From contig JANQFP010000046.1 in the NCBI GenBank assembly GCA_028277795.1, positions 1-57,651 of the forward strand: a DNA stretch of 57,651 nt, read 5' to 3'. Position numbers and translations under genes: made by a program. Position 1 is the first letter of the stretch; each line of letters opens with the position of its first letter. The notes under the pieces were generated by a model. The model did not search any database. It was not told the origin of the DNA and was given only the letters and a program-made list of their open reading frames with translations. Shown here one piece after another: positions 1 through 57,651 of this stretch. Source of the stretch: Rhodospirillales bacterium (lineage in GTDB: Bacteria; Pseudomonadota; Alphaproteobacteria; Rhodospirillales; JANQFP01).

Positions 1-22
1 TGGCCGGGTCGGAGCCCGGCCA
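1..22. repeat. GC-rich hairpin at window edge
   Basis: An 8-bp perfect inverted repeat (tggccggg / cccggcca) with a 6-nt loop. The motif agcccggccatgacg recurs at about 102-116, so this may be part of a dispersed intergenic repeat cut by the window edge. The rest of 23-167 holds no gene that I can see; it lies downstream of the minus-strand gene ending at 168. Confidence 0.4.
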
Positions 23-167
23 TGACGTGTTAAGATTGAACGTTTTCGCTTGCATATCTACCATCGGGCGCTCTCGCGTCTAAACCGGACAGCAGTGGGA
101 CAAGCCCGGCCATGACGGTGTCGCGTTCCACGGTGAAGGGACCTCGGCATTTTGGGTCCGGCGCCCA

Positions 168-1337
168 TCAGCGGCATGCCTTATCCAGGACGTCGCGCAG
201 GCGCCGGATCTGGGGCTCCAGATCGAACGGGTGGTTGCCGACGAAAAAGCCGCGGTCGTGGGCCGTGTCGGCGTTGGTGATGTCGCCCACCGTCTCGTAG
301 TCGTAATGGCGGATCACGTCGTGGCGCAGGATGCAGCCGCCGGTGATGATGCGGAAGTCGATGCCGGCTTCCGCGAGGGCGGCCGTCACCCGCCGGCGGT
401 CCGCCCCGTGATCCGGATTGAGCACGATGGTGAACGAGAAGCTGGAGCTCTTGCCGTTCTCGCGCTGGATGATGAAGCGGTCGTCATCGGCGAACAGCTC
501 CTGGAACAGGGCCAAGTTGCGGCGCCGGGCCGCCGTCATGGCGGGCAGCTTGCGCAACTGCTCGCGCCCCACGGCCCCGTTGATCTCCATGGGCCGCACG
601 TTGTAGCCGGGCAGGATGAACCGGTAGGCCTCGAAGAAATCGTCGTCACGGGGCTCGAAGATGGGCGAGCCGACCGGCACGTCGCGGGTCCAGCCGTGGG
701 CACGCAGGCTGCGCAGCAGGTGGGCCAGCTCGTCGTCGTCGGTGGTCACCATGCCGCCTTCCATGGTGGCGATGTGGTGGGAGAAGAAGAAGCTGGACGT
801 GGCCAGGTCGCCGAAGGTCCCGGTCTTGCGCCCGTTGAGCTCGGCGTCCAGGGACTCGCAGTTGTCCTCCATGAAATAAAGGCCGTGACGGTCGGCGAAG
901 TCGCGCATGACGTCGAGGGCGGCCGGGTTGCCGAGGATGCTGACGGCGACGATCATCCGGGTGCGCGGGGTCAGGGCGTCGGCCAGTCGGGCGGTGTCCA
1001 TGTTCAGGGTGTCGAGCTCCACGTCGACCACGCGCAGCCTGAGTCCGTACTGCTGCAGCGGATGGTAGGTGGTCCCCCAGGAGATGGCCGGCACGATCAC
1101 CTCGTCGCCGCGCTCCAGCGGCCGGTCCTTGCGGAAGAACAGGCTGGCCACCGAGATGAGGTTGGCCGACGACCCCGAGTTGGTCATCACCGCGTGCTTG
1201 CGTCCGAAATAGGTGGCGAACTCGGCCTCGAAGGCGGCCACCTCGGGGCCCATGGTGAAGCGGTCCGAGGCGATCACCCGGCGGATGGCCTCCGGCTCCT
1301 CGTCACCCCAGGACGATGCGGCGAGCTCGTAAAACAT
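168..1337 (-). CDS. DegT/DnrJ/EryC1 family sugar 3-dehydratase-like protein (ColD/RfbH type, His in place of PLP Lys)
   Basis: About 389 aa from the ATG at 1337. The fold is that of PLP-dependent sugar aminotransferases, but the segment that normally carries the PLP lysine reads SSFFFSHHIATMEGG, with His (about residue 187) where Lys is expected. The same substitution marks ColD (GDP-4-keto-6-deoxymannose 3-dehydratase, His188) and RfbH/E1, which use PLP/PMP to remove the C3 hydroxyl of 4-keto-6-deoxysugars. No Fe-S cysteine cluster is evident, so a ColD-like reaction fits better than E1. The C-terminal FFVGNHP stretch also looks typical of this subfamily. A start 14 codons upstream (1379) would overlap the preceding gene; 1337 lies 8 bp after that gene's stop. 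It is the last gene of the TPP-enzyme operon. The sugar nucleotide is unknown. Confidence 0.85.
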   Translation of the reverse strand: MFYELAASSWGDEEPEAIRRVIASDRFTMGPEVAAFEAEFATYFGRKHAVMTNSGSSANLISVASLFFRKDRPLERGDEVIVPAISWGTTYHPLQQYGLRLRVVDVELDTLNMDTARLADALTPRTRMIVAVSILGNPAALDVMRDFADRHGLYFMEDNCESLDAELNGRKTGTFGDLATSSFFFSHHIATMEGGMVTTDDDELAHLLRSLRAHGWTRDVPVGSPIFEPRDDDFFEAYRFILPGYNVRPMEINGAVGREQLRKLPAMTAARRRNLALFQELFADDDRFIIQRENGKSSSFSFTIVLNPDHGADRRRVTAALAEAGIDFRIITGGCILRHDVIRHYDYETVGDITNADTAHDRGFFVGNHPFDLEPQIRRLRDVLDKACR

Positions 1338-1344
1338 CGGCGAC

Positions 1345-2454
1345 CTAGAAGGGCCCCCGGAACTGCTTCTGGTAAGCAAGCTGCGCCTTCTCCGGGTCCG
1401 GCTCCCACGGCGCCGCCGACGGATCGACCATGCGCCGGGCCGAGGCCGCGATGGTCGCCGGATTGGGATAGAACCCCTGCTCCAGCCACGGGGTGGTCGG
1501 GCATGTGGTGGGCGCGAATCCTAAGCGGCGGACGGCGACGGTGCCGCCGGTCCCCGGGTCCTCGACCACCCGGGCGATGATCTCGGCGCTGGCGCCGCAG
1601 GTGGTCCAGGCGTTGTCGACCACCAGGAGACGCCCGGTGCGGCGGGCCGAGGCGGCGATGGTGTCGGTGTCCAACGGCATCAGCGAGATGGGATCGACGA
1701 CCTCGGCCGAAACGCCGACCTCGGCCAGCAGCTCGCGGGCCCGCAGGCATTCCATGACCATGTTGGAGACGCCGACCAGGGTGATGTCGTCGCCGGGCGC
1801 GCGGACGGCGGCGCGGCCGAACTCGGTGACGAACGGCTCGGCCGGCACGTAGGCGTCGCTGAAGTAGAGCAGGCGGTGCTCGACGAAGATCACCGGATTG
1901 TCGTCGCGGATGGCGGCGATCAGGCAGCCCTTGGCGTCGTGGGCGTTGGACGGGGCCACCACCTTGAGCCCCGGCACGTGCATGAACATGGCGTGCAGGG
2001 CCTGGGAGTGCTGGGCCCCCTGGCCCCACGACTTGCCGATCATGCTGCGCACCACCAGGGGCACGGTCACGGCGCCGCCGTACATGTAATGGCTCTTGGC
2101 GGCCATGTTGACGAGCTGGTTCATGCACAGCATCAGGAAATCGTTGCGGATGTGCACGTGGATGGGGCGCATGCCGGCCATGGCGGCGCCGATGGCGACG
2201 CCGGTCATGGCGTCCTCCGACAGGGGCGTGGTGAACACGCGGTCGGGACCGAACCGTTCGACCAGGCCGCGCGTCGAGCCCTGGATGGCCTTGTGATCGT
2301 CCACGTCGAGGCCCATGACGAACACGGACGCGTCGCGCTCCATCTCCTGGGCGACCGCCTCGCGCAGGGCGTCGACGTAGCTGAGCACGCGCCGGTCTTC
2401 GCCCGCAGGCGCGGTGGACGGGGCGCTCGCCACGCCGCTATCCGGCGAAGACAT
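1345..2454 (-). CDS. TPP-dependent 2-oxoacid dehydrogenase E1 beta-like subunit (transketolase-type pyrimidine-binding and C-terminal domains)
   Basis: About 369 aa. It looks like the beta subunit of pyruvate/acetoin dehydrogenase E1: the pyrimidine-binding domain covers roughly residues 25-200 (with LSEDAMTG, expected to hold the catalytic Glu, and QGAQHSQALHAMF), followed by a transketolase C-terminal domain. It pairs with the alpha subunit upstream, whose stop it overlaps by 17 bp if the ATG at 2454 is used; an ATG at 2469 is also possible, and neither has a clear Shine-Dalgarno. No lipoyl E2 or E3 gene lies nearby, so a free-standing carboligase that transfers an activated two-carbon unit is likelier than an oxidative complex. 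Neighbouring sugar genes suggest a sugar acceptor; this is inference. Confidence 0.85.
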   Translation of the reverse strand: MSSPDSGVASAPSTAPAGEDRRVLSYVDALREAVAQEMERDASVFVMGLDVDDHKAIQGSTRGLVERFGPDRVFTTPLSEDAMTGVAIGAAMAGMRPIHVHIRNDFLMLCMNQLVNMAAKSHYMYGGAVTVPLVVRSMIGKSWGQGAQHSQALHAMFMHVPGLKVVAPSNAHDAKGCLIAAIRDDNPVIFVEHRLLYFSDAYVPAEPFVTEFGRAAVRAPGDDITLVGVSNMVMECLRARELLAEVGVSAEVVDPISLMPLDTDTIAASARRTGRLLVVDNAWTTCGASAEIIARVVEDPGTGGTVAVRRLGFAPTTCPTTPWLEQGFYPNPATIAASARRMVDPSAAPWEPDPEKAQLAYQKQFRGPF

Positions 2455-3469
2455 GGGCGAAAAGGGCATCGGGCGCCGGCGGCGGGCTGGTCTCGGCAAA
2501 AGCGACGGCGGCGTCGATCTCGGCCTCGACCTCGGCGTCCACGGCGGCGCGCACGTCCGCCTCCAGCATGGCGGCGAGGCGAGCCACCTGGTCACCGTCC
2601 ATCCACGGAACGGCCTCGTCCCGGGAGCGGTACCCGGCGTCGTAGTCCTCGTTCGGGCCCACGTGCTCCCGCCACCGGTAGACCCGGCATTCCATGAACT
2701 CGGGGCCGCCGCCGGCCCGCATGCGGGCGATGGCCGCGGCGGCGCCGTCGCGGATGGCGAACACGTCGGCGTCGGGAACCAGGTGGGTCTTCATCCCGTA
2801 GGTCGCCACCCGCTCGCCCAGGCGGTCGGTGGCCCACCGTTTGGCTAGCGGCTCGTGGATGGCGTAGTGGTTGTTCTCGCAGACGAACAACACCGGCAGC
2901 CGGTGCAGGGCGGCGAAGTTGAGGCTTTCGTAGAACACGCCTTCCTCGGTCGCGCCGTCGCCGAAGAAGCAGACGACGACCCGGTCCCGGCCCTGACGCC
3001 TGAAGGCCAGCGCGTGACCTACGGCGATGGGGATGTTGGTGCCGACCACCGCCGAGGCCCCGATCACGTGCCGTTCGGCGCTGACCAGATGCATGGAGCC
3101 GCCCTTGCCGGCCGCGCAGCCGGTGGCCTTGCCGTACATCTCGGCGATCATGGCCGGCAGGCTGCCGCCCTTGGCCAGATAGGCGGCGTGGCCACGATAG
3201 GTGGCGCTGACCACGTCGTCCGGCTCCAGCGCGTCGCAGACGCCGACGGACGCCGCCTCCTGGCCGATGGACAGGTGCACGGGGCTCTTGATCTTGTCGC
3301 TGGGATAGATCTCGGCGAGGCGTTCCTCGGCACGGCGGATCAGTCGCAGCGAACGGTAGAGGGTTCGGACGAGTCGGGGATCGTGCGCCGCCACGGTGGG
3401 TCGCCTCGGAGGCTCGGACAAAGGGGAGGACCGGGACGCCCTATACACGATCCATGGGTCCACCGCCAT
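2438..3469 (-). CDS. TPP-dependent 2-oxoacid dehydrogenase E1 alpha-like subunit
   Basis: About 343 aa from the ATG at 3469; an upstream ATG at 3520 would run into the methyltransferase gene. Family hallmarks are HLSIGQEAA, GKGGSMHL and the TPP/Mg motif GDGATEEG followed about 28 residues later by ENN (GDG near 170, NN near 200). Together with the beta subunit it should form an alpha2beta2 ThDP enzyme in the cytoplasm. In antibiotic sugar pathways, E1 alpha/beta pairs without E2/E3 (AviB1/AviB2, Pau11/Pau24) attach two-carbon branches to ketosugars; the neighbouring 3-dehydratase makes a similar role plausible. An acetoin or branched-chain ketoacid dehydrogenase remnant is the alternative. 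The N-terminal 25 residues are poorly conserved, so the exact start is uncertain. Confidence 0.85.
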   Translation of the reverse strand: MAVDPWIVYRASRSSPLSEPPRRPTVAAHDPRLVRTLYRSLRLIRRAEERLAEIYPSDKIKSPVHLSIGQEAASVGVCDALEPDDVVSATYRGHAAYLAKGGSLPAMIAEMYGKATGCAAGKGGSMHLVSAERHVIGASAVVGTNIPIAVGHALAFRRQGRDRVVVCFFGDGATEEGVFYESLNFAALHRLPVLFVCENNHYAIHEPLAKRWATDRLGERVATYGMKTHLVPDADVFAIRDGAAAAIARMRAGGGPEFMECRVYRWREHVGPNEDYDAGYRSRDEAVPWMDGDQVARLAAMLEADVRAAVDAEVEAEIDAAVAFAETSPPPAPDALFAHVFAG

Positions 3470-3500
3470 CCGAAAATCCCGGTTTTCCGCCCGCCGGAGG

Positions 3501-4577
3501 TTACACCGGCAACACCACATCCTCGAAGTCGGCGCCCCTCTTGCGCACCACCCAGAACCCGTCGTAGCAGGTGATGCGGCGGCCGAAGAACCGGTCCACC
3601 GCCACTGCGACGCCGGGGTGGTAGATCCGGTGGGTGGCCGGGTCCATGGCCACGTCCGTGGCGGGGATGTCGCCGTCGCCCGCCCGTCCCAGGTCGCCGA
3701 GCTGCAGCTCCAGATCGTCGCCGCACAGGATGCCGCCGTCCTTGAGCAGGCGGTCGGCGTTGGTGAGATCCGAGAACACGGCCTCGGCGCGGTGATCGGC
3801 GTCCACGTAGATCAGGTCGAACTGGGCGTCCCGGATCAACGGCAGCATCTCGTCGGACCGGCCGCGGATTTCCCGGCACAGATGGGACAGGCCGGCGGCG
3901 CGCAGGTTGCGGATGAACAGGGCCAGGACCTTTCCTTTGGCCAGGTTGCGATCCATGATCCGGTAGAGCAGCCGCGAGTTGGCGCTCAGGTCCAGGTAGC
4001 TGTTCCACGGGTCCACCGAGACCACCAGCCGGTCCGCGAGGTCGTGCGCCTGGAGGGCGCGTCCCCAGGTGATGGCGCTGCCGCCGGCGTAGGCGCCGAT
4101 CTCGAGGATGCGGACGCCGTTGTCCGACCCGTTGCCGTCGGCGCGCCGGGCATCGACCAGATGGTCGACCGCCAGGCGCATGTACCTGCGGCGCCCAGGG
4201 TTGCCTTGCGCCGAGGCCAGCCAGACCCCGAAGTAGGGCCGCCGGCGGAGCCGGTGCACCAGGTAGGAGGCGTAGCCGAACGGCATCGCCAGCAGATGGT
4301 AGGTGTCGTCGAGGAACGCCAGCACCCGCATGTTGCCGATGTGGCGCATCAGGAACCGCTTGATGCGGTAGGTCAGGCTGGCCTCCGCGGCGGACGCCGC
4401 CGTGGCGGGGGCGGGCGCCGGGTCGGGTTCAGGAGGGGGTGGCGCCGGAGTGGCCGCCGTCGCGGCCGGGACGGTCGGCGCGACAGGTCCAGGCGTCGAA
4501 GAAGGAGAAGGATCGGTCTCTGCGGTAGGACTCGGTGAAGGCACGCCGGAAAGCCTCGTCGTAAGGCGGGACGCCAT
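3501..4577 (-). CDS. Class I SAM-dependent methyltransferase (Methyltransf_24-like)
   Basis: The catalytic half is a Rossmann methyltransferase: ILEIGAYAGGSA is the SAM-binding motif I, and FDLIYVDADH with LLKDGGILCGDD are later motifs. A C-terminal WVVRKRG strand follows. The N-terminal 65 or so residues from the ATG at 4577 are Pro/Ala-rich and overlap the end of the upstream glycosyltransferase by about 150 bp, without a clear ribosome site. The real start may be the internal ATG at 4349. Proteins of this type methylate glycans or small molecules; the setting between a membrane glycosyltransferase and a sugar-modifying enzyme set suggests O-methylation of a glycan. The substrate is not visible from sequence. 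Confidence 0.75.
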   Translation of the reverse strand: MASRLTTRLSGVPSPSPTAETDPSPSSTPGPVAPTVPAATAATPAPPPPEPDPAPAPATAASAAEASLTYRIKRFLMRHIGNMRVLAFLDDTYHLLAMPFGYASYLVHRLRRRPYFGVWLASAQGNPGRRRYMRLAVDHLVDARRADGNGSDNGVRILEIGAYAGGSAITWGRALQAHDLADRLVVSVDPWNSYLDLSANSRLLYRIMDRNLAKGKVLALFIRNLRAAGLSHLCREIRGRSDEMLPLIRDAQFDLIYVDADHRAEAVFSDLTNADRLLKDGGILCGDDLELQLGDLGRAGDGDIPATDVAMDPATHRIYHPGVAVAVDRFFGRRITCYDGFWVVRKRGADFEDVVLPV

Positions 4578-5967
4578 AATAGCCGACCATGGCGAACGGG
4601 CGCTCGCCGCGCGGCACAAGCCATACGTCCGTATTGCATGTGCGCACAAGGTTCAAGGTGCTTTCCGTCAGGGGTATGCCCAAGGCACTGAATTCGAACA
4701 GAACAGCGGTCTCCAGGGTGTAGGGATGACCGGCGAAAACCAGCAGGGTCTTCTGGAAGGTGGTCAGATATCCGGCGAGGGATTCGCCGGTGCCCATCTC
4801 GATGGTTCGGCCGGGGTAAGCGGCCATGATGGCGCGGATCTCGGCGGTGATGGCCGCCGAGCGCTCCCAATGGAGGTTGCGCAGGTAGCGCCGCTGGACC
4901 GGCACCGACACCACCATGGCCACGGCGGCGACCAGACCGACGGCGGCCCCGACTACGTGGCGGGGGGCGCGGACGCGGCGGGCGTTGCGCAGCATCACGT
5001 CGATGGCCACGGGGGCGAAGGGAAACAGGTAATAGGTGCCGGCCCCCGGCTTGGCGGCGACCGGAAAGGCGAGGGCGACGGACACCAGGAAGGCGGCGAC
5101 GTAGAGGGCCTCGGCGCGGTCCGGGCGTCGGTCGGCCCACCCCAGGGCGGCGACGAAGAACAGGGCCGGCACCACGTAGAGCAGGGCCTTCTTGCCGGTG
5201 TTGGCGAGCATGGCCGCCGACGTCTCCTTGCCGGCCATGCGGGGAAACCAGGCCAGGTAGGTGTCGAGGGGAAAGGCGGCCGACAGGAACGGCAGCAGGG
5301 TCACCACCACCCCCACCACCCCGGCGGCCAGGAACGGCCGCCAGCCCTGGCGCGCCCCCAGCAGCACCGCCGCCGGCAGGACATAGATGCCGCCGTGGAT
5401 TTTCAGGCCCACCGCCACGCCGCCGCACAGGCCGACGGCGATGGCGCCGGCCCACGGTCTGTCGGTGCGGTTGGCCGCGTTGGCGGCCCATACGGCCAGG
5501 GCGGCGACCAGCGCCAGGCTCGAATCGGGGCGGTTCCACAGGGATGTGTGGACGGTCAGGAGGATGTATCCGCACGCCGCGATCGCCCCGGCGACGGCCA
5601 GCGCCGCGCCGTCGCGCCGGTGGGTCAGGAAGACGACGATGGGCAACGCCACCGCGGCGGCCAGGGAGGCCGCCTTGCCCGCCGCCATGGTGCCGCCGGC
5701 AACGGCGAAGACCAGCGCGTGGATCAGGAACGCGAAGGGACCGTAGATGTTGGCCACCTGCCCCGGCGAGTCGAGGGACGGGTAGGCTTCGTTGCCGTGG
5801 AGCACGCCCCACGAGATGAGGGCGACACTGGGCTCCCCGTGGTCCAGATAGCCGGGGTAGGCCAGGTAGGCGGCGGCCACGGCGATCACGTTGGCCAGGC
5901 ACAGGATGGCCACGCCGCCGACAATCCATGCGCGCCGGCGCCACACGGCGTCGAGCAACGGCGTCAT
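4429..5967 (-). CDS. Polytopic membrane glycosyltransferase (GT-C, GT39/ArnT-like)
   Basis: About 512 aa with at least ten hydrophobic segments. An early periplasmic loop carries LDHGEPSVALISWGVLHG and a YPSLDSPGQVANIYGP stretch, in line with GT-C enzymes that use polyprenyl-phosphate sugars and hold acidic residues in the first loop. The ATG at 5967 follows a GGAG about 11 nt upstream; an earlier ATG at 6042 would overlap ccrM. It starts 26 bp after ccrM and precedes the methyltransferase, so it may be read with ccrM or start the sugar operon. It probably transfers a sugar to an envelope glycan or lipid. Family placement rests on topology more than on a unique motif. Confidence 0.7.
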   Translation of the reverse strand: MTPLLDAVWRRRAWIVGGVAILCLANVIAVAAAYLAYPGYLDHGEPSVALISWGVLHGNEAYPSLDSPGQVANIYGPFAFLIHALVFAVAGGTMAAGKAASLAAAVALPIVVFLTHRRDGAALAVAGAIAACGYILLTVHTSLWNRPDSSLALVAALAVWAANAANRTDRPWAGAIAVGLCGGVAVGLKIHGGIYVLPAAVLLGARQGWRPFLAAGVVGVVVTLLPFLSAAFPLDTYLAWFPRMAGKETSAAMLANTGKKALLYVVPALFFVAALGWADRRPDRAEALYVAAFLVSVALAFPVAAKPGAGTYYLFPFAPVAIDVMLRNARRVRAPRHVVGAAVGLVAAVAMVVSVPVQRRYLRNLHWERSAAITAEIRAIMAAYPGRTIEMGTGESLAGYLTTFQKTLLVFAGHPYTLETAVLFEFSALGIPLTESTLNLVRTCNTDVWLVPRGERPFAMVGYYGVPPYDEAFRRAFTESYRRDRSFSFFDAWTCRADRPGRDGGHSGATPS

Positions 5968-5992
5968 GATCGGATACTCCGGCCGGTTCGCG

Positions 5993-7142
<1,150 letters not shown>

Positions 7143-7161
7143 CGGGGTCGGCCGGACGCGG

Positions 7162-7788
7162 TTAAGACGGTGCACCCATATGTGGGGGAGACGCCGAGTC
7201 CGCTCCCAATATCTTGCGGACCGGCGCGAAGCTGACTCGGTGGTGCGGGGTCACGCCCAGGCGCTCCAGGGCCGCCCGGTGCTCGGCCGTGCCGTAGCCT
7301 GCATTGCGGTCCCAGCCGTAGCCCGGGAAGTCCCGGGCCAGCTCGCCCATGCAGCGGTCGCGGGTGACCTTGGCGACGATGGAGGCGGCGGCGATGGACA
7401 GGCTGGCGGCGTCACCCTTCACCACGCAGCGCACGGGACAGGGCAGACTCGGCGCCCGGTTGCCGTCGACGAGGGCTATGTCGGGAACCGTGCCCAGCGC
7501 CGCCACGGCACGGGACATGGCCAGCAGGGCCGCCTGCAGGATGTTGAGGGTATCGATTTCCGCCACCTCGGCACGGCCGACACCGATCCGGGCGTGGTCG
7601 GAGAGAGAGGCGAACAGGTCGGCGCGGCGGGCCGCCGTCAGGCGTTTGGAATCGTCGAGGCCGTGCCTCAGGACATCGGGCAGGGTCGCCGGGTCGAGGA
7701 TCACCGCCGCGGCCACCACCGGCCCGGCCCACGGCCCGCGCCCGGCTTCGTCCACCCCGGCGACGACGCCTCCCGCCGCGCGCTCCAT
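7162..7788 (-). CDS. rnhB: Ribonuclease HII
   Basis: About 208 aa. Type 2 RNase H motifs are in order: [15 protein letters not shown] at about residues 11-25 with the first catalytic Asp-Glu, [16 protein letters not shown] and [14 protein letters not shown]. The enzyme cuts RNA in RNA-DNA hybrids and removes single ribonucleotides misincorporated in DNA. The ATG at 7788 is used; an in-frame GTG at 7803, preceded by a G-rich stretch, would add five residues and is a reasonable alternative. It is followed by ccrM, which has its own promoter. Confidence 0.95.
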
Positions 7789-7925
7789 CCTGAAATCGGG
7801 CACCGGCCCCCCGTTGCAACATCGGATCCGCGTCCGGCGCGGATGATAGCAGGAACGGCGCGAGAGTAGCGGTTCGACGCGCGGGCCGCGCTCGGGCCAG
7901 GATCGGCTTTTCGGGGGGAACGGCG

Positions 7926-7993
7926 GCGGGCGGTATCCCGCACGGCCCGGGCGCCTTCTTGTTCGCGCTCCGTCGGCCGGGAATACCGCCCGC
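7926..7993. repeat. Imperfect inverted repeat downstream of small gene
   Basis: Fifteen-bp arms (7926-7940 and 7978-7993, one bulged base) flank a 37-nt loop that itself contains GC-rich complementarity. It lies just after the stop of the minus-strand small gene at 8001, and could be a transcription terminator without a T run or a 3'-end stabiliser. The rest of the 7804-8000 gap shows no gene. Confidence 0.35.
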
Positions 7994-8000
7994 GCCGGAC

Positions 8001-8198
8001 TCAGGCAGCGAAGCGGATGGTACCGCCACGCCTGCTGCCGTGGCGGTCCGTATCCCAGGACAGTTGCAACAGCAGGTCCGGATGGTCGCGCAGGAACAGG
8101 CTGGTCTCCTCGCCGGTGGCCCGCCGCCAGCGGTACCCCTCGAGGCGGATCCACAGCTTGTCGCGCTCGTCGAGCTTGTAGGTAATGAACCGTTTCAT
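8001..8198 (-). CDS. Conserved small basic protein, tandem paralogue A
   Basis: A 65-aa protein starting [18 protein letters not shown]. It is clearly paralogous to the product of the next gene upstream on the same strand (8446-8643): both share [16 protein letters not shown] and a following HPDLLLQ-SW segment. It has no signal peptide, membrane segment or cysteine, but is rich in Arg, Trp and aromatic residues. I do not recognise the family. The conserved aromatic/basic core could bind nucleic acid or a protein partner, but that is a guess. The paralogy itself argues that this is a real gene. Confidence 0.7.
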
Positions 8199-8399
8199 GG
8201 CCGTATTCCGCTTCCAGTCCTTGGTCCGGACGCCGACATCGCGACGCCCATGTCAATACGTGCCGCTGACATCTCCGCAACATCTGTGCCACCCGGAAAA
8301 GAAACGGAATCTCAAACGTTTGATATGGGCCGCCGGGGAAAGGCGCCGTTCATTTGTAAGAAAACCCGACAAATGATGCCGCCCCGCCGGCAAGACCGT

Positions 8400-8421
8400 A
8401 CCGGCGCCGGCCGGCGCCGGT
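8400..8421. repeat. 22-bp perfect palindrome
   Basis: A perfect GC-only (apart from its ends) palindrome made of two abutting 11-bp arms, beginning accggcgccgg. It lies 24 bp beyond the stop of the minus-strand gene at 8446 and may cruciform, terminate transcription or bind a dimeric protein. High GC content raises the chance of coincidence. Confidence 0.4.
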
Positions 8422-8445
8422 CACGTCAACGGCCGTGGCGGCTGG

Positions 8446-8643
8446 TCAGGTGGCGATTTGGACGAAGGGATTGCCGCTACCGGGCGGGCGTCGGGTGACC
8501 CAGGACACCTGAAGAAGAAGATCCGGATGGGAGCGGAAGAAGACGCTGGTCTCGTCGCCGGTGGCGCGGCGCCAGCGGTATCCCTCCAGGCGGATCCACA
8601 GTTTCTCGCGTTCATCCAGTCGGTAGGTCACGGACCGTTTCAT
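8446..8643 (-). CDS. Conserved small basic protein, tandem paralogue B
   Basis: A 65-aa protein beginning MKRSVTYRLDEREKLWIR, paralogous to 8001-8198. The start at 8643 is chosen because it aligns exactly with the start of the paralogue; an ATG four codons upstream (8655) is possible. A G-rich stretch about nine bases before 8643 could serve as ribosome site. The C-terminal tail differs from the paralogue, while the central block is nearly identical. The 247-bp gap between the copies suggests separate promoters. Function unknown. Confidence 0.7.
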   Translation of the reverse strand: MKRSVTYRLDEREKLWIRLEGYRWRRATGDETSVFFRSHPDLLLQVSWVTRRPPGSGNPFVQIAT

Positions 8644-8722
8644 GGCGCACCCCACGATCTTGCCCGGCGTGAGGTCCCAGTATGGGCGCCAACCCTCAAC
8701 AAATCCTTAATCGCGGTGGCCC

Positions 8723-9481
8723 TTACCGCGCGTCCGGGGAGGCCGCGCACTCGTCGTCCGTCCCCACGTGGGACACCAGCAGGGGCGTCCCCTCGACGCA
8801 GAAAGACCCGGCGGCCAGGGTGCCGCACAGGCAGGCGACAATGCCCGGCTCCAGCAGGCCGATGTCGCCGCGCAAGGCGAACAGGCTGCCGTCGCCGGCG
8901 CGGAACGGCGTGCAGCCGGGGGTGCCGGCCTCGACGGTGCCGAAGACGCAGGCGAGCTGAGCGCCGACGCCCCGCCGCCCCTGCCGCCAGTCCCAGGGCG
9001 GCACGAAGCGCCCGGCCCACAGACCGGCGCGGCGCCCCTCCGCCTGCCGTTGCGGCGCCAGGTAGTCGCCCACCTGAGGGTCGGCGAGGGCCCAGCCGGC
9101 GCGGACCAATTGCTCCCCGACGTCGGTGCTGCCCAGGGTGCAGACGGCGATCAGGCGGCCCAGGGAGTCCCGGGAGCGGCCGTGGCAGGTGAGGGGCCGT
9201 CCTTCCACCAGGCGCGCCAGCTCACGCGTGGCGGCGACGCCGCAGTCGTAGGGGACGCCGCGGTCGCTGTCGCAGCGCTGGTCCGCTTCCGGCGCGTCGA
9301 CCCCGTGCAGGCGGATGTGCAGGCCACGCACCTCGACGGTGTCGCCGTCGATGACCCGGGCCGGCCCGGTGATCTGCGCCGCCGCCGGGACCGCCGACAG
9401 CAGGGCGCCGGCAAACGCCGCCGCGGCCGCGGCGAGGGCGACGACGCCACGGCGTCCGCCGAGGGTGGGGTTTCCCAACAT
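8723..9481 (-). CDS. Secreted thermonuclease-like (SNase/TNase fold) protein
   Basis: About 252 aa from the ATG at 9481. An Ala-rich hydrophobic signal peptide ending near AVPAAAQ precedes an SNase core: ARVIDGDTVEV and IRLHGVDAPEADQRC carry the Asp residues and the active-site Arg-Glu region expected of staphylococcal-nuclease-like domains, followed by DSLGRLIAVCTL with the second Arg. An unusual Cys-rich C-terminal extension of about 90 residues follows and is not part of the nuclease fold. The protein is likely periplasmic or secreted and degrades DNA or RNA. Its start codon lies about 20 bp from that of the divergent gene at 9501; another possible ATG (9502) overlaps it on the opposite strand. 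Confidence 0.85.
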   Translation of the reverse strand: MLGNPTLGGRRGVVALAAAAAAFAGALLSAVPAAAQITGPARVIDGDTVEVRGLHIRLHGVDAPEADQRCDSDRGVPYDCGVAATRELARLVEGRPLTCHGRSRDSLGRLIAVCTLGSTDVGEQLVRAGWALADPQVGDYLAPQRQAEGRRAGLWAGRFVPPWDWRQGRRGVGAQLACVFGTVEAGTPGCTPFRAGDGSLFALRGDIGLLEPGIVACLCGTLAAGSFCVEGTPLLVSHVGTDDECAASPDAR

Positions 9482-9500
9482 GACATGGTAGATTACCCCC

Positions 9501-9896
9501 ATGAGCAACCTGCCTGTCCAGCCGCAACATGGTTTGGTGGTCCGGCTCGGGCGTGCCGCCGCGCTGGCGGTCCTGGCGGCGGTGCTGGCGTTCGGGCCGA
9601 CGGCGGCCGAGGCGGCCGACTCCATCAGATACGCCCGCAGCAAGAGCCCCTATTGGCGGGTGGGGCAGCTCGACCGCAATCTCAGCGAGGCATGCCGCCG
9701 CGGCGAATTCAATCAGATGCGGGACCTGCGCCTGCACATCGGCTTCCAAGGCGAGGTCGGACCGGCCACAACGGGCATCGCCAAGAAAGGCTGGAACCTG
9801 CGCGATCCGCGCAACCTGGGCCTGCCCGGCTTCACCTTCCATTTCTTCAACGACGGCTATTCCAACTGCCGCGTCTACGTGGCTGCCGGCCGCTGA
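9501..9896 (+). CDS. Secreted small protein of unknown function
   Basis: A 131-aa protein with an N-terminal signal peptide (charged start, then AALAVLAAVLAFGPTAAEAA) and a roughly 90-residue mature part containing one Cys pair (EACRRG and SNCRVYV) that may form a disulfide in the periplasm. No domain is recognised. It is transcribed divergently from the nuclease gene with almost no space between the start codons, so each promoter must lie inside the other gene or one start is misassigned. No strong Shine-Dalgarno precedes the ATG. Confidence 0.65.
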   Translation: MSNLPVQPQHGLVVRLGRAAALAVLAAVLAFGPTAAEAADSIRYARSKSPYWRVGQLDRNLSEACRRGEFNQMRDLRLHIGFQGEVGPATTGIAKKGWNLRDPRNLGLPGFTFHFFNDGYSNCRVYVAAGR

Positions 9897-9926
9897 CGCC
9901 GATCGCGCTTTCTTGATGCCAGGGGT

Positions 9927-11699
9927 TTAGGCGGCGCCTGCCGACGCGGCTGCAACGGCGGCGCGCGGGCGCGGTCGAGGCTCCGGGCTGCCCCAGTCGG
10001 TCTTGCCCTGGCGGGCCACCAGCAGGCGGGTGACGTGGCTCGCGTTGCGGTCGGCGATGGCCGCGAGGACCGGGGCGCCGTGGCCCAGGTAGACGTCGTG
10101 GGCCTGCTGGAAGGCGGCCGCCGCCTCGTCCAGGGGCGCCGCCTCGCCGGTCAGCCGGCCGAGCAGGAACAGCGCCGAGCCCAGGTTGTTCTGGGTCGCC
10201 GCCCAGGCCAGCGGCGTGGTCTCCCGGTGCCGCACCATCAGCGCCGCCCGGCAGGCCGCCACCGCCGTCTCCAAGGCGATGCGGCTGCGGAACTGCTCAC
10301 CCAGCACCTGCGTGGCCTGGGCGAAGCCGTTCATGGCCTCGGCCCAGGCGAGCGGCGTGTGCTCCCGGCTCAGCCCCTGCAACGCCCTCTGGAAGGCGTT
10401 GACCGCGTCCTTGAGCAGCGTCACGTCGCCGACGCGGGCGTCCAACCGGTACAGCACCTGCCCCAGGCGGGTCTGGGCCGCCGCCCACTCGCGGGGGAAG
10501 TCCTGCCGGGTCATCTCGGCCAGGGAACGGGTCAGGGCCTCGGCCGCCGCCTCTAGGGTGGCCGCCCCGAGATCCCCTTCGGCGAGGATCTGCAGCACGG
10601 CGCCGAGGCTCTTGTAGGCGGTTGCCTGCTCCAAGGGCAGCTCGTCGTCGGACAGGCCGGCGAGGGCATCGCGGTAGGTCTCCGCCGCCATCAGATGGAG
10701 GCCGCGGTCGCTCCTGTGGTGGGCCAGGGTGGCCAGGGCGTGGCCGGCGCAGATGCGCGTCGCCGCCTGCTCGCGCGGCGTCATGGTCACCGGCAGGGCG
10801 GCGGCCACCGGCAGCGCGGCCTCCAAGAGGGCCGGCAACGCCGTTCCCACCCGGGCCGCCTTGTGGGGAGACCGCGGCCCGACGGCGCTCAGGGCCGTCG
10901 CCAACAGCAAGGGCGCGAACGGGCGCCCGAACTCGGTGGGCAGGACCAGCAGGGACGAGGGTCCCGGTGCGCCGGGCCGGTCCTCGACCGGCATCAGGCT
11001 GACGAACCGCAGGTGCACGGTGGCCGCCGGCGCCGGCACCTCGCCCCAGACCAGGAGGTCGGCATCGGCTGCGGACAGCAGCGCCCGGCCCCTGACGGCG
11101 GCCGTCGCCAGGGCCTCGATGGGAGATCGTGTGGGATCGCCGGCCACCACCTCGGGAATGGCGCGGGCGCGGCTGACGCGGCGCTGGTCGAGGGCGTCGA
11201 CCACCTGCCGGGTCACGGCGGCGGCGATGGCGGGATCGACCCCGGGCCCCGGTGCCAGGGGGGCGACCCGGATGTGGATGCGGTCCCGGCCCCAGCCCCA
11301 TGACAACGCGGGAGAGCGCTGGACCGAGTCGGGCGCGCGGACCGGCGGGTCGGCGGCCGGCGGTCGCGGCGTCGGTGCTCCGAACAGCAGCGCGCCGAGG
11401 CGGGACAGGACGGCTCCCGGGGCGCTTCGCAGCCACCCGATCAGGGATTCGCCCGGCAGCTCCTCGAGCACCACCGGTCCCACGGCGCGGGCGAGGACGG
11501 CGCCGCCGGAGCGTTCGAGCGCCGTCGGGTCGAGCCGGTCGCCGGCGCCGAGAACGGCCAGGGTCAACGGGCCCTTGTCGCCGGGCCGGCTGATCTCCAC
11601 GTTGCCGTCGGCCACAACGTAGGCGCGGCCGGCGCCGTGGCGCTGGTCCGTTCCGACGATGACCTCGCCATCCTCGAAGGTGTGCTGATGTCCGGCCAA
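9927..11699 (-). CDS. Cyclic nucleotide-binding-like / TPR protein
   Basis: A 590-aa cytoplasmic protein. Residues 1-80 resemble a degenerate cyclic nucleotide-binding jelly roll (FEDGEVIVGTD, VVADGNVEI, LGAGDRLD). A Pro-rich linker follows, then a middle domain with DADLLVWGEV, and from about residue 310 onward repeated TPR-like helices with the recurring pattern TPLAWA-Q-NLG-AL. The canonical phosphate-binding cassette of the cNMP fold is not obvious, so nucleotide binding is uncertain. The protein may act as a signalling scaffold. It diverges from the DUF123 gene across 105 bp that contain a CtrA-like half-site at 11746-11753. Confidence 0.65.
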   Translation of the reverse strand: MAGHQHTFEDGEVIVGTDQRHGAGRAYVVADGNVEISRPGDKGPLTLAVLGAGDRLDPTALERSGGAVLARAVGPVVLEELPGESLIGWLRSAPGAVLSRLGALLFGAPTPRPPAADPPVRAPDSVQRSPALSWGWGRDRIHIRVAPLAPGPGVDPAIAAAVTRQVVDALDQRRVSRARAIPEVVAGDPTRSPIEALATAAVRGRALLSAADADLLVWGEVPAPAATVHLRFVSLMPVEDRPGAPGPSSLLVLPTEFGRPFAPLLLATALSAVGPRSPHKAARVGTALPALLEAALPVAAALPVTMTPREQAATRICAGHALATLAHHRSDRGLHLMAAETYRDALAGLSDDELPLEQATAYKSLGAVLQILAEGDLGAATLEAAAEALTRSLAEMTRQDFPREWAAAQTRLGQVLYRLDARVGDVTLLKDAVNAFQRALQGLSREHTPLAWAEAMNGFAQATQVLGEQFRSRIALETAVAACRAALMVRHRETTPLAWAATQNNLGSALFLLGRLTGEAAPLDEAAAAFQQAHDVYLGHGAPVLAAIADRNASHVTRLLVARQGKTDWGSPEPRPRPRAAVAAASAGAA

Positions 11700-11745
11700 G
11701 GCCGTCCTCCGACGGTTCGCTTCGAGCCTCTCACCCTAGGTGGAT

Positions 11746-11753
11746 ATGGTTAA
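11746..11753 (-). promoter_or_regulatory. CtrA-like half-site between divergent genes
   Basis: TTAACCAT reads on the minus strand, identical to the half-site upstream of ccrM. It sits between the cNMP-like/TPR gene (start 11699) and the DUF123 gene (start 11805). This AT-rich octamer should be rare by chance in DNA of this composition. Confidence 0.35.
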
Positions 11754-11804
11754 GAAAGGCCTTATCATGCCGGCGCCGCATCCCCCGCCAAGGAAGACCG
11801 TTCC

Positions 11805-12317
11805 GTGCCGCCCGTCACCGCCTTCGACGACGCCGACCTCCTGCCCGACGGCCCCGGGGCCTACGGCCTGATCATCGACGTGGGACGGGGAACCCGGATC
11901 GCCGGCCGCGGCGGCCGGGCCGTCGATCTGCCCGCGGGGCTCTATCTGTACGCCGGCAGCGCCTACGGCCCGGGCGGCATCCGCGCCCGGGTGCGCCGGC
12001 ACCTGAAAGCGGCCAAGACCGTCCGCTGGCATGTGGACCGGCTGACCAACGTCCATGGCGTGGCGGCGGTGGTGGCCGTTCCCGGCGGCCGCGAGTGCGG
12101 GCTCATCGACGCGGCCCGGGCCTGGCCAGGGACCACCGTGCCGGCGCCGGGACTGGGCAGCTCCGACTGCCGCCGCTGCCCCGCCCACCTGGTCCGTCTG
12201 CCCGATGGGACGACCGTCGACGACCTCTACGCGGCGGCCCTGGCCACCGCCGCCGGAGGCCGCCAGGCGGTTACCTGGCGCCCGCCGCCCGCCGTCTGTT
12301 TCCCGTCATTGTCGTGA
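11805..12317 (+). CDS. DUF123 (GIY-YIG-like) protein
   Basis: A 170-aa protein with GTG start; an AGGAAG ribosome site lies about 9 nt upstream and decides the start. The core matches DUF123: AYGLIIDV, then GLYLYAGSAYGPGGIRARVRRH (the GIY-YIG-like half), a VRWHVDRLT helix, and the Cys-containing GSSDCRRCPAHL near the C-terminus. DUF123 domains occur alone or attached to endonuclease III-type proteins and are thought to bind or cut nucleic acid, but their activity is not settled. Confidence 0.8.
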   Translation: MPPVTAFDDADLLPDGPGAYGLIIDVGRGTRIAGRGGRAVDLPAGLYLYAGSAYGPGGIRARVRRHLKAAKTVRWHVDRLTNVHGVAAVVAVPGGRECGLIDAARAWPGTTVPAPGLGSSDCRRCPAHLVRLPDGTTVDDLYAAALATAAGGRQAVTWRPPPAVCFPSLS

Positions 12318-12495
12318 GGGCGTCGCACCCTGCAGAAACACAATCAGTCCCCGCCAATGGCGCCGTCGACCATGCGAGGAATCTCGCCATTCGTGGGATG
12401 CCGCACATTCACGTTATGAGCGAAGGTCCCTTGGCGTAGAGCACGTAAGTTGAGAATATGGCCCTGACCTCAATACGTGATGAAAGGCGGGGCAA

Positions 12496-12936
12496 GTGAC
12501 CCAGTTTGAATTTGGGCCAATGACCTGTCAGGCTTGTGGCCATCATTTCGAGCCCCTCAAAGCTTGGAAGCTAACTCGGTGGAATCCTCTTACCTGTCCT
12601 CAATGTGGCCGAAAAAACCAACGAAAAAATGTCATGAGTGGGACGATAGCGGCAATGTTATTTGGAGCAATAGTGCTCTCGAATTCTGTTTTTGATTCCA
12701 ATTTTGAGACGTGGATCAAATGGGTTTTGTTTTTTTGTATTGGTCTGGCACTTGCTGTGGGAGACGAGTTGACGTGTGTTCTAAAACTTGTCGAGGAACA
12801 GCCACCGGAAGAGTTTTCAAGCGAAATAGTAAAGAACTCAGACGGCACCTTTACAGTCAATGGGCGGATTTACAAAACCCGATCCAGCGCAGAAGCTTAT
12901 GTTGACCTTGTTGGAAGAGTTAACCGGCAGTCGTAA
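12496..12936 (+). CDS. AT-rich zinc-ribbon membrane protein, probably acquired
   Basis: A 146-aa protein from a GTG start with a G-rich site just upstream (an ATG at 12520 is possible). It has an N-terminal zinc ribbon made of CQACG and CPQCG pairs, two hydrophobic segments (around residues 48-67 and 74-95), and a C-terminal soluble part with DGTFTVNGRIYKTRSSAEAYVDLVGRV, which resembles small surface or adaptor domains. Base composition and codons (AAA, TTT, AAT) are much more AT-rich than any neighbour, suggesting recent horizontal transfer. No mobility gene or flanking repeat is seen. Function unknown. Confidence 0.75.
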   Translation: MTQFEFGPMTCQACGHHFEPLKAWKLTRWNPLTCPQCGRKNQRKNVMSGTIAAMLFGAIVLSNSVFDSNFETWIKWVLFFCIGLALAVGDELTCVLKLVEEQPPEEFSSEIVKNSDGTFTVNGRIYKTRSSAEAYVDLVGRVNRQS

Positions 12937-12975
12937 ACCGCATGGTCGGCAACAACGCCTTGAGTAGCTCGATAT

Positions 12976-14361
12976 CTAATTGGTTCGCGATGCCGACGAC
13001 CTTTTTCGGGACTCCTCCACCAACGCCTCGGTGACCCGATCCATTACGCCGTCCCAGTCGCCGTGGGCGGTCTGGCGGAACAGGTGCATGGTCGGATACC
13101 ACGGGCTGTCGTCGCGGTGCCGCATCCACCGCCAGTCGCAGACGAACGGCAGGACCAGCCACACGGGGCGCGCCAAAGCACCCGCCAGGTGGGCAAGCGC
13201 GGTATCGGCGGTAATGATCAGGTCGAGCTGGGCCACCGCCTGGGCATCCCCGAAGTTGCTGAACCGGGCGCCCAGGTCGGGGATCAGCCCCTGGCAACCG
13301 TGGGCCTCGATATCCGCCACCCGCTCCCCTTTCTGGAGGTTGAACAGCACCACATTGGGCACGCTCAGCAGCTCGGCCATGTGGCCGAAGGGGAGGGACC
13401 GGTTGCGGTCGTTGCCGTGGCTGGGCTTGCCGGCCCAGGTGATGCCCACGGTCAGGGGCGCGCCGGGCAGGGCCGGCAGGCGGAAATCGCGCGGCCACGG
13501 CGGCTCCAGATAGGGCACGTCGGCGGGGATCGTGTCCAGCGTGGTGCCGAGGATGCCGGGGAGGCTCATCAGCGGCGCGTAGACGTCGAAGTCCGGCAAC
13601 GGCCCGTTGGACGGCACGAGTCGGTCGATGCCGGGGGCAGTGGCGAACAGGCGCAGCAGCTCGGGCTGGGTCTCCACCAGCACGGTGCCGCCGAGGGCCT
13701 TGACCAGCGGGGCGTAGCGGACGAACTGGATCATGTCGCCGAAGCCCTGCTCCCGGTGCAGGAAGATGGTCCGCCCATTGAGCGGCGCGCCGTCCCACAG
13801 GGGCTGGGTGAAGGTGCGCGGCGGGCTGCGGCGCAGGAGCCACCGCGACTCGGATTCGGGGAACCCCCGCTCCAGGTCGCCACTGATCAGCAGGCTGAAC
13901 GCCCGGTCCCATCGGCACTCCCCATGGTCCGGGTCGAGAGCGAGAGCGCGGTCGAAGTGCTCCAGGGCCTCGGCGTCCTCGCCCAGGTCGCGGAGCGCGA
14001 GGCCCAGGTTATAGATGGCCTCCACCGAGTCCGGGGCCAGTCCGACGGCGTGCCGGAGCCGGTCCGCCGCCTCCCGGTGGCGGCCCATGTCGCGGAGCGC
14101 GTTGCCCAGGTTGGAGTGGGTGCCCGGCGCGTCCGGCCTGAGCGCCAGCGACCGCCGGTACAGGGCCGCGGCCGCATCGGGCTTGCCGAGCGATCGCAGG
14201 GCCACGCCCATGTTGTTGAAGACATCGGGGTTGGTGGGCTCGAGAACGGAGGCGGCGGCGTAGGCTTTGAGCGCCTCGGCCAGACGGCCGCGGCGTTGCA
14301 GGGCGACGGCCTGGGCGATGATGGACGCGGCGTCCGGTGGGCGCCCCTTGCTTGCCGCCAT
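12976..14361 (-). CDS. TPR protein with GT9/GT41-like glycosyltransferase domain
   Basis: A 461-aa protein. Residues 10-170 are four to five tetratricopeptide repeats (PDVFNNMGVALRSLGKPDAA, GTHSNLGNALRDMGRH and so on). The C-terminal half has ADTALAHLAGAL preceded by LGARFSNFGD and GITWAGKPSHGNDRNRS, as in heptosyltransferase-like/GT-B proteins often fused to TPRs in alphaproteobacteria. It may glycosylate proteins or surface polymers; donor and acceptor are unknown. It follows the GH65 gene by 30 bp on the same strand and may be the last gene of that operon, though a functional link is not obvious. Confidence 0.8.
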   Translation of the reverse strand: MAASKGRPPDAASIIAQAVALQRRGRLAEALKAYAAASVLEPTNPDVFNNMGVALRSLGKPDAAAALYRRSLALRPDAPGTHSNLGNALRDMGRHREAADRLRHAVGLAPDSVEAIYNLGLALRDLGEDAEALEHFDRALALDPDHGECRWDRAFSLLISGDLERGFPESESRWLLRRSPPRTFTQPLWDGAPLNGRTIFLHREQGFGDMIQFVRYAPLVKALGGTVLVETQPELLRLFATAPGIDRLVPSNGPLPDFDVYAPLMSLPGILGTTLDTIPADVPYLEPPWPRDFRLPALPGAPLTVGITWAGKPSHGNDRNRSLPFGHMAELLSVPNVVLFNLQKGERVADIEAHGCQGLIPDLGARFSNFGDAQAVAQLDLIITADTALAHLAGALARPVWLVLPFVCDWRWMRHRDDSPWYPTMHLFRQTAHGDWDGVMDRVTEALVEESRKRSSASRTN

Positions 14362-14391
14362 GGCCCGTCGCCGAGGAGGCCGCCCCGCCGA

Positions 14392-16788
14392 TCAGAGCGC
14401 GAATTCGCGGGCGTAGCCCGAGCGCAGGTAGTAGATCCGATCGCCTATCCCCACCTTGACCGTGTCCGGCCCGCCGTGCTGGGGCGCGATCTTGATCTTG
14501 TTGGCGGTCAGCTCCACGTCCAGCCACATGCCGCGGAAGAACAAGGAGAACTTGAGCCCATGCATCTTGTGGGGGAGCAGAGGGTTGAAGAACAGCACGT
14601 CGTCGCGGATCTCCGCCCCCATGTAGCCGCGCTGGATCAGGTCCACGGTGCCGGCCATGACGCCCAGGTGGATGCCCTCGACGGTGGTGCCGCCCTGGAT
14701 GTCGCCGATATCGCTTTCCAGGGCCGCCATGAACATGTCCCACGATCCATCGGGGTCGAAACCGGGCGTGATCGCCGAATGGACGATGAGGCTCAGCGTC
14801 GAGCCGTGGGAGGTGTGCTTGTAGTAATACTCGATGTTCTTGGGCGCGGTGTGCTCGTCGAAGGGGCAGCCCAGGCGCTCGAAGATGGCGCGTAAGCTGT
14901 CCTCGGAGAACAGGTAGAACAGCATCAGGGCGTCGGCCTGCTTGGACAGCTTGTAGTGGTCGGCCGAGTCGCCCTCCGCCTCGAGGATGCGGTCCATGCG
15001 CTGGATGTTGCCGTACTTCTCCCGGTAGGCGTCCCAGTCCAGCTCCTCGAGGTCGTCGAAACCCTCGAATTGGCTGATGAGGCCGTCGCCGTGGTAGGGC
15101 ACGTACATCTTGTGGGCCATGTCCGCCCACAGCGAGACCTCCTCGTCCGTGATCTCCAGGGTCTCGCGCAGCTCGTCGCGGCGGTGGTCGAGCAGGCCGT
15201 CCAGGGCCTCCAGGGCGATCTCCATGATCCACGCCACCATGACGTTGGTGTAGGCGTTGTTCTTGACGCCCCCCTCTTCGGCCCCCGGATACTTCTCGTG
15301 GTACTCGTTGGGGCCCATGACGCCATGGATCTCATAGCGGTCGCGCTTGGGATTGTAATGGGCGATGGAGGCCCAGAAGCGGGCGATCTCGAACAGCATC
15401 TCGGCGCCGTAGACGGCCATGAAGCGCTCGTCGCCCGTGGCTTGGTAGTACTGCCAGATGTTGTAGGCGATGGCGGCGTTGACGTGGCGCTGGTTATGGC
15501 TGAGGTCGGGATGCCAGCGCCCCGACTTGGGGTTCAGGTGCACCACCTGGGTCTCCTCGCGGCCGTTGGAGCCGCTCTGCCACGGGAACATGGCACCCTT
15601 GTAGCCTGCCTCCTGGGCGTGGGCCCGGGCCTCGTCGAGGCGGCGGTAGCGGTACAGCAGCATCGACCGGCTGACCTCGGGCAGGCGGAAGTTGAGGAAC
15701 GGCAGGATGTAGAGCTCGTCCCAGAAGATATGCCCGCGGTAGGCCTCTCCGTGCAGGCCGCGGGCGGGGGTGCCGGCGTCCAGGTCTATGGTGTTGCGTG
15801 ACAGGGTCTGGAGCAGGTGGAAGATGTGCAGGCGCACGACCATCTGGATGCGGTCCTGGCCCGCGAAGGTGATATCGCAGCGGTGCCAGAGCTGGCCCCA
15901 CTCCAGGCGGTGGTAACGCAACATGGTGGCAAAGTCGCTGCCCCGGGTGATTCGCGTCCTGGCCTCGGTGCCCGGTTCGTAGATGCCGCGGTCGCGCGAC
16001 GTGAAAAAGCGCACGATTTTCTCGACCCGCACCGGGCGGCCCTCGTCAATTTGGAAGGCCAAGTCCTGGCAGATGCGCTCGTCTTCCTCGTGCGTGGTGC
16101 GCTCGACCTCGAGCGGCACCTGTTCCCCGTCGAAGAACACGCGGGTGCGGGCGGCCTGGGCCACCTGGATGCGCGACTGGTTGGTCTGGGCCAGCAAGAA
16201 GATGGCCTCGTCGTCGGCCGGCCCCATCTCCAGGGTTTCCAGGTGTTTGGACGCCAAGTCGCGATAGCGCGCCACGTTGTTGTTGATGACGCCAGCGTCC
16301 AGGCCCGAGCGCACCTCCACCCGCCCCGACCAGTTGCGGGCCGTCAGGGTCCACTCGATACCCGCCTTGTGGGCGCGCGCCATGTTGACCAGCCGCCGGC
16401 TGGTGAGCGCGGTCTCCCGGCCCGCCTTGTCGCGGAACTCCAGGACGCGGATCATGAGCCCGTCCTTCATGTCCAGCTCCTGGCGGTAGGTGGTGAGGTC
16501 CACGTCGGCCAGGTTGAACCACTCGCCGCCCTCGATGCGGAAGGTCAGCGGCAGCCAGTTGGGCATGTTGACTAGGTCCTCGTTGACCACCGGCCGCCCC
16601 GCCACCTCGGTGGTCAGGCGGTTGAAGCCGCCGGCCATGTAGGTGCCCGGATAATGCGTGCCGTCGTCGGTCGCCCACTCGGCGGCCCCCCGGGTGCAGA
16701 AATAGCCGTTCCCGAGCGCGGTCAGGGACTCGCGCAGGCCTTCCTCCTCGGGCACGAAACCATCGTAGACCAGGGTCCATGGAGTCAT
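14392..16788 (-). CDS. Glycoside hydrolase family 65 alpha-disaccharide phosphorylase-like protein
   Basis: A 798-aa protein from the ATG at 16788 (GGGGGAAAC just upstream), normal length for GH65. Order is N-terminal beta-sandwich, (alpha/alpha)6 barrel and small C-terminal sheet. The barrel has GPNEYHE, whose Glu (residue 495) matches the general acid of maltose phosphorylase (Glu487 in Lactobacillus), and HTSHGSTLS, matching the phosphate-binding loop. GH65 enzymes split trehalose, maltose, kojibiose or nigerose with phosphate to glucose and beta-glucose 1-phosphate. The upstream beta-phosphoglucomutase-like gene would convert beta-glucose 1-phosphate to glucose 6-phosphate, and the OtsB-like gene between them hints at trehalose chemistry. 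The actual disaccharide cannot be read from sequence. Confidence 0.93.
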   Translation of the reverse strand: MTPWTLVYDGFVPEEEGLRESLTALGNGYFCTRGAAEWATDDGTHYPGTYMAGGFNRLTTEVAGRPVVNEDLVNMPNWLPLTFRIEGGEWFNLADVDLTTYRQELDMKDGLMIRVLEFRDKAGRETALTSRRLVNMARAHKAGIEWTLTARNWSGRVEVRSGLDAGVINNNVARYRDLASKHLETLEMGPADDEAIFLLAQTNQSRIQVAQAARTRVFFDGEQVPLEVERTTHEEDERICQDLAFQIDEGRPVRVEKIVRFFTSRDRGIYEPGTEARTRITRGSDFATMLRYHRLEWGQLWHRCDITFAGQDRIQMVVRLHIFHLLQTLSRNTIDLDAGTPARGLHGEAYRGHIFWDELYILPFLNFRLPEVSRSMLLYRYRRLDEARAHAQEAGYKGAMFPWQSGSNGREETQVVHLNPKSGRWHPDLSHNQRHVNAAIAYNIWQYYQATGDERFMAVYGAEMLFEIARFWASIAHYNPKRDRYEIHGVMGPNEYHEKYPGAEEGGVKNNAYTNVMVAWIMEIALEALDGLLDHRRDELRETLEITDEEVSLWADMAHKMYVPYHGDGLISQFEGFDDLEELDWDAYREKYGNIQRMDRILEAEGDSADHYKLSKQADALMLFYLFSEDSLRAIFERLGCPFDEHTAPKNIEYYYKHTSHGSTLSLIVHSAITPGFDPDGSWDMFMAALESDIGDIQGGTTVEGIHLGVMAGTVDLIQRGYMGAEIRDDVLFFNPLLPHKMHGLKFSLFFRGMWLDVELTANKIKIAPQHGGPDTVKVGIGDRIYYLRSGYAREFAL

Positions 16789-16813
16789 GACGTTTCCCCC
16801 TTCCGCGTGTTCT

Positions 16814-17626
16814 TCAGGTGCCGAGCATGGACAGCAGCTCGGCCACCTCGTCCTGATTGTGGCAGAGGTAATCGGCGGCGGTGGTGCGCCCGGCCACCTC
16901 GGGGTCCGTCGGGTCGCCGACGAAGACGTTGAGGCCGTCCTTGGTCTTGAGCGCCTCGAAGGCATGCTCGTCGGTGTGGTCGTCGCCGAAGTACATGGGC
17001 AGCACGTCGGGGCCGGTCAGGTCCAGGGCCTCCAGCAGGTAGAGCACCGCCTTGCCCTTGTCCCAGTCCAGCTTGGGCTGGATCTCGTAGACCATCTTGC
17101 CCGGCGTCACCTTGAGCTGGCTGTTCTTGGCCAGGATGTCGTCGACCAACTCCTTCACCTTGGGGCGTTCGGCTTCGGCGATGTTGCGGTAGTGCACCGC
17201 CACCGAAGCCTTCTTGGGCTCGATCTGCGAGCCCTCGATCGGGTCCAGCTCCCGGTGCAGCCGTGCCTTGATCTCCTCCAGGAGGGGGTAGAACTCCGCC
17301 CCTTCCTCGCGCTGGATGGAGCGGCCGTCGGGGCTGGCGATGTCGAATCCGTGGCTGCCGGCGTAGATGAGGCCTTCGATCTGCACAATGCCCTCCACGT
17401 CGGGCCGGTCGCGGCCGCTGACGATGCACACGGTGCAGCGCTTCGACAGGTCGCGGACCACCTCGCGCATCTTGGGGTCCATGACGGCCCATTCGGGGCG
17501 CGCCACGATGGGGGTCAGCGTGCCGTCGTAGTCGAGGAAGATGGCCAGTCGCTTGCCGCCGGTGCGGGCGGCCAGGTCGTCGCCGCTGTCGACGGCCTTG
17601 GGCAGGTCGCTGATGTGCCGGGTCAT
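16814..17626 (-). CDS. otsB: Trehalose-6-phosphate phosphatase (HAD family)
   Basis: A 270-aa protein with the full HAD set: LDYDGTLTPI (Asp32 nucleophile, Asp34), IVSGRDRPD, a Lys in GKAVLYLLEAL, and YFGDDHTDEHAF for metal binding. The cap segment includes AGSHGFDI, typical of OtsB. It would remove phosphate from trehalose 6-phosphate in the cytoplasm. No OtsA is in the window. It lies 13 bp after the beta-phosphoglucomutase gene and 25 bp before GH65. The three proteins in this order (255 + 270 + 798 aa) add up to almost exactly the length of the three-domain mycobacterial OtsB1 (Rv2006). Confidence 0.9.
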   Translation of the reverse strand: MTRHISDLPKAVDSGDDLAARTGGKRLAIFLDYDGTLTPIVARPEWAVMDPKMREVVRDLSKRCTVCIVSGRDRPDVEGIVQIEGLIYAGSHGFDIASPDGRSIQREEGAEFYPLLEEIKARLHRELDPIEGSQIEPKKASVAVHYRNIAEAERPKVKELVDDILAKNSQLKVTPGKMVYEIQPKLDWDKGKAVLYLLEALDLTGPDVLPMYFGDDHTDEHAFEALKTKDGLNVFVGDPTDPEVAGRTTAADYLCHNQDEVAELLSMLGT

Positions 17627-17639
17627 GAAATGTTGTCCC

Positions 17640-18407
17640 TCATTCGAAATCGTGGCTCACCTCGCCGATGTCCTTGACCACCACATCGGCGCCGTTTTCG
17701 GCCAGGGCCTCGGCCTCGTCGTGACGGTCGACGCCGATGACCAGGCCGAAATTCCCCGCGCGGCCGGCCTGGACGCCGGAGATGGCGTCCTCGACCACCA
17801 CCGAGCGCTCGGCGCTGGCCCCGACGCGCCGGGCCGCCGCCAGGTAGGTGTCGGGATCCGGCTTGCCGGGGAGGTTCTCCTCGGCGGCGACGACGCCATC
17901 CACCTGCACGTCGAAGAGGTCCAAAATCCCGACCGATTCCAGGACCGCCGTGCAGTTCTTGGAGGACGAGACGATGCCGACCTTGATGCCCGCCTGCTTG
18001 AGGTCGCGGACGAACTGGACCGAGGTCTCGAAGACGTCGGCCCCCTGTTTCTTCAAGGTGTCGTTGAACAGGGCGTTCTTCTTGTTCCCCAGACCGCAAA
18101 CCGTCTCCTGGTCGGGGCCGTCGCTGGGGTCGCCCCACGGCAGCTCGATGCCGCGGGACCGCAGGAAGCTGTCGACCCCGTCGTAGCGGGGCTTGCCGTC
18201 CACGTAGACCCGGTAGTCGGGCTCGATCTCGAAGGGCTTGAAGGGGACGTTGTCGCGCTCGGCGACGTACTTGAGGTATTCGTCGAACAGCGCCTTCCAG
18301 GCGACGGAATGGACGCTCGCGGTGTCGGTGATGACGCCGTCCAGGTCGAAGAGGACGGCATCGTACTTGTCCTTGGACACGATGTGGTCGGAGTCAGGCG
18401 TCGGCAT
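17640..18407 (-). CDS. pgmB: Beta-phosphoglucomutase-like HAD protein
   Basis: A 255-aa protein with the HAD phosphoryl-transfer motif VLFDLDGVITDT (Asp21 nucleophile, Asp23 acid/base, as in phosphomutases), a helical cap, VGIVSSSKN (motif II), GKPDPDTYL (motif III Lys) and VVVEDAISGVQAG (motif IV). These fit beta-phosphoglucomutase, which turns beta-glucose 1-phosphate into glucose 6-phosphate. It is the first gene of the otsB-GH65 operon and provides the natural sink for the GH65 product. The 230-bp region upstream separates it from a divergent radical SAM gene and should hold both promoters. Confidence 0.85.
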   Translation of the reverse strand: MPTPDSDHIVSKDKYDAVLFDLDGVITDTASVHSVAWKALFDEYLKYVAERDNVPFKPFEIEPDYRVYVDGKPRYDGVDSFLRSRGIELPWGDPSDGPDQETVCGLGNKKNALFNDTLKKQGADVFETSVQFVRDLKQAGIKVGIVSSSKNCTAVLESVGILDLFDVQVDGVVAAEENLPGKPDPDTYLAAARRVGASAERSVVVEDAISGVQAGRAGNFGLVIGVDRHDEAEALAENGADVVVKDIGEVSHDFE

Positions 18408-18637
18408 CGGATGATCCCCGGTTGGGTGCCGGGGGGACGACGTCGCGGTCCCAGCGCGCCGGCGAGGACGGCCGGTGCCGACCGCAACGATCCTCTGCCC
18501 GCCCGAAAAACCTGCCGGTCCCCATTCCGGCGGTTGTCCTAATACCTACAGTTCCGGTCGGTGGATGGGAAGGACTAATTTGCCGCCGCGACCGGCGACT
18601 TGTTGCGCCGCCGTCGCCGAACTAGAGTCCTACCATC

Positions 18638-19516
18638 ATGGTCCCCTACGACATGCCGCTCTACCGCCCGCCCAGCGAGGGCGCCAACCTGATCATCCAG
18701 GCGACGCTGGGGTGCAGCTTCAACCGCTGCACGTTCTGCTCCATGTACAAGTCCAAGCACTACACCGCCCGTCCGCTGGACGCGGTATTCGCCGACATCG
18801 ACGCCGCGGCCGCCGACTGGCCCGACGCGCGGCGGGTGTTCCTGGCCGACGGCGATGCGCTGGTGCTGCCCACCGACGATCTGCTGCGTATCCTGGACAA
18901 GCTCGACGCGGCCTTTCCGGAGCTTGCCCGGGTCTCCATCTACGCCACGCCCATCAACCTGTTGCGCAAGTCGGTGGACGAGCTGGCGGCGCTGAAGGCG
19001 CGCAAGCTGACCCTGCTCTACGTGGGCCTGGAGTCGGGCTCGGCCGACATCCTGCGCCGCATCCACAAGGGGGCGACGCCCCGGTCCATGACCGAGGCCC
19101 TGGACAAGGCCCGTGCCGCCAACCTCAAGGTCTCGGCCACGGTGATCCTGGGCCTGGGCGGACGGGACCGTTGGCAGGACCACATCGACGGCACGGCGGC
19201 GCTGCTGAACCAGGCGCCGGTGACCTTCCTGTCCACGCTGCAGCTCACTCTCGAGGACGGCGTGGTGGACGAGTTCCTGGGCTCGTTCGGGGAGCCGTTC
19301 GACTGGCAGGACGACGCCGGCATCCTGCGCGAGCAGGAACGACTGATCGCCGCCATCGATCCGCCGGCGCCGGTCATCTTCCGCTCCAACCACGCCTCCA
19401 ACTGCCTGGCCCTGGCCGGCAACCTGCCCAAGGACCGGGACCGCCTGCTGGCCACCATCGCCGCGGCCCGCGCCGGCTTCGCCGGCCTGCGCCCGGCCTT
19501 CATGCGGGGGCTGTAG
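18638..19516 (+). CDS. Radical SAM protein (COG1032-like, short form)
   Basis: A 292-aa protein with the radical SAM cluster site LGCSFNRCTFCSMYKSK (Cys26, Cys31, Cys34; a CX4CX2C spacing seen in this subgroup rather than the common CX3CX2C). Later segments fit the partial TIM barrel: RVFLADGDALV, VSIYATPINLL, LLYVGLESGSADILRRIHKG and VSATVILGLGG. There is no B12-binding domain. Substrate unknown. It is transcribed divergently from pgmB and convergently with arsC, leaving only 12 bp between the stops. Confidence 0.85.
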   Translation: MVPYDMPLYRPPSEGANLIIQATLGCSFNRCTFCSMYKSKHYTARPLDAVFADIDAAAADWPDARRVFLADGDALVLPTDDLLRILDKLDAAFPELARVSIYATPINLLRKSVDELAALKARKLTLLYVGLESGSADILRRIHKGATPRSMTEALDKARAANLKVSATVILGLGGRDRWQDHIDGTAALLNQAPVTFLSTLQLTLEDGVVDEFLGSFGEPFDWQDDAGILREQERLIAAIDPPAPVIFRSNHASNCLALAGNLPKDRDRLLATIAAARAGFAGLRPAFMRGL

Positions 19517-19528
19517 GCGCGGCGGCGC

Positions 19529-19870
19529 TCACACGATCTCGAGCACCGACTCGGGCGGGCGTCCCAGCCGGGCCTGATCGCCGGCGACGGCGATGGGGCG
19601 TTCGATGACGACCGGATTGGCGACCATGCCGGCGATCAGCTCGTCGTCGCTGAGGTTCGGGTCGTCGAGGCCGACCTGCTTCGCCTCCTTGCGGCGCAGG
19701 AGCTCGCGCGGCGTCATGCCCAGAAGCCCCAGGATGCGCTTGAGCTCGGCGCCGTCGGGCGGGTCGTTCAGGTACTCGACGATCTCGGGCTCGGTGCCGC
19801 TGTCGCGCAGCAACTGGAGGGCGGCGCGCGACTTGCTGCACCGGGGGTTATGGTAGAGGGTGACGGTCAT
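19529..19870 (-). CDS. arsC: Glutaredoxin-dependent arsenate reductase family protein (ArsC)
   Basis: A 113-aa protein with the ArsC start LYHNPRCSKSR (Cys11 as catalytic thiol), a TPRELLRRKE motif and the C-terminal VVIERPIAV, which holds the second conserved Arg. It would reduce arsenate to arsenite with glutathione and glutaredoxin. No arsenite exporter or ArsR lies nearby, so it may have a housekeeping redox role. The ATG at 19870 lies 66 bp from the divergent mscS start. Confidence 0.93.
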   Translation of the reverse strand: MTVTLYHNPRCSKSRAALQLLRDSGTEPEIVEYLNDPPDGAELKRILGLLGMTPRELLRRKEAKQVGLDDPNLSDDELIAGMVANPVVIERPIAVAGDQARLGRPPESVLEIV

Positions 19871-19936
19871 GACGGTATCCGGTTCCGGTCCCAAAAGGTG
19901 TGACAGTCGAAGGCGTTGCGCGTAATCTCGCCCGTC

Positions 19937-22243
19937 ATGCCGGGGTTGGCAAGAGCACACGCGCCGTCCATGGGCGGTTGGCGACGGTGGGTGATCGCCG
20001 CGATGGCGGGACTGCTGATCGCGCTCGCTGCGCTGCCTACGCCGGCGGCCGAGGCGACCACCGACGACCTGGAAGCGCTGGTCGCCACCATCGAGGACGA
20101 GGGCAAACGCGCCGAGCTTGTGGCCGCCATCCGGGCCCTGATCATGGCGCGCGCCGGTCCCGCCGAGGAGGCCCCGCCGCAAAGCCCGGGCGCGCGGTTC
20201 ATCGCCCTGCTCACCGACAAGGCCCGGGACACGGCCAACGAACTGGCCGCGGCCGCGGAGGCCCTGCGGGACCTTCCCGTGGTCGCCGCCTGGCTGACCC
20301 GGCAGGTGTCCGAGCCGGCGGAGCGGGCCCGCTGGATCGAGCTGCTGCTCAAGCTGGGCATCGTGCTGGTGGTGGGCTGGATCGCCGAGGCGGTGTCCCG
20401 CAGGCTGCTGGCGACGCCGCGCCGGGCCCTGGAAAGCCGCTCGGTGGACAGCCTGGTGGTGCGGCTGCCGTTCCTGCTCGCCCGCACGGTCCTCGATGTG
20501 GCCCCGATCGCCCTGTTCGCCGCGGCGGCCTACGCCGTCCTGCCCGTGGTGCAGCCGGGGCCCACCGTCCAGGTGGTGGCGGTCACCGTGATCAATGCCT
20601 ACCTTCTGGCCCGCGCCGTGCTGGCCGTGTCGCGCATGCTGCTGGTTCCGGCGGCGCCGTCCCTGAGGGTGACCCCCTTCGACGACGAGAGCGCCCACTA
20701 TCTGTTCCTGTGGGTGCGGCGGCTGGTGTGGGTGTGGGTCGTCGGCTACTTCGCGGCCGAGGCGGCGGCGGTGCTGGGGCTGCCGGAGGGCGGACACCTG
20801 GGCCTGCTGCGGGTCTTGGGCCTGCTGATTACCGCCATGCTGGTTGTGTTCGTGCTCCAGAACCGGGCCACGGTGGCGGCGTGGATCCGCGGGGCTCCGG
20901 ACGCGGAGAGCCGGCCCGTGGGCGGCCGGCTGCGCCAGCGCTTCGCCGACATCTGGCACGTGCTGGCCATCCTCTACGTGGTGGCCGGGTTCCTCATCTG
21001 GATCATCGGGGTCGAGGGCGGGTTCACCTTCCTTCTCCGCGCCACCCTGCTGACGGCGGCGATCCTGGTGACCGCGGGACTGGTGTCGGCGGGCATGAGG
21101 CGCATGGTGGCCCGGGGGTTCGAAGTGGGCGACGACGTCAAGGCCCGCTTCCCCGGCCTCGAGGCCCGCGCCAACCGCTACCTTCCGGTGGTCCACGTGG
21201 TGCTGCGGACCCTGGTCATCGTTATCGCCGCCTTCGCCGTGCTGCAGGCGTGGGGGATCGACGCCTTCGGCTGGCTCGAAACGCCGCTCGGCCAGCGGGT
21301 GGTCCAGGGCGTGGTCAGCATCGGCGCCGTCGTCGTCGTCTCCCTGATGGTCTGGGAGTCCGTGAATGCGGCCGTCGAGCGCTACCTCAACGAGACCGAC
21401 CCCGACGGCAAGCTGGTGGAACGCAGCGCCCGCGCCCGCACCCTGCTGCCGCTGATGCGCAACGCGCTGATGGTGGTGCTGCTGGTCCTCATCACCCTGA
21501 TCGTGCTGTCCGAGCTGGGGGTCAACATCGGCCCGCTGCTGGCCGGCGCCGGTGTCGTCGGCCTGGCCATCGGATTCGGCTCCCAGAAGCTGGTGCAGGA
21601 CGTGATCACCGGCGCCTTCATCCTGTTCGAGGACGCCATCTCGGTGGGCGACGTGGTCAAGGTGAGCGGCCTCGCCGGGCTGGTCGAGGCCATCTCCATC
21701 CGCTCCATCCGCCTGCGCGACCTGTCGGGCAACGTCCACACCATCCCGTTCAGCTCGGTGGACACGGTCACCAACATGACCAAGGAGTTCTCGTATTATG
21801 TCTTCGACGTGGGCGTGGCCTATCGGGAGGACACCGACCAGGTGACCGAGGTCCTGCGGGCGATCAGCGACGAGATGCAGGCCGATCGCGAGTACGGGCC
21901 CGCAATCCTGGAGCCGTTGGAGGTGCTCGGGGTCGACCAGTTCGCCGATTCGGCAGTGGTCATCAAGGTCCGCATCAAGACCAAGCCGATCAAGCAGTGG
22001 TTCGTCGGCCGCGAGTTCAATCGGCGCATGAAGAAGCGCTTCGACGAGCTGGGCATCGAGATCCCGTTCCCCCACACCACCGTCTATTTCGGCGTCGACA
22101 AGGATGGCAGCGCCCCGCCGGCCTACGTCTCCATGCGCGAGGGGGACGACGGCGAGCGCCGGCCGGCGCCGAAGGCGGCCAACCCCCGGGCCGACAGGCC
22201 GGGCCTGCCCACCGAGCACGAGGCGGGCACCGACTCCGACTGA
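19937..22243 (+). CDS. MscS-family mechanosensitive channel (YbiO-like, large)
   Basis: About 768 aa. After a signal-like N-terminus and a periplasmic helical region come several membrane helices, then the conserved MscS core near residues 530-575: GAGVVGLAIGFGSQKLVQD, and FEDAISVGDVVKV at the start of the beta domain. The C-terminal alpha-beta domain ends with FPHTTVYF and a charged tail. It should release solutes upon membrane tension. Start choice is uncertain: ATG at 19937 or 19970, with a TTG at 19916 also in frame; none has a strong ribosome site. The stop overlaps the next start (TGATG), so the two genes are coupled. Confidence 0.9.
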   Translation: MPGLARAHAPSMGGWRRWVIAAMAGLLIALAALPTPAAEATTDDLEALVATIEDEGKRAELVAAIRALIMARAGPAEEAPPQSPGARFIALLTDKARDTANELAAAAEALRDLPVVAAWLTRQVSEPAERARWIELLLKLGIVLVVGWIAEAVSRRLLATPRRALESRSVDSLVVRLPFLLARTVLDVAPIALFAAAAYAVLPVVQPGPTVQVVAVTVINAYLLARAVLAVSRMLLVPAAPSLRVTPFDDESAHYLFLWVRRLVWVWVVGYFAAEAAAVLGLPEGGHLGLLRVLGLLITAMLVVFVLQNRATVAAWIRGAPDAESRPVGGRLRQRFADIWHVLAILYVVAGFLIWIIGVEGGFTFLLRATLLTAAILVTAGLVSAGMRRMVARGFEVGDDVKARFPGLEARANRYLPVVHVVLRTLVIVIAAFAVLQAWGIDAFGWLETPLGQRVVQGVVSIGAVVVVSLMVWESVNAAVERYLNETDPDGKLVERSARARTLLPLMRNALMVVLLVLITLIVLSELGVNIGPLLAGAGVVGLAIGFGSQKLVQDVITGAFILFEDAISVGDVVKVSGLAGLVEAISIRSIRLRDLSGNVHTIPFSSVDTVTNMTKEFSYYVFDVGVAYREDTDQVTEVLRAISDEMQADREYGPAILEPLEVLGVDQFADSAVVIKVRIKTKPIKQWFVGREFNRRMKKRFDELGIEIPFPHTTVYFGVDKDGSAPPAYVSMREGDDGERRPAPKAANPRADRPGLPTEHEAGTDSD

Positions 22244-23574
22244 TGTCCGGCTGCCGGATGCCGTGGGCGGGGCGGGGCGTGGCCGTGCTCGTCGCCGCGC
22301 TCGTCGCCGCCTGCGGCGGCCTGGACGTGGAGCAGGCGCGCATCTGCGAGAGCCTGCTGCCGGCCCTCGAGCCGGGGGCCGCCGAGGCCACGGCACCGCG
22401 TGCCGAGATCGACCCCGGCACGGAAAACACGGTCATCGTCCGCTACGGCGTGCCCGAAGGCCCGGCCCTCATGGAGCACTGGATCCGCTGCACCTTCGGC
22501 GGCAGCGGCTTCGACGTGGCGCGGCGGGAGCTGGTCGCCGTGGCCACCGACCGCCGGGGGCCGCTGACGGATGTGCAGCTCTTCATGCTGCGGCGGTTCT
22601 GGCTGGGCTCCATCGAATCGCAGGCGGCGGTGCGCGGCAGCCCGGTGCCTGCGGATGCGGCCTTCCCCTATGCGGTCCAGCAGGCGGTCAACGGGGTGAC
22701 CATCGGCTTCGTCTACGCGCTGCTGGCCGTAGCCTACACCCTGGTGTTCGCCCTCATCGCCCGCATCAACCTGGCCTTCGGCGAGCTGGCCATGATCGGG
22801 GCCTACGGGGCGCTGGTCGCCGTCTACCTGTTCGCCATCGCCGGCGGCGCCGGCGTGGTGCCGACCCTGGCCCTCGCCCTGGGCTGCGCCGTCGGCATCA
22901 CCGCCGTCTACGGCTGGGCCAGCGAGCGCGGCGTCTTCCGGCCCCTGCGCGGCCACCCGTCGCAGGCGGTGCTGATCGCCACCGTGGGCCTGGCCATCTT
23001 CCTCCAGGAGTTGGTGCGGCTGACCCAGGGGGCGCGCGACCGGTGGCTGCAGCCGGTGCTCAACGACACCCACGTGATCGCCGCCGGCGACGGCTTCACG
23101 GCCGTGGTCACCACCTTCAAGGTGGTGATCGTGATCTTCATCGCCGCACTGTTCGCCGGCCTGTGGGCACTCATGGTGCGCGGCCGCTTCGGGCGCGCGT
23201 GGCGGGCGTGCGCCGACGACATGGGCATGGCGGCCCTGTGCGGCATCGACGCGGACCGGACGGTGGCTTGGACCTTCGTTCTCAGCGCCGCCTGCGCCGC
23301 TGTGTGCGGGGTGATCATCGCCCTCCATTACGGCGGGGTGAGCTTCCACATGGGGACCATGCTGGGGTTCAAGGCGCTGACCGCGGCCATCGTCGGGGGC
23401 ATCGGCTCGCTGCCCGGCGCGCTGGTCGGTGGCCTGCTGGTGGGCCTGGTGGAGACCGCGTGGTCGGCCTACCTGTCCGGCGCCTACCGGGACGCGGCCG
23501 TGTTCACCCTCCTCGCCGTGGTGCTCGTCTTCCGCCCCCGCGGCCTGTTCGGGCGGGCCGGCACCGGTGTATAA
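22243..23574 (+). CDS. LivH-like branched-chain amino acid ABC permease with N-terminal lipobox extension
   Basis: A 443-aa protein. From about residue 145 it is a LivH-type permease (AVNGVTIGFVYALLAVAYTLV, FGELAMIGAYGA, VGGIGSLPGALVGGLLVGL, VFRPRGLFG), the usual start of that family. The first 145 residues are extra: an N-terminal hydrophobic stretch ends in a lipobox-like VAAC (Cys24), followed by a soluble region with two Cys. LivM, the LivF/LivG ATPases and a binding protein are all missing nearby. The start overlaps the mscS stop as TGATG, implying coupled translation. Substrate and partners unknown; the extension may be a periplasmic sensor or substrate-capture domain. Confidence 0.85.
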   Translation: MSGCRMPWAGRGVAVLVAALVAACGGLDVEQARICESLLPALEPGAAEATAPRAEIDPGTENTVIVRYGVPEGPALMEHWIRCTFGGSGFDVARRELVAVATDRRGPLTDVQLFMLRRFWLGSIESQAAVRGSPVPADAAFPYAVQQAVNGVTIGFVYALLAVAYTLVFALIARINLAFGELAMIGAYGALVAVYLFAIAGGAGVVPTLALALGCAVGITAVYGWASERGVFRPLRGHPSQAVLIATVGLAIFLQELVRLTQGARDRWLQPVLNDTHVIAAGDGFTAVVTTFKVVIVIFIAALFAGLWALMVRGRFGRAWRACADDMGMAALCGIDADRTVAWTFVLSAACAAVCGVIIALHYGGVSFHMGTMLGFKALTAAIVGGIGSLPGALVGGLLVGLVETAWSAYLSGAYRDAAVFTLLAVVLVFRPRGLFGRAGTGV

Positions 23575-23582
23575 GGGGAACC

Positions 23583-24386
23583 ATGCTGAAGCAATCGCCC
23601 GCCCCCACCATCGACCTGGGGCCTCACAACTGGCTGGGGTTGTGGACTTTGTACCTGCGCGAGGTGCGCCGCTTCATCAAGGTCTACACCCAGACCATCA
23701 TCGCGCCGGTGGTCACCACCCTGCTGTTCCTCGCCGTGTTCGCCCTCGCCCTGGGTGGCGTCGCCCGCGGGGTCGGCGGCGTGCCGTTCATGGAGTTCCT
23801 GGCGCCGGGGCTGATCATGATGGCCATGGTGCAGAACGCCTTCGCCAACACGTCCTCGTCCATCGTCATCGCCAAGGTCCAGGGCAACATCGTCGACACC
23901 CTGATGCCGCCCTTCACCGCCCACGAGCTGACCCTGGCCGTGGCCCTGGGCGGCGCCACCCGGGGCGTCCTGGTGGGCGCCGTGGTGGCGGTCACCATGA
24001 GCCTGTTCGTCACCCTGCACGTGCACAGCGTCGGCTACATCGTGTTCCACGCCGTGGCCGCGTCGCTGATGCTGTCGCTGCTCGGCGTCGCCGGCGGCGT
24101 GTGGTCGGAGAAGTTCGATCACATCGCGGCGGTCACCAACTTCGTGGTGACGCCGCTCGCCTTCCTGTCAGGGACCTTCTACTCCATCGAGCGGCTGCCC
24201 GACGCAGCCCGGACCATCGCCCACTTCAATCCGTTCTTCTACATGATCGACGGATTCCGCTACGGCTTCATCGGCCACGCCGACGCGCCGCCGCTGATCG
24301 GGCTGGCGGTGCTGACGGCGGTCAACGCGGCCCTGTGGTGGCTGTGCTACCGCATGTTCGCCACCGGCTACAAACTCAAGGCGTAG
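23583..24386 (+). CDS. ABC-2 type transporter permease
   Basis: A 267-aa integral membrane protein with about six helices and the ABC-2 signature region: FMEFLAPGLIMMAMVQNAFANTSS, then TPLAFLSGTFYSIERLPD and a final helix. Related permeases export polysaccharides, lipids or drugs. A good AAGGGGA ribosome site lies just upstream; it begins 9 bp after the LivH-like gene. The cognate ATPase is not in the window, so the partner must be encoded elsewhere. A palindromic repeat follows its stop. Confidence 0.88.
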   Translation: MLKQSPAPTIDLGPHNWLGLWTLYLREVRRFIKVYTQTIIAPVVTTLLFLAVFALALGGVARGVGGVPFMEFLAPGLIMMAMVQNAFANTSSSIVIAKVQGNIVDTLMPPFTAHELTLAVALGGATRGVLVGAVVAVTMSLFVTLHVHSVGYIVFHAVAASLMLSLLGVAGGVWSEKFDHIAAVTNFVVTPLAFLSGTFYSIERLPDAARTIAHFNPFFYMIDGFRYGFIGHADAPPLIGLAVLTAVNAALWWLCYRMFATGYKLKA

Positions 24387-24394
24387 CGCCAAAA

Positions 24395-24490
24395 TCCCTT
24401 CGACACGCGGCTTCGCCGCTGCTCAGGATGAGAAGAACCAGTAATGGGCCTCATGCTGAGCAGGCGCGTCAGCGCCGTGTCGAAGCATCC
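24395..24490. repeat. Palindromic intergenic element, copy 1
   Basis: Contains the two complementary modules cccttcgacac...ctgctcaggatgag and cctcatgctgagcag...gtgtcgaagcatcc, each with its own small hairpin between. The same modules, in swapped order, form the element at 35522-35624. It lies between the convergent ABC-2 permease and GH57 genes and could fold into a long stem serving as a two-way terminator. Such ctcaggatgag/cttcgacac repeats are common in alphaproteobacteria. Confidence 0.75.
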
Positions 24491-24521
24491 CTGCGTCGGC
24501 TGCGCCCGACGTGTCGTGGGA

Positions 24522-25988
24522 TCAGCCGTAGCCTTGCGTCACCGCTTGGTCGGCGCGGCGGCACAGCTCCTTGCCGTAGTCCGTCCACGTGCCTTCGCCC
24601 CAGTACCGGAAGCAGCTTGTCTGCGAGGTCATCAGGTGGAACAGGGCGTCGCGGTAGCGATCGTCGTCGGTCTCGACCCCGTTCTTGAGCACCGCCTCGT
24701 TGAAGTGGGCGCTGACCTTCTCCATGGGGCCCAGCAGGCTCTCGTAGCCGCGGACCCAGGAAATGTCGTTGGTCCAGCTGCCGCCGTCCATGTGGAACTG
24801 GTGGTCCTCCTGCTTGATCTCCTCGATGGCGGCGGCCACCTTCTCGGGTCCCGGCGCGTCGCCGACCCGGTCCCAGATCTTCTTCTGATGGATGGGCTGG
24901 ATCACCGGCAGATCGCTCTCCTTGATGCCGGCGGCGAACAGGTGTTCCAGGTACTCGGTCACGTTCATGACGGGGGTGCCGGAGCCGGAGCTCTCGTGCA
25001 CCGCCTGGTGATACATGTTCGGGAACTCGTTCATCATGACGCCGCCGTTCTCGCCGTCGGCGATCTGGGTAACCAGCGGCGGCACGCTCTTGCCGGCCAG
25101 CTCCCATCGGCTCAGGGACTTGGCCTCGTAGTAGGGCTGCATCTGGGCGACCAGCTTGGTGTCGCTGCCCTGGGTCTTGATGATGGCGATGATCTCCGTG
25201 CTCTTGCCGTCGGAATTGCGGCACACCAGGCGGTGGGGCAGGTGCTTGAGTTCCGGCCCCCAGCCGTTCTCGGGGCGCTCGACCGTGTGCTCCTGGACCA
25301 GCACCCACTGGAAGCCGCAATCCTTGAGGGTCTTGACGAACTCATAGGCGGTGTCGGGCTGGTTGGGCAGGGCCATCTCGGAGGGCGAGAAGCCGCGTAC
25401 CCGCTTCAAGGCGTCCATGCCGAAGATGGCGGCGAAGTGGTGCTGCCACGCCTGCACGTGCAGGCGGTAGTCCTGTACCGGGGTCGACGGCGCCACGGCG
25501 TGACCCCAGGGACAGCCGAGCCATTCGACGGCGTGGCGCAGGTCCTTCTCACAGGTGATCCGCTTCAGGGCGTCGATGACGTCGTTCTGCCCCATGTCGC
25601 GCAGGCCGTGGAGCAGGGTGCCCGAGTACTCCAGCATCACCCGCGGCTGCTTGCCCTCGGCCAGCAGGTTGGGGACGAACTCGCCCATGCGCTTGTAGCA
25701 CCAGGCGAACACCGGCGCGTTGTAGTTGTCGCCGATGCCCTGGTGGTCCCACATGTCCTTGAGGTTGCTGATGACCGCGGCCGAATGGAGGTCGCCGCCG
25801 CCGGCCGGGATCAGGGGCTGGTGCATGTGGAGCGCGATGGCGAAGGCGGAATTGATGGCGCCGAAGTCGATGGTGCTGTCGGGTCTGAACACCTCCTTCT
25901 TCTTGGCGGCCTTGAGGGCCGAGGCGATCTTCTTCTCGGAGCCGGCCACGTTGGGCAGGCCATTGACGTACTCGGGTAGGGTGCTCAT
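24522..25988 (-). CDS. Glycoside hydrolase family 57 protein (alpha-amylase-like)
   Basis: A 488-aa protein. The opening AIALHMHQPLIP is the first GH57 motif; FSPSEMALP carries the likely nucleophile Glu and IADGENGGVMMNEFP the likely acid/base Asp. GH57 enzymes act on alpha-glucans such as glycogen. The ATG at 25988 is preceded by AGGA at 10 nt and follows the branching-enzyme gene by 115 bp on the same strand. Among the three GH57 genes here, this one and the gene at 28898 share the Asp-Gly-(Glu/Asp)-Asn-Gly-Gly motif, while the middle one is of the branching type. Exact specificity (amylase, transferase or other) is not visible. Confidence 0.88.
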   Translation of the reverse strand: MSTLPEYVNGLPNVAGSEKKIASALKAAKKKEVFRPDSTIDFGAINSAFAIALHMHQPLIPAGGGDLHSAAVISNLKDMWDHQGIGDNYNAPVFAWCYKRMGEFVPNLLAEGKQPRVMLEYSGTLLHGLRDMGQNDVIDALKRITCEKDLRHAVEWLGCPWGHAVAPSTPVQDYRLHVQAWQHHFAAIFGMDALKRVRGFSPSEMALPNQPDTAYEFVKTLKDCGFQWVLVQEHTVERPENGWGPELKHLPHRLVCRNSDGKSTEIIAIIKTQGSDTKLVAQMQPYYEAKSLSRWELAGKSVPPLVTQIADGENGGVMMNEFPNMYHQAVHESSGSGTPVMNVTEYLEHLFAAGIKESDLPVIQPIHQKKIWDRVGDAPGPEKVAAAIEEIKQEDHQFHMDGGSWTNDISWVRGYESLLGPMEKVSAHFNEAVLKNGVETDDDRYRDALFHLMTSQTSCFRYWGEGTWTDYGKELCRRADQAVTQGYG

Positions 25989-26103
25989 GGCAGCCAATCC
26001 TGTTCCACTTTTCGGATGTGCGAAGGCGGGCGGGTAGGGCGACACACATGCGGCAGCGCCGGGCCGGTGTCAAGCACCGGTGGGGCCCCGCTGGACCGCC
26101 GGT

Positions 26104-27702
26104 TTAGACGCCTTCGTCGGCATAAACGCGGTAGTCGATTCCGGGGAAGATGTCGTCCATGTATTCGAGGGCGGCGAGGCGCCGTTCGTCGATTCGGCCG
26201 CCCTCCACCCCGTCGGCCAGGTAGTGGAACCGGGCCAGGTGGTCGCGGGTGCGCTGGTAGGCGTAGTCCACCGCCGTGCCTGTCTTCATGATGAAGGCCC
26301 AGTCGGAGGCCTGGGCCAGCAGCAGCGATCGCGCCGCCTGCTGCAGCGCCCGGTGGGCGAGGGACTCGGGCTCCGCGTCGCCGTGGGCGCGGGCCAGGTC
26401 GCGCATGCGTTCGGCGGCATCGTGGAAATGGGGGTAGATCCAGTCGCTGCCCGGGTTGAGCCAGAACTCGCTGTAGCCCTTCTCGCCCCAGCTCGACGGC
26501 GACGGCTGGGCGGTCTGGGGATCGCCGTGACGGTCCAGGTATTGGGACGGGGTCACCATCTCGACCACGTCCTGGTCGGAGGCCAGCTTGCGGATCAGCG
26601 TGTCCAGCCACTGGGGGCCCTCGAACCACCAATGGCCGAACAGCTCGGCGTCGTAGAGCGCCGTGACCAGGGGCGGGCGGTCCATGCCGTCGGCCTGGGC
26701 CTCCACTGCTTCCACCTGCCGGCGCAGGAAGTCGGCGGCGTGCTCGGCGGCCCGCTCGGCGGCGGCGGCCGGCTCGTAGGGCTCCTTGGCGTCGGTGGGG
26801 CCGGTGATGCGGTGGTACTTGATGCCGGTATGGACCCGGGTGTCGCCGACCGGGATGAATGGCCTCAGCGTGTCCAGGTCCAGCTCGAAGCCGACGTCCT
26901 TGTAGAAGTCCCGGTACCAGGGATCGCCGGGGTAGCCCTCGTCGGCGCTCCACACCAGGCGCGACGAATGGGGATCGCGGCCGAAGGCGGCAACCCCGTT
27001 GGCACAGGCCAGGGGCGCCAGGACGCCGTGGCGCGGCGCCGGGTCGGCGCCCAGGATGCCGTGGGTCTCCATGAAGACGTAGCGGCCGCCGGCGGCGCGA
27101 ACCAGCGCCTCGAGCCCGGGATAGTAGCCGCACTCGGGCAGCCAGAACCCGGGGGGCGGCCGTCCGAAGGTGCGCTCGTAGGCGTCCGCCGCCACCTGCA
27201 ACTGGGCCCGCACCGCCGACGGTTGGGGACGGAGCAGGGGCAGATAGCCATGGGTGGCGCCGGTGGTGATGAGCTCCAGCGCGCCCGCGTCCTGCAGGCG
27301 GGTGAAGGCGCCGACCAGGTCGCCGCCCAGGCGGTCGTCGTAGGTCTCCACCGTCTCGTGCAGGATGCGCCGGTACATGCGCGCCAGCTCGAGGAACTGG
27401 GGATTGCCGTTGTGGCGCAGGATCTCCTTGTCGGCGAGGCCGGACAGCTTGTCGATGTGGGTCCGGTAGCGTCCGCGCAAGAAGTCGTCGTCGAGCATGG
27501 CCAGCAGCGGCGGCGACAGGGACAGGGTCAGCCGCACCGGGACACCGTCGGCGACCAGGCCGTCGAAGACCCGGATCAGGGGCAGGTAGCACTCGGTGAT
27601 GGCTTCGAAGAGCCAGTTCTCTTCGAGGAAGCTTTCGTATTCGGGATGCCGGATGAACGGCAGATGGGCGTGCAGCACCAGGGCCAGGTAGCCGCGCGCC
27701 AT
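26104..27702 (-). CDS. GH57 1,4-alpha-glucan branching enzyme-type protein
   Basis: A 532-aa protein close to GH57 branching enzymes: LVLHAHLPFIRHPE (motif 1), HGYLPLL, FWLPECGYYPG with the nucleophile Glu, and ALYDAELFGHWWFEG with the catalytic Asp, followed by the alpha-helical C-terminal domain that shapes the cleft. It would cut alpha-1,4 links and re-attach the chain as an alpha-1,6 branch. The start overlaps the stop of the DUF4912 gene (TGATG), indicating coupled synthesis. It is the second gene of the DUF4912-GH57-GH57 operon. Confidence 0.92.
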   Translation of the reverse strand: MARGYLALVLHAHLPFIRHPEYESFLEENWLFEAITECYLPLIRVFDGLVADGVPVRLTLSLSPPLLAMLDDDFLRGRYRTHIDKLSGLADKEILRHNGNPQFLELARMYRRILHETVETYDDRLGGDLVGAFTRLQDAGALELITTGATHGYLPLLRPQPSAVRAQLQVAADAYERTFGRPPPGFWLPECGYYPGLEALVRAAGGRYVFMETHGILGADPAPRHGVLAPLACANGVAAFGRDPHSSRLVWSADEGYPGDPWYRDFYKDVGFELDLDTLRPFIPVGDTRVHTGIKYHRITGPTDAKEPYEPAAAAERAAEHAADFLRRQVEAVEAQADGMDRPPLVTALYDAELFGHWWFEGPQWLDTLIRKLASDQDVVEMVTPSQYLDRHGDPQTAQPSPSSWGEKGYSEFWLNPGSDWIYPHFHDAAERMRDLARAHGDAEPESLAHRALQQAARSLLLAQASDWAFIMKTGTAVDYAYQRTRDHLARFHYLADGVEGGRIDERRLAALEYMDDIFPGIDYRVYADEGV

Positions 27703-28574
27703 CAGGAGCCTTCCCCCCCTTCCCCTTCCGGTTTGTCGGTCAGGACCGTGGTGAGGATCAGCGCCCCCTGGGGCAGCGGCCGGCGGATGGAGAAGGTGCC
27801 GTCCGGGCGGAGCGGCACCCGCTGGCCGAACAGATAGAGCTCGCGCCCGGGCCGGGTGCGGCCCTCCACCAGGAGCTCCGCATTGACCTCGAGCTGCACG
27901 TCCTGCCGCCCCATGGCGTAGCTGGACAGGGTCAGCACGTTCTCCAGGGGCAGCGGCCCTTCGGCGGCTTCGCCCTCTGCCACCGGGGCGGTGCTCTCGG
28001 GACCGGCCGCCTCCGCCTCGGGGAAGCGCACGCCAAGAGCGGCGTCGACGTCCAGAGCCGGCTGGTCAGAGTCGGCGGCGGGCGGCGGCTCGGGCAGCAG
28101 GGGCGGCAGGGTGACCACGTCGGAGCGCGCCACGCCCTCGAAGCGCCCGTCCGAGCCCAGCACCCCGAGCACGGCCAGGTAGCGCCGCGCGTCGTCGGTG
28201 ACGTCCACGTACCAGCGGTTCTCCAGCCCCTGGACCCGCACGTCGAACTTGGGTCTGGTCTTGCCGCCGCTGCCGGAGGCGGGTTCGTGGAAGCGCAGCA
28301 CCAGGGGCGCCTGCTCGCCGTCGGGGCCTAAGGCCTCCCGCGCCGCGGCCAGCGTCGCATGCGGCACCGACCAGTAGGCATGCAGCCGCCTGGGGTCCAC
28401 ATCCATGAGGACCAGATTGGCGCCGTCGCGGTGGCGCGGGAAGCTCTTCGCCACCTCGTCCTGGATGCCGCGAAGCTCCTCCGGTGTGAACGGGGCCTGA
28501 TCCGGGGACGTCCCAGGCTGCGGGCGCGTTGGGGGATCGGGATCGAGCCGCGCCTTGGGAGCTTCGTCGCCCAT
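27702..28574 (-). CDS. DUF4912 protein
   Basis: A 290-aa protein from the ATG at 28574, which follows an AAAAGGGGA ribosome-binding stretch. The central DUF4912 block begins with LVLMDVDPRRLHAYWSVP and contains a variable acidic and Pro-rich part (roughly residues 150-225). The C-terminus (TLSSYAMGRQDVQLEVNAELLVEGRTRPG, split here as a motif) forms a second beta-rich region. DUF4912 genes often stand directly before GH57 glucan enzymes, as here; a carbohydrate-binding or regulatory role is plausible but unproven. It is cytoplasmic, without a signal peptide. Confidence 0.85.
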   Translation of the reverse strand: MGDEAPKARLDPDPPTRPQPGTSPDQAPFTPEELRGIQDEVAKSFPRHRDGANLVLMDVDPRRLHAYWSVPHATLAAAREALGPDGEQAPLVLRFHEPASGSGGKTRPKFDVRVQGLENRWYVDVTDDARRYLAVLGVLGSDGRFEGVARSDVVTLPPLLPEPPPAADSDQPALDVDAALGVRFPEAEAAGPESTAPVAEGEAAEGPLPLENVLTLSSYAMGRQDVQLEVNAELLVEGRTRPGRELYLFGQRVPLRPDGTFSIRRPLPQGALILTTVLTDKPEGEGGEGS

Positions 28575-28897
28575 GGTCTGCGGTCCCCTTTTCTTGCCGC
28601 CCGCCGGGGCCAGAAACACAACAACCACGTTCCCGCGCCCGCCAGCCGCAATGCGCAGGATCGCGTGCTCCCCCTTCGGTAACCGACTATTATAGTCGCC
28701 GTGCGCGTGGGGGCAAACGCTAGCGCCCCCAATCGCGCCACAGGCGAAGGACCGGGCGCCGATGGGACGGGACGTGCCCGCCGGTCCGCTCCGCACCGGT
28801 CTTCGCCTTGCACCGGCGGCCGGGGCACGGCAAGATCGCGGCTGGGGTTGAGAAGCGGCGACAAGCCGCCCGCGGAACCGGCTGAAGGAGCACCGAG
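28575..28897. other. Divergent intergenic region between glucan operons
   Basis: No gene is supported in these 323 bp. It holds a minus-strand promoter-like site within a palindrome near 28684-28716, and the start-proximal AAGGAG of the GH57 gene at 28898. The remainder is GC-rich without notable repeats. Confidence 0.5.
28684..28716 (-). promoter_or_regulatory. Promoter candidate for the DUF4912-GH57-GH57 operon, overlapping a palindrome
   Basis: On the minus strand a perfect TATAAT (28689-28694) is spaced 16 bp from TTGCCC (28711-28716), giving a plausible -10/-35 pair and a leader of roughly 110 nt. The -10 box lies inside a CGACTA-TTA-TAGTCG inverted repeat (28684-28698), an obvious place for a dimeric repressor. 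Confidence 0.5.
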
Positions 28898-30082
28898 ATG
28901 TCCGAGATCTACCACGCGCTGGTGCTCAATCTGCACCAGCCTGCCGGCAATCTCGACCATTTGCTGGAGCACGCCGACTGGGAGGCGAAGGAGGTCCTGT
29001 TCGCCCTCGACCGCATGCCGCGGACGTTGTGGCCTTACGAGGACATCGCCCGCGTGCACCTGTCGCTGTCGGGGAGCCTGCTGGAGACCCTGTCGCACCC
29101 GGAGTTCCAGAACCGCGTCTACGGCATCGTCGACTGCGGGTCGCTGTTGTGGTCGCTGCAGAACCAGCGCCTGTTCGACGTTCTGGGCACCGGCTACTAC
29201 CATCCGGTCCTGCCGCTGATCCCCGAGGCCGACTGGGACGACCACCTGATCCGCTGGCTGGGCCTGGCCCGGCATCTCTTCTGGCGCAGCCACTTCCCGG
29301 GCTTCTGGCCGCCCGAGATGGGCTTCACCATGGAGATGATCCCGCACATCAAGCGGGCCGGCTACCGCTTCGTCCTGGTGGACAGCGAGTACGTGGACCC
29401 GGTGGACGACATGTCGTGGCAGGAGGTGCGCTACCGTCCCCATGTGGCCGAGCACGACGGCGAGGACATCGTCATCGTCGTCCGCGACCGCGACCTGTCC
29501 AAGGCCCAGCTCGCCGGCATGGAATACGACTGGTTCGCCCACGAGGTCGCCGAGCGCACCCGGTGGTGCGACTTCCCGCCCCTGGTGACCACCGCCACCG
29601 ACGGCGACAACGGCGGCTGGTTCCGCAACGTCCAGCCGGAGGCCAACTTCTGGACCTTCTTCTACCGCGACCTGCTGGAGCGGGTGCGGGCCAACGCCAC
29701 CGCCATCCGCCCGACCTTCATCACCGAGTACCTGGACCGGTTCGGCGCCCACGGCCGGGTCGCCGTGCGTCGCGGCGCCTGGAACACCGACGAGCACCAC
29801 GGCTGGGACTTCATGCAGTGGACCGGCTCGCAGCCCCAGAAGGACGCCCTCAAGCGGGTCGAGCAGGTGAGCGAATCCTACCACCGGGCACGCCGGCGGG
29901 CCGACGAGGCGGGGCGCAACGAGGGCGGCGTGCGCTTCGACCTGGACGAGGCCCAGTGGCGCCTGCTGCGGGCCGAGACCAGTTGCCACCTGTATTGGGG
30001 CGAGGCGTGGGTGAACTACTGTCACCGCGACCTGGACGCGGCGTCGGCCAGCCTCGAGCGGGTGTGGGCGGGCTTGCCCTGA
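28898..30082 (+). CDS. Glycoside hydrolase family 57 protein, short form
   Basis: A 394-aa protein with ALVLNLHQPAGNL (motif 1), GFWPPEMGF (Glu nucleophile) and TTATDGDNGGWFRN (Asp). It is shorter than the other two GH57 proteins of the island and lacks a long C-terminal domain. An AAGGAG site lies upstream of the ATG. It is divergent from the DUF4912 operon and followed 20 bp later by a small conserved gene. Together the three GH57 enzymes probably build or trim a glycogen-like polymer; no glycogen synthase or ADP-glucose pyrophosphorylase is in the window. Confidence 0.88.
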   Translation: MSEIYHALVLNLHQPAGNLDHLLEHADWEAKEVLFALDRMPRTLWPYEDIARVHLSLSGSLLETLSHPEFQNRVYGIVDCGSLLWSLQNQRLFDVLGTGYYHPVLPLIPEADWDDHLIRWLGLARHLFWRSHFPGFWPPEMGFTMEMIPHIKRAGYRFVLVDSEYVDPVDDMSWQEVRYRPHVAEHDGEDIVIVVRDRDLSKAQLAGMEYDWFAHEVAERTRWCDFPPLVTTATDGDNGGWFRNVQPEANFWTFFYRDLLERVRANATAIRPTFITEYLDRFGAHGRVAVRRGAWNTDEHHGWDFMQWTGSQPQKDALKRVEQVSESYHRARRRADEAGRNEGGVRFDLDEAQWRLLRAETSCHLYWGEAWVNYCHRDLDAASASLERVWAGLP

Positions 30083-30102
30083 CATTGGGAGGAACGCGCG
30101 CC

Positions 30103-30372
30103 ATGGCCATCTCCGTGCAGAAACTCGATGCAACGACCTTCCGGGTGACGGTCGCCGGCCGGATCACCACCACCCATACGGTGACCGTCAGCCCCGAGGT
30201 CTACGAAAACCTCACGGGCGGCGCGGTGCCTGCCGAGACCCTGGTCGAGACGTCCTTCGAGTTCCTGTTGTCGCGCGAGCCCAACACCAGCATCCTGGCC
30301 CGGTTCGACCTGCCGGTCATCGGCCGCTACTTTCCCGAGTACGAGAGCACCATCCGCGGCAAGCTGCGCTGA
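30103..30372 (+). CDS. Small conserved protein downstream of GH57
   Basis: An 89-aa protein opening MAISVQKLDATTFRVTV. A GGGAGGAA ribosome site with 8-nt spacing fixes the start. The C-terminal half has the pattern SFEFLLSREPNTSIL followed by FDLPVIGRYFPEY, which looks strongly conserved in character (charged, no Cys, no membrane part). It is probably cotranscribed with the GH57 gene and could be an accessory protein of glucan metabolism. I do not know a named family. Confidence 0.75.
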   Translation: MAISVQKLDATTFRVTVAGRITTTHTVTVSPEVYENLTGGAVPAETLVETSFEFLLSREPNTSILARFDLPVIGRYFPEYESTIRGKLR

Positions 30373-30524
30373 CCCGCGTCGGGGCCGCCAACGGCGGGGT
30401 TACGGCGTCGGACGGGTTGGGGTATAGTCCGGCCACCAATAGGTATCCGGCGCCGGCGGACACGCGCCTCGTGCACCGTCCGGCGTAACGGAGTTCCAGA
30501 CAACGACGATGCAAGGAACACATC

Positions 30525-30896
30525 GTGGCAACCATAGAACTCACCGCCGACAACCTGGAGAGCACCATCCAGGACAACGACATCGTGTTCATCGATTTCT
30601 GGGCCGACTGGTGCGGCCCCTGCAAGATGTTCGCGCCGATCTTCGAAAAGGCGTCCGAGGATCACCCCGACATCGTCTTCGCCAAGTGCGATACCGAGGC
30701 GGAGCAGATGGTGGCGGCCCAGTTCGGCATCCGCTCCATCCCCACCCTGGCCATCTTCCGCGAGCAGATCTACATCTTCCACCAGGCCGGGGCCCTGCCC
30801 GAATCGGCGCTCAACGAGATCATCGGCAAGGTCCGCGAGCTCGACATGGACGACGTCCGCGCCAAGGTGGAGGAGCAGAAGGCCGAGCAGGCCTGA
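30525..30896 (+). CDS. Thioredoxin family protein
   Basis: A 123-aa protein with the thioredoxin fold and active site WADWCGPCKMF (Cys30, Cys33), the cis-Pro at SIPTLAIF, and a C-terminal helix longer than in TrxA with a charged tail. The GTG start is backed by AAGGAA 8 nt upstream. It would reduce disulfides in the cytoplasm. It follows the glucan genes on the same strand after 152 bp, so shared transcription is possible but unproven; redox control of glucan enzymes would be speculation. Confidence 0.93.
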   Translation: MATIELTADNLESTIQDNDIVFIDFWADWCGPCKMFAPIFEKASEDHPDIVFAKCDTEAEQMVAAQFGIRSIPTLAIFREQIYIFHQAGALPESALNEIIGKVRELDMDDVRAKVEEQKAEQA

Positions 30897-30920
30897 GCCA
30901 AGAGGGATTCGGGCGAATCG

Positions 30921-31670
30921 TCAGTGCACGTCGCGGCGGTGCCGCTCCGGGCTGACGATCCACTTCAGCTCTTCCTTGATGATCTCGGTGTGGCGGGTCG
31001 GCTCGGCCTTGAGCACGCCCGCGATGATGGACAGCCGCACCGGCTGCGGCAGCCGCCGGAAGTTCTCCAGGACCAGGAACTTGACGCTGGGCCGGATGGC
31101 CTCGGACAGGAGCAGGCTCAGCACCAGCTTCTTGCGGATGTCATTGCGCAGGTTGCCGGCCTCGGTCAGCTCGAAGAACTCCTGCACGAACTCACGGGGC
31201 GGGATGGTGCCCTCCATCATGGCGTGGAGGTTCTGGCGCAGGGCCCGGGTGTAGCGGGCCCGTGATTCGCCGACCATGCGCGAGGCGTGGAAGCGCAGGC
31301 TGGATAGGACCTTCGGACTGAACGCGTTCTCGGTGACCAGCTCCACGCAGCGGCGCACCAGCGGGTGCTTGGTCGATTCCCCCACCACCTGGACCACGCC
31401 CGACACCAGTTCGGCGTCGCGGGCGAGTGGCGTCAGGCGGGCCGTCGCCGCCAACGCCATGGGCGATTCGGGATCGCGGGTGGCCACCATGGCCAACGGC
31501 AGCGGGTCCTCGAAGCCGTGCAGGTCGACGTCCGCGTTGAGGAGGTTCTCGGGCAGCAGGATGCGGGCGTTGTCGCCTGGCACGCAGATGGGCTCGCGGC
31601 GCTTGTAGCGCTTCTTCACATCGAGGGCGACCTTGATCCCCTCGTGGCTGATGCCCAGCGATTCGTCCAT
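30921..31670 (-). CDS. Conserved protein of unknown function
   Basis: A 249-aa soluble protein. The first 60 residues (GISHEGIKVALDVKKRYKRREP, split at Ile-Lys) precede a largely helical region with many Leu/Arg and short runs such as RFHASRMVGESRARY and RLPQPVRLSIIAGVL, suggesting an alpha-solenoid or all-helical fold. No signal peptide, metal site or catalytic motif stands out. It ends convergently with the thioredoxin gene (24 bp apart). The upstream region 31690-31730 is AT-richer and probably holds the promoter. Coding character is good; function unknown. Confidence 0.7.
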   Translation of the reverse strand: MDESLGISHEGIKVALDVKKRYKRREPICVPGDNARILLPENLLNADVDLHGFEDPLPLAMVATRDPESPMALAATARLTPLARDAELVSGVVQVVGESTKHPLVRRCVELVTENAFSPKVLSSLRFHASRMVGESRARYTRALRQNLHAMMEGTIPPREFVQEFFELTEAGNLRNDIRKKLVLSLLLSEAIRPSVKFLVLENFRRLPQPVRLSIIAGVLKAEPTRHTEIIKEELKWIVSPERHRRDVH

Positions 31671-31772
31671 ACCTGGCCACCCTTAGTGCCGGAAATGAGA
31701 CAAAAACGCAACATATAGTTCCGTAGTGGGACCATTCGGTTCTTCCCGAGTAGGTTCAAAGGCGCGCCGGTC

Positions 31773-32843
31773 TCACAACAGCGCAGCGAGGGCGTCGGCG
31801 GCGGCGGCGGCGCCGGTCGGCGCCACCGGCGGCGCCGGGGGCCGGTCCAGCAGCGCCGCCAGGTTGGCACCCAGGGCGCCGGAGTCGAAGGCGGTCCGGT
31901 CGAGGGCCCGGGCCGTGCCCACGCGCTCGATCCACGGCTCCAGGTGCGGCGATTCCGGCCAGTCGGGTCGCGCCACATACAGGACCCGGACGCCGTTGCA
32001 CGCCGCCTCGGTGAACAGGCCGTAGCCGGTCTTGGTCACCACCGCATCGCACGACGCCAGCACGTCGATGAACGGCACCGCCGTCTCGTCGATGCAGGTG
32101 ATGTCGTCGCGGGCATCGGCGCGGCCTTCGCCGAGCACCCAATGCACGCCGTCCAGGCGGGGCAGGCCCTCGCCGCGCCAGGGGTTGGCGATGCCGCCGA
32201 AGGAGACCAGCACCAGACGCTCCCCGGCCCCGACCCCGAGGCGGGCGCGCAACCTCTCCCCGAGATTGCGGCCGATGCGGGCCACCGGGCCGATGCTCCG
32301 GCGATGGGGCAGATCGGCCATCGGCATGTGGGGCGTGATCTGCAGGAACAGGCGGGCGGACCGGTAGGCGGCCCGCATGTGGGCGAGGACGCGCCCGGCC
32401 TCCGGCGCCCCGCCGCAGTAGGCCTCGTAGAGGTCTGTCCAGTTCAACGACGACAGGGCGACCGCCGGGATCCCGGCAGCGGCGGCGGCGGCGAGGCTGG
32501 AGTAGGGCACGTCGGCCAGCAGCAGGTCCGGTTTCAGCGCGGCCAGGCGTGCCGCCTCGGCGGCGACGACCGTGTCCCAGTCGGCATGGAGCGCCGCATA
32601 GGCCGCGGCGGTGGAGGGGGCATCCACATCCGCCGGCGCGAACATGGCCAGGCCAACATCCGGCGGGGCCGGTGCGGTGGCGAAGGAGACCGGGATGTTG
32701 CGTGCCGCCGCCTCCGCCAGCACCCGCGTGCGCACGGTAAACCGGACGTCGGGCCGCCGCAGCGCCAACGCCTCCAGCACCGGCGCCACCTGGGCCAGGT
32801 GGCCGAACCCGTGGCCCGAGACGTCGACCACCAGATGAGCCAT
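31773..32843 (-). CDS. GT-B fold glycosyltransferase-like protein (MurG/UGT-like)
   Basis: About 356 aa. The ATG at 32843 is chosen because an AAGGGA lies at good spacing, whereas the ATG at 32852 would abut it. The N-terminal domain starts AHLVVDVSGHGFGHLAQV (Gly-rich loop of GT-B enzymes); the C-terminal domain has LVLVSFGGIANP, then DAVVTKTGYGLFTEAACNGVRVLYV, the donor-binding helix typical of UDP-sugar transferases. It may modify a sugar metabolite or lipid. It is divergent from a ROK sugar kinase gene 105 bp away, which might share its pathway. Confidence 0.8.
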   Translation of the reverse strand: MAHLVVDVSGHGFGHLAQVAPVLEALALRRPDVRFTVRTRVLAEAAARNIPVSFATAPAPPDVGLAMFAPADVDAPSTAAAYAALHADWDTVVAAEAARLAALKPDLLLADVPYSSLAAAAAAGIPAVALSSLNWTDLYEAYCGGAPEAGRVLAHMRAAYRSARLFLQITPHMPMADLPHRRSIGPVARIGRNLGERLRARLGVGAGERLVLVSFGGIANPWRGEGLPRLDGVHWVLGEGRADARDDITCIDETAVPFIDVLASCDAVVTKTGYGLFTEAACNGVRVLYVARPDWPESPHLEPWIERVGTARALDRTAFDSGALGANLAALLDRPPAPPVAPTGAAAAADALAALL

Positions 32844-32948
32844 CGTGGGCATCCCTTGCCGTCACCCTGCGGCCCCGGTTTCTGACACAAACGTGTGATG
32901 GGGGCCACCCCTGGCCGCCGTCCTTCACGCCGCTATACTGACGCCGCC

Positions 32949-33857
32949 ATGCGCATCGGCATCGACCTCGGCGGCACCAAGATCGAAGGCATCGTCCTCG
33001 ACGACGACGGCCGCGAGCAGGCGCGCCGGCGGGTCACCACCCCGCGCGACGACTACGGCGGCACCGTGGCCGCCGTCGCCGACCTGGTCGCCGTCCTGGA
33101 GTCCGCCACCGGCCCCGCCGCCTCCGTCGGGGTCGGCATCCCGGGCACCGTGTCGCCGGCCACCGGCCTGGTCAAGAACGCCAACTCCACCTGGCTCATC
33201 GGCCACCCGCTGGACCGCGACCTGGCGGCGGCCCTCGGCCGGCCCGTGCGCCTGGCCAACGACGCCAACTGCTTCGCCGTCTCCGAGGCGGTGGACGGGG
33301 CGGCGGCCGGCGCGTCCGTGGTCTTCGGCGTCATTCTCGGCACCGGGGTCGGAGGCGGGGTGGTGGTCGGCGGCCAGGTGCTGACTGGACCCAACGCCAT
33401 CGCCGGGGAATGGGGCCACAACCCGTTGCCATGGCCGGGCGACTCCGAGCGGCCGGGGCCGCAGTGCTACTGCGGCCTCACCGGCTGCATCGAGACCTTC
33501 CTGTCGGGTCCGGCGCTGGCCCGCGACTTCCAGGCCGCCGGCGGACCGCCGCTGACCGCGGCCGAGATCGCCGCCCGGGCCGATGCCGGTGACGCCGCCG
33601 CCGGCGCCGCCCTCGACCGCTATGCCGAACGACTGGCGCGGGCCCTGGCCCACGTCATCAACGTGCTCGATCCCGACGTCGTCGTCCTCGGCGGTGGCCT
33701 GTCCAACGTGGCGCGGCTTTACGACACGGTGCCGGGCCTGTGGCAGAAATGGGTGTTCTCGGACCACACCGCGACCGCGCTCAGGCGCAACCACCACGGC
33801 GATTCCGGCGGCGTGCGCGGCGCCGCCTGGCTGTGGCCCCGTCCGACGGGCTCTTGA
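32949..33857 (+). CDS. ROK-family sugar kinase (fructokinase/glucokinase-like)
   Basis: A 302-aa protein with IGIDLGGTKIEG (phosphate loop), AGEWGHNPLPW (sugar-binding Glu and His) and the zinc-binding CYCGLTGCIE, diagnostic for ROK proteins, then VVVLGGGLSN near the C-terminus. The EWGHNPLP form resembles manno(fructo)kinases. It lacks a helix-turn-helix domain, so it is an enzyme rather than a repressor. Start at 32949 rather than the upstream ATG at 32895 because the fold begins immediately. The stop directly abuts the stop of the convergent eipB-like gene, the two forming TGATCA. Confidence 0.92.
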   Translation: MRIGIDLGGTKIEGIVLDDDGREQARRRVTTPRDDYGGTVAAVADLVAVLESATGPAASVGVGIPGTVSPATGLVKNANSTWLIGHPLDRDLAAALGRPVRLANDANCFAVSEAVDGAAAGASVVFGVILGTGVGGGVVVGGQVLTGPNAIAGEWGHNPLPWPGDSERPGPQCYCGLTGCIETFLSGPALARDFQAAGGPPLTAAEIAARADAGDAAAGAALDRYAERLARALAHVINVLDPDVVVLGGGLSNVARLYDTVPGLWQKWVFSDHTATALRRNHHGDSGGVRGAAWLWPRPTGS

Positions 33858-34682
33858 TCAGCACTCGGGCGCCGGCAGCAGCTCGACCTCTTCCAGCCTC
33901 ATGTCCAGGGTGAAGCCGCCGAAGTCCTGGCGGATCTGGTGGGCGATGCCGTCGGCCCGGTAGCGGGCATCGAGCTCGAAATCGGGCTCGGCGTCCCGGC
34001 TGTGGATGGGGAAGAAGGCCAGCCGCATCCGCCACGCCGGCGCTTTCGGCAGCCCCTCGGCGGCGGCCGGGACGGTCCCCGTGTCGGGCCCGGCGACGAT
34101 GCCGCTGACCAGGTACGGATTGTCCAGGCTGGCGCCGTCGAACAGGGGACGGGAGAAGCGGTCGGCCCCGCCCGCCGCCGCGTCGAGCAGGGCGCTGAGA
34201 TGATGGGCGGGAAACAGCGTGCCCGCCGGCAGGTCGACGATGACTCCGGGTGGTGTCGAGAACCGTGCCGTGCCCGGCCCGCCGAGGCGGGCGAGCTTCC
34301 CGTGGCCGCGCAACGTCTCGGCGGTCTCGCCGTTCTGCCGGTGGCGGACCTGGAAGCGGTAGGCGAGGCCGTCCTTGGATTCCCAGCCGGCGAGGGACCA
34401 CAGGGTGGCCCCGTCCGGGGCGTTGCGGTAGTGGATGCGCAGCGCCGTGCGGTTCTCCATGGTCCAGCCGTCGCAGGCGTCGGCGAACCGGTAGTGCATG
34501 GTCCCGTCGGCGCCGACCACGCCGGAATCCCCCTCGGCCGCCGCCAGGGTGATGCGGTAGGTGGCTTCGTGGGACACCAGGGCGTCGGCCGCGATGGCGC
34601 CGGTCTGCGGACCGAGCACGGCCAAAGCCGCGGCGGCCAGGACGGCGCCGGCGTGTCGTGCCATGGGACTTCCGTGGTTCAT
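33858..34682 (-). CDS. eipB: EipB/DUF1849 periplasmic envelope integrity protein
   Basis: A 274-aa protein with an N-terminal signal peptide (AAAALAVLGPQTGAIAADA) and the DUF1849 beta-spiral pattern: LVSHEATYRITL, CDGWTMENR, and a final acidic end. Exactly two cysteines remain in the mature protein, Cys70 and the last residue Cys274, matching the conserved disulfide (Cys69-Cys278) of Brucella EipB. EipB supports envelope stability in the periplasm. The start at 34682 is supported by GAGGAAGG 7 nt upstream; the ATG at 34664 is less well placed. Confidence 0.9.
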   Translation of the reverse strand: MNHGSPMARHAGAVLAAAALAVLGPQTGAIAADALVSHEATYRITLAAAEGDSGVVGADGTMHYRFADACDGWTMENRTALRIHYRNAPDGATLWSLAGWESKDGLAYRFQVRHRQNGETAETLRGHGKLARLGGPGTARFSTPPGVIVDLPAGTLFPAHHLSALLDAAAGGADRFSRPLFDGASLDNPYLVSGIVAGPDTGTVPAAAEGLPKAPAWRMRLAFFPIHSRDAEPDFELDARYRADGIAHQIRQDFGGFTLDMRLEEVELLPAPEC

Positions 34683-34999
34683 CGGACCCTTCCTCACCGG
34701 CGGCACCTTACGCCGCCGACGGAACGCCTGTCCACCGGCGCCCGGCCGCCGGCAAAGATGGCCGGGCCGGCAATTCCTGCCGGGCCGGGCGGACGCGCGG
34801 CCGTTGATTCCGTTGGGTCTCGCGATGGCACGCCGATTGCTTCGTCGAACAGGGCCGGTGTCGGCCGAACCGTGCCGCGCGCCGCGGCGGCCACCGCGGT
34901 GAAAGGGAGAGACGTGGACCTGCCGAAGCCAATCATCCGACCCCATGGCGCCCGGCGGACCGCCCGTGCAGCCGGGCGGTCCGTGGTGACGATGCGGCC
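34683..34999. other. Divergent region with small upstream reading frame and hairpin
   Basis: Apart from the putative 29-codon reading frame at 34914-35003 and the hairpin within it, I see no gene. GC-rich inverted sequences occur around 34756-34790. It should contain the eipB promoter and the promoter of the gene at 35000. Confidence 0.4.
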
Positions 35000-35003
35000 A
35001 TGA
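34914..35003 (+). CDS. Putative 29-aa leader peptide
   Basis: A GTG preceded by AAAGGGAGAGAC (good ribosome site) opens a 29-codon frame, VDLPKPIIRPHG to VVTMRP, whose stop overlaps the next start as ATGA. The gene at 35000 has no good site of its own, so it may be translated by coupling. An 11-bp perfect hairpin lies inside the frame. It could be a true small protein, a leader peptide or chance. Confidence 0.35.
   Translation: MDLPKPIIRPHGARRTARAAGRSVVTMRP
34956..34983 (+). promoter_or_regulatory. 11-bp perfect hairpin just upstream of a start codon
   Basis: Arms at 34956-34966 and 34973-34983 (cggaccgcccg / cgggcggtccg) with a 6-nt loop, ending 16 bases before the ATG at 35000. In mRNA it would be very stable and would occupy the region where the ribosome must load; ribosomes translating the upstream frame would open it. 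No T run follows, so it is not a classic terminator. Confidence 0.45.
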
Positions 35004-35479
35004 GGATCGAGGACGGACCCCTCTACCGCGACCCGCTGGCCCGCCACCCGCCGGGGCGCGACCTGGTGCCGGTGCGCGAGGCGCGGCCGCCCGTCGCCGT
35101 CGGTCCGGTCGAGGATCGAACCCACGAGGGCGCCGCCGGCGAGGGCGACGAGCTGCCGCCCTTCGACGTCCGCCACATGTCGCCCCGGCGCATGGCCGAG
35201 GTCAGCATGGACCTCTACATGAGCGGTGCCCTGGGCTGGGAGGAATACGCCATGCTCGCCTTCCAGCCGGAGCTGCACCCCGACTACGACAATACCGTCG
35301 GCGCCCTGACCGGCGAAAAGGCGGAGCCCGACCGGCCCAAGGACTTCGTCGCCCAGTGGGAGGAGCGGCTGGCCTTCGAGCGCAAGCACAATGCCGAGGA
35401 CGAGCCGGCGGTCCAGCGTACCCGCCGCATCGTCGCCGTGCTGCGCCGCCTCGACCAGCCGACGGACCTGTTGGTTTGA
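35000..35479 (+). CDS. Conserved hypothetical protein
   Basis: A 159-aa soluble acidic protein. The first 55 residues are low-complexity and Pro-rich. The remainder has a compact block, MSPRRMAEVSMDLYMSGAL, followed by EEYAMLAFQPELHPDYD and KDFVAQWEERLAFERKHN, which looks like a conserved helical domain. No known motif. Its start overlaps a putative 29-codon frame (ATGA). Its stop is followed after 42 bp by a palindromic repeat separating it from aspS. Confidence 0.65.
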   Translation: MRIEDGPLYRDPLARHPPGRDLVPVREARPPVAVGPVEDRTHEGAAGEGDELPPFDVRHMSPRRMAEVSMDLYMSGALGWEEYAMLAFQPELHPDYDNTVGALTGEKAEPDRPKDFVAQWEERLAFERKHNAEDEPAVQRTRRIVAVLRRLDQPTDLLV

Positions 35480-35521
35480 TGCTGGTGCCCGGCACAAGGA
35501 GAAGCCGGTTCCGCCCCTTTG

Positions 35522-35624
35522 CCTCATCCTGAGCAGCGAGCGCAGCTCGCGTGTCGAAGGATGGCGACCGCAAGGTGCGGCGTCCATCCTTCGACACGGC
35601 GCTTCGCGCCTGCTCAGGATGAGG
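35522..35624. repeat. Palindromic intergenic element, copy 2
   Basis: Two long arms (35522-35564 and 35584-35624) are near-complete reverse complements, each made of cctcatcctgagcag and gtgtcgaaggatgg modules around a small GC stem. The whole could fold into one hairpin of about 40 bp. The same modules make up the element at 24395-24490. It sits between convergent genes (35000-35479 and aspS). Confidence 0.85.
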
Positions 35625-35649
35625 TCGAGGCGGTGATACCGCCTCGTCG

Positions 35650-37455
35650 TCAGCCGCCGCCCTGGTCCACCACCTTCTTCGGCTTGGGCAGATCGAGGCG
35701 CAGGTGCAGCTCCTTGAGGCGTTGCGGCTCCACCGGCGCCGGCGCCCCCATGAGCAGGTCCTGGGCCTGCTGGTTCATGGGAAAGGCGATCACCTCCCGG
35801 ATGTTGGGCTCGTCGGCCAGCAGCATGACGATGCGGTCGATGCCCGGCGCCGAGCCGCCGTGGGGCGGCGCGCCGTAGCGGAAGGCGTTGAGCAGGCCGC
35901 CGAACTTCTCCTCCACCTCCTCGGCCGCATACCCGGCGATCTCGAACGCCTTGATCATGATCTCGGGGCTGTGGTTACGGATGGCGCCGCTGGACAGCTC
36001 GACCCCGTTGCACACGATGTCGTACTGGAACGCCACGATGTCCAGCGGGTCCTTGGTCTCCAGCGCCTCCAGGCCGCCCTGGGGCATGGAGAAGGGGTTG
36101 TGGCTGAACTGGATCTCGCCGCTGGCCTCGTCCCGCTCGTAGAGGGGGAAGTCGACGCACCAGCAGAACTTGAACACCCCCGTCTCGCGCAGGCCCAGCT
36201 CGTCGCACACCCGCTCGCGGACGATGCCGGCGAACTTCTCGGCGCCGGCCTTCTGGTTGCAGACGAAGAACACCGCGTCGCCGTCGCCGACCCCGGCGGC
36301 GGCGCGGATGGCCTCCAGGCGCTCGGGCTCCAGGTTCTTGGCGATGGGGCCCTTGGCGCCCTCGGCACCGAAGATGATGTAGCCCAGCCCGCCCTGGCCC
36401 TCGTCGCGGGCCCAGTTGTTGAGCTTGTCGAAAAAGCCGGCACGCGGCCGGTCGGCGGCCCCCGGCGCCGGAATGGCGCGGACAACCGCGCCCTTGTCCA
36501 CCATCTTGGCGAACAGCCCGAAGTTGGAGCCGCGGTAGGCCTCCGTCACGTCGGCGATCTCGATTGCGTTGCGCAGGTCGGGCTTGTCGGTGCCGTACTT
36601 CAGCATCGCCTCGGCGTAGGGGATGCGCGGAAACGGCGGTGCGGTCACCGTCCGGCCGCCGCCGAACTCCTCGAACACCCCGCCCAGCACCGGCTCGAGG
36701 GCGGCGAACACGTCGTCCTGGGTGACGAAGGCCATCTCGAAGTCGAGCTGGTAGAACTCGCCCGGCGAGCGGTCGGCGCGGGCGTCCTCGTCCCGGAAGC
36801 AGGGCGCGATCTGGAAGTACTTGTCGAACCCCGAGATCATGAGCAGTTGCTTGAACTGCTGCGGCGCCTGCGGCAGGGCATAGAAGTGACCGGGATGGTT
36901 GCGGCTGGGCACCAGGTAGTCGCGGGCGCCCTCCGGCGAGCTGGCCGTCAGGATGGGTGTCTGGAACTCCAGGAACCCCTGCTCGTGCATGCGCCGGCGG
37001 ATGCTGGCAATGACGTTGTTGCGCAGCACGATGTTGCGGTGGACCTGCTCGCGCCGGAGGTCGAGGAAGCGGTGGCGCAGGCGCATGTCCTCGGAGTACT
37101 CGGCCTCGCCGGCCACCTGCATGGGCAGAACCATGGCCGACGATTCCATGAGGAACTCCTCGATGGTCACCTCCACCTGGCCCGTGTCCAGGGTCGGATT
37201 CACCGTGTCCTCGGATCGCTCGACGACCGTTCCGGTGATGGTCACCACGCTCTCGACGCGGGCGCTCTCGGCGGCGCCGAACAGGGGTGACGAGACGTCG
37301 ATGACGCACTGGGTCACCCCGTAGTGGTCGCGCAGGTCGATGAACAGCAGGTTGCCGTGGTCGCGCTTGCGGTGGATCCACCCCGACAGCCGCGCCCGCA
37401 CGCCGGCGTGCCCGATCCGAAGCTCGCCGCAGGTGTGGGTGCGGTAGGGGTGCAT
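35650..37455 (-). CDS. aspS: Aspartyl-tRNA synthetase
   Basis: A 601-aa class II synthetase. The N-terminal OB fold includes [25 protein letters not shown] (anticodon binding; seen in two pieces around residues 15-40). Motif 2 appears as [19 protein letters not shown], and motif 3 as [13 protein letters not shown]; the bacterial GAD insertion domain lies between. It attaches Asp to tRNA-Asp; whether it also charges tRNA-Asn cannot be decided, as no GatCAB or AsnRS gene is in view. The ATG at 37455 gives the normal N-terminus [12 protein letters not shown]. It is divergent from the merF gene by 154 bp. Confidence 0.97.
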
Positions 37456-37609
37456 GGCGCGGGACCTCGTGACGGGAGGGGGTAGGCGGGGCGGCCGGAA
37501 AAGCACACGGTTCGCGGCCGTTTGTCAAGCGGCCTTTCCCGGGTGAAGTCCGTCACGTTGGTGCACGCCGTTCCCGTCCCCGCATGCTGGTGATACTTTG
37601 TCCGGCGCC

Positions 37610-37807
37610 ATGAAGGACAGGCTTCTGGTGACCGGTGTTGTCGGCACGCTGGTTGCGGCGGTGTGTTGCTTCACGCCCCTTCTCGCCGTGCTGCTTTCGG
37701 CTGTCGGGGTGTCCGCCGTTATCGGTTGGCTCGACTGGGTGTTGATCCCGGCGCTGGCGGTGTTCGTGGTGATCTTGCTCGTCGCCTTGGCGAGGAGGCA
37801 TCGGTGA
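37610..37807 (+). CDS. merF: MerF-like mercury transport membrane protein
   Basis: A 65-aa protein with two membrane helices. The first contains the vicinal pair VAAVCCFTPLLAVLL that in MerF binds Hg(II) during import; the second is LDWVLIPALAVFVVILL. The C-terminal Cys pair present in plasmid MerF is missing, the protein ending RRHR. ATG at 37610 is preferred over a TTG 12 bp upstream. Its stop overlaps the next start (GTGA). No merA, merR or merP is present, so Hg(II) reduction would depend on genes elsewhere or the pair serves another metal or thiol function. Confidence 0.88.
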   Translation: MKDRLLVTGVVGTLVAAVCCFTPLLAVLLSAVGVSAVIGWLDWVLIPALAVFVVILLVALARRHR

Positions 37808-38016
37808 CCGTACTCGAATCCGCCATCACTTGCCCGGAATGCGACCACACGCGGGTCGAGACCATGCCGCATGACGCCTGCGTCATCGTCTACGATTGCA
37901 CGGCCTGCGGCGCCGAGTTGCGGCCACGCCCAGGGGACTGTTGCGTGTTCTGCTCGTACGGCACCGTGCCCTGCCCGCCCAAGCAGGCCGGTGCCGGAAA
38001 TCGCAACGGATGCTAG
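37804..38016 (+). CDS. GDCCVxC domain-containing small protein
   Basis: A 70-aa Cys-rich protein from the GTG at 37804, overlapping the merF stop. It has two Cys pairs forming a zinc-ribbon-like unit (CPECDH and CTACGA) and the family motif PGDCCVFCSYGTVPCPP. Relatives are found with mercury resistance genes and some are selenoproteins; here all positions are ordinary Cys codons, with no in-frame TGA. With eight or more thiols it likely binds Hg(II) or another soft metal handed over by MerF. Confidence 0.85.
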   Translation: MTVLESAITCPECDHTRVETMPHDACVIVYDCTACGAELRPRPGDCCVFCSYGTVPCPPKQAGAGNRNGC

Positions 38017-38041
38017 GACGCCACCTTCGAAATGAAGGAAG

Positions 38042-38611
38042 TTACTGCCCGGTCTCGCTGCCGGCCGCCGCCGGGGCGTGGACGGTGCCGGCCCGGGCCC
38101 GTGCCAGGTTGACCGCCTTTTCCAGTTCGGCCTCGCTGCACAGGCCGAGGCCGACCGGGTTCTGCGGCTTGATGTTGGGCGCGTTCCAGTGGGTGCGCTC
38201 GCGCACCGCGTTGATGGTGGGCTTGGTGGTGCCGATCAGCTTGGCGATCTGAGGGTCCGCCAGCTCCGGGTAGTTCTTGAGCAGCCAGGCGATGGCGTCG
38301 GGCCGGTCCTGGCGCTTGGACACCGGCGTGTAGCGGGCGCCCTTGGGGCGCGCCTGCGGCACCGGGGTGGCGGGCTCGGCCGCCTTGAGTCGCGCCGAGG
38401 GGTCGCCCGAGCAGCGGTCGATCTCCTCCTTGGTCAGCTCGCCGGCGGCGATGGGGTCCAGACCCTGCATGCCGATGGCCACCTCGCCGTCGGCGATGGC
38501 CTGCACCTCCAACTCGTGCAGCGCACAGAACTCGGCGATCTGGTCGAAGGTGAGCGCGGTGTTCTCGATCAGCCACACGGCGGTGGCCTTGGGCATGAGA
38601 GGACGGATCAT
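38042..38611 (-). CDS. trcR: Cell-cycle transcriptional regulator TrcR (DUF1013)
   Basis: A 189-aa protein with MPKATAVWLIENTALTFDQIAEFC and helix-turn-helix-like segments LADPQIAKLIGTTKPTINAVRER. DUF1013 proteins are restricted to alphaproteobacteria and bind promoters in a cell-cycle-linked way. The neighbouring quinone oxidoreductase and DUF1192 genes form, to my knowledge, a recurrent gene order in this class. The start at 38611 (MIRPLMPK) agrees with relatives; 38596 is an internal option. It ends 25 bp from the convergent GDCCVxC gene. Confidence 0.9.
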   Translation of the reverse strand: MIRPLMPKATAVWLIENTALTFDQIAEFCALHELEVQAIADGEVAIGMQGLDPIAAGELTKEEIDRCSGDPSARLKAAEPATPVPQARPKGARYTPVSKRQDRPDAIAWLLKNYPELADPQIAKLIGTTKPTINAVRERTHWNAPNIKPQNPVGLGLCSEAELEKAVNLARARAGTVHAPAAAGSETGQ

Positions 38612-38736
38612 GGAGTCTTTCCCGTTGTCGGCCGCCGCCGCGGGACCGCGGCGCGGTGCTGCTGACGACCGGGCCCTATATAGCGTTCACGCCGCCGCCG
38701 GGTCAAACAACCGTGTGGGCAAATGGACCGGCCGGA

Positions 38737-39732
38737 TCACGGGGTCAGCATGATCTTGCCGACGTGGCCGGCGCCTTCCATCAGGCGGTGGCCCTCGGCC
38801 GCCTCGGCCAGGGGCAGGGTGGCGTGGATGACGGGGCGGATGTCGCCGGACTCGATGAGTGGCCACACCCGCTCGATGAGGGCGCGGGCGATCTCCGCCT
38901 TGCGCTCGATCGCCTGCACGCGGAGGGTCGAGCCGGTGATGGTCAGGCGCTTGAGCATCACCGGCATGAGGTCGATCTCCACCTTCGAGCCCTTGTTGAA
39001 GGCGATCTGGACCAGCCGGCCCTCGCGGGCGAGGGCCGCGATGTTGCGGGCCACGTAGTCGCCGCCGACGATGTCCAGGATCACGTCCACGCCCTTGCCG
39101 CCGGTCAGCTCCTTGGCGATCTCGACGAAGTCCTCGCCGAAGTAGTCCACCGCCCGCTCCGCGCCGAGGCGCACGCAGGCGGCGCATTTGTCGGGGCCGC
39201 CCTCGGTGGCGATGACCGGCGAGCCCAGCCGGCTCGCCATCTGGATGGCCGTGGTGCCGATGCCGCCGCCGCCGCCGTGGACCAGGAACCACTCGCCGGG
39301 CTGCAGGCGGGCGCGCTCGAACACGTTGGTCCACACGGTGAAGAAGGTCTCCGGCAGGGCCGCCGCCTCGACCGGCGTGAGGCCGGCCGGCACCGGCAGG
39401 CAGTTGGCCGCCGGCGCCGTGCAGTACTCGGCGTAGCCGCCGCCGGGGGCCAGCGCGCACACCGTGTCGCCCGCCGCCCATTCGGCAACCCCGTCCCCGA
39501 GGGCGACGATGGGGCCCGCGATCTCCAGGCCGGGGATGTCGGTGACGCCGGGCGGCGCCGGATAGAAGCCGCGGCGCTGGTAGAGGTCGGGGCCGTTGAC
39601 CCCGGCCGCCGCCACCTGGATCAGCACCTCGCCGGGCGCCGGTTCGGGCACCGGTCGGGTGGTCGGCTGGAGGACCTCGGGGCCGCCGGGCTCGGCGATC
39701 TCGATGCAGGTCATGGTGGGGGGCAGGGTCAT
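38737..39732 (-). CDS. NAD(P)H:quinone oxidoreductase (PIG3-like, zinc-free MDR)
   Basis: A 331-aa medium-chain dehydrogenase/reductase. It has AAAGVNGPDLYQRRGFYP, GLEIAGPI, the Rossmann motif VHGGGGGIGTTAIQMA, and lacks the structural zinc cysteines, as quinone oxidoreductases do. The tail AAEGHRLMEGAGHVGKIML is typical of PIG3-type enzymes. It would transfer electrons from NADPH to quinones in the cytoplasm. The start at 39732 gives the usual N-terminus. It is divergent from DUF1192 and lies upstream of trcR on the same strand. Confidence 0.92.
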   Translation of the reverse strand: MTLPPTMTCIEIAEPGGPEVLQPTTRPVPEPAPGEVLIQVAAAGVNGPDLYQRRGFYPAPPGVTDIPGLEIAGPIVALGDGVAEWAAGDTVCALAPGGGYAEYCTAPAANCLPVPAGLTPVEAAALPETFFTVWTNVFERARLQPGEWFLVHGGGGGIGTTAIQMASRLGSPVIATEGGPDKCAACVRLGAERAVDYFGEDFVEIAKELTGGKGVDVILDIVGGDYVARNIAALAREGRLVQIAFNKGSKVEIDLMPVMLKRLTITGSTLRVQAIERKAEIARALIERVWPLIESGDIRPVIHATLPLAEAAEGHRLMEGAGHVGKIMLTP

Positions 39733-39822
39733 GGGGGCGCTCCCGGCTGGCGAATCGGTCTCGTCGTGTCTAGTCTGGCGCACGCACCCTGGCAAGACCG
39801 TGATGGAGTAAGGAGGCCCGCC

Positions 39823-40005
39823 ATGGAGCTGGAGGACCTGGAGCCCCGCAACAAGCCGCCGACGCCCAGGAACCTGGACGAGATGTCCATCGAGGCCCTC
39901 AACGAGTACATCGTCGAGCTGGAGGCCGAGATCGCGCGCGTCCGCGAGGCCATTACCGCCAAGGAACAGGCGCGGGCCGGCGCCGAGTCGGTGTTCAAGA
40001 GCTGA
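39823..40005 (+). CDS. DUF1192 small protein
   Basis: A 60-aa protein, MELEDLEPRN at the start and SIEALNEYIVELEAEIARVREAI (positions 22-44) as a helix with coiled-coil character. A perfect TAAGGAGG ribosome site precedes the ATG. DUF1192 proteins are small alphaproteobacterial proteins of unknown function that occur beside the quinone oxidoreductase/DUF1013 pair, as here. Probably forms a helical dimer. Confidence 0.88.
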   Translation: MELEDLEPRNKPPTPRNLDEMSIEALNEYIVELEAEIARVREAITAKEQARAGAESVFKS

Positions 40006-40146
40006 CCGCCGCGGCGATTGCTGCGCTTATGCTGCACCCGGAGCGCCGGTCATTGCGGGCTTGACCCCACCGCGTTGACGTGGTTTGGTTCGCGCGGGGA
40101 GAAAACGGTCCGGTAAGTTTGACAGGGTGCTGGCTTAAGAAGAACA

Positions 40147-40172
40147 GGGGCCGCCGGTCTGCGGGCGGCCCC
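40147..40172 (+). terminator. Terminator-like hairpin after DUF1192
   Basis: A 9-bp perfect GC stem (ggggccgcc / ggcggcccc) with an 8-nt loop, followed by gagcatttt. The T run is short and displaced, so termination may be weak. It is 140 bp after the DUF1192 stop. Confidence 0.5.
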
Positions 40173-40206
40173 GAGCATTTTGGCCCGGCTCACCGCCACG
40201 CAGGGC

Positions 40207-40338
40207 TGATATCGGTGCGCCTTTGAACCGACTTGCGAAGCGCCGTTATGGTGCGCCGGATAGCCCGCGCGGCGCTTGAGCGCCACCGCCTTCGCATGAA
40301 ATGGCCCGGAGGGTCAATTCATTGGCGCGGCGGTATGA
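40207..40338. repeat. 132-bp dispersed element, copy A
   Basis: Aligns without gaps to 46117-46248, with only about 15-16 differences by eye. It begins tgatatcgg and ends gcggtatga, near-inverted termini, and contains three internal hairpin-forming parts. It ends 11 bp before the ATG of the metY-like gene, so the ribosome-binding region and perhaps the promoter of that gene derive from the element or its edge. Confidence 0.9.
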
Positions 40339-40348
40339 GACGCCCGCC

Positions 40349-41644
40349 ATGGTGAAACCGCGACCGCCCGCATTCGACACCCTCAGCCTCCACGCCGGCC
40401 AGACCCCCGACCCGTCGACGGGCTCGCGGGCGGTGCCCATCCACCAGACCACCTCCTACGTGTTCGAGAGCGTCGACGCGGCGGCGGCCCTGTTCAACCT
40501 GGAACGCCCCGGCCATATCTACAGCCGCATCTCCAACCCCACCGTCGCCGTGCTCGAAGAGCGGCTGGCGGCGCTCGAAGGCGGTGTCGGGGCCGTGTGC
40601 ACGGCCAGCGGCCAGGCCGCCCTCCATCTGACCGTCGCCACCCTGACCGGCGCCGGGGGCCACATCGTCGCGTCGGCCTCGCTCTACGGCGGCAGCCACA
40701 ACCTGCTGGCTCTCACCCTCCCGCGGTTCGGCATCACCACCACCTTCGTCGACCCCCGGGACCCACGCGCCTTCGCCGCCGCCGTGCGCCCGCAGACCCG
40801 CCTGGTGTTCAGCGAGATCGTCGGCAACCCGGGTCTCGAGGTCATGGACATCGAGGCGGTGGCCGATGTCGCCCACCGGGCCGGCCTGCCGCTGGTCGTC
40901 GACAGCACCTTCGCCACGCCGTGGCTGTGCCGGCCGGTGGCGTTCGGCTGCGACATCGTCATCCATTCCCTGACCAAGTTCCTCGGCGGCCACGGGGTGG
41001 CGATCGGCGGCGCCGTGGTCGACGGGGGGACCTTCGATTGGGCGGCCACCGACCGGTTCCCGACGCTGACCGAGCCCTATGCCGGCTACCACGGCCTGGA
41101 CTTCGCCGAGGCCTACGGGCCGGCCGCCTTCATCGCCCGCGCCCGCGCCGAGGGCCTGCGCGACTTCGGCGCCTGCATGAGCCCGACCAACGCTTTCCAC
41201 CTGCTGCAGGGCATCGAGACCCTGCCGCTGCGCATGGCCCGCCATTGCGACAACGCGCTCGCCGTGGCCCGCTTCCTGGAGGGCCACGAGGCGGTCGCCT
41301 GGGTCACCTATCCGGGCCTCGAAACCCATCCCGACCACGGCTTGGCGCGGCGCCTGATGCCGCGCGGCTCCGGCGGCATCGTCTGCTTCGGCATCCGCGG
41401 CGGGCGGGACGCCGGGCGCCGTTTCATCGAGCGCCTGCAGGTGTTCTCCCACCTGGCCAACGTGGGTGACGCCAAGTCGCTGGTCATCCACCCGGCCAGC
41501 ACCACCCACCAGCAGATGGACGCCGCCGCCCTGGCCGCCGCCGGCATCGGCGAGGACCTGGTGCGCCTGTCGGTGGGGCTGGAGGACGCGGACGACCTAA
41601 CCGCCGACCTCGATCAGGCCCTGCGCGCCGCGCAGAAGGGCTGA
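40349..41644 (+). CDS. metY: O-acetylhomoserine sulfhydrylase (aminocarboxypropyltransferase)
   Basis: A 431-aa PLP enzyme of the Cys/Met metabolism family. FDTLSLHAGQTPDPSTGSRA, TTSYVFESVDAAAALFNLE (in two parts) and YSRISNPTVAVLEERLAAL are typical of the longer sulfhydrylase branch; SLTKFLGGHG contains the PLP lysine (Lys210). It makes homocysteine from O-acetylhomoserine and sulfide. The start at 40349 is used; an in-frame ATG at 40301 lies within the repeat and is unlikely. It is followed after 4 bp by an alpha/beta hydrolase gene. Confidence 0.95.
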   Translation: MVKPRPPAFDTLSLHAGQTPDPSTGSRAVPIHQTTSYVFESVDAAAALFNLERPGHIYSRISNPTVAVLEERLAALEGGVGAVCTASGQAALHLTVATLTGAGGHIVASASLYGGSHNLLALTLPRFGITTTFVDPRDPRAFAAAVRPQTRLVFSEIVGNPGLEVMDIEAVADVAHRAGLPLVVDSTFATPWLCRPVAFGCDIVIHSLTKFLGGHGVAIGGAVVDGGTFDWAATDRFPTLTEPYAGYHGLDFAEAYGPAAFIARARAEGLRDFGACMSPTNAFHLLQGIETLPLRMARHCDNALAVARFLEGHEAVAWVTYPGLETHPDHGLARRLMPRGSGGIVCFGIRGGRDAGRRFIERLQVFSHLANVGDAKSLVIHPASTTHQQMDAAALAAAGIGEDLVRLSVGLEDADDLTADLDQALRAAQKG

Positions 41645-41648
41645 GGCC

Positions 41649-42443
41649 ATGGGGGTGACCGTCACGGTCGGTGCCGACGACGTTTTCGCCGCCACCGGGG
41701 GCCAGGACTTCGACCGTGCTCTGCCGTCCGTGGTCTTCCTGCACGGGGCCGGCATGGACCAGTCGGTGTGGACGTTCGCCGCGCGGGCGCTGGCCCACCA
41801 CGGCCGCGCGGTGCTGGCGCCGGACCTGCCGGGCCACGGCCGCTCCGGCGGGCGCGCCATGGAGACCATCGACGCCCTGGCCGCGTGGGTGGTCGACCTG
41901 CTGGACGCGGTCGGCATCGGCGAGACGGCCCTGGTCGGGCACAGCATGGGGGCGTTGACCGCCCTGGCCTGCGCTGCCCGGTCGCCGGAGCGGGTGCGGT
42001 CGCTGGCCTTGCTCGGCGCGGCGGCGCGGATGCCGGTGCACCCCGACCTGCTGGCCGCCGCCGCGGCCGGCGACCCGCTGGCGTACGGGCTCATCGTCGA
42101 ATGGGGACACGGCTCGCGGGGCCGCACCGGCGATGGTCCGGTGCCGGGCCTGTGGATGGCCGGCGGCACCCGGCGTCTCCTGGAGCGCAACCGGCCGGGC
42201 ACGCTCCATGCCGGCCTCAAGGCCTGTGACGACTACACGGACGCCATGCAGGCGGTGGAACGGGTCCGGTGCCCGACCCTCGTCATCGCCGGCTCACAGG
42301 ACCGCATGACGCCGCCGGCCGGCGCCCGGCCTCTGGCCGACGCCATTGCCGGTGCGCGGACGCGGGTACTGGAAGGCTGCGGTCACATGATGATGACCGA
42401 GGCTCCGGTGGCCGTCACCGAAGCCCTGGCTGAAGTGGTCTGA
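41649..42443 (+). CDS. Alpha/beta hydrolase
   Basis: A 264-aa protein with the canonical triad: LVGHSMGALTAL (nucleophile Ser), IAGSQDRMTPPA (Asp) and LEGCGHMMMTEAP (His), plus FLHGAGMDQSVW for the oxyanion hole. It starts 4 bp after metY, so the two are cotranscribed. It may be a general esterase or lactonase. Homoserine acetyltransferase (MetX) has the same fold and would suit the operon, but this protein is shorter and lacks MetX signatures, so that assignment is not made. Confidence 0.88.
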   Translation: MGVTVTVGADDVFAATGGQDFDRALPSVVFLHGAGMDQSVWTFAARALAHHGRAVLAPDLPGHGRSGGRAMETIDALAAWVVDLLDAVGIGETALVGHSMGALTALACAARSPERVRSLALLGAAARMPVHPDLLAAAAAGDPLAYGLIVEWGHGSRGRTGDGPVPGLWMAGGTRRLLERNRPGTLHAGLKACDDYTDAMQAVERVRCPTLVIAGSQDRMTPPAGARPLADAIAGARTRVLEGCGHMMMTEAPVAVTEALAEVV

Positions 42444-42457
42444 TATCGTCTTACGGA

Positions 42458-42709
42458 TTAGTGGCCGGGCCAGGTGCGCCAGTCGTTGCTGCGCCCGTTC
42501 ACGTCGCAGCTCTGGTCGCGGAAACCGCAGCTCGGGCAGTCGCGCCGGGTGGCCAGGAACAGCGGCACGATGCCGAGGAGGCCGAGCCACTTGAGCCCGC
42601 CCTCGAAGGCGAAAAACAGCGAGAACAAGACCACCGCGGGCAGCAGGCGAACACCCCAGTCAAAGGCACTGGCGGCAATGGAACCTATTTTGGCGGCCCG
42701 ACTCGACAT
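42458..42709 (-). CDS. Small Cys-containing membrane protein (DUF2892-like context)
   Basis: An 83-aa protein with a hydrophobic middle (LLPAVVLFSLFFAFEGGLKWLGLLGIVPLF, two helices) and a C-terminal CPSCGFRDQSC cluster. The length and layout resemble DUF2892 proteins, though the cysteine part is longer and more zinc-ribbon-like. It starts 4 bp after the preceding DUF2892 gene, so they are cotranscribed. Role unknown; such proteins often accompany sulfur or rhodanese genes. Confidence 0.65.
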   Translation of the reverse strand: MSSRAAKIGSIAASAFDWGVRLLPAVVLFSLFFAFEGGLKWLGLLGIVPLFLATRRDCPSCGFRDQSCDVNGRSNDWRTWPGH

Positions 42710-42713
42710 GGTC

Positions 42714-42932
42714 CTATCCTTTACCGGCAGCCGCCGTGGTGCGGCAGGTGTTGATGCCCAACAGGGCGTAGGGCGGGCACCACCCGACCGCGCCGGTGGC
42801 CAGGGGCACGAGCCCGATCAGGCCCCAATAGCGGGCGTTGCCCTCGACAAGGACCACCACGGACAGCAAGGCGAGCCCGATGACGACCCGGATCACCCGT
42901 TCAACCGAACCCACGTTCTTGGTTATGGTCAT
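42714..42932 (-). CDS. DUF2892 (YgaP-like transmembrane) protein
   Basis: A 72-aa protein. Start MTITKNVGSVERVIRVVIGL, second helix YWGLIGLVPLATGAVGWCPPYALLGINTC: the CPxYALLGIxTC ending is the DUF2892 hallmark, found as the membrane part of the rhodanese YgaP. The two cysteines could carry persulfide or metal. The ATG at 42932 is chosen because the family starts there. Confidence 0.85.
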   Translation of the reverse strand: MTITKNVGSVERVIRVVIGLALLSVVVLVEGNARYWGLIGLVPLATGAVGWCPPYALLGINTCRTTAAAGKG

Positions 42933-43026
42933 TTCTCGTACCCGTATTGTAAATGTTGTTTTCCTGCATGCTTTGCCGGCATGCCGCCAGCCCTCAGCGA
43001 AAACGTAGTCTTGATCGTGGTCCGGA

Positions 43027-45279
43027 TCAATCGCCGCCGGCACCGGACGACGTCTTGGCCGGCTGGGTAGTGTCCGACCCGCCCTCGGGCTTCGGCGGCT
43101 CGGCGGCGGGCGCCGGCGGTTGCCCGGCGGCTTCCGCCACGGTGGCCTGCTCCGGCGCCGGCGGGGCCGGAGCGGTCTCGGTCCCGGCCGCCGCGGGCTG
43201 CAGTGCCGGCGGGGTCTCGGGTGCGCTGGGTGTCTCGGGCTGCGGTGGAGGCGGGGTCTCGGGGGTCTTCGGAGCCTCGGGTTGCGCGGTCGCCTCCGGT
43301 TGGGCCGCGGCCTGCGGTTGCTCCGCCGCGGGTGCCGGGGCGGCGGCTTCGGGGGTTGCGGCGGCCTCGGGCGCGGCGGCCGCCTCGGTGTCCCACGGCA
43401 CCTCGTAGAGGGTGATGGGCTCGTCGATCCCCTTCATCTCGAACTCGCCGCGGCTGACGAACTGCAGGTCCTTGCCGGCGCACAGCCCGCGCACCGTGTC
43501 GGAGACGAAGATCTGCCCGGCGCCCGCCTTGTCGACGATGCGGGCCGACAACTGCACCGTGGTGCCGAACAGGTCGTCGTCCTCGGCGATGGGCTGGCCG
43601 GCGTTGATGCCGATCTTCAGGTGCAGCGGCAGCTCCGGGTTGGACTTGGTGTGCTTGGCGGTCTGGCGCTGGATGTCGATGGCCGCGGCGACGCTGCCCG
43701 CGGTGCTGGAGAAGGACGCCATGATGCCGTCGCCGGTGTGCTTGATCTCGCGGCCGCTGAAGGCGGTCAGGGCCTCGCGGACGATGCGGTTGTGGGTGCG
43801 CACCACCTGCTGGGCGACGGCGTCGCCCTTGGTCTGGGTGAGCTTGGTGGACCCCACCATGTCGGTGAACATGACGGTCACGGGCGCCGGCGTCTCTTCC
43901 TGGGACTTGGGCTTGTTCCACTCGGCGAGGGCCTGCTCCAGGTGCTTGCCGGCCTCGGCGTCCTCGGCCAGGAAGGCGTCCATGGCGGTGCGGCCGGCCT
44001 GGAACATCTGCACGTAGCGGGAATCGGTGAGCAGGTACTTCTCGTAGCCCTCGGCGAAGCTTTTCGCCTGGGCCTTCTCGAACCCCATCACCTTGACCAC
44101 CTCGGCGAGGATGGCGGCGGACGTCTTGGCTCCGATCTCGCGTTCCTGGCGCATGGCCTCGCAGGCGCCGGCGAGGAACAGGTTGACCCCGAACTTGTTG
44201 TGCCCGTCCATCTTCTTCTGGCTGGTGCCCAGCTTCTGAAGACCCTCGCCGAGGAACTTCATCATGAAGACCTTCTGTTTTTCGGCGTGGGGCGGCAGGC
44301 GGTCTTCCTTCTCCTGCTTCTCCTTCTCCTCTTTCGTCTTCTTGTCGTCGGTCCCGTAGGTCTCGGCGTCCAGGGTCACGCCGCGCGGCGGCGGCTCCTT
44401 GGTCTCGGCGGCAGTCGCCTCGGGCTTGGCCTCGGGCTCCGGTTTCGGCGGCGGCTCCGGAGGCGCCGCCGCAGGGGGCGGAACCGCGGTGTCGCCGACG
44501 GGCGCCGGCGCGTCGCGCCGGGACTCGGCCGGCTCGGCCGCGGCCTTCGGCGCCGGTGCCGCCTTGGCCGCCGACCGCCGCGACCGGGTGGCCATGCTGG
44601 TGCGCGACATGAAGATGATGGCCAGAGGCACGGCAGCAAGGAGGAAACTGGCCAGGAAGATGCCGAACAGCACGTTGTTCTGGACGGCGGCGCTGAGCAC
44701 GATCCCGACGTTGTGGAGGTTGCTCAGCCCCATGGACGCCAGGCCCGTCATCAGGGCCGCCGCCGCCACGCTGGACATGGTGATCAACGCCAGCTTGGTG
44801 AACACGTTGAGGACCGAGACCGCGGTCGCCGTCTCCGCCGATTGCGCCGCCTTGGCCGGGGCAGGCGCCGATGTCTTGCGGCGCGGCGCGGCGGCCCGCA
44901 CCGGCGGGGCGGTATGCGCGGCCGGCGACGGCCGGGCCGCGCCCGCGGGCGGCGGCGCGGGGGCCCGGGCCGGACGGGCGGCGGCGGTCGGCCGCGCCGG
45001 GGCGGCGGGCCGGCCGCGCTCCATGTTGCGGTCCAGCCGCTCGCCGGGCTCGTTCCCCAGGCCGTCGGTCTTGTAGATGGTGACGTCGGTGGTCAGGCCC
45101 TCGCCGGCATCGTAGCTCTCGCGGACCACCTTGGCGCCGCCCAGGTTGGGCATCCGTTCCAGGGCCTTGGCTTCCTGGATGGCGGCGTCCTTCGCGTGGG
45201 CCGGATAGCTGGTCTGGATGATCCAGCGGCCGCCCTGCATGAAGTAGACGCCGTAACTGACTTCCCGCGCGCCCGCCAT
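43027..45279 (-). CDS. Membrane-anchored class III adenylate cyclase with Pro/Ala-rich tails
   Basis: A 750-aa protein. Order: an N-terminal domain (1-75), a Pro/Ala linker (90-145), two membrane helices (about 160-182 and 203-224), an acidic/Pro linker, a helical region (330-450), the cyclase domain (about 465-630) and a 120-residue Pro/Ala/Glu tail. The cyclase has VMFTDMVGSTKL (metal Asp473), EIKHTGDGIMASF (ATP-selecting Lys513, metal Asp517) and LFGTTVQLSARIVDKAG; the usual Asn of the transition-state pair is Gln while Arg is kept. Lys513 indicates ATP rather than GTP. It may report envelope signals as cAMP; the window also has a degenerate cyclic nucleotide-binding-like protein (9927-11699). 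Confidence 0.88.
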   Translation of the reverse strand: MAGAREVSYGVYFMQGGRWIIQTSYPAHAKDAAIQEAKALERMPNLGGAKVVRESYDAGEGLTTDVTIYKTDGLGNEPGERLDRNMERGRPAAPARPTAAARPARAPAPPPAGAARPSPAAHTAPPVRAAAPRRKTSAPAPAKAAQSAETATAVSVLNVFTKLALITMSSVAAAALMTGLASMGLSNLHNVGIVLSAAVQNNVLFGIFLASFLLAAVPLAIIFMSRTSMATRSRRSAAKAAPAPKAAAEPAESRRDAPAPVGDTAVPPPAAAPPEPPPKPEPEAKPEATAAETKEPPPRGVTLDAETYGTDDKKTKEEKEKQEKEDRLPPHAEKQKVFMMKFLGEGLQKLGTSQKKMDGHNKFGVNLFLAGACEAMRQEREIGAKTSAAILAEVVKVMGFEKAQAKSFAEGYEKYLLTDSRYVQMFQAGRTAMDAFLAEDAEAGKHLEQALAEWNKPKSQEETPAPVTVMFTDMVGSTKLTQTKGDAVAQQVVRTHNRIVREALTAFSGREIKHTGDGIMASFSSTAGSVAAAIDIQRQTAKHTKSNPELPLHLKIGINAGQPIAEDDDLFGTTVQLSARIVDKAGAGQIFVSDTVRGLCAGKDLQFVSRGEFEMKGIDEPITLYEVPWDTEAAAAPEAAATPEAAAPAPAAEQPQAAAQPEATAQPEAPKTPETPPPPQPETPSAPETPPALQPAAAGTETAPAPPAPEQATVAEAAGQPPAPAAEPPKPEGGSDTTQPAKTSSGAGGD

Positions 45280-45460
45280 CGTCGGTCCCGGTTGGTGGTC
45301 GTATCCGGCGTGGCCCGGTGCGGAACGGTAAACCGTGTCCCCGCCGGCGCCTACCCGTGGAACCTGGGGGGTCCACAGGGCTCCGGCAACGGGTTGATTG
45401 TACCAAGAATTCCTAAAGTGGGAAGCCAGGCGTCACGCAGGCCCGCGATTCGCCAACGGC

Positions 45461-45685
45461 TCAGCCCTTGAGACCGAAGTCCTTGAAACGCTTGTTGAAC
45501 TTGGCCAACTGGCCGCCGCTGTCCATGAGGCGGTGGACGCCGGTCCACGCGGGATGCGTCTTGGCGTCGATGTCCAGCTTGAGGGTGTCGCCGGCCTGGC
45601 CCCAAGTGGAGCGCGTGGTGAAGGTGGACCCGTCGGTCATGGTGACCGTGATCTCGTGGTAGTCGGGATGGATGTCTTTCTTCAT
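45461..45685 (-). CDS. rpmE: 50S ribosomal protein L31
   Basis: A 74-aa L31 with [24 protein letters not shown] and [16 protein letters not shown]. It has no cysteine pairs, so it is the zinc-independent C-minus version. The start is divergent from cyaY by about 100 bp. Ribosomal proteins of this type can replace zinc-binding forms under zinc limitation, but in alphaproteobacteria this is commonly the main form. Confidence 0.96.
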
Positions 45686-45786
45686 CGCTTTGCTCCGGCT
45701 CCAGGCGGCCCTATATAGCCAAGCGCCGGCCCCGGTTCAAGGTCGGCGACACCCGCGCCCCTTCAGGACAGACGGATCGAGCCGCC

Positions 45787-46119
45787 ATGACCATGGACGA
45801 AAGCGACTTCGAGGCCACCGCCGACGACACCCTGGACCGGTTCATGGAGACCATCGACGAGGCCCTGGGCGACCGCCTGGAGGTGGACCTGGAAGGGGGA
45901 ATCCTGACCATCCGCCTGGACGACGGCGGCCAGTACGTGATCAACAAGCACGCCCCCAACCGGCAGATCTGGCTGTCGTCGCCGGTCAGCGGAGCGCACC
46001 ATTTCGACTACGACGCGGGGACCGGACGCTGGCTGTCGACCCGCGGCGGCGGCGCCCTGGCCGATCTCCTGGCGGCCGAGCTGACCGCCGCCACCGGGAG
46101 CGGTGTCGACTTGGCCTGA
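45787..46119 (+). CDS. cyaY: Iron-sulfur assembly protein CyaY (frataxin)
   Basis: A 110-aa protein with the frataxin pattern: an acidic first helix (FEATADDTLDRFMETIDEAL), VDLEGGILTIRLDDGGQYVIN, and NRQIWLSSPVSGAHHFDYD containing the conserved Trp. CyaY binds iron and the cysteine desulfurase IscS and tunes Fe-S cluster formation. ATG at 45787 or 45793 are both possible. Its TGA stop is the first three bases of the 132-bp repeat copy B. Confidence 0.93.
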   Translation: MTMDESDFEATADDTLDRFMETIDEALGDRLEVDLEGGILTIRLDDGGQYVINKHAPNRQIWLSSPVSGAHHFDYDAGTGRWLSTRGGGALADLLAAELTAATGSGVDLA

Positions 46120-46248
46120 TACCGGCGCGCCATAGAACCGACTCGCGAAGCGCCGTCATGGCGCGCCGGAAAGCCCGCGCGGCGCCTGAGCGCCACCGCC
46201 TTCGCATGAAATGACCTTCCGGGTCATTTCATTGGCGCGGGGGTATGA
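46117..46248. repeat. 132-bp dispersed element, copy B
   Basis: Gap-free match to 40207-40338. Copy B shows the hairpins best: ccggcgcgccat / atggcgcgccgg (12-bp arms), ggcgc-ctga-gcgcc, and gaaatgacc-ttccg-ggtcatttc (9-bp arms). The ends tgataccgg and ggggtatga are near-inverted. It fills the whole space between the convergent cyaY and MFS genes, its first triplet being the cyaY stop. Confidence 0.9.
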
Positions 46249-46254
46249 CCGCGA

Positions 46255-47433
46255 TCAGCGGGGAGCCGACGGGGGCGTGCGCAGGCGCAGGGCCAGCACC
46301 ACCACCGCCGCCGTGATCGCCGCCCCCGCCAGGTAGGGCCATTCCTTGCCGAACACGGCGAACAGCAGGCCGGCCCATGCCGGCCCGACGACCCGCGCCA
46401 ACGTGGTGGCGGAGCGGGTCACCCCCATCACCCCGCCCTGCTCCTCCTGCGCCGTATTCAGGGAGATGAGGCTGTTGAGGGCGGGCGAGACGATGCTGAA
46501 TCCGACGCCCATGACGATGGTGGCCGCGATCAGCACCGGCAGGGTGGTCGAGAACGGGATCATCAGCAGGCCGATGGCCAGGGCCGCCGCCCCCTGGACG
46601 ATCAGCCTCGCCTCGCCGAAGCGCCGTGCCAGGCGTCCCACCATCCCGCCCTGGATCACGGCGCTCAACACGCTGATGCCGGCGAACAGGTAGCCGTTCT
46701 GCAGCGGGCCCCAGCCGAACTGGCGGCGCGACCACATGGCGAAGGTCGCTTCCACCCCGGCGAACACGAAGACGATCAGAAACGACAGGCCGATGAGCCG
46801 GCCCAGATCGCGCTGACGCAGGGCGTCGGCGAGCTGGGCCCAGCGGTTGCGCCGCGGCCGCGCCGCCGAGCGGGCGCGCACCTCGGGTGACAGGGACTCC
46901 TTGAGCAGGACCAGGCCCAGCAGCAGGGCGACCACCGACAGGCCGGCCGCGGTGAAGGCAGGGGCCTGGTAGTTGGCGTTGAACGGGTCCGGGCCGGCGA
47001 GGATGCCGCCGATGGCGGGACCGGCGATGAACCCGAGGCTGAAGGCGGCGCCGATGATCCCCATGCCCTTGGCCCGGTCGGCCGGTGTCGTGACATCGGC
47101 GGCATAGGCGAAGGCGGCGCCGATGTTGCCGGCCATGGCGCCGCCCACGGCGCGGGCGGCGAACAAAGCCCACAGGCTGTCGGCCAGGCCCAGCCACGTG
47201 TACGCCGCCGCCGACCCGGCGAGGCCGGCCAGCAGCACCGGCCGCCGCCCGAGCCGGTCGCTGAGCCGTCCCCACAGCGGCGCCGCCAGGAACTGGGTGA
47301 AGGAGTAGGTCGCCATGAGCAGCCCGACCATGTCGGGGCTGGCGTCGAAATGCTCCCCGTAGAACGGCAGCAGCGGGATGATCAGGCCGAAGCCGATCAG
47401 GTCGATGACGACGATGAGGAACAGGATCGACAT
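46255..47433 (-). CDS. MFS transporter (TetA-like drug exporter family)
   Basis: A 392-aa protein with 12 predicted helices. MFS motif A is clear between helices 2 and 3 (GRLSDRLGRRPVLLAG), and GFIAGPAIGG resembles the antiporter motif C of 12-helix drug/proton exporters. The start MSILFLIVVIDLIGFG resembles TetA-like proteins. Substrate unknown; a multidrug or tetracycline-like exporter is likely. It ends just 6 bp after repeat copy B on the convergent side. Confidence 0.9.
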   Translation of the reverse strand: MSILFLIVVIDLIGFGLIIPLLPFYGEHFDASPDMVGLLMATYSFTQFLAAPLWGRLSDRLGRRPVLLAGLAGSAAAYTWLGLADSLWALFAARAVGGAMAGNIGAAFAYAADVTTPADRAKGMGIIGAAFSLGFIAGPAIGGILAGPDPFNANYQAPAFTAAGLSVVALLLGLVLLKESLSPEVRARSAARPRRNRWAQLADALRQRDLGRLIGLSFLIVFVFAGVEATFAMWSRRQFGWGPLQNGYLFAGISVLSAVIQGGMVGRLARRFGEARLIVQGAAALAIGLLMIPFSTTLPVLIAATIVMGVGFSIVSPALNSLISLNTAQEEQGGVMGVTRSATTLARVVGPAWAGLLFAVFGKEWPYLAGAAITAAVVVLALRLRTPPSAPR

Positions 47434-47530
47434 GGGGCGATGGCGGTCCGGGGCGGGGTTGCGGGCGTGGCACCCTGGCGGCGGCGGGCCGGGCCTGTCA
47501 ACGCCCGGTCGATGCGCCGCGCGGCGTGGG

Positions 47531-48706
47531 TCAGCGTTGGGTCAGTTTGAGCTCGATGCGGCGGTTGCGGCGGTGGGCGATCTCGTCGTCCCGGTCGTCG
47601 ATGGGCTGGTACTGGCCGAAGCCGGCGGCGGACAGGCGGTTCGGCGGGACGCCCACTTCGATCAGATGCCGGACAACGGAGATGGCACGGGCCACCGACA
47701 GCCCCCAGTTGGAGCGGAACTTCCAATTGTAGATGGGCACCGTGTCGGTGTGGCCCTGGACCTGGAGGATCCAGTCGATGTCCTCCGGGATCCCGGCCGC
47801 GATTGCCGTCAGGGTGTCGGCCAGGTCCTTGAGCTGCTTCTTGCCGGGCTCGCCGAGATCGGCCGAGGCGGTCTCGAACAGGACCTCGGACTGAAAGATG
47901 AAGCGGTCGCCGACGATGCGCACGTCGGGGTGTTCGCCAAGGACCTCGCGCAGCCGCCCGAAGAACTCGGAGCGGTAGCGCGACAGCTCCTGGACGCGCC
48001 CGGCCAGGGCCGCATTGAGGCGCTGGCCCAGCGCCTTCACCTGCACGCCCCGCTCTTCCGCCAGCTTCTCGGCCGCCTCGAGGGATTCGTTAAGGGCCGC
48101 CAACTGCTCGCGCAGCGCCTCCGTCTGCTGGTTGAGCAGGGCCACCTGGGCGCGGGCGCTTTCCGAGATCTCGCGCTCCCCCGCCAGATCGACGCCGGCG
48201 GCCTCCACCTTCTCTTCCAGGCTGGCCTTGAGGGCCTCAAGGGCGGCGATGTCCTTGGCCAGCTTTTCCAGCTGGCCGATCTGCGCGGCGATGGTCTCGC
48301 GGTCCGCCTCGATGGTGCGGTTGGCCTCGGCGAGGGCCTCGTCCAGCCGCTCGGCCTTGGCCGTGGCCTCGTCGGCCCGCGACGTGACGGCCCGCAGCGA
48401 CTCCTCGAGGCCCTGCTGGCGGGCCACGGATGCCTTGAGTTCGTCGGCCAGCCGGCCCAGGTCGAGGCGCAATTCCTCGCTGCCCTTGCGCTCCAGGGCC
48501 AGCATCTCGCTCAGCTCGCCGATGCGGTCCTGCAGCCGGCGCAGGGCCACGTCGCGGCCGGTGATGGCCTCGCTGAGGAAGAACTGGGCGAGCACGAAGA
48601 TCATCAACAGGAAGATGATGACCATCAACAGGGTGGCCAGGGCATCGACGAAGCCCGGCCAGATGTTGGTCGTGCGCCGGTCGGTTCTGCGGACAAGGGT
48701 GGCCAT
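47531..48706 (-). CDS. MotB-like protein with coiled coil and OmpA-type peptidoglycan-binding domain
   Basis: A 391-aa protein: one membrane helix (17-44) with a conserved-looking Asp21 at its start (GFVDALATLLMVII), placed like the proton-binding Asp of MotB; a long periplasmic coiled coil (about 50-255); and a C-terminal OmpA domain (270-391) with VQGHTDTVPI and RRNRRIELKL, which supply the Asp and Arg that hold diaminopimelate. It should anchor a MotA-like channel to the cell wall. It is the last gene of a three-gene module after efp-suhB. No flagellar genes are near, so a non-flagellar envelope machine is more likely. Confidence 0.85.
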   Translation of the reverse strand: MATLVRRTDRRTTNIWPGFVDALATLLMVIIFLLMIFVLAQFFLSEAITGRDVALRRLQDRIGELSEMLALERKGSEELRLDLGRLADELKASVARQQGLEESLRAVTSRADEATAKAERLDEALAEANRTIEADRETIAAQIGQLEKLAKDIAALEALKASLEEKVEAAGVDLAGEREISESARAQVALLNQQTEALREQLAALNESLEAAEKLAEERGVQVKALGQRLNAALAGRVQELSRYRSEFFGRLREVLGEHPDVRIVGDRFIFQSEVLFETASADLGEPGKKQLKDLADTLTAIAAGIPEDIDWILQVQGHTDTVPIYNWKFRSNWGLSVARAISVVRHLIEVGVPPNRLSAAGFGQYQPIDDRDDEIAHRRNRRIELKLTQR

Positions 48707-48748
48707 GGGCGGGGTCTCGGTCTGTCCTCCCGGGGCCGGCGGCGCCGT

Positions 48749-49954
48749 CTACAGGCGCTCGGATTCTTCGGCGACGGCGGCGATGGTGCGGGCCAGCAGT
48801 TTGATCTCGCTGCGCACCTGCTGGATGATCTCGTCGCGGCCGGTGCCCACGTCTTCCACCAGCCGCGCCACGTAGACGTCAAGGTTGCGGATGTGGGTGC
48901 GCGTCGCCTCGTCCAGCCCGCCGTCCGCCGACAGCCGGGACTCGGCCAACTGGGTCAGCAGCGGCCGCATCTCCGCCTGACCCTCGGCCAGCTTCATCAT
49001 CAGGGTCTGCTCGGTGCGCATGTGATCGGTCAAGGTCCCGATCTTCTCGCCCAGCGCCATCAGGTGGGCGTTGGCGGCGATCCGGTTCTCCTCGCCGCGG
49101 GCCAGGGTCCGTTGCAGGTTCTCCAGGCTCTCCGCCGTCTGCTCCAGGAGCGCCTGGACATAGGCCGGCACGCCCTGTTCGCCGTCCCCGCCGACGCTGC
49201 CGCTGGACAGCCGCGTGATGCTCGACAGCCACTCCTCGAGCTCGTTGTAGAACCGGTTCTGGGCCTGGCCCGCCTGGAGGTCCAGGAAGCCGAGGACCAG
49301 GGAGCCGGCGAGGCCGAACAGCGACGACGAGAAGGCCGTCCCCATGCCGCCCAGGGGCGCCCGCAGGCCGGCCTTGAGGTCGTTGAAGATGGAGGTGACG
49401 TCGCCGGCGGCCACGGTGAGGCCGGCGATGACGTCGCTGATGGACGACACCGTCTCGAGAAGGCCCCAGAAGGTGCCGAGCAGGCCGAGGAAGATCAGCA
49501 GCCCGATGGTGTAGCGCGACAGGTCGCGGGATTCGTCGAGGCGCGAGGCGATGCCGTCGAGCAGGGAGCGCATGGCCAGGGCCGACAGCCTGAGACGGCC
49601 CTTGCGCTCGCCGATCATGGTGGCCATGGGCGTCAGCAGGCGGGGTGTCGCGCTTTCGGCCCCCGGGGCCTCGCTGCGCCGGAAGCTGTCGATCCAATGA
49701 ACCTCCGGGTAGAGCCGCAGCACCTGCCGGAAGTTGTACAGGATGCCCAGCACCAGGATACCCAGGATCAATCCGTTGATCGGGATGTTGGCCATGAAGG
49801 CGGAGCGCAGGGGCTCGTACAGCAGGGCGACGCCGCCGCCGACCGCCGCCACGAACAGGAACATGCGGACCAGGACGCGCCCGGGCCGCGACATGGGGGT
49901 GGCGGCGCCGGCCGGCTCGCGGTCGGCGGCGGTCAGGTCATCGCTCGACGACAT
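48749..49954 (-). CDS. MotA/TolQ/ExbB-like proton channel protein with cytoplasmic tail
   Basis: A 401-aa protein with about four membrane helices (around 26-48, 55-78, 147-170, 203-226). The third and fourth (IGLLIFLGLLGTFWGLLETV; GMGTAFSSSLFGLAGSLVLG) are the MotA/TolQ/ExbB channel core with its Gly-rich TFWGL and polar Thr/Ser face. A 170-residue helical cytoplasmic tail follows, longer than in ExbB. Its start overlaps the stop of the OmpA-like gene by 17 bp and the MotB-like gene follows after 42 bp. It likely forms the ion-conducting stator with the MotB-like protein. Confidence 0.85.
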   Translation of the reverse strand: MSSSDDLTAADREPAGAATPMSRPGRVLVRMFLFVAAVGGGVALLYEPLRSAFMANIPINGLILGILVLGILYNFRQVLRLYPEVHWIDSFRRSEAPGAESATPRLLTPMATMIGERKGRLRLSALAMRSLLDGIASRLDESRDLSRYTIGLLIFLGLLGTFWGLLETVSSISDVIAGLTVAAGDVTSIFNDLKAGLRAPLGGMGTAFSSSLFGLAGSLVLGFLDLQAGQAQNRFYNELEEWLSSITRLSSGSVGGDGEQGVPAYVQALLEQTAESLENLQRTLARGEENRIAANAHLMALGEKIGTLTDHMRTEQTLMMKLAEGQAEMRPLLTQLAESRLSADGGLDEATRTHIRNLDVYVARLVEDVGTGRDEIIQQVRSEIKLLARTIAAVAEESERL

Positions 49955-51002
49955 CCACGTCGACCCGATTCATGGGCTCTTCCGTCGTCTTGTTGCCCAG
50001 CGCCCGGACGTCGATCCGGGTGCTGCGCAGGCCGCTCTCGATGAGGAAGGAACGTACGGCGAGGGCCCGCGACAGGGACAGCCGCCGGGCCTTGCTCGCC
50101 GACAATCCCTCGCCGCCGGCATAGGCGAGGAGCTGCAGCCTCAAGTCCTTCTGGTCGGCCAAGCGCTTGGCCAGGCTGGCCAGGCGATCGCGCGACGGGC
50201 TGGGGAGCTTGGTGGCGTCGGGGGCGAACTCCAAGCGCACGGCACGCCCCGGCTCGAGCGTGGCGGGTGGCGGGATGGCCGCCGTCTGCCGTGGGGGCGC
50301 CACGGGTGCCGATGCCATGGGCGGCTTCGCGGTGATCGCCGGCGGCGGGGGCGGCGGCGGATCCTGGATCACCACCTTCGGCACCGGCTGGGGTGCGGGT
50401 GCCGGAGCCGGTGCGGGTGGCGGCGGTTTGGCGGCCGCCGACTCGGTGGCGGCAACGACAGGGGGCGGCGGCGCCTCGGGCGGCGGGGCCGGCTTGGCCG
50501 CGGGTGGGGCGGGCGGCTTGGCGGCCGGCTTCGGGGCCGGTTTGGCAATCGGTTTCGGCGCCGGTGCCGGTTCGGGTTTCGGTTTCGGCTTGGCCATGGG
50601 CTTGGGCGCCAGCGCCGTCGCCGGACCGGGCGGCGGTGCGGCCGGGGCCGCGGCGACGGGCGCCGGCGGCGGGGATGGCGGCGCTGTCACCGGAGCCGGC
50701 GACGGCGCCGACGGGCGCCGCGGCGCCGGGGCAGCCGCGCCGGTCGCTTTCACGTGGAGCTGGGAGCCGGGCGCCTTGACGCCGGGCATGAGCAGGCGAG
50801 CACGGTCCCCGGGCGTTTGCACGCGCAAGCGCGGGGCGGCGGCAGGGTCCTGCTCGATGACGCTGAAATCGACCGTCACGCGGCCGTCGCCGCTGTCGTA
50901 GGGGGCCTGCTGAGCCGCCGCCGGGCACGCCGCCGCGAGCAGGACGGCGATGACGGGTGCGCGCCGCAGGGCGGCGCCGGCAGTACCTGGTCGAGTTCTC
51001 AT
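49938..51002 (-). CDS. Exported Pro-rich protein with divergent OmpA-like domain
   Basis: A 354-aa protein. A signal peptide (VIAVLLAAACPAAAQQ; a lipobox is not convincing) is followed by a small domain, then about 150 residues of Pro/Ala/Lys repeats (KPMAKPKPKPEPAPAPKP-type) that can span the periplasm as in TonB. The C-terminal 100 residues follow the OmpA/MotB fold, but the Asp of the usual HTD is absent (LLAYAGGEGLSASKARRLS), while the Arg of NRVDVDV remains, so peptidoglycan binding is doubtful. First gene of the three-gene module. The ATG at 51002 gives a normal signal peptide. Confidence 0.8.
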   Translation of the reverse strand: MRTRPGTAGAALRRAPVIAVLLAAACPAAAQQAPYDSGDGRVTVDFSVIEQDPAAAPRLRVQTPGDRARLLMPGVKAPGSQLHVKATGAAAPAPRRPSAPSPAPVTAPPSPPPAPVAAAPAAPPPGPATALAPKPMAKPKPKPEPAPAPKPIAKPAPKPAAKPPAPPAAKPAPPPEAPPPPVVAATESAAAKPPPPAPAPAPAPQPVPKVVIQDPPPPPPPAITAKPPMASAPVAPPRQTAAIPPPATLEPGRAVRLEFAPDATKLPSPSRDRLASLAKRLADQKDLRLQLLAYAGGEGLSASKARRLSLSRALAVRSFLIESGLRSTRIDVRALGNKTTEEPMNRVDVDVVER

Positions 51003-51143
51003 CGTCGCGTTAAAGCCCCCTCGCGGCGGCCGATGGCGCATGGGGCCGACCGGCCACCGGCCGCCAACATAGCCAAGGGCCGGCGACGGCACAACTGGTT
51101 TGCCCGGCTCGACAAAAGGCCGCGCAGCGGTCATTGCCGCCGC

Positions 51144-51950
51144 TCAGGACGGCGCCTGCGCGGCCTCCCGGAGGATCGCGGCGAGGGGCGCGTGCAGGTG
51201 GTCGTTGGCGGCCAGGATGTCCCCCGAGCCCATCATGCCGTGGCCCCGGTCGTGGTCGCTGACGAACCCGCCGGCCTCGCGAACCAGCACGATGCCGGCT
51301 GCGATGTCCCAGGGATTGAGCCCGTTCTCCCAGAACCCGTCGTAGCGCCCGGCGGCCACGTAGGCGAGGTCGAGCGCGGCCGAGCCGAAGCGGCGGACGC
51401 CGGCGCTCACCGCCATGACGCCACGCAATTGCCGCAGGAACAGTTCGTGGTCGCGGATGCCCATGAACGGGATGCCAGTGGCGAAGATGGCTTCGGCCAT
51501 GGTGCGCCGCGCCGACACCCGCAGGCGGCGGCCGTTGAGATGGGCGCCCTGGCCGTTCTCGGCGACGAACATCTCGTCGTGGACGGGCTCGTAGATCACC
51601 CCGGCGAACAGCTCGCCGTCCCGTTCCAGGGCGATGGAGATGGCGAAGTGGGGGATGCCGTGCAGGAAGTTGGTGGTGCCGTCCAGGGGGTCGATGATCC
51701 AGCGGTTCGAGGTATCGCGCCCGGGCACCTCGCCGTGCTCCTCGAGCAGGAACCCGTAGTGGGGCCGCGCCCGGCTCAGCTCGGCGCGCAGTGTCCGCTC
51801 GGCCGTGGTGTCGGCGATGGACACGAAGTCGGCCGGCCCCTTCTTGGAGACCTGGAGCTGCTCCACCTCGCCGAAGTCGCGCACCAGCCGGCGCGCCGCC
51901 TTGCGCGCGGCACCGACCATGACGTTGAGAAGGGCCGACTGGACGGGCAT
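51144..51950 (-). CDS. suhB: Inositol monophosphatase family protein (SuhB)
   Basis: A 268-aa protein with the lithium-sensitive phosphatase motifs: LLEEHGE (metal Glu), WIIDPLDGTTNFLHGIPHF (metal Asp residues) and NPWDIAAGIVLVREAGG (second metal Asp). It hydrolyses inositol phosphates and related sugars; SuhB also aids rRNA transcription in E. coli. It follows efp by 12 bp and precedes the OmpA-like gene after 141 bp. I recall this efp-suhB-envelope gene order from other Rhodospirillales, but cannot verify it here. Confidence 0.94.
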   Translation of the reverse strand: MPVQSALLNVMVGAARKAARRLVRDFGEVEQLQVSKKGPADFVSIADTTAERTLRAELSRARPHYGFLLEEHGEVPGRDTSNRWIIDPLDGTTNFLHGIPHFAISIALERDGELFAGVIYEPVHDEMFVAENGQGAHLNGRRLRVSARRTMAEAIFATGIPFMGIRDHELFLRQLRGVMAVSAGVRRFGSAALDLAYVAAGRYDGFWENGLNPWDIAAGIVLVREAGGFVSDHDRGHGMMGSGDILAANDHLHAPLAAILREAAQAPS

Positions 51951-51962
51951 CGCGGCCGGGCG

Positions 51963-52532
51963 TCAGCCCTTGGCCCGTTCCATATAGGTGCCGTCGGCGG
52001 TGCTGACGACGATGCGGGTGCCGGCCTCGATGTGGGGCGGCACCATGACCCGGACGCCGTTCTCCAGGACCGCCGGCTTGTAGGACGACGAGGCCGTCTG
52101 GCCCTTGACCACGGCATCGGCCTCGGTGACCTCGAGGACGACGGAATCGGGAAGCTGCACGCCGATGGGGGAGTCCTCGTAGCTCTCGATGGTCACCGTC
52201 ATGCCATCCTGCAGGAACGGTACCTGTCCTTCGCCGACCATGTCGGCGCCGACGGTGATCTGATCGTAGGTCTCGGCATCCATGAAGGTGAGCATGTCGC
52301 CGTCGGCGTACAGGTACTGATAGGGCTTCTGGTCGAGGCGCACCCGCTCCACCGTCTCCGACGAGCGGAACCGCTCGTTGAGCTTGGTGCCGTCGCGGAT
52401 GTCCTTGAGCTCCACCTGCAGGTAGGCCCCGCCCTTGCCGGGCTGGGTGTGCTGGATGCGCACGGCCCGCCACAGGCGGCCCTGGTGCTCGATGACCATC
52501 CCCGGACGGACGGCATTGCCGTTGATCTTCAT
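51963..52532 (-). CDS. efp: Translation elongation factor P
   Basis: A 189-aa EF-P, normal length. The KOW-like domain has [27 protein letters not shown] (residues 14-40 region, shown in part), with Lys33 at the loop tip in the PGKGGA context, the residue that EpmA lysylates in E. coli. The two OB domains follow. It rescues ribosomes at poly-Pro stretches; several neighbours here are very Pro-rich (the OmpA-like protein and the cyclase). The start at 52532 is used, as the upstream frame is not conserved-looking. Confidence 0.97.
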
Positions 52533-52702
52533 GGCGTTTGTTCTTGGCACGGTGCGTTTGGTGGAGAGGCGGCGGACCCTATCACTTGGCGCCACCCCAG
52601 GCAACGGGGTGGCCGGTGTCGAGGAGTTCAAGCATGAGACTCGATATGCCGGCTTTCCTTCTGTATATTCAAAGTAGATACGTGAGGTCGCGGGGCCACG
52701 AT

Positions 52703-52936
52703 ATGAGAACGCATTTGTCGAAATGGGGGCACAGCCTCGCGGTGCGGATTCCCCGAGCCTTGGCCGAGCAGATCGGTGTGAAGGAAGGCTCGCCCATCGA
52801 GATCATTGCCGGCAGCGATAGCATCGTCCTGTCGAAGCCGGGGTACACCCTCGACGGCCTCCTTGCCGAGGTTCGCCCGGGCAATCTTCATGGCGAGACA
52901 GACACGGGCCGCCCGGTCGGTCGTGAGGAATGGTAG
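52703..52936 (+). CDS. mazE: MazE-like antitoxin (AbrB/SpoVT fold)
   Basis: A 77-aa protein: [23 protein letters not shown] begins the swapped-hairpin DNA-binding domain (residues 1-45), followed by a flexible tail that would wrap the toxin. The next gene, a MazF toxin, overlaps by 7 bp. MazE binds its own promoter and neutralises MazF; the AT-richer stretch at 52655-52690 is the likely promoter/operator. Confidence 0.9.
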
Positions 52937-53277
52937 GGCGCAAGCAGGGCTACGTCCCCGAGCGCGGCGATCTCGTGTGGCTGACGTTCAACCCGCAGGC
53001 CGGCCATGAGCAGGCCGGACATCGGCCGGCGCTGGTCCTCTCGCCGAAAGCGTACAATCAAGCGACGAGCCTCGCGCTCATGTGTCCAATCACCAGCAAG
53101 GAAAAGGGCTACCCTTTCGAGACATCTTTGCCCGGAGGGCTCAAGGTTTCCGGCGTCGTCCTGGCGGATCAGATCAAGAGCCTCGACTGGCGGGCGCGCA
53201 GCGCCTCGAAGGCCGACACGGCGCCCTCGGCCGTGGTGGACGACGTACTGGCGAAGCTGGAGACCCTTTTGAAATGA
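52930..53277 (+). CDS. mazF: MazF-like mRNA interferase toxin
   Basis: A 115-aa protein with the CcdB/MazF fold: PERGDLVWLTFNPQAGHEQAGHRPALVLSP (residues 9-38, in parts) with the catalytic Arg in the GHRP loop, CPITSK, and LADQIKSLDW near the C-terminus. It would cleave mRNA at short sequence sites when freed from MazE. GAGGA before the ATG serves as ribosome site within the end of mazE. The length resembles ChpB/PemK-type toxins. It ends in an open 91-bp gap before the decarboxylase operon, which is convergent. Confidence 0.93.
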   Translation: MVGRKQGYVPERGDLVWLTFNPQAGHEQAGHRPALVLSPKAYNQATSLALMCPITSKEKGYPFETSLPGGLKVSGVVLADQIKSLDWRARSASKADTAPSAVVDDVLAKLETLLK

Positions 53278-53368
53278 TCTGACTTTTCGATCGCCCCGCG
53301 GACAGGCCTTCCGCCCTGCGCCTTCCTGCCCTTCTTGCCGAGCGCCGACTCGAGCCGGCGACCGCTGT

Positions 53369-53614
53369 TCACCCGTCGTCGTCGTCCTCGTTCTCGGCGG
53401 CGCGTGACCGGGTGCCCTGGGAGAGGATGTACAGGCCGGCGAAGATGAACACCGAGCCACCGACCCAGATGAACAGGCGCTGGTCGATGGGGAACTGCTG
53501 GCTGAGCAGGTTGGCGCCGGCGGCGCCGATAAAGGCAACGGCGCCGCCGAGGGCCCAGTAGGCGGCCCTCGGCAGCCTCCGTCGTTTCTTGCCGCCCGGC
53601 AGCGGCTCGGCCAC
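53369..53614 (-). CDS. Small two-helix membrane protein, last gene of the sodium-pump operon
   Basis: An 81-aa protein with GTG start, 3 bp after the beta-subunit stop. A basic N-terminus (GGKKRRRLPRAAYWALGG) leads into one helix, a short loop (QQFPIDQRL), a second helix (FIWVGGSVFIFAGLYIL) and a highly acidic tail ending EDDDDG. Not a known decarboxylase subunit to me. The tight spacing suggests a role with the pump, such as assembly or stability, but this is inference. Confidence 0.65.
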   Translation of the reverse strand: MAEPLPGGKKRRRLPRAAYWALGGAVAFIGAAGANLLSQQFPIDQRLFIWVGGSVFIFAGLYILSQGTRSRAAENEDDDDG

Positions 53615-53617
53615 CCG

Positions 53618-54886
53618 TTACATGCCCTGGGAGGCGCGCACCACGGTGATCAGCACGCCGGCGAAAATGGCCGACGTGATGACGCCGCTGATGCTGGCAC
53701 CGAGGGCGTGGGGCAGGATGATGGCGTCGGGCGTTACCTCGGCCACCGTCTTCTGGGCCACCTTGGCGGTGGTCGGCACGCAGCTCACGCCGGCGATGCC
53801 GATGGCCGGGTTGTACTTCTTGCCGGTGGCGAAGTAGAGCACCCAGCCGCCCAGCAGCCCGCCCAGGCCGGAGAAGAACAGGGCCAGGATGCCGATCACC
53901 AGCAGGATCAGGACCTCGGGCTTGAGGATGACGCTGGCCTCGCACAGCACGCCCAGCAGCAGGCCGAGGAAGAAGGTGGCGCCGTACAGGATGGGGCCGC
54001 TGAACACCTCGTGGTAGTGGGTGAGGCCGCTCTCGCGGATCACCACGCCGAGGAGCAGCGAGAAGAACAGCGGTGCCGCCACGGGGAACAGGATACACAG
54101 CGAGACCATGGCGACGACGGCGAACACCAGCTTCTCGTCGGGGGTGATCTCGCGGGTCTGCTCCGGGGGCATCTTCATGCCACGGATGTGCCGGGGAACC
54201 AGCGCCTTGATCATGTACGGATAGCCGCCGTAGGTCAGGCCGAGGTACAGGTAGGCGACCACGGTGATGGGAACGAACAGGTCCTCGGACAGCATCAGCG
54301 CGGCGAACAGGATCATCGGTCCGTCGGCGCCGCCGATGGTCGCGGTGGCCGCGGAATCGGCGATGGGCAAGCCCCACCAGACGGCCAGCGGGAAGGCGAT
54401 CACGGTGCCCAGCTCCGCGCAGATGGCGATGAACATGCTGCGGAACGGCCGCGCCATGACGAAGCCGACGTCGAGCAGCGAGCCGATGCCCATGAACACC
54501 ATGCAGGCGATGAGGCCGTTGGAGAAGGTGAAGGAGTAGACCGGCTGCAGCCACTGGATCTGCAGGATGCCGATCCACTTCTCGCCTTCCGACACCAGGG
54601 GATTGAGGAACAGGGTGCCCTTGCCCAGCGAGCCGTCGGTGGGAACCTGGTCGGCCAGCAGCATGGTCTCGGGCACGAACATGACGGCTGCGTTGACCGC
54701 GCACATCCCGAGGCCCATGGGGACCATGATCAGCGCCTCGAGCACGCCCTTGATACCGAGGTAGATGAGCGCCAGCCCGGTGGCAATCAGGATTATTCGT
54801 CCCCAGGCGACGTCGGGCTCGGCCGACAGGGAGTCAGCGAGCGTCGCAACGCCCTGGAAGATCTGGAGGAAATCGATATCGCCCAT
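53618..54886 (-). CDS. mmdB: Sodium ion-translocating decarboxylase beta subunit (OadB/MmdB/GcdB)
   Basis: A 422-aa polytopic membrane protein. The ion-path motifs are present: IGGADGPMILF (Asp matching Asp203 of OadB) and IAGVSCVPTTAKVAQ, plus the early hydrophobic core and a large cytoplasmic loop. The subunit takes the carboxyl group from carboxybiotin, decarboxylates it and uses the energy to export Na+. It is followed directly by a small membrane protein gene and preceded by the biotin carrier (38 bp). Confidence 0.95.
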   Translation of the reverse strand: MGDIDFLQIFQGVATLADSLSAEPDVAWGRIILIATGLALIYLGIKGVLEALIMVPMGLGMCAVNAAVMFVPETMLLADQVPTDGSLGKGTLFLNPLVSEGEKWIGILQIQWLQPVYSFTFSNGLIACMVFMGIGSLLDVGFVMARPFRSMFIAICAELGTVIAFPLAVWWGLPIADSAATATIGGADGPMILFAALMLSEDLFVPITVVAYLYLGLTYGGYPYMIKALVPRHIRGMKMPPEQTREITPDEKLVFAVVAMVSLCILFPVAAPLFFSLLLGVVIRESGLTHYHEVFSGPILYGATFFLGLLLGVLCEASVILKPEVLILLVIGILALFFSGLGGLLGGWVLYFATGKKYNPAIGIAGVSCVPTTAKVAQKTVAEVTPDAIILPHALGASISGVITSAIFAGVLITVVRASQGM

Positions 54887-54923
54887 GACGACCCCTTTCG
54901 CGGTCCGAGACGGTGTGAGGAAG

Positions 54924-55325
54924 TCAGGAGATGGTCATCAGCACCTGGCCCGCATCGACGGCGTCGCCCACGTTCACCGCGATGTTCGAGACCGTGCCGT
55001 CGTGATCGGACGCGATGACGGTCTTCATCTTCATGGCCTCGATGATGGCGACCTGCTGGCCGGCGGTGACCGCTTCGCCCACCTTGACGCTGATCTCGAC
55101 GATCACGCCGCCCAGGGGCGCGACCTTGTCGCCCGCGCCGCCGGCGGCGGGGGCCGGTGCCGGCGCGGCGGCCGGGGCCGGTGCCGGCGCGGCGGGCGCT
55201 GGGGCGACCGAGCTGGCGACCGCGCCGGTATCGCCGTACATCGAGCCCTCCCCTGACGAACCGACCTCTTCCACGGTCACCGTGTAGGGGCGGCCATCGA
55301 CGGTAATCTTGAACGTCTTTTCCAT
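54924..55325 (-). CDS. mmdC: Biotin carrier protein of the decarboxylase
   Basis: A 133-aa protein: a short N-terminal region (MEKTFKITVDGRPYTVTVEE), an Ala/Pro linker (about residues 35-65) and a biotinyl domain ending with the biotin site EAMKMKT and VNVGDAVDAGQVLM. It shuttles CO2 from the carboxyltransferase to the beta subunit. Start at 55325 gives the standard N-terminus. It lies between the gamma (19 bp) and beta genes. Confidence 0.95.
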   Translation of the reverse strand: MEKTFKITVDGRPYTVTVEEVGSSGEGSMYGDTGAVASSVAPAPAAPAPAPAAAPAPAPAAGGAGDKVAPLGGVIVEISVKVGEAVTAGQQVAIIEAMKMKTVIASDHDGTVSNIAVNVGDAVDAGQVLMTIS

Positions 55326-55344
55326 GAGTTCGGTCTCCAACGGA

Positions 55345-55713
55345 CTAGGGGTTGGGGCGCCTGGGGCCCCTGGTAATCGCGTGCGACGTGTGATGCATGA
55401 TGCGGCCGGCGGCCCGCCACCCGGCGCCGTACGCCGGAAGCTCCACGCGGACCAGGCGATGGGCGCCGACAATCGCGTAGACCGCCGCCGAGATGGCGGC
55501 CAAGTCGTCCGCCGACATGTCCGGGACCGCCGCCGCCGGGGGCGGCGCGGCCGCGGCGACGGGCGCCGGCGCGGCCTTGGCCTTCCTGGCCGCCTGCTGA
55601 CGGTGCACCCACTCCAGGGTGATGACGATGAGGCGGATGAGGACGGCTGCGAGGACGGCCACGCAGATCATCAGGCCGTACATCGACAGGGATTGGACGA
55701 TCACATCTCCCAT
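55345..55713 (-). CDS. mmdD: Decarboxylase gamma subunit (OadG-like)
   Basis: A 122-aa protein with a single N-terminal membrane helix (MYGLMICVAVLAAVLIRLIV), a Pro/Ala-rich stretch (AAPAPVAAAAPPPAAAVP) and a C-terminal part with many His/Arg. In related pumps this subunit joins the soluble carboxyltransferase to the membrane beta subunit and binds zinc. The name follows the Mmd delta/gamma nomenclature and is tentative. Confidence 0.85.
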   Translation of the reverse strand: MGDVIVQSLSMYGLMICVAVLAAVLIRLIVITLEWVHRQQAARKAKAAPAPVAAAAPPPAAAVPDMSADDLAAISAAVYAIVGAHRLVRVELPAYGAGWRAAGRIMHHTSHAITRGPRRPNP

Positions 55714-55764
55714 GGTTTTCCTCGATCGCTTCGGGCGGGCCGAGGCCCGCGGGCGGGATGGAGT

Positions 55765-57318
55765 CTACAGCGGGATGTTGCCGTGCTTCTTGGGCGGCCG
55801 GGTCTCGCGCTTGGTGAGCAACCTGCGCAGCGCCATGGACAGCACCGGGCGGGTTTGCTGCGGCTCGATCACGTCGGTGACGTAGCCGCGCGATGCCGCC
55901 AGATACGGCGAGGCGAACTGCTCGCGGTACTCGGCCACCAGCTCGGCCCGGCGCGCCTGGGCGTCCTCGGCCTCCTTGAGCTCCTTGGTGTAGAGGATGT
56001 TGACCGCGCCGTCGGCCCCCATCACCGCGACCTCGGCGGTCGGCCAGCCGTAGATGACGTCGGCACCGAGCTCCTGGTTGCACATGGCGATGTAGGCGCC
56101 GCCGTAGGCCTTGCGCATGATCAGCGTGATCTTGGGCACGGTGGCGCTGGAGTAGGCGAACAGCATCTTGGCGCCGTGGCGGATGATGCCGCCGCGCTCC
56201 TGCTCGATGCCGGGCAGGAAGCCGGGGACATCGACGCAGGTGACGATGGGGATGTTGAAGGCGTTGCAGAAGCGGATGAAGCGCGCCCCCTTGTCCGAGG
56301 AATCCACGTCCAGGCACCCCGCCTTGACCATGGAGTTGTTGGCGAGGAAGCCGCAGACGATGCCCTCGACCCTGCCGAAGCCGACGATCATGTTCTGGGC
56401 GAAGCCCTGGTGCACCTCGAGGAAATCCCCCTTGTCCACCAGGCGGCGGATGATGGCGCCCATGTCCATGGGCTCCGACGGATCGCCGGGCACCAGCTTG
56501 AGGATCTCGTTGTCCTCGGCCATGGACACGGTCGGGGTCGGGTCGTGCGGCGGGTCCTCGGTGTTGTTGGAGGGCAGGAAGCTGAGGAGCTTCCTGGCGA
56601 TCTGGACCGCGTGCTTGTCGTCCTCGGCAACGAAGTGGACGTTGCCGCTGACGGTGGCGTGCATGATGGCGCCACCGACTTCGTCCATGCTGACCTCGCG
56701 CCCGGTCACCGCCTTGATCACCTGGGGCCCGGTGATGAACAGCTGGGCGTTGGACTTGGTCATGATGATGAAGTCCATCAGCGCCGGCGAGTACGACGCC
56801 CCGCCGGCGCACGGCCCGGCGATGATGGCGATCTGCGGCATCACGCCGGACGCCAGCACGTTGTTGTAGAACACCGTGGCGTAGCCGGAGAGGGCGTCCA
56901 CGCCCTCCTGGATGCGGGCGCCGCCGGAGTCCTGGATGCCGATGACCGGCGCGCCGGTCTTCAGGGCGAACTCCTGGGCCAGGATGATCTTGCGGGCGTG
57001 CATCTTGCCCAGCGTGCCGCCGACCACCGTGAAGTCCTGGCTGAAGCCGACCACCGGGCGGCCGTCCACGTAGCCCGACCCGGCGATCACCCCTTCCCCG
57101 GGGAATTCCTTCTTTTCCATGCCGAAGTGGGTGCACTGGTGGCGGACGTGGACGCCGATTTCCTGGAACGTGCCGGGCTGGAACAAGGCGTCGAGACGCT
57201 CGCGGGCGCTCAACAGACCTTTCTCGTGCCGTTTCTTGATCTTGTCGGGACCGCCTTGGGCAAGCTGCTTCTCGCGACGTTCCTTCAGTGTTTCCAGGAC
57301 CTTGTCAGGTATCGTCAT
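55765..57318 (-). CDS. mmdA: Carboxyltransferase (alpha) subunit of methylmalonyl-CoA decarboxylase-type sodium pump
   Basis: A 517-aa acyl-CoA carboxyltransferase, the usual length for MmdA/PccB. It has two crotonase-like halves: GVIAGSGYVDGRPVVGFSQD, IQDSGGARIQEG (acyl-CoA oxyanion site), CAGGASYSPALMDF in the first; VDVPGFLPGIEQE, YGGAYIAMCNQELGAD and AEVAVMGADGAVNIL in the second. Next to gamma, biotin and beta genes it is best seen as the decarboxylase alpha subunit moving CO2 from methylmalonyl-CoA (or a similar acyl-CoA) to biotin. A PccB-like carboxylase cannot be excluded, but no biotin carboxylase is present. GAGGGAC before the ATG at 57318 supports the start. Confidence 0.93.
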   Translation of the reverse strand: MTIPDKVLETLKERREKQLAQGGPDKIKKRHEKGLLSARERLDALFQPGTFQEIGVHVRHQCTHFGMEKKEFPGEGVIAGSGYVDGRPVVGFSQDFTVVGGTLGKMHARKIILAQEFALKTGAPVIGIQDSGGARIQEGVDALSGYATVFYNNVLASGVMPQIAIIAGPCAGGASYSPALMDFIIMTKSNAQLFITGPQVIKAVTGREVSMDEVGGAIMHATVSGNVHFVAEDDKHAVQIARKLLSFLPSNNTEDPPHDPTPTVSMAEDNEILKLVPGDPSEPMDMGAIIRRLVDKGDFLEVHQGFAQNMIVGFGRVEGIVCGFLANNSMVKAGCLDVDSSDKGARFIRFCNAFNIPIVTCVDVPGFLPGIEQERGGIIRHGAKMLFAYSSATVPKITLIMRKAYGGAYIAMCNQELGADVIYGWPTAEVAVMGADGAVNILYTKELKEAEDAQARRAELVAEYREQFASPYLAASRGYVTDVIEPQQTRPVLSMALRRLLTKRETRPPKKHGNIPL

Positions 57319-57651
57319 GTCCCTCACCCATTCAGTTCGGGGATGGCGCGGGCCCTTCCCCCTGCGTTTGGTCGGCAACTCCCGGCCCAGGGCCGGAACC
57401 GGCTCGCAGCCGCAAAAAAACCCTCGGGGCGCGGGCGTTGATCCCGTCCCTCAATGCAGTCCAATGCTGGGCTTACCCCGAGTGTGCCTCTTTCATCGGC
57501 CAAGTCGAAAGAGGCGTCAACCATTATCATCTTTTGGCGTGGTGCGCTGCACAAAATTTGCGCGGTGCGGTGATTCTAGTGGTCTGGATGAGACATAAGG
57601 TGCCCATACGACGGCCTTCCGAGACCATACGGCCAGGCGCGCGGCGCGCCG
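57319..57651. other. Leader and upstream region of the sodium-pump operon
   Basis: No gene is supported in these 333 bp. On the minus strand they hold a perfect 9-bp hairpin, a further long-range stem ending in U7, and an AT-richer part at 57520-57565 with a gcacaaaatttgcgc near-palindrome (57549-57563) that could be an operator. The promoter is probably within 57515-57570. Confidence 0.5.
57414..57515 (-). promoter_or_regulatory. Structured 5' leader with terminator-like end (possible attenuator or riboswitch)
   Basis: Reading the minus strand 5' to 3': a perfect 9-bp hairpin (57515-57507 with 57494-57486), then CTCGGGG (57482-57476) complementary to CCCCGAG (57429-57423), enclosing a 46-nt segment with its own short stem (GGGATCAACGCCC), then GG and a run of seven T (57420-57414). 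mmdA starts about 96 nt further on. A stem closed by a GC helix followed by U7 is what an intrinsic terminator in a leader looks like. No known riboswitch class was recognised. Confidence 0.45.

Follow-up and report, generated by a model that had tools for sequence, protein, structure and literature searches.

The locus described here raises the question of what a phosphoglucomutase-like protein, an OtsB-like phosphatase and a protein of family GH65 do side by side in a genome of the Rhodospirillales, and how their genes are related to the mycobacterial protein OtsB1 (Rv2006), in which the same domains are fused. The whole stretch of DNA analysed, 57,651 nucleotides long, is referred to below as the window. 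An earlier note on this DNA had described a pgmB-otsB-GH65 operon and read it as the domain order of OtsB1 in unfused form. The three-gene arrangement is real (Table 1): the trio spans window positions 18407-14392 on the minus strand in the order PGM, OtsB, GH65. No promoter- or terminator-like sites were found inside the trio by a pattern scan, the promoter pattern being a poor guide in a GC-rich genome.

Table 1. Genes and intergenic gaps of the trio, in window coordinates
Feature	Position	Strand	Models, nearest structure or basis
Gene 1, beta-phosphoglucomutase-family HAD hydrolase (PGM), 255 aa	17640..18407	minus	TIGR02009, 8h5s
Gap between genes 1 and 2, 13 nt, SD-like GAGGG ahead of gene 2	17627..17639	minus	sequence
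Gene 2, OtsB-like trehalose-6-phosphate phosphatase (predicted), 270 aa	16814..17626	minus	TIGR00685, PF02358, 5gvx
Gap between genes 2 and 3, 25 nt, SD-like AAGGGGGAAAC ahead of gene 3	16789..16813	minus	sequence
Gene 3, GH65 protein, 798 aa	14392..16788	minus	PF03632/PF03636/PF03633, 9lb6

Two further genes of the minus strand lie nearby. A gene of a TPR protein (window 12976-14361), with a weak glycosyltransferase-9-like match, begins 30 nt past the GH65 stop and could be co-transcribed with it, and an ORF of 590 aa (window 9927-11699) has no Pfam match.

Gene 1 scores above the subfamily cut-off of the NCBIfam model TIGR02009 (174.8 against 153.35 bits), contains all of the residues D21/D23, H33, R74 and K110, and has as its nearest solved chain 8h5s, named 'Beta-phosphoglucomutase' (228 bits). 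Its score is below the cut-off of the beta-PGM equivalog TIGR01990 (112.6 vs 189.4 bits), and therefore its exact reaction, a mutase activity on beta-glucose 1-phosphate (beta-G1P), is one that we infer. Gene 2 is well above the cut-off of the trehalose-phosphatase equivalog TIGR00685 (178.7 bits, cut-off 68.05), matches the Pfam family PF02358 (180 bits) and carries the HAD motifs D32/D34, K190 and GDDHTDE; its nearest solved chain is 5gvx (165 bits). In gene 3, the N-terminal, catalytic and C-terminal domains of GH65 (PF03636, PF03632 and PF03633) are all above cut-off, and the catalytic glutamate, E495, is invariant among the GH65 proteins compared. The catalytic residues named in the earlier note (Asp21/Asp23, Asp32/Asp34 with GDDHTDE, and Glu495) are thus in place in all three proteins and are kept among their homologues. 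What the note missed is the residue adjoining E495, Asn494, which stands where 114 of 114 other aligned GH65 proteins have Asp. This replacement of a conserved residue may impair the copy in the window, the activity of which therefore cannot be assumed.

The kojibiose hydrolase assignment (NF053734) is ruled out for the GH65 protein, with 183.4 bits against an equivalog cut-off of 800. By both sequence and fold, its nearest solved relative is 9lb6 (491 bits; Z 47.7, rmsd 2.1 over 769 residues, with a predicted model of pLDDT 89.5). This Weissella structure bears the molecule name 'Trehalose-6-phosphate hydrolase' and the title 'trehalose 6-phosphate phosphatase Weissella ceti'. Since these labels disagree and a literature search by the PDB code found no relevant paper, the names of 9lb6 serve as a lead only. 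The GH65 proteins of the trios have in common with 9lb6 an acceptor loop ending in QRH, the motif WQSG, an insertion after EYH, and the motifs HGST and QGGTTxEG, a signature missing from the structures of kojibiose, maltose and glucosylglycerol phosphorylases. Judged by this signature, the window GH65 belongs to a subgroup with 9lb6.

Phosphorylases of GH65 bind phosphate by Lys, His and two Ser, while hydrolases of the family use Glu as the base (PMC8626586). In the window protein His707 is kept, the Ser-Ser pair is S663-T664, the Lys position is occupied by R343, with Arg also present in 4ktp, and the position of the hydrolase base is occupied by Gln698, not Glu; the Lys and base positions were mapped by us from residue spacing. 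The retention or conservative replacement of the phosphate-site residues, together with Gln698, favours a phosphorylase rather than a hydrolase. The linked gene 1 also points this way, since beta-PGM takes beta-G1P, which is supplied by inverting alpha-glucoside phosphorylases. Trehalose 6-phosphate (T6P) is a putative product of the GH65 protein.

The linkage of the three genes was followed in a census that took in about 120 GH65 loci. Close GH65 matches, of 847 bits or more, occur at 12 loci in 11 of 385 alphaproteobacterial genomes, and nine of these 11 genomes have PGM, OtsB and GH65 together in this order. Chance co-location is ruled out by this frequency and by the nearly fixed order. 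A scan of named genomes gave at least 594 matching stretches, of which the best 80 were analysed, so that proportions are biased to close relatives. According to the record titles, these 80 belong to Pseudomonadota, Actinomycetota, Bacteroidota, Nitrospirota, Planctomycetes, deltaproteobacterial groups and others, and many are MAGs. The commonest form among the matches listed is a PGM-OtsB fusion followed by a separate GH65 gene (33 of the best 80, two with an additional PGM); three separate genes were found nine times, triple fusions four times and PGM-GH65 fusions nine times, along with smaller classes. Loci with GH65 only number eight in the census, and similar forms of the trio are present in plasmid records. 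One trio-type GH65 (L125) comes from a MAG titled Bifidobacterium breve, with a genome of about 5.0 Mb, and this title looks doubtful.

The order PGM, OtsB, GH65 accordingly recurs as three genes, as a PGM-OtsB fusion with GH65 and as a single protein. Eight architecture labels placed on the GH65 tree require at least 39 changes, vs 69.7 with shuffled labels. Triple fusions fall into two groups or more, namely those of Mycobacteriales, which are of the Rv2006 type, and a mixed set from outside this order. The trio is a widespread conserved module, which the window carries as separate genes and which is fused elsewhere. The linkage argument of the earlier note was therefore right and stronger than the sequence alone could show, with an operon, a partial fusion and a triple fusion all keeping one order, and the relatives of the locus are not scattered genes. 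Because the same module occurs elsewhere as one or two fused proteins, the three enzymes are likely to work together on trehalose or T6P. No paper on the three-gene module was found in a search that took in few subscription papers, so its novelty is not proven.

No constant wider neighbourhood was found around the trio in the census loci, where the flanking genes are diverse; the only recurring neighbours encode P-type cation ATPase, PfkB, OtsA, PEP synthase, TreY, phosphoketolase and glucokinase. Of about 106 loci, 17 have the ATPase gene no more than 6 kb away from the trio (for example, L067:1435-4230, L079:8444-11140 and L135:8564-11251). PMC2867773 gives a cation ATPase gene, ctpF (Rv1997), as DosR-regulated along with Rv2006; the two observations may coincide by chance.

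The relation to the mycobacterial protein was considered using 150 genomes of Mycobacteriales, the order that includes Rhodococcus, in which 11 fusion ORFs were examined as stand-ins for Rv2006. All 11 are single ORFs of 1232-1457 aa with the order PGM-OtsB-GH65, as the earlier note had given for Rv2006, and they share with the window trio the same three domains, homologous throughout. They differ in being one polypeptide in place of three ORFs, in belonging to a separate clade and in the decay of PGM in six. In the GH65 tree, with SH-aLRT as the sole branch support, the 11 fusions and three forms scored as OtsB-GH65 make up one clade, four further triple fusions (L066, L084, L086 and L116) are placed outside it, and the window falls in a third clade, a deep one, next to split forms from MAGs of Rhodospirillales and Geminicoccaceae. 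Since the clades differ, the window trio is, on this tree, a sister arrangement to the mycobacterial fusions and not an unfused mycobacterial gene. The description as an unfused copy is abandoned also because triple fusions exist outside Mycobacteriales and the commonest form is the PGM-OtsB fusion with GH65. The latter, found for example in Indioceanicola, Croceicoccus, Legionella lytica and Pontibacter, agrees with the window in order and in homologous domains and differs in the fusion of the first two, which are separate in the window.

The PGM cap is lost in six of the 11 Mycobacteriales fusions (L152 and L157-L161), and the DxD motif is not intact in five of these six; three working activities are therefore not universal among the fusions. 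Rv2006 itself, of 1327 aa, is listed with unknown function; T6P phosphatase activity was assigned only to OtsB2 and not to Rv2006, the deletion of which gave no obvious phenotype (PMC11046441). Rv2006 is also among the training genes of the DosR hypoxia regulon (PMC2867773). As a separate observation, residues 72-423 of the 5gvx chain, a mycobacterial OtsB2-type protein, align across the decayed PGM and OtsB domains of one fusion (L157:2916-4286, 365 bits), which suggests that the additional N-terminal region of OtsB2 is what remains of a PGM domain. Most of the sampled Mycobacteriales also contain GH65 proteins of another, distant family (27-32% identical to the window GH65), separate from the trio type.

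Trehalose metabolism in the genome of the window, scored as 100% complete in 253 contigs, is represented by one OtsB, one GH65, one GH15, two TreS-maltokinase fusions (L012 on C248 and L013 on C89), TreZ and several GlgB/GlgX. Neither GT20/OtsA nor a sugar PTS EIIC was found in these 253 contigs. The TreS-maltokinase and GlgB/GlgX copies suggest an extensive metabolism of glycogen and trehalose that does without OtsA. Among alphaproteobacterial genomes with OtsB, OtsA is missing from four of nine with the trio vs six of 87 without it (Fisher p 0.006, kinship ignored). OtsA is present in 32 of the 40 named trio genomes among the matches listed, by which the trio as a general replacement of OtsA is ruled out.

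The pathway sketched in the earlier note, from T6P through trehalose to glucose, thus has no source of T6P in this genome. The reading that we prefer, tentatively, is a conserved module connecting glucose 6-phosphate (G6P), beta-G1P and T6P or trehalose, which in this organism would run in the direction of trehalose and need no nucleotide sugar. PGM would convert G6P to beta-G1P; GH65, working in reverse, would join beta-G1P and G6P into T6P with release of phosphate; OtsB would then strip the phosphate from T6P, yielding trehalose and pulling the reaction forward. The direction of synthesis, T6P as the GH65 product and the activity of all three proteins are inferred. With neither OtsA nor PTS EIIC found, reverse GH65 is the only T6P source that can be named, which favours synthesis, and the retention of OtsB with intact motifs counts on the same side. 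The uneven absence of OtsA, the 9lb6-type signature, the phosphorylase-like phosphate site, and the gene order and fusions were also counted as support. Compared with synthesis by OtsA and OtsB, the OtsB step would be common to both, and PGM with GH65 would take the place of OtsA.

The T6P phosphorylase of lactic acid bacteria with PgmB (EC 2.4.1.216) offers a partial parallel. In Companilactobacillus (L046) GH65 adjoins beta-PGM, and its acceptor-loop signature is common to the window GH65 and 9lb6, but this pair has no OtsB and the identity is only 36-38%. In lactic acid bacteria T6P is imported via PTS, an entry route with no counterpart found in the genome of the window. The L. lactis T6P phosphorylase forms T6P from beta-G1P and G6P in vitro (PMC13121652), which was counted for synthesis. 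Against synthesis stand the frequent presence of OtsA in the named trio genomes listed, the PfkB, glucokinase and phosphoketolase neighbours, which suit breakdown, the conflicting labels of 9lb6, the possible impairment by N494, a Fisher test that ignores kinship and the division of the genome into 253 contigs. The direction may differ between hosts.

Breakdown comes close behind in probability, well short of an even chance. OtsB would release trehalose from T6P, GH65 would split trehalose or T6P with phosphate, giving beta-G1P and glucose or G6P, and PGM would pass the beta-G1P as G6P to glycolysis, so that a stress reserve would be mobilised at reduced ATP cost. The neighbours PfkB (10 loci), PEP synthase (five), phosphoketolase (four) and glucokinase (three) suit this reading, as do a one-strand cluster of PGM-OtsB, GH65, a GH15 trehalase-like gene, OtsA and Glk (G184), the GH65 gene adjoining TreZ-MalQ-TreY in Marinobacter orientalis, and the ability of the genome of the window to make trehalose via TreS. 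Such neighbours, among which are also OtsA beside a trehalase-like GH15 gene (L050) and TreY/TreZ, suit breakdown or a reserve cycle just as well. Where a genome has neither OtsA nor PTS, however, the OtsB step of this pathway lacks a known substrate, and if T6P is the substrate of GH65, OtsB would be its competitor instead of feeding it.

A rather unlikely reading is that GH65 acts on another alpha-glucoside, such as a glucosyl polyol, and the OtsB-like phosphatase on the matching sugar phosphate, trehalose being a label inherited from annotation. It draws on the wide range of GH65 specificities, on an acceptor loop unlike that of every well-described GH65 structure and on Rv2006 reportedly lacking T6P phosphatase activity (PMC11046441), but OtsB is far above the trehalose-phosphatase cut-off, certain loci adjoin OtsA or TreY/TreZ, and 9lb6 is labelled with trehalose-6-phosphate. 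A loose sugar-phosphate neighbourhood that travels on mobile DNA without forming a pathway is very improbable: many copies lie on plasmids and subsets occur alone (eight GH65-only and nine PGM-GH65 fusion loci), but the near-fixed order, the occurrence of triple fusions in two or more separate groups and the many partial fusions would be difficult to explain if the three did not act jointly, and linkage holds in nine of the 11 alphaproteobacterial genomes.

The preferred reading, synthesis of trehalose, leads to a more general and more doubtful proposition, that beta-PGM, a T6P phosphorylase of GH65 run in reverse and OtsB form a natural trehalose route free of nucleotide sugars, replacing OtsA in some bacteria. 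If T6P is made by GH65, this would be an additional route to trehalose without UDP-glucose, and a testable function would be given to the mycobacterial OtsB1 fusion. The concrete question raised is whether GH65 makes or breaks T6P. The window, with separate genes, catalytic residues in place and no detectable OtsA, offers single enzymes suited to assays that would bear on Rv2006.
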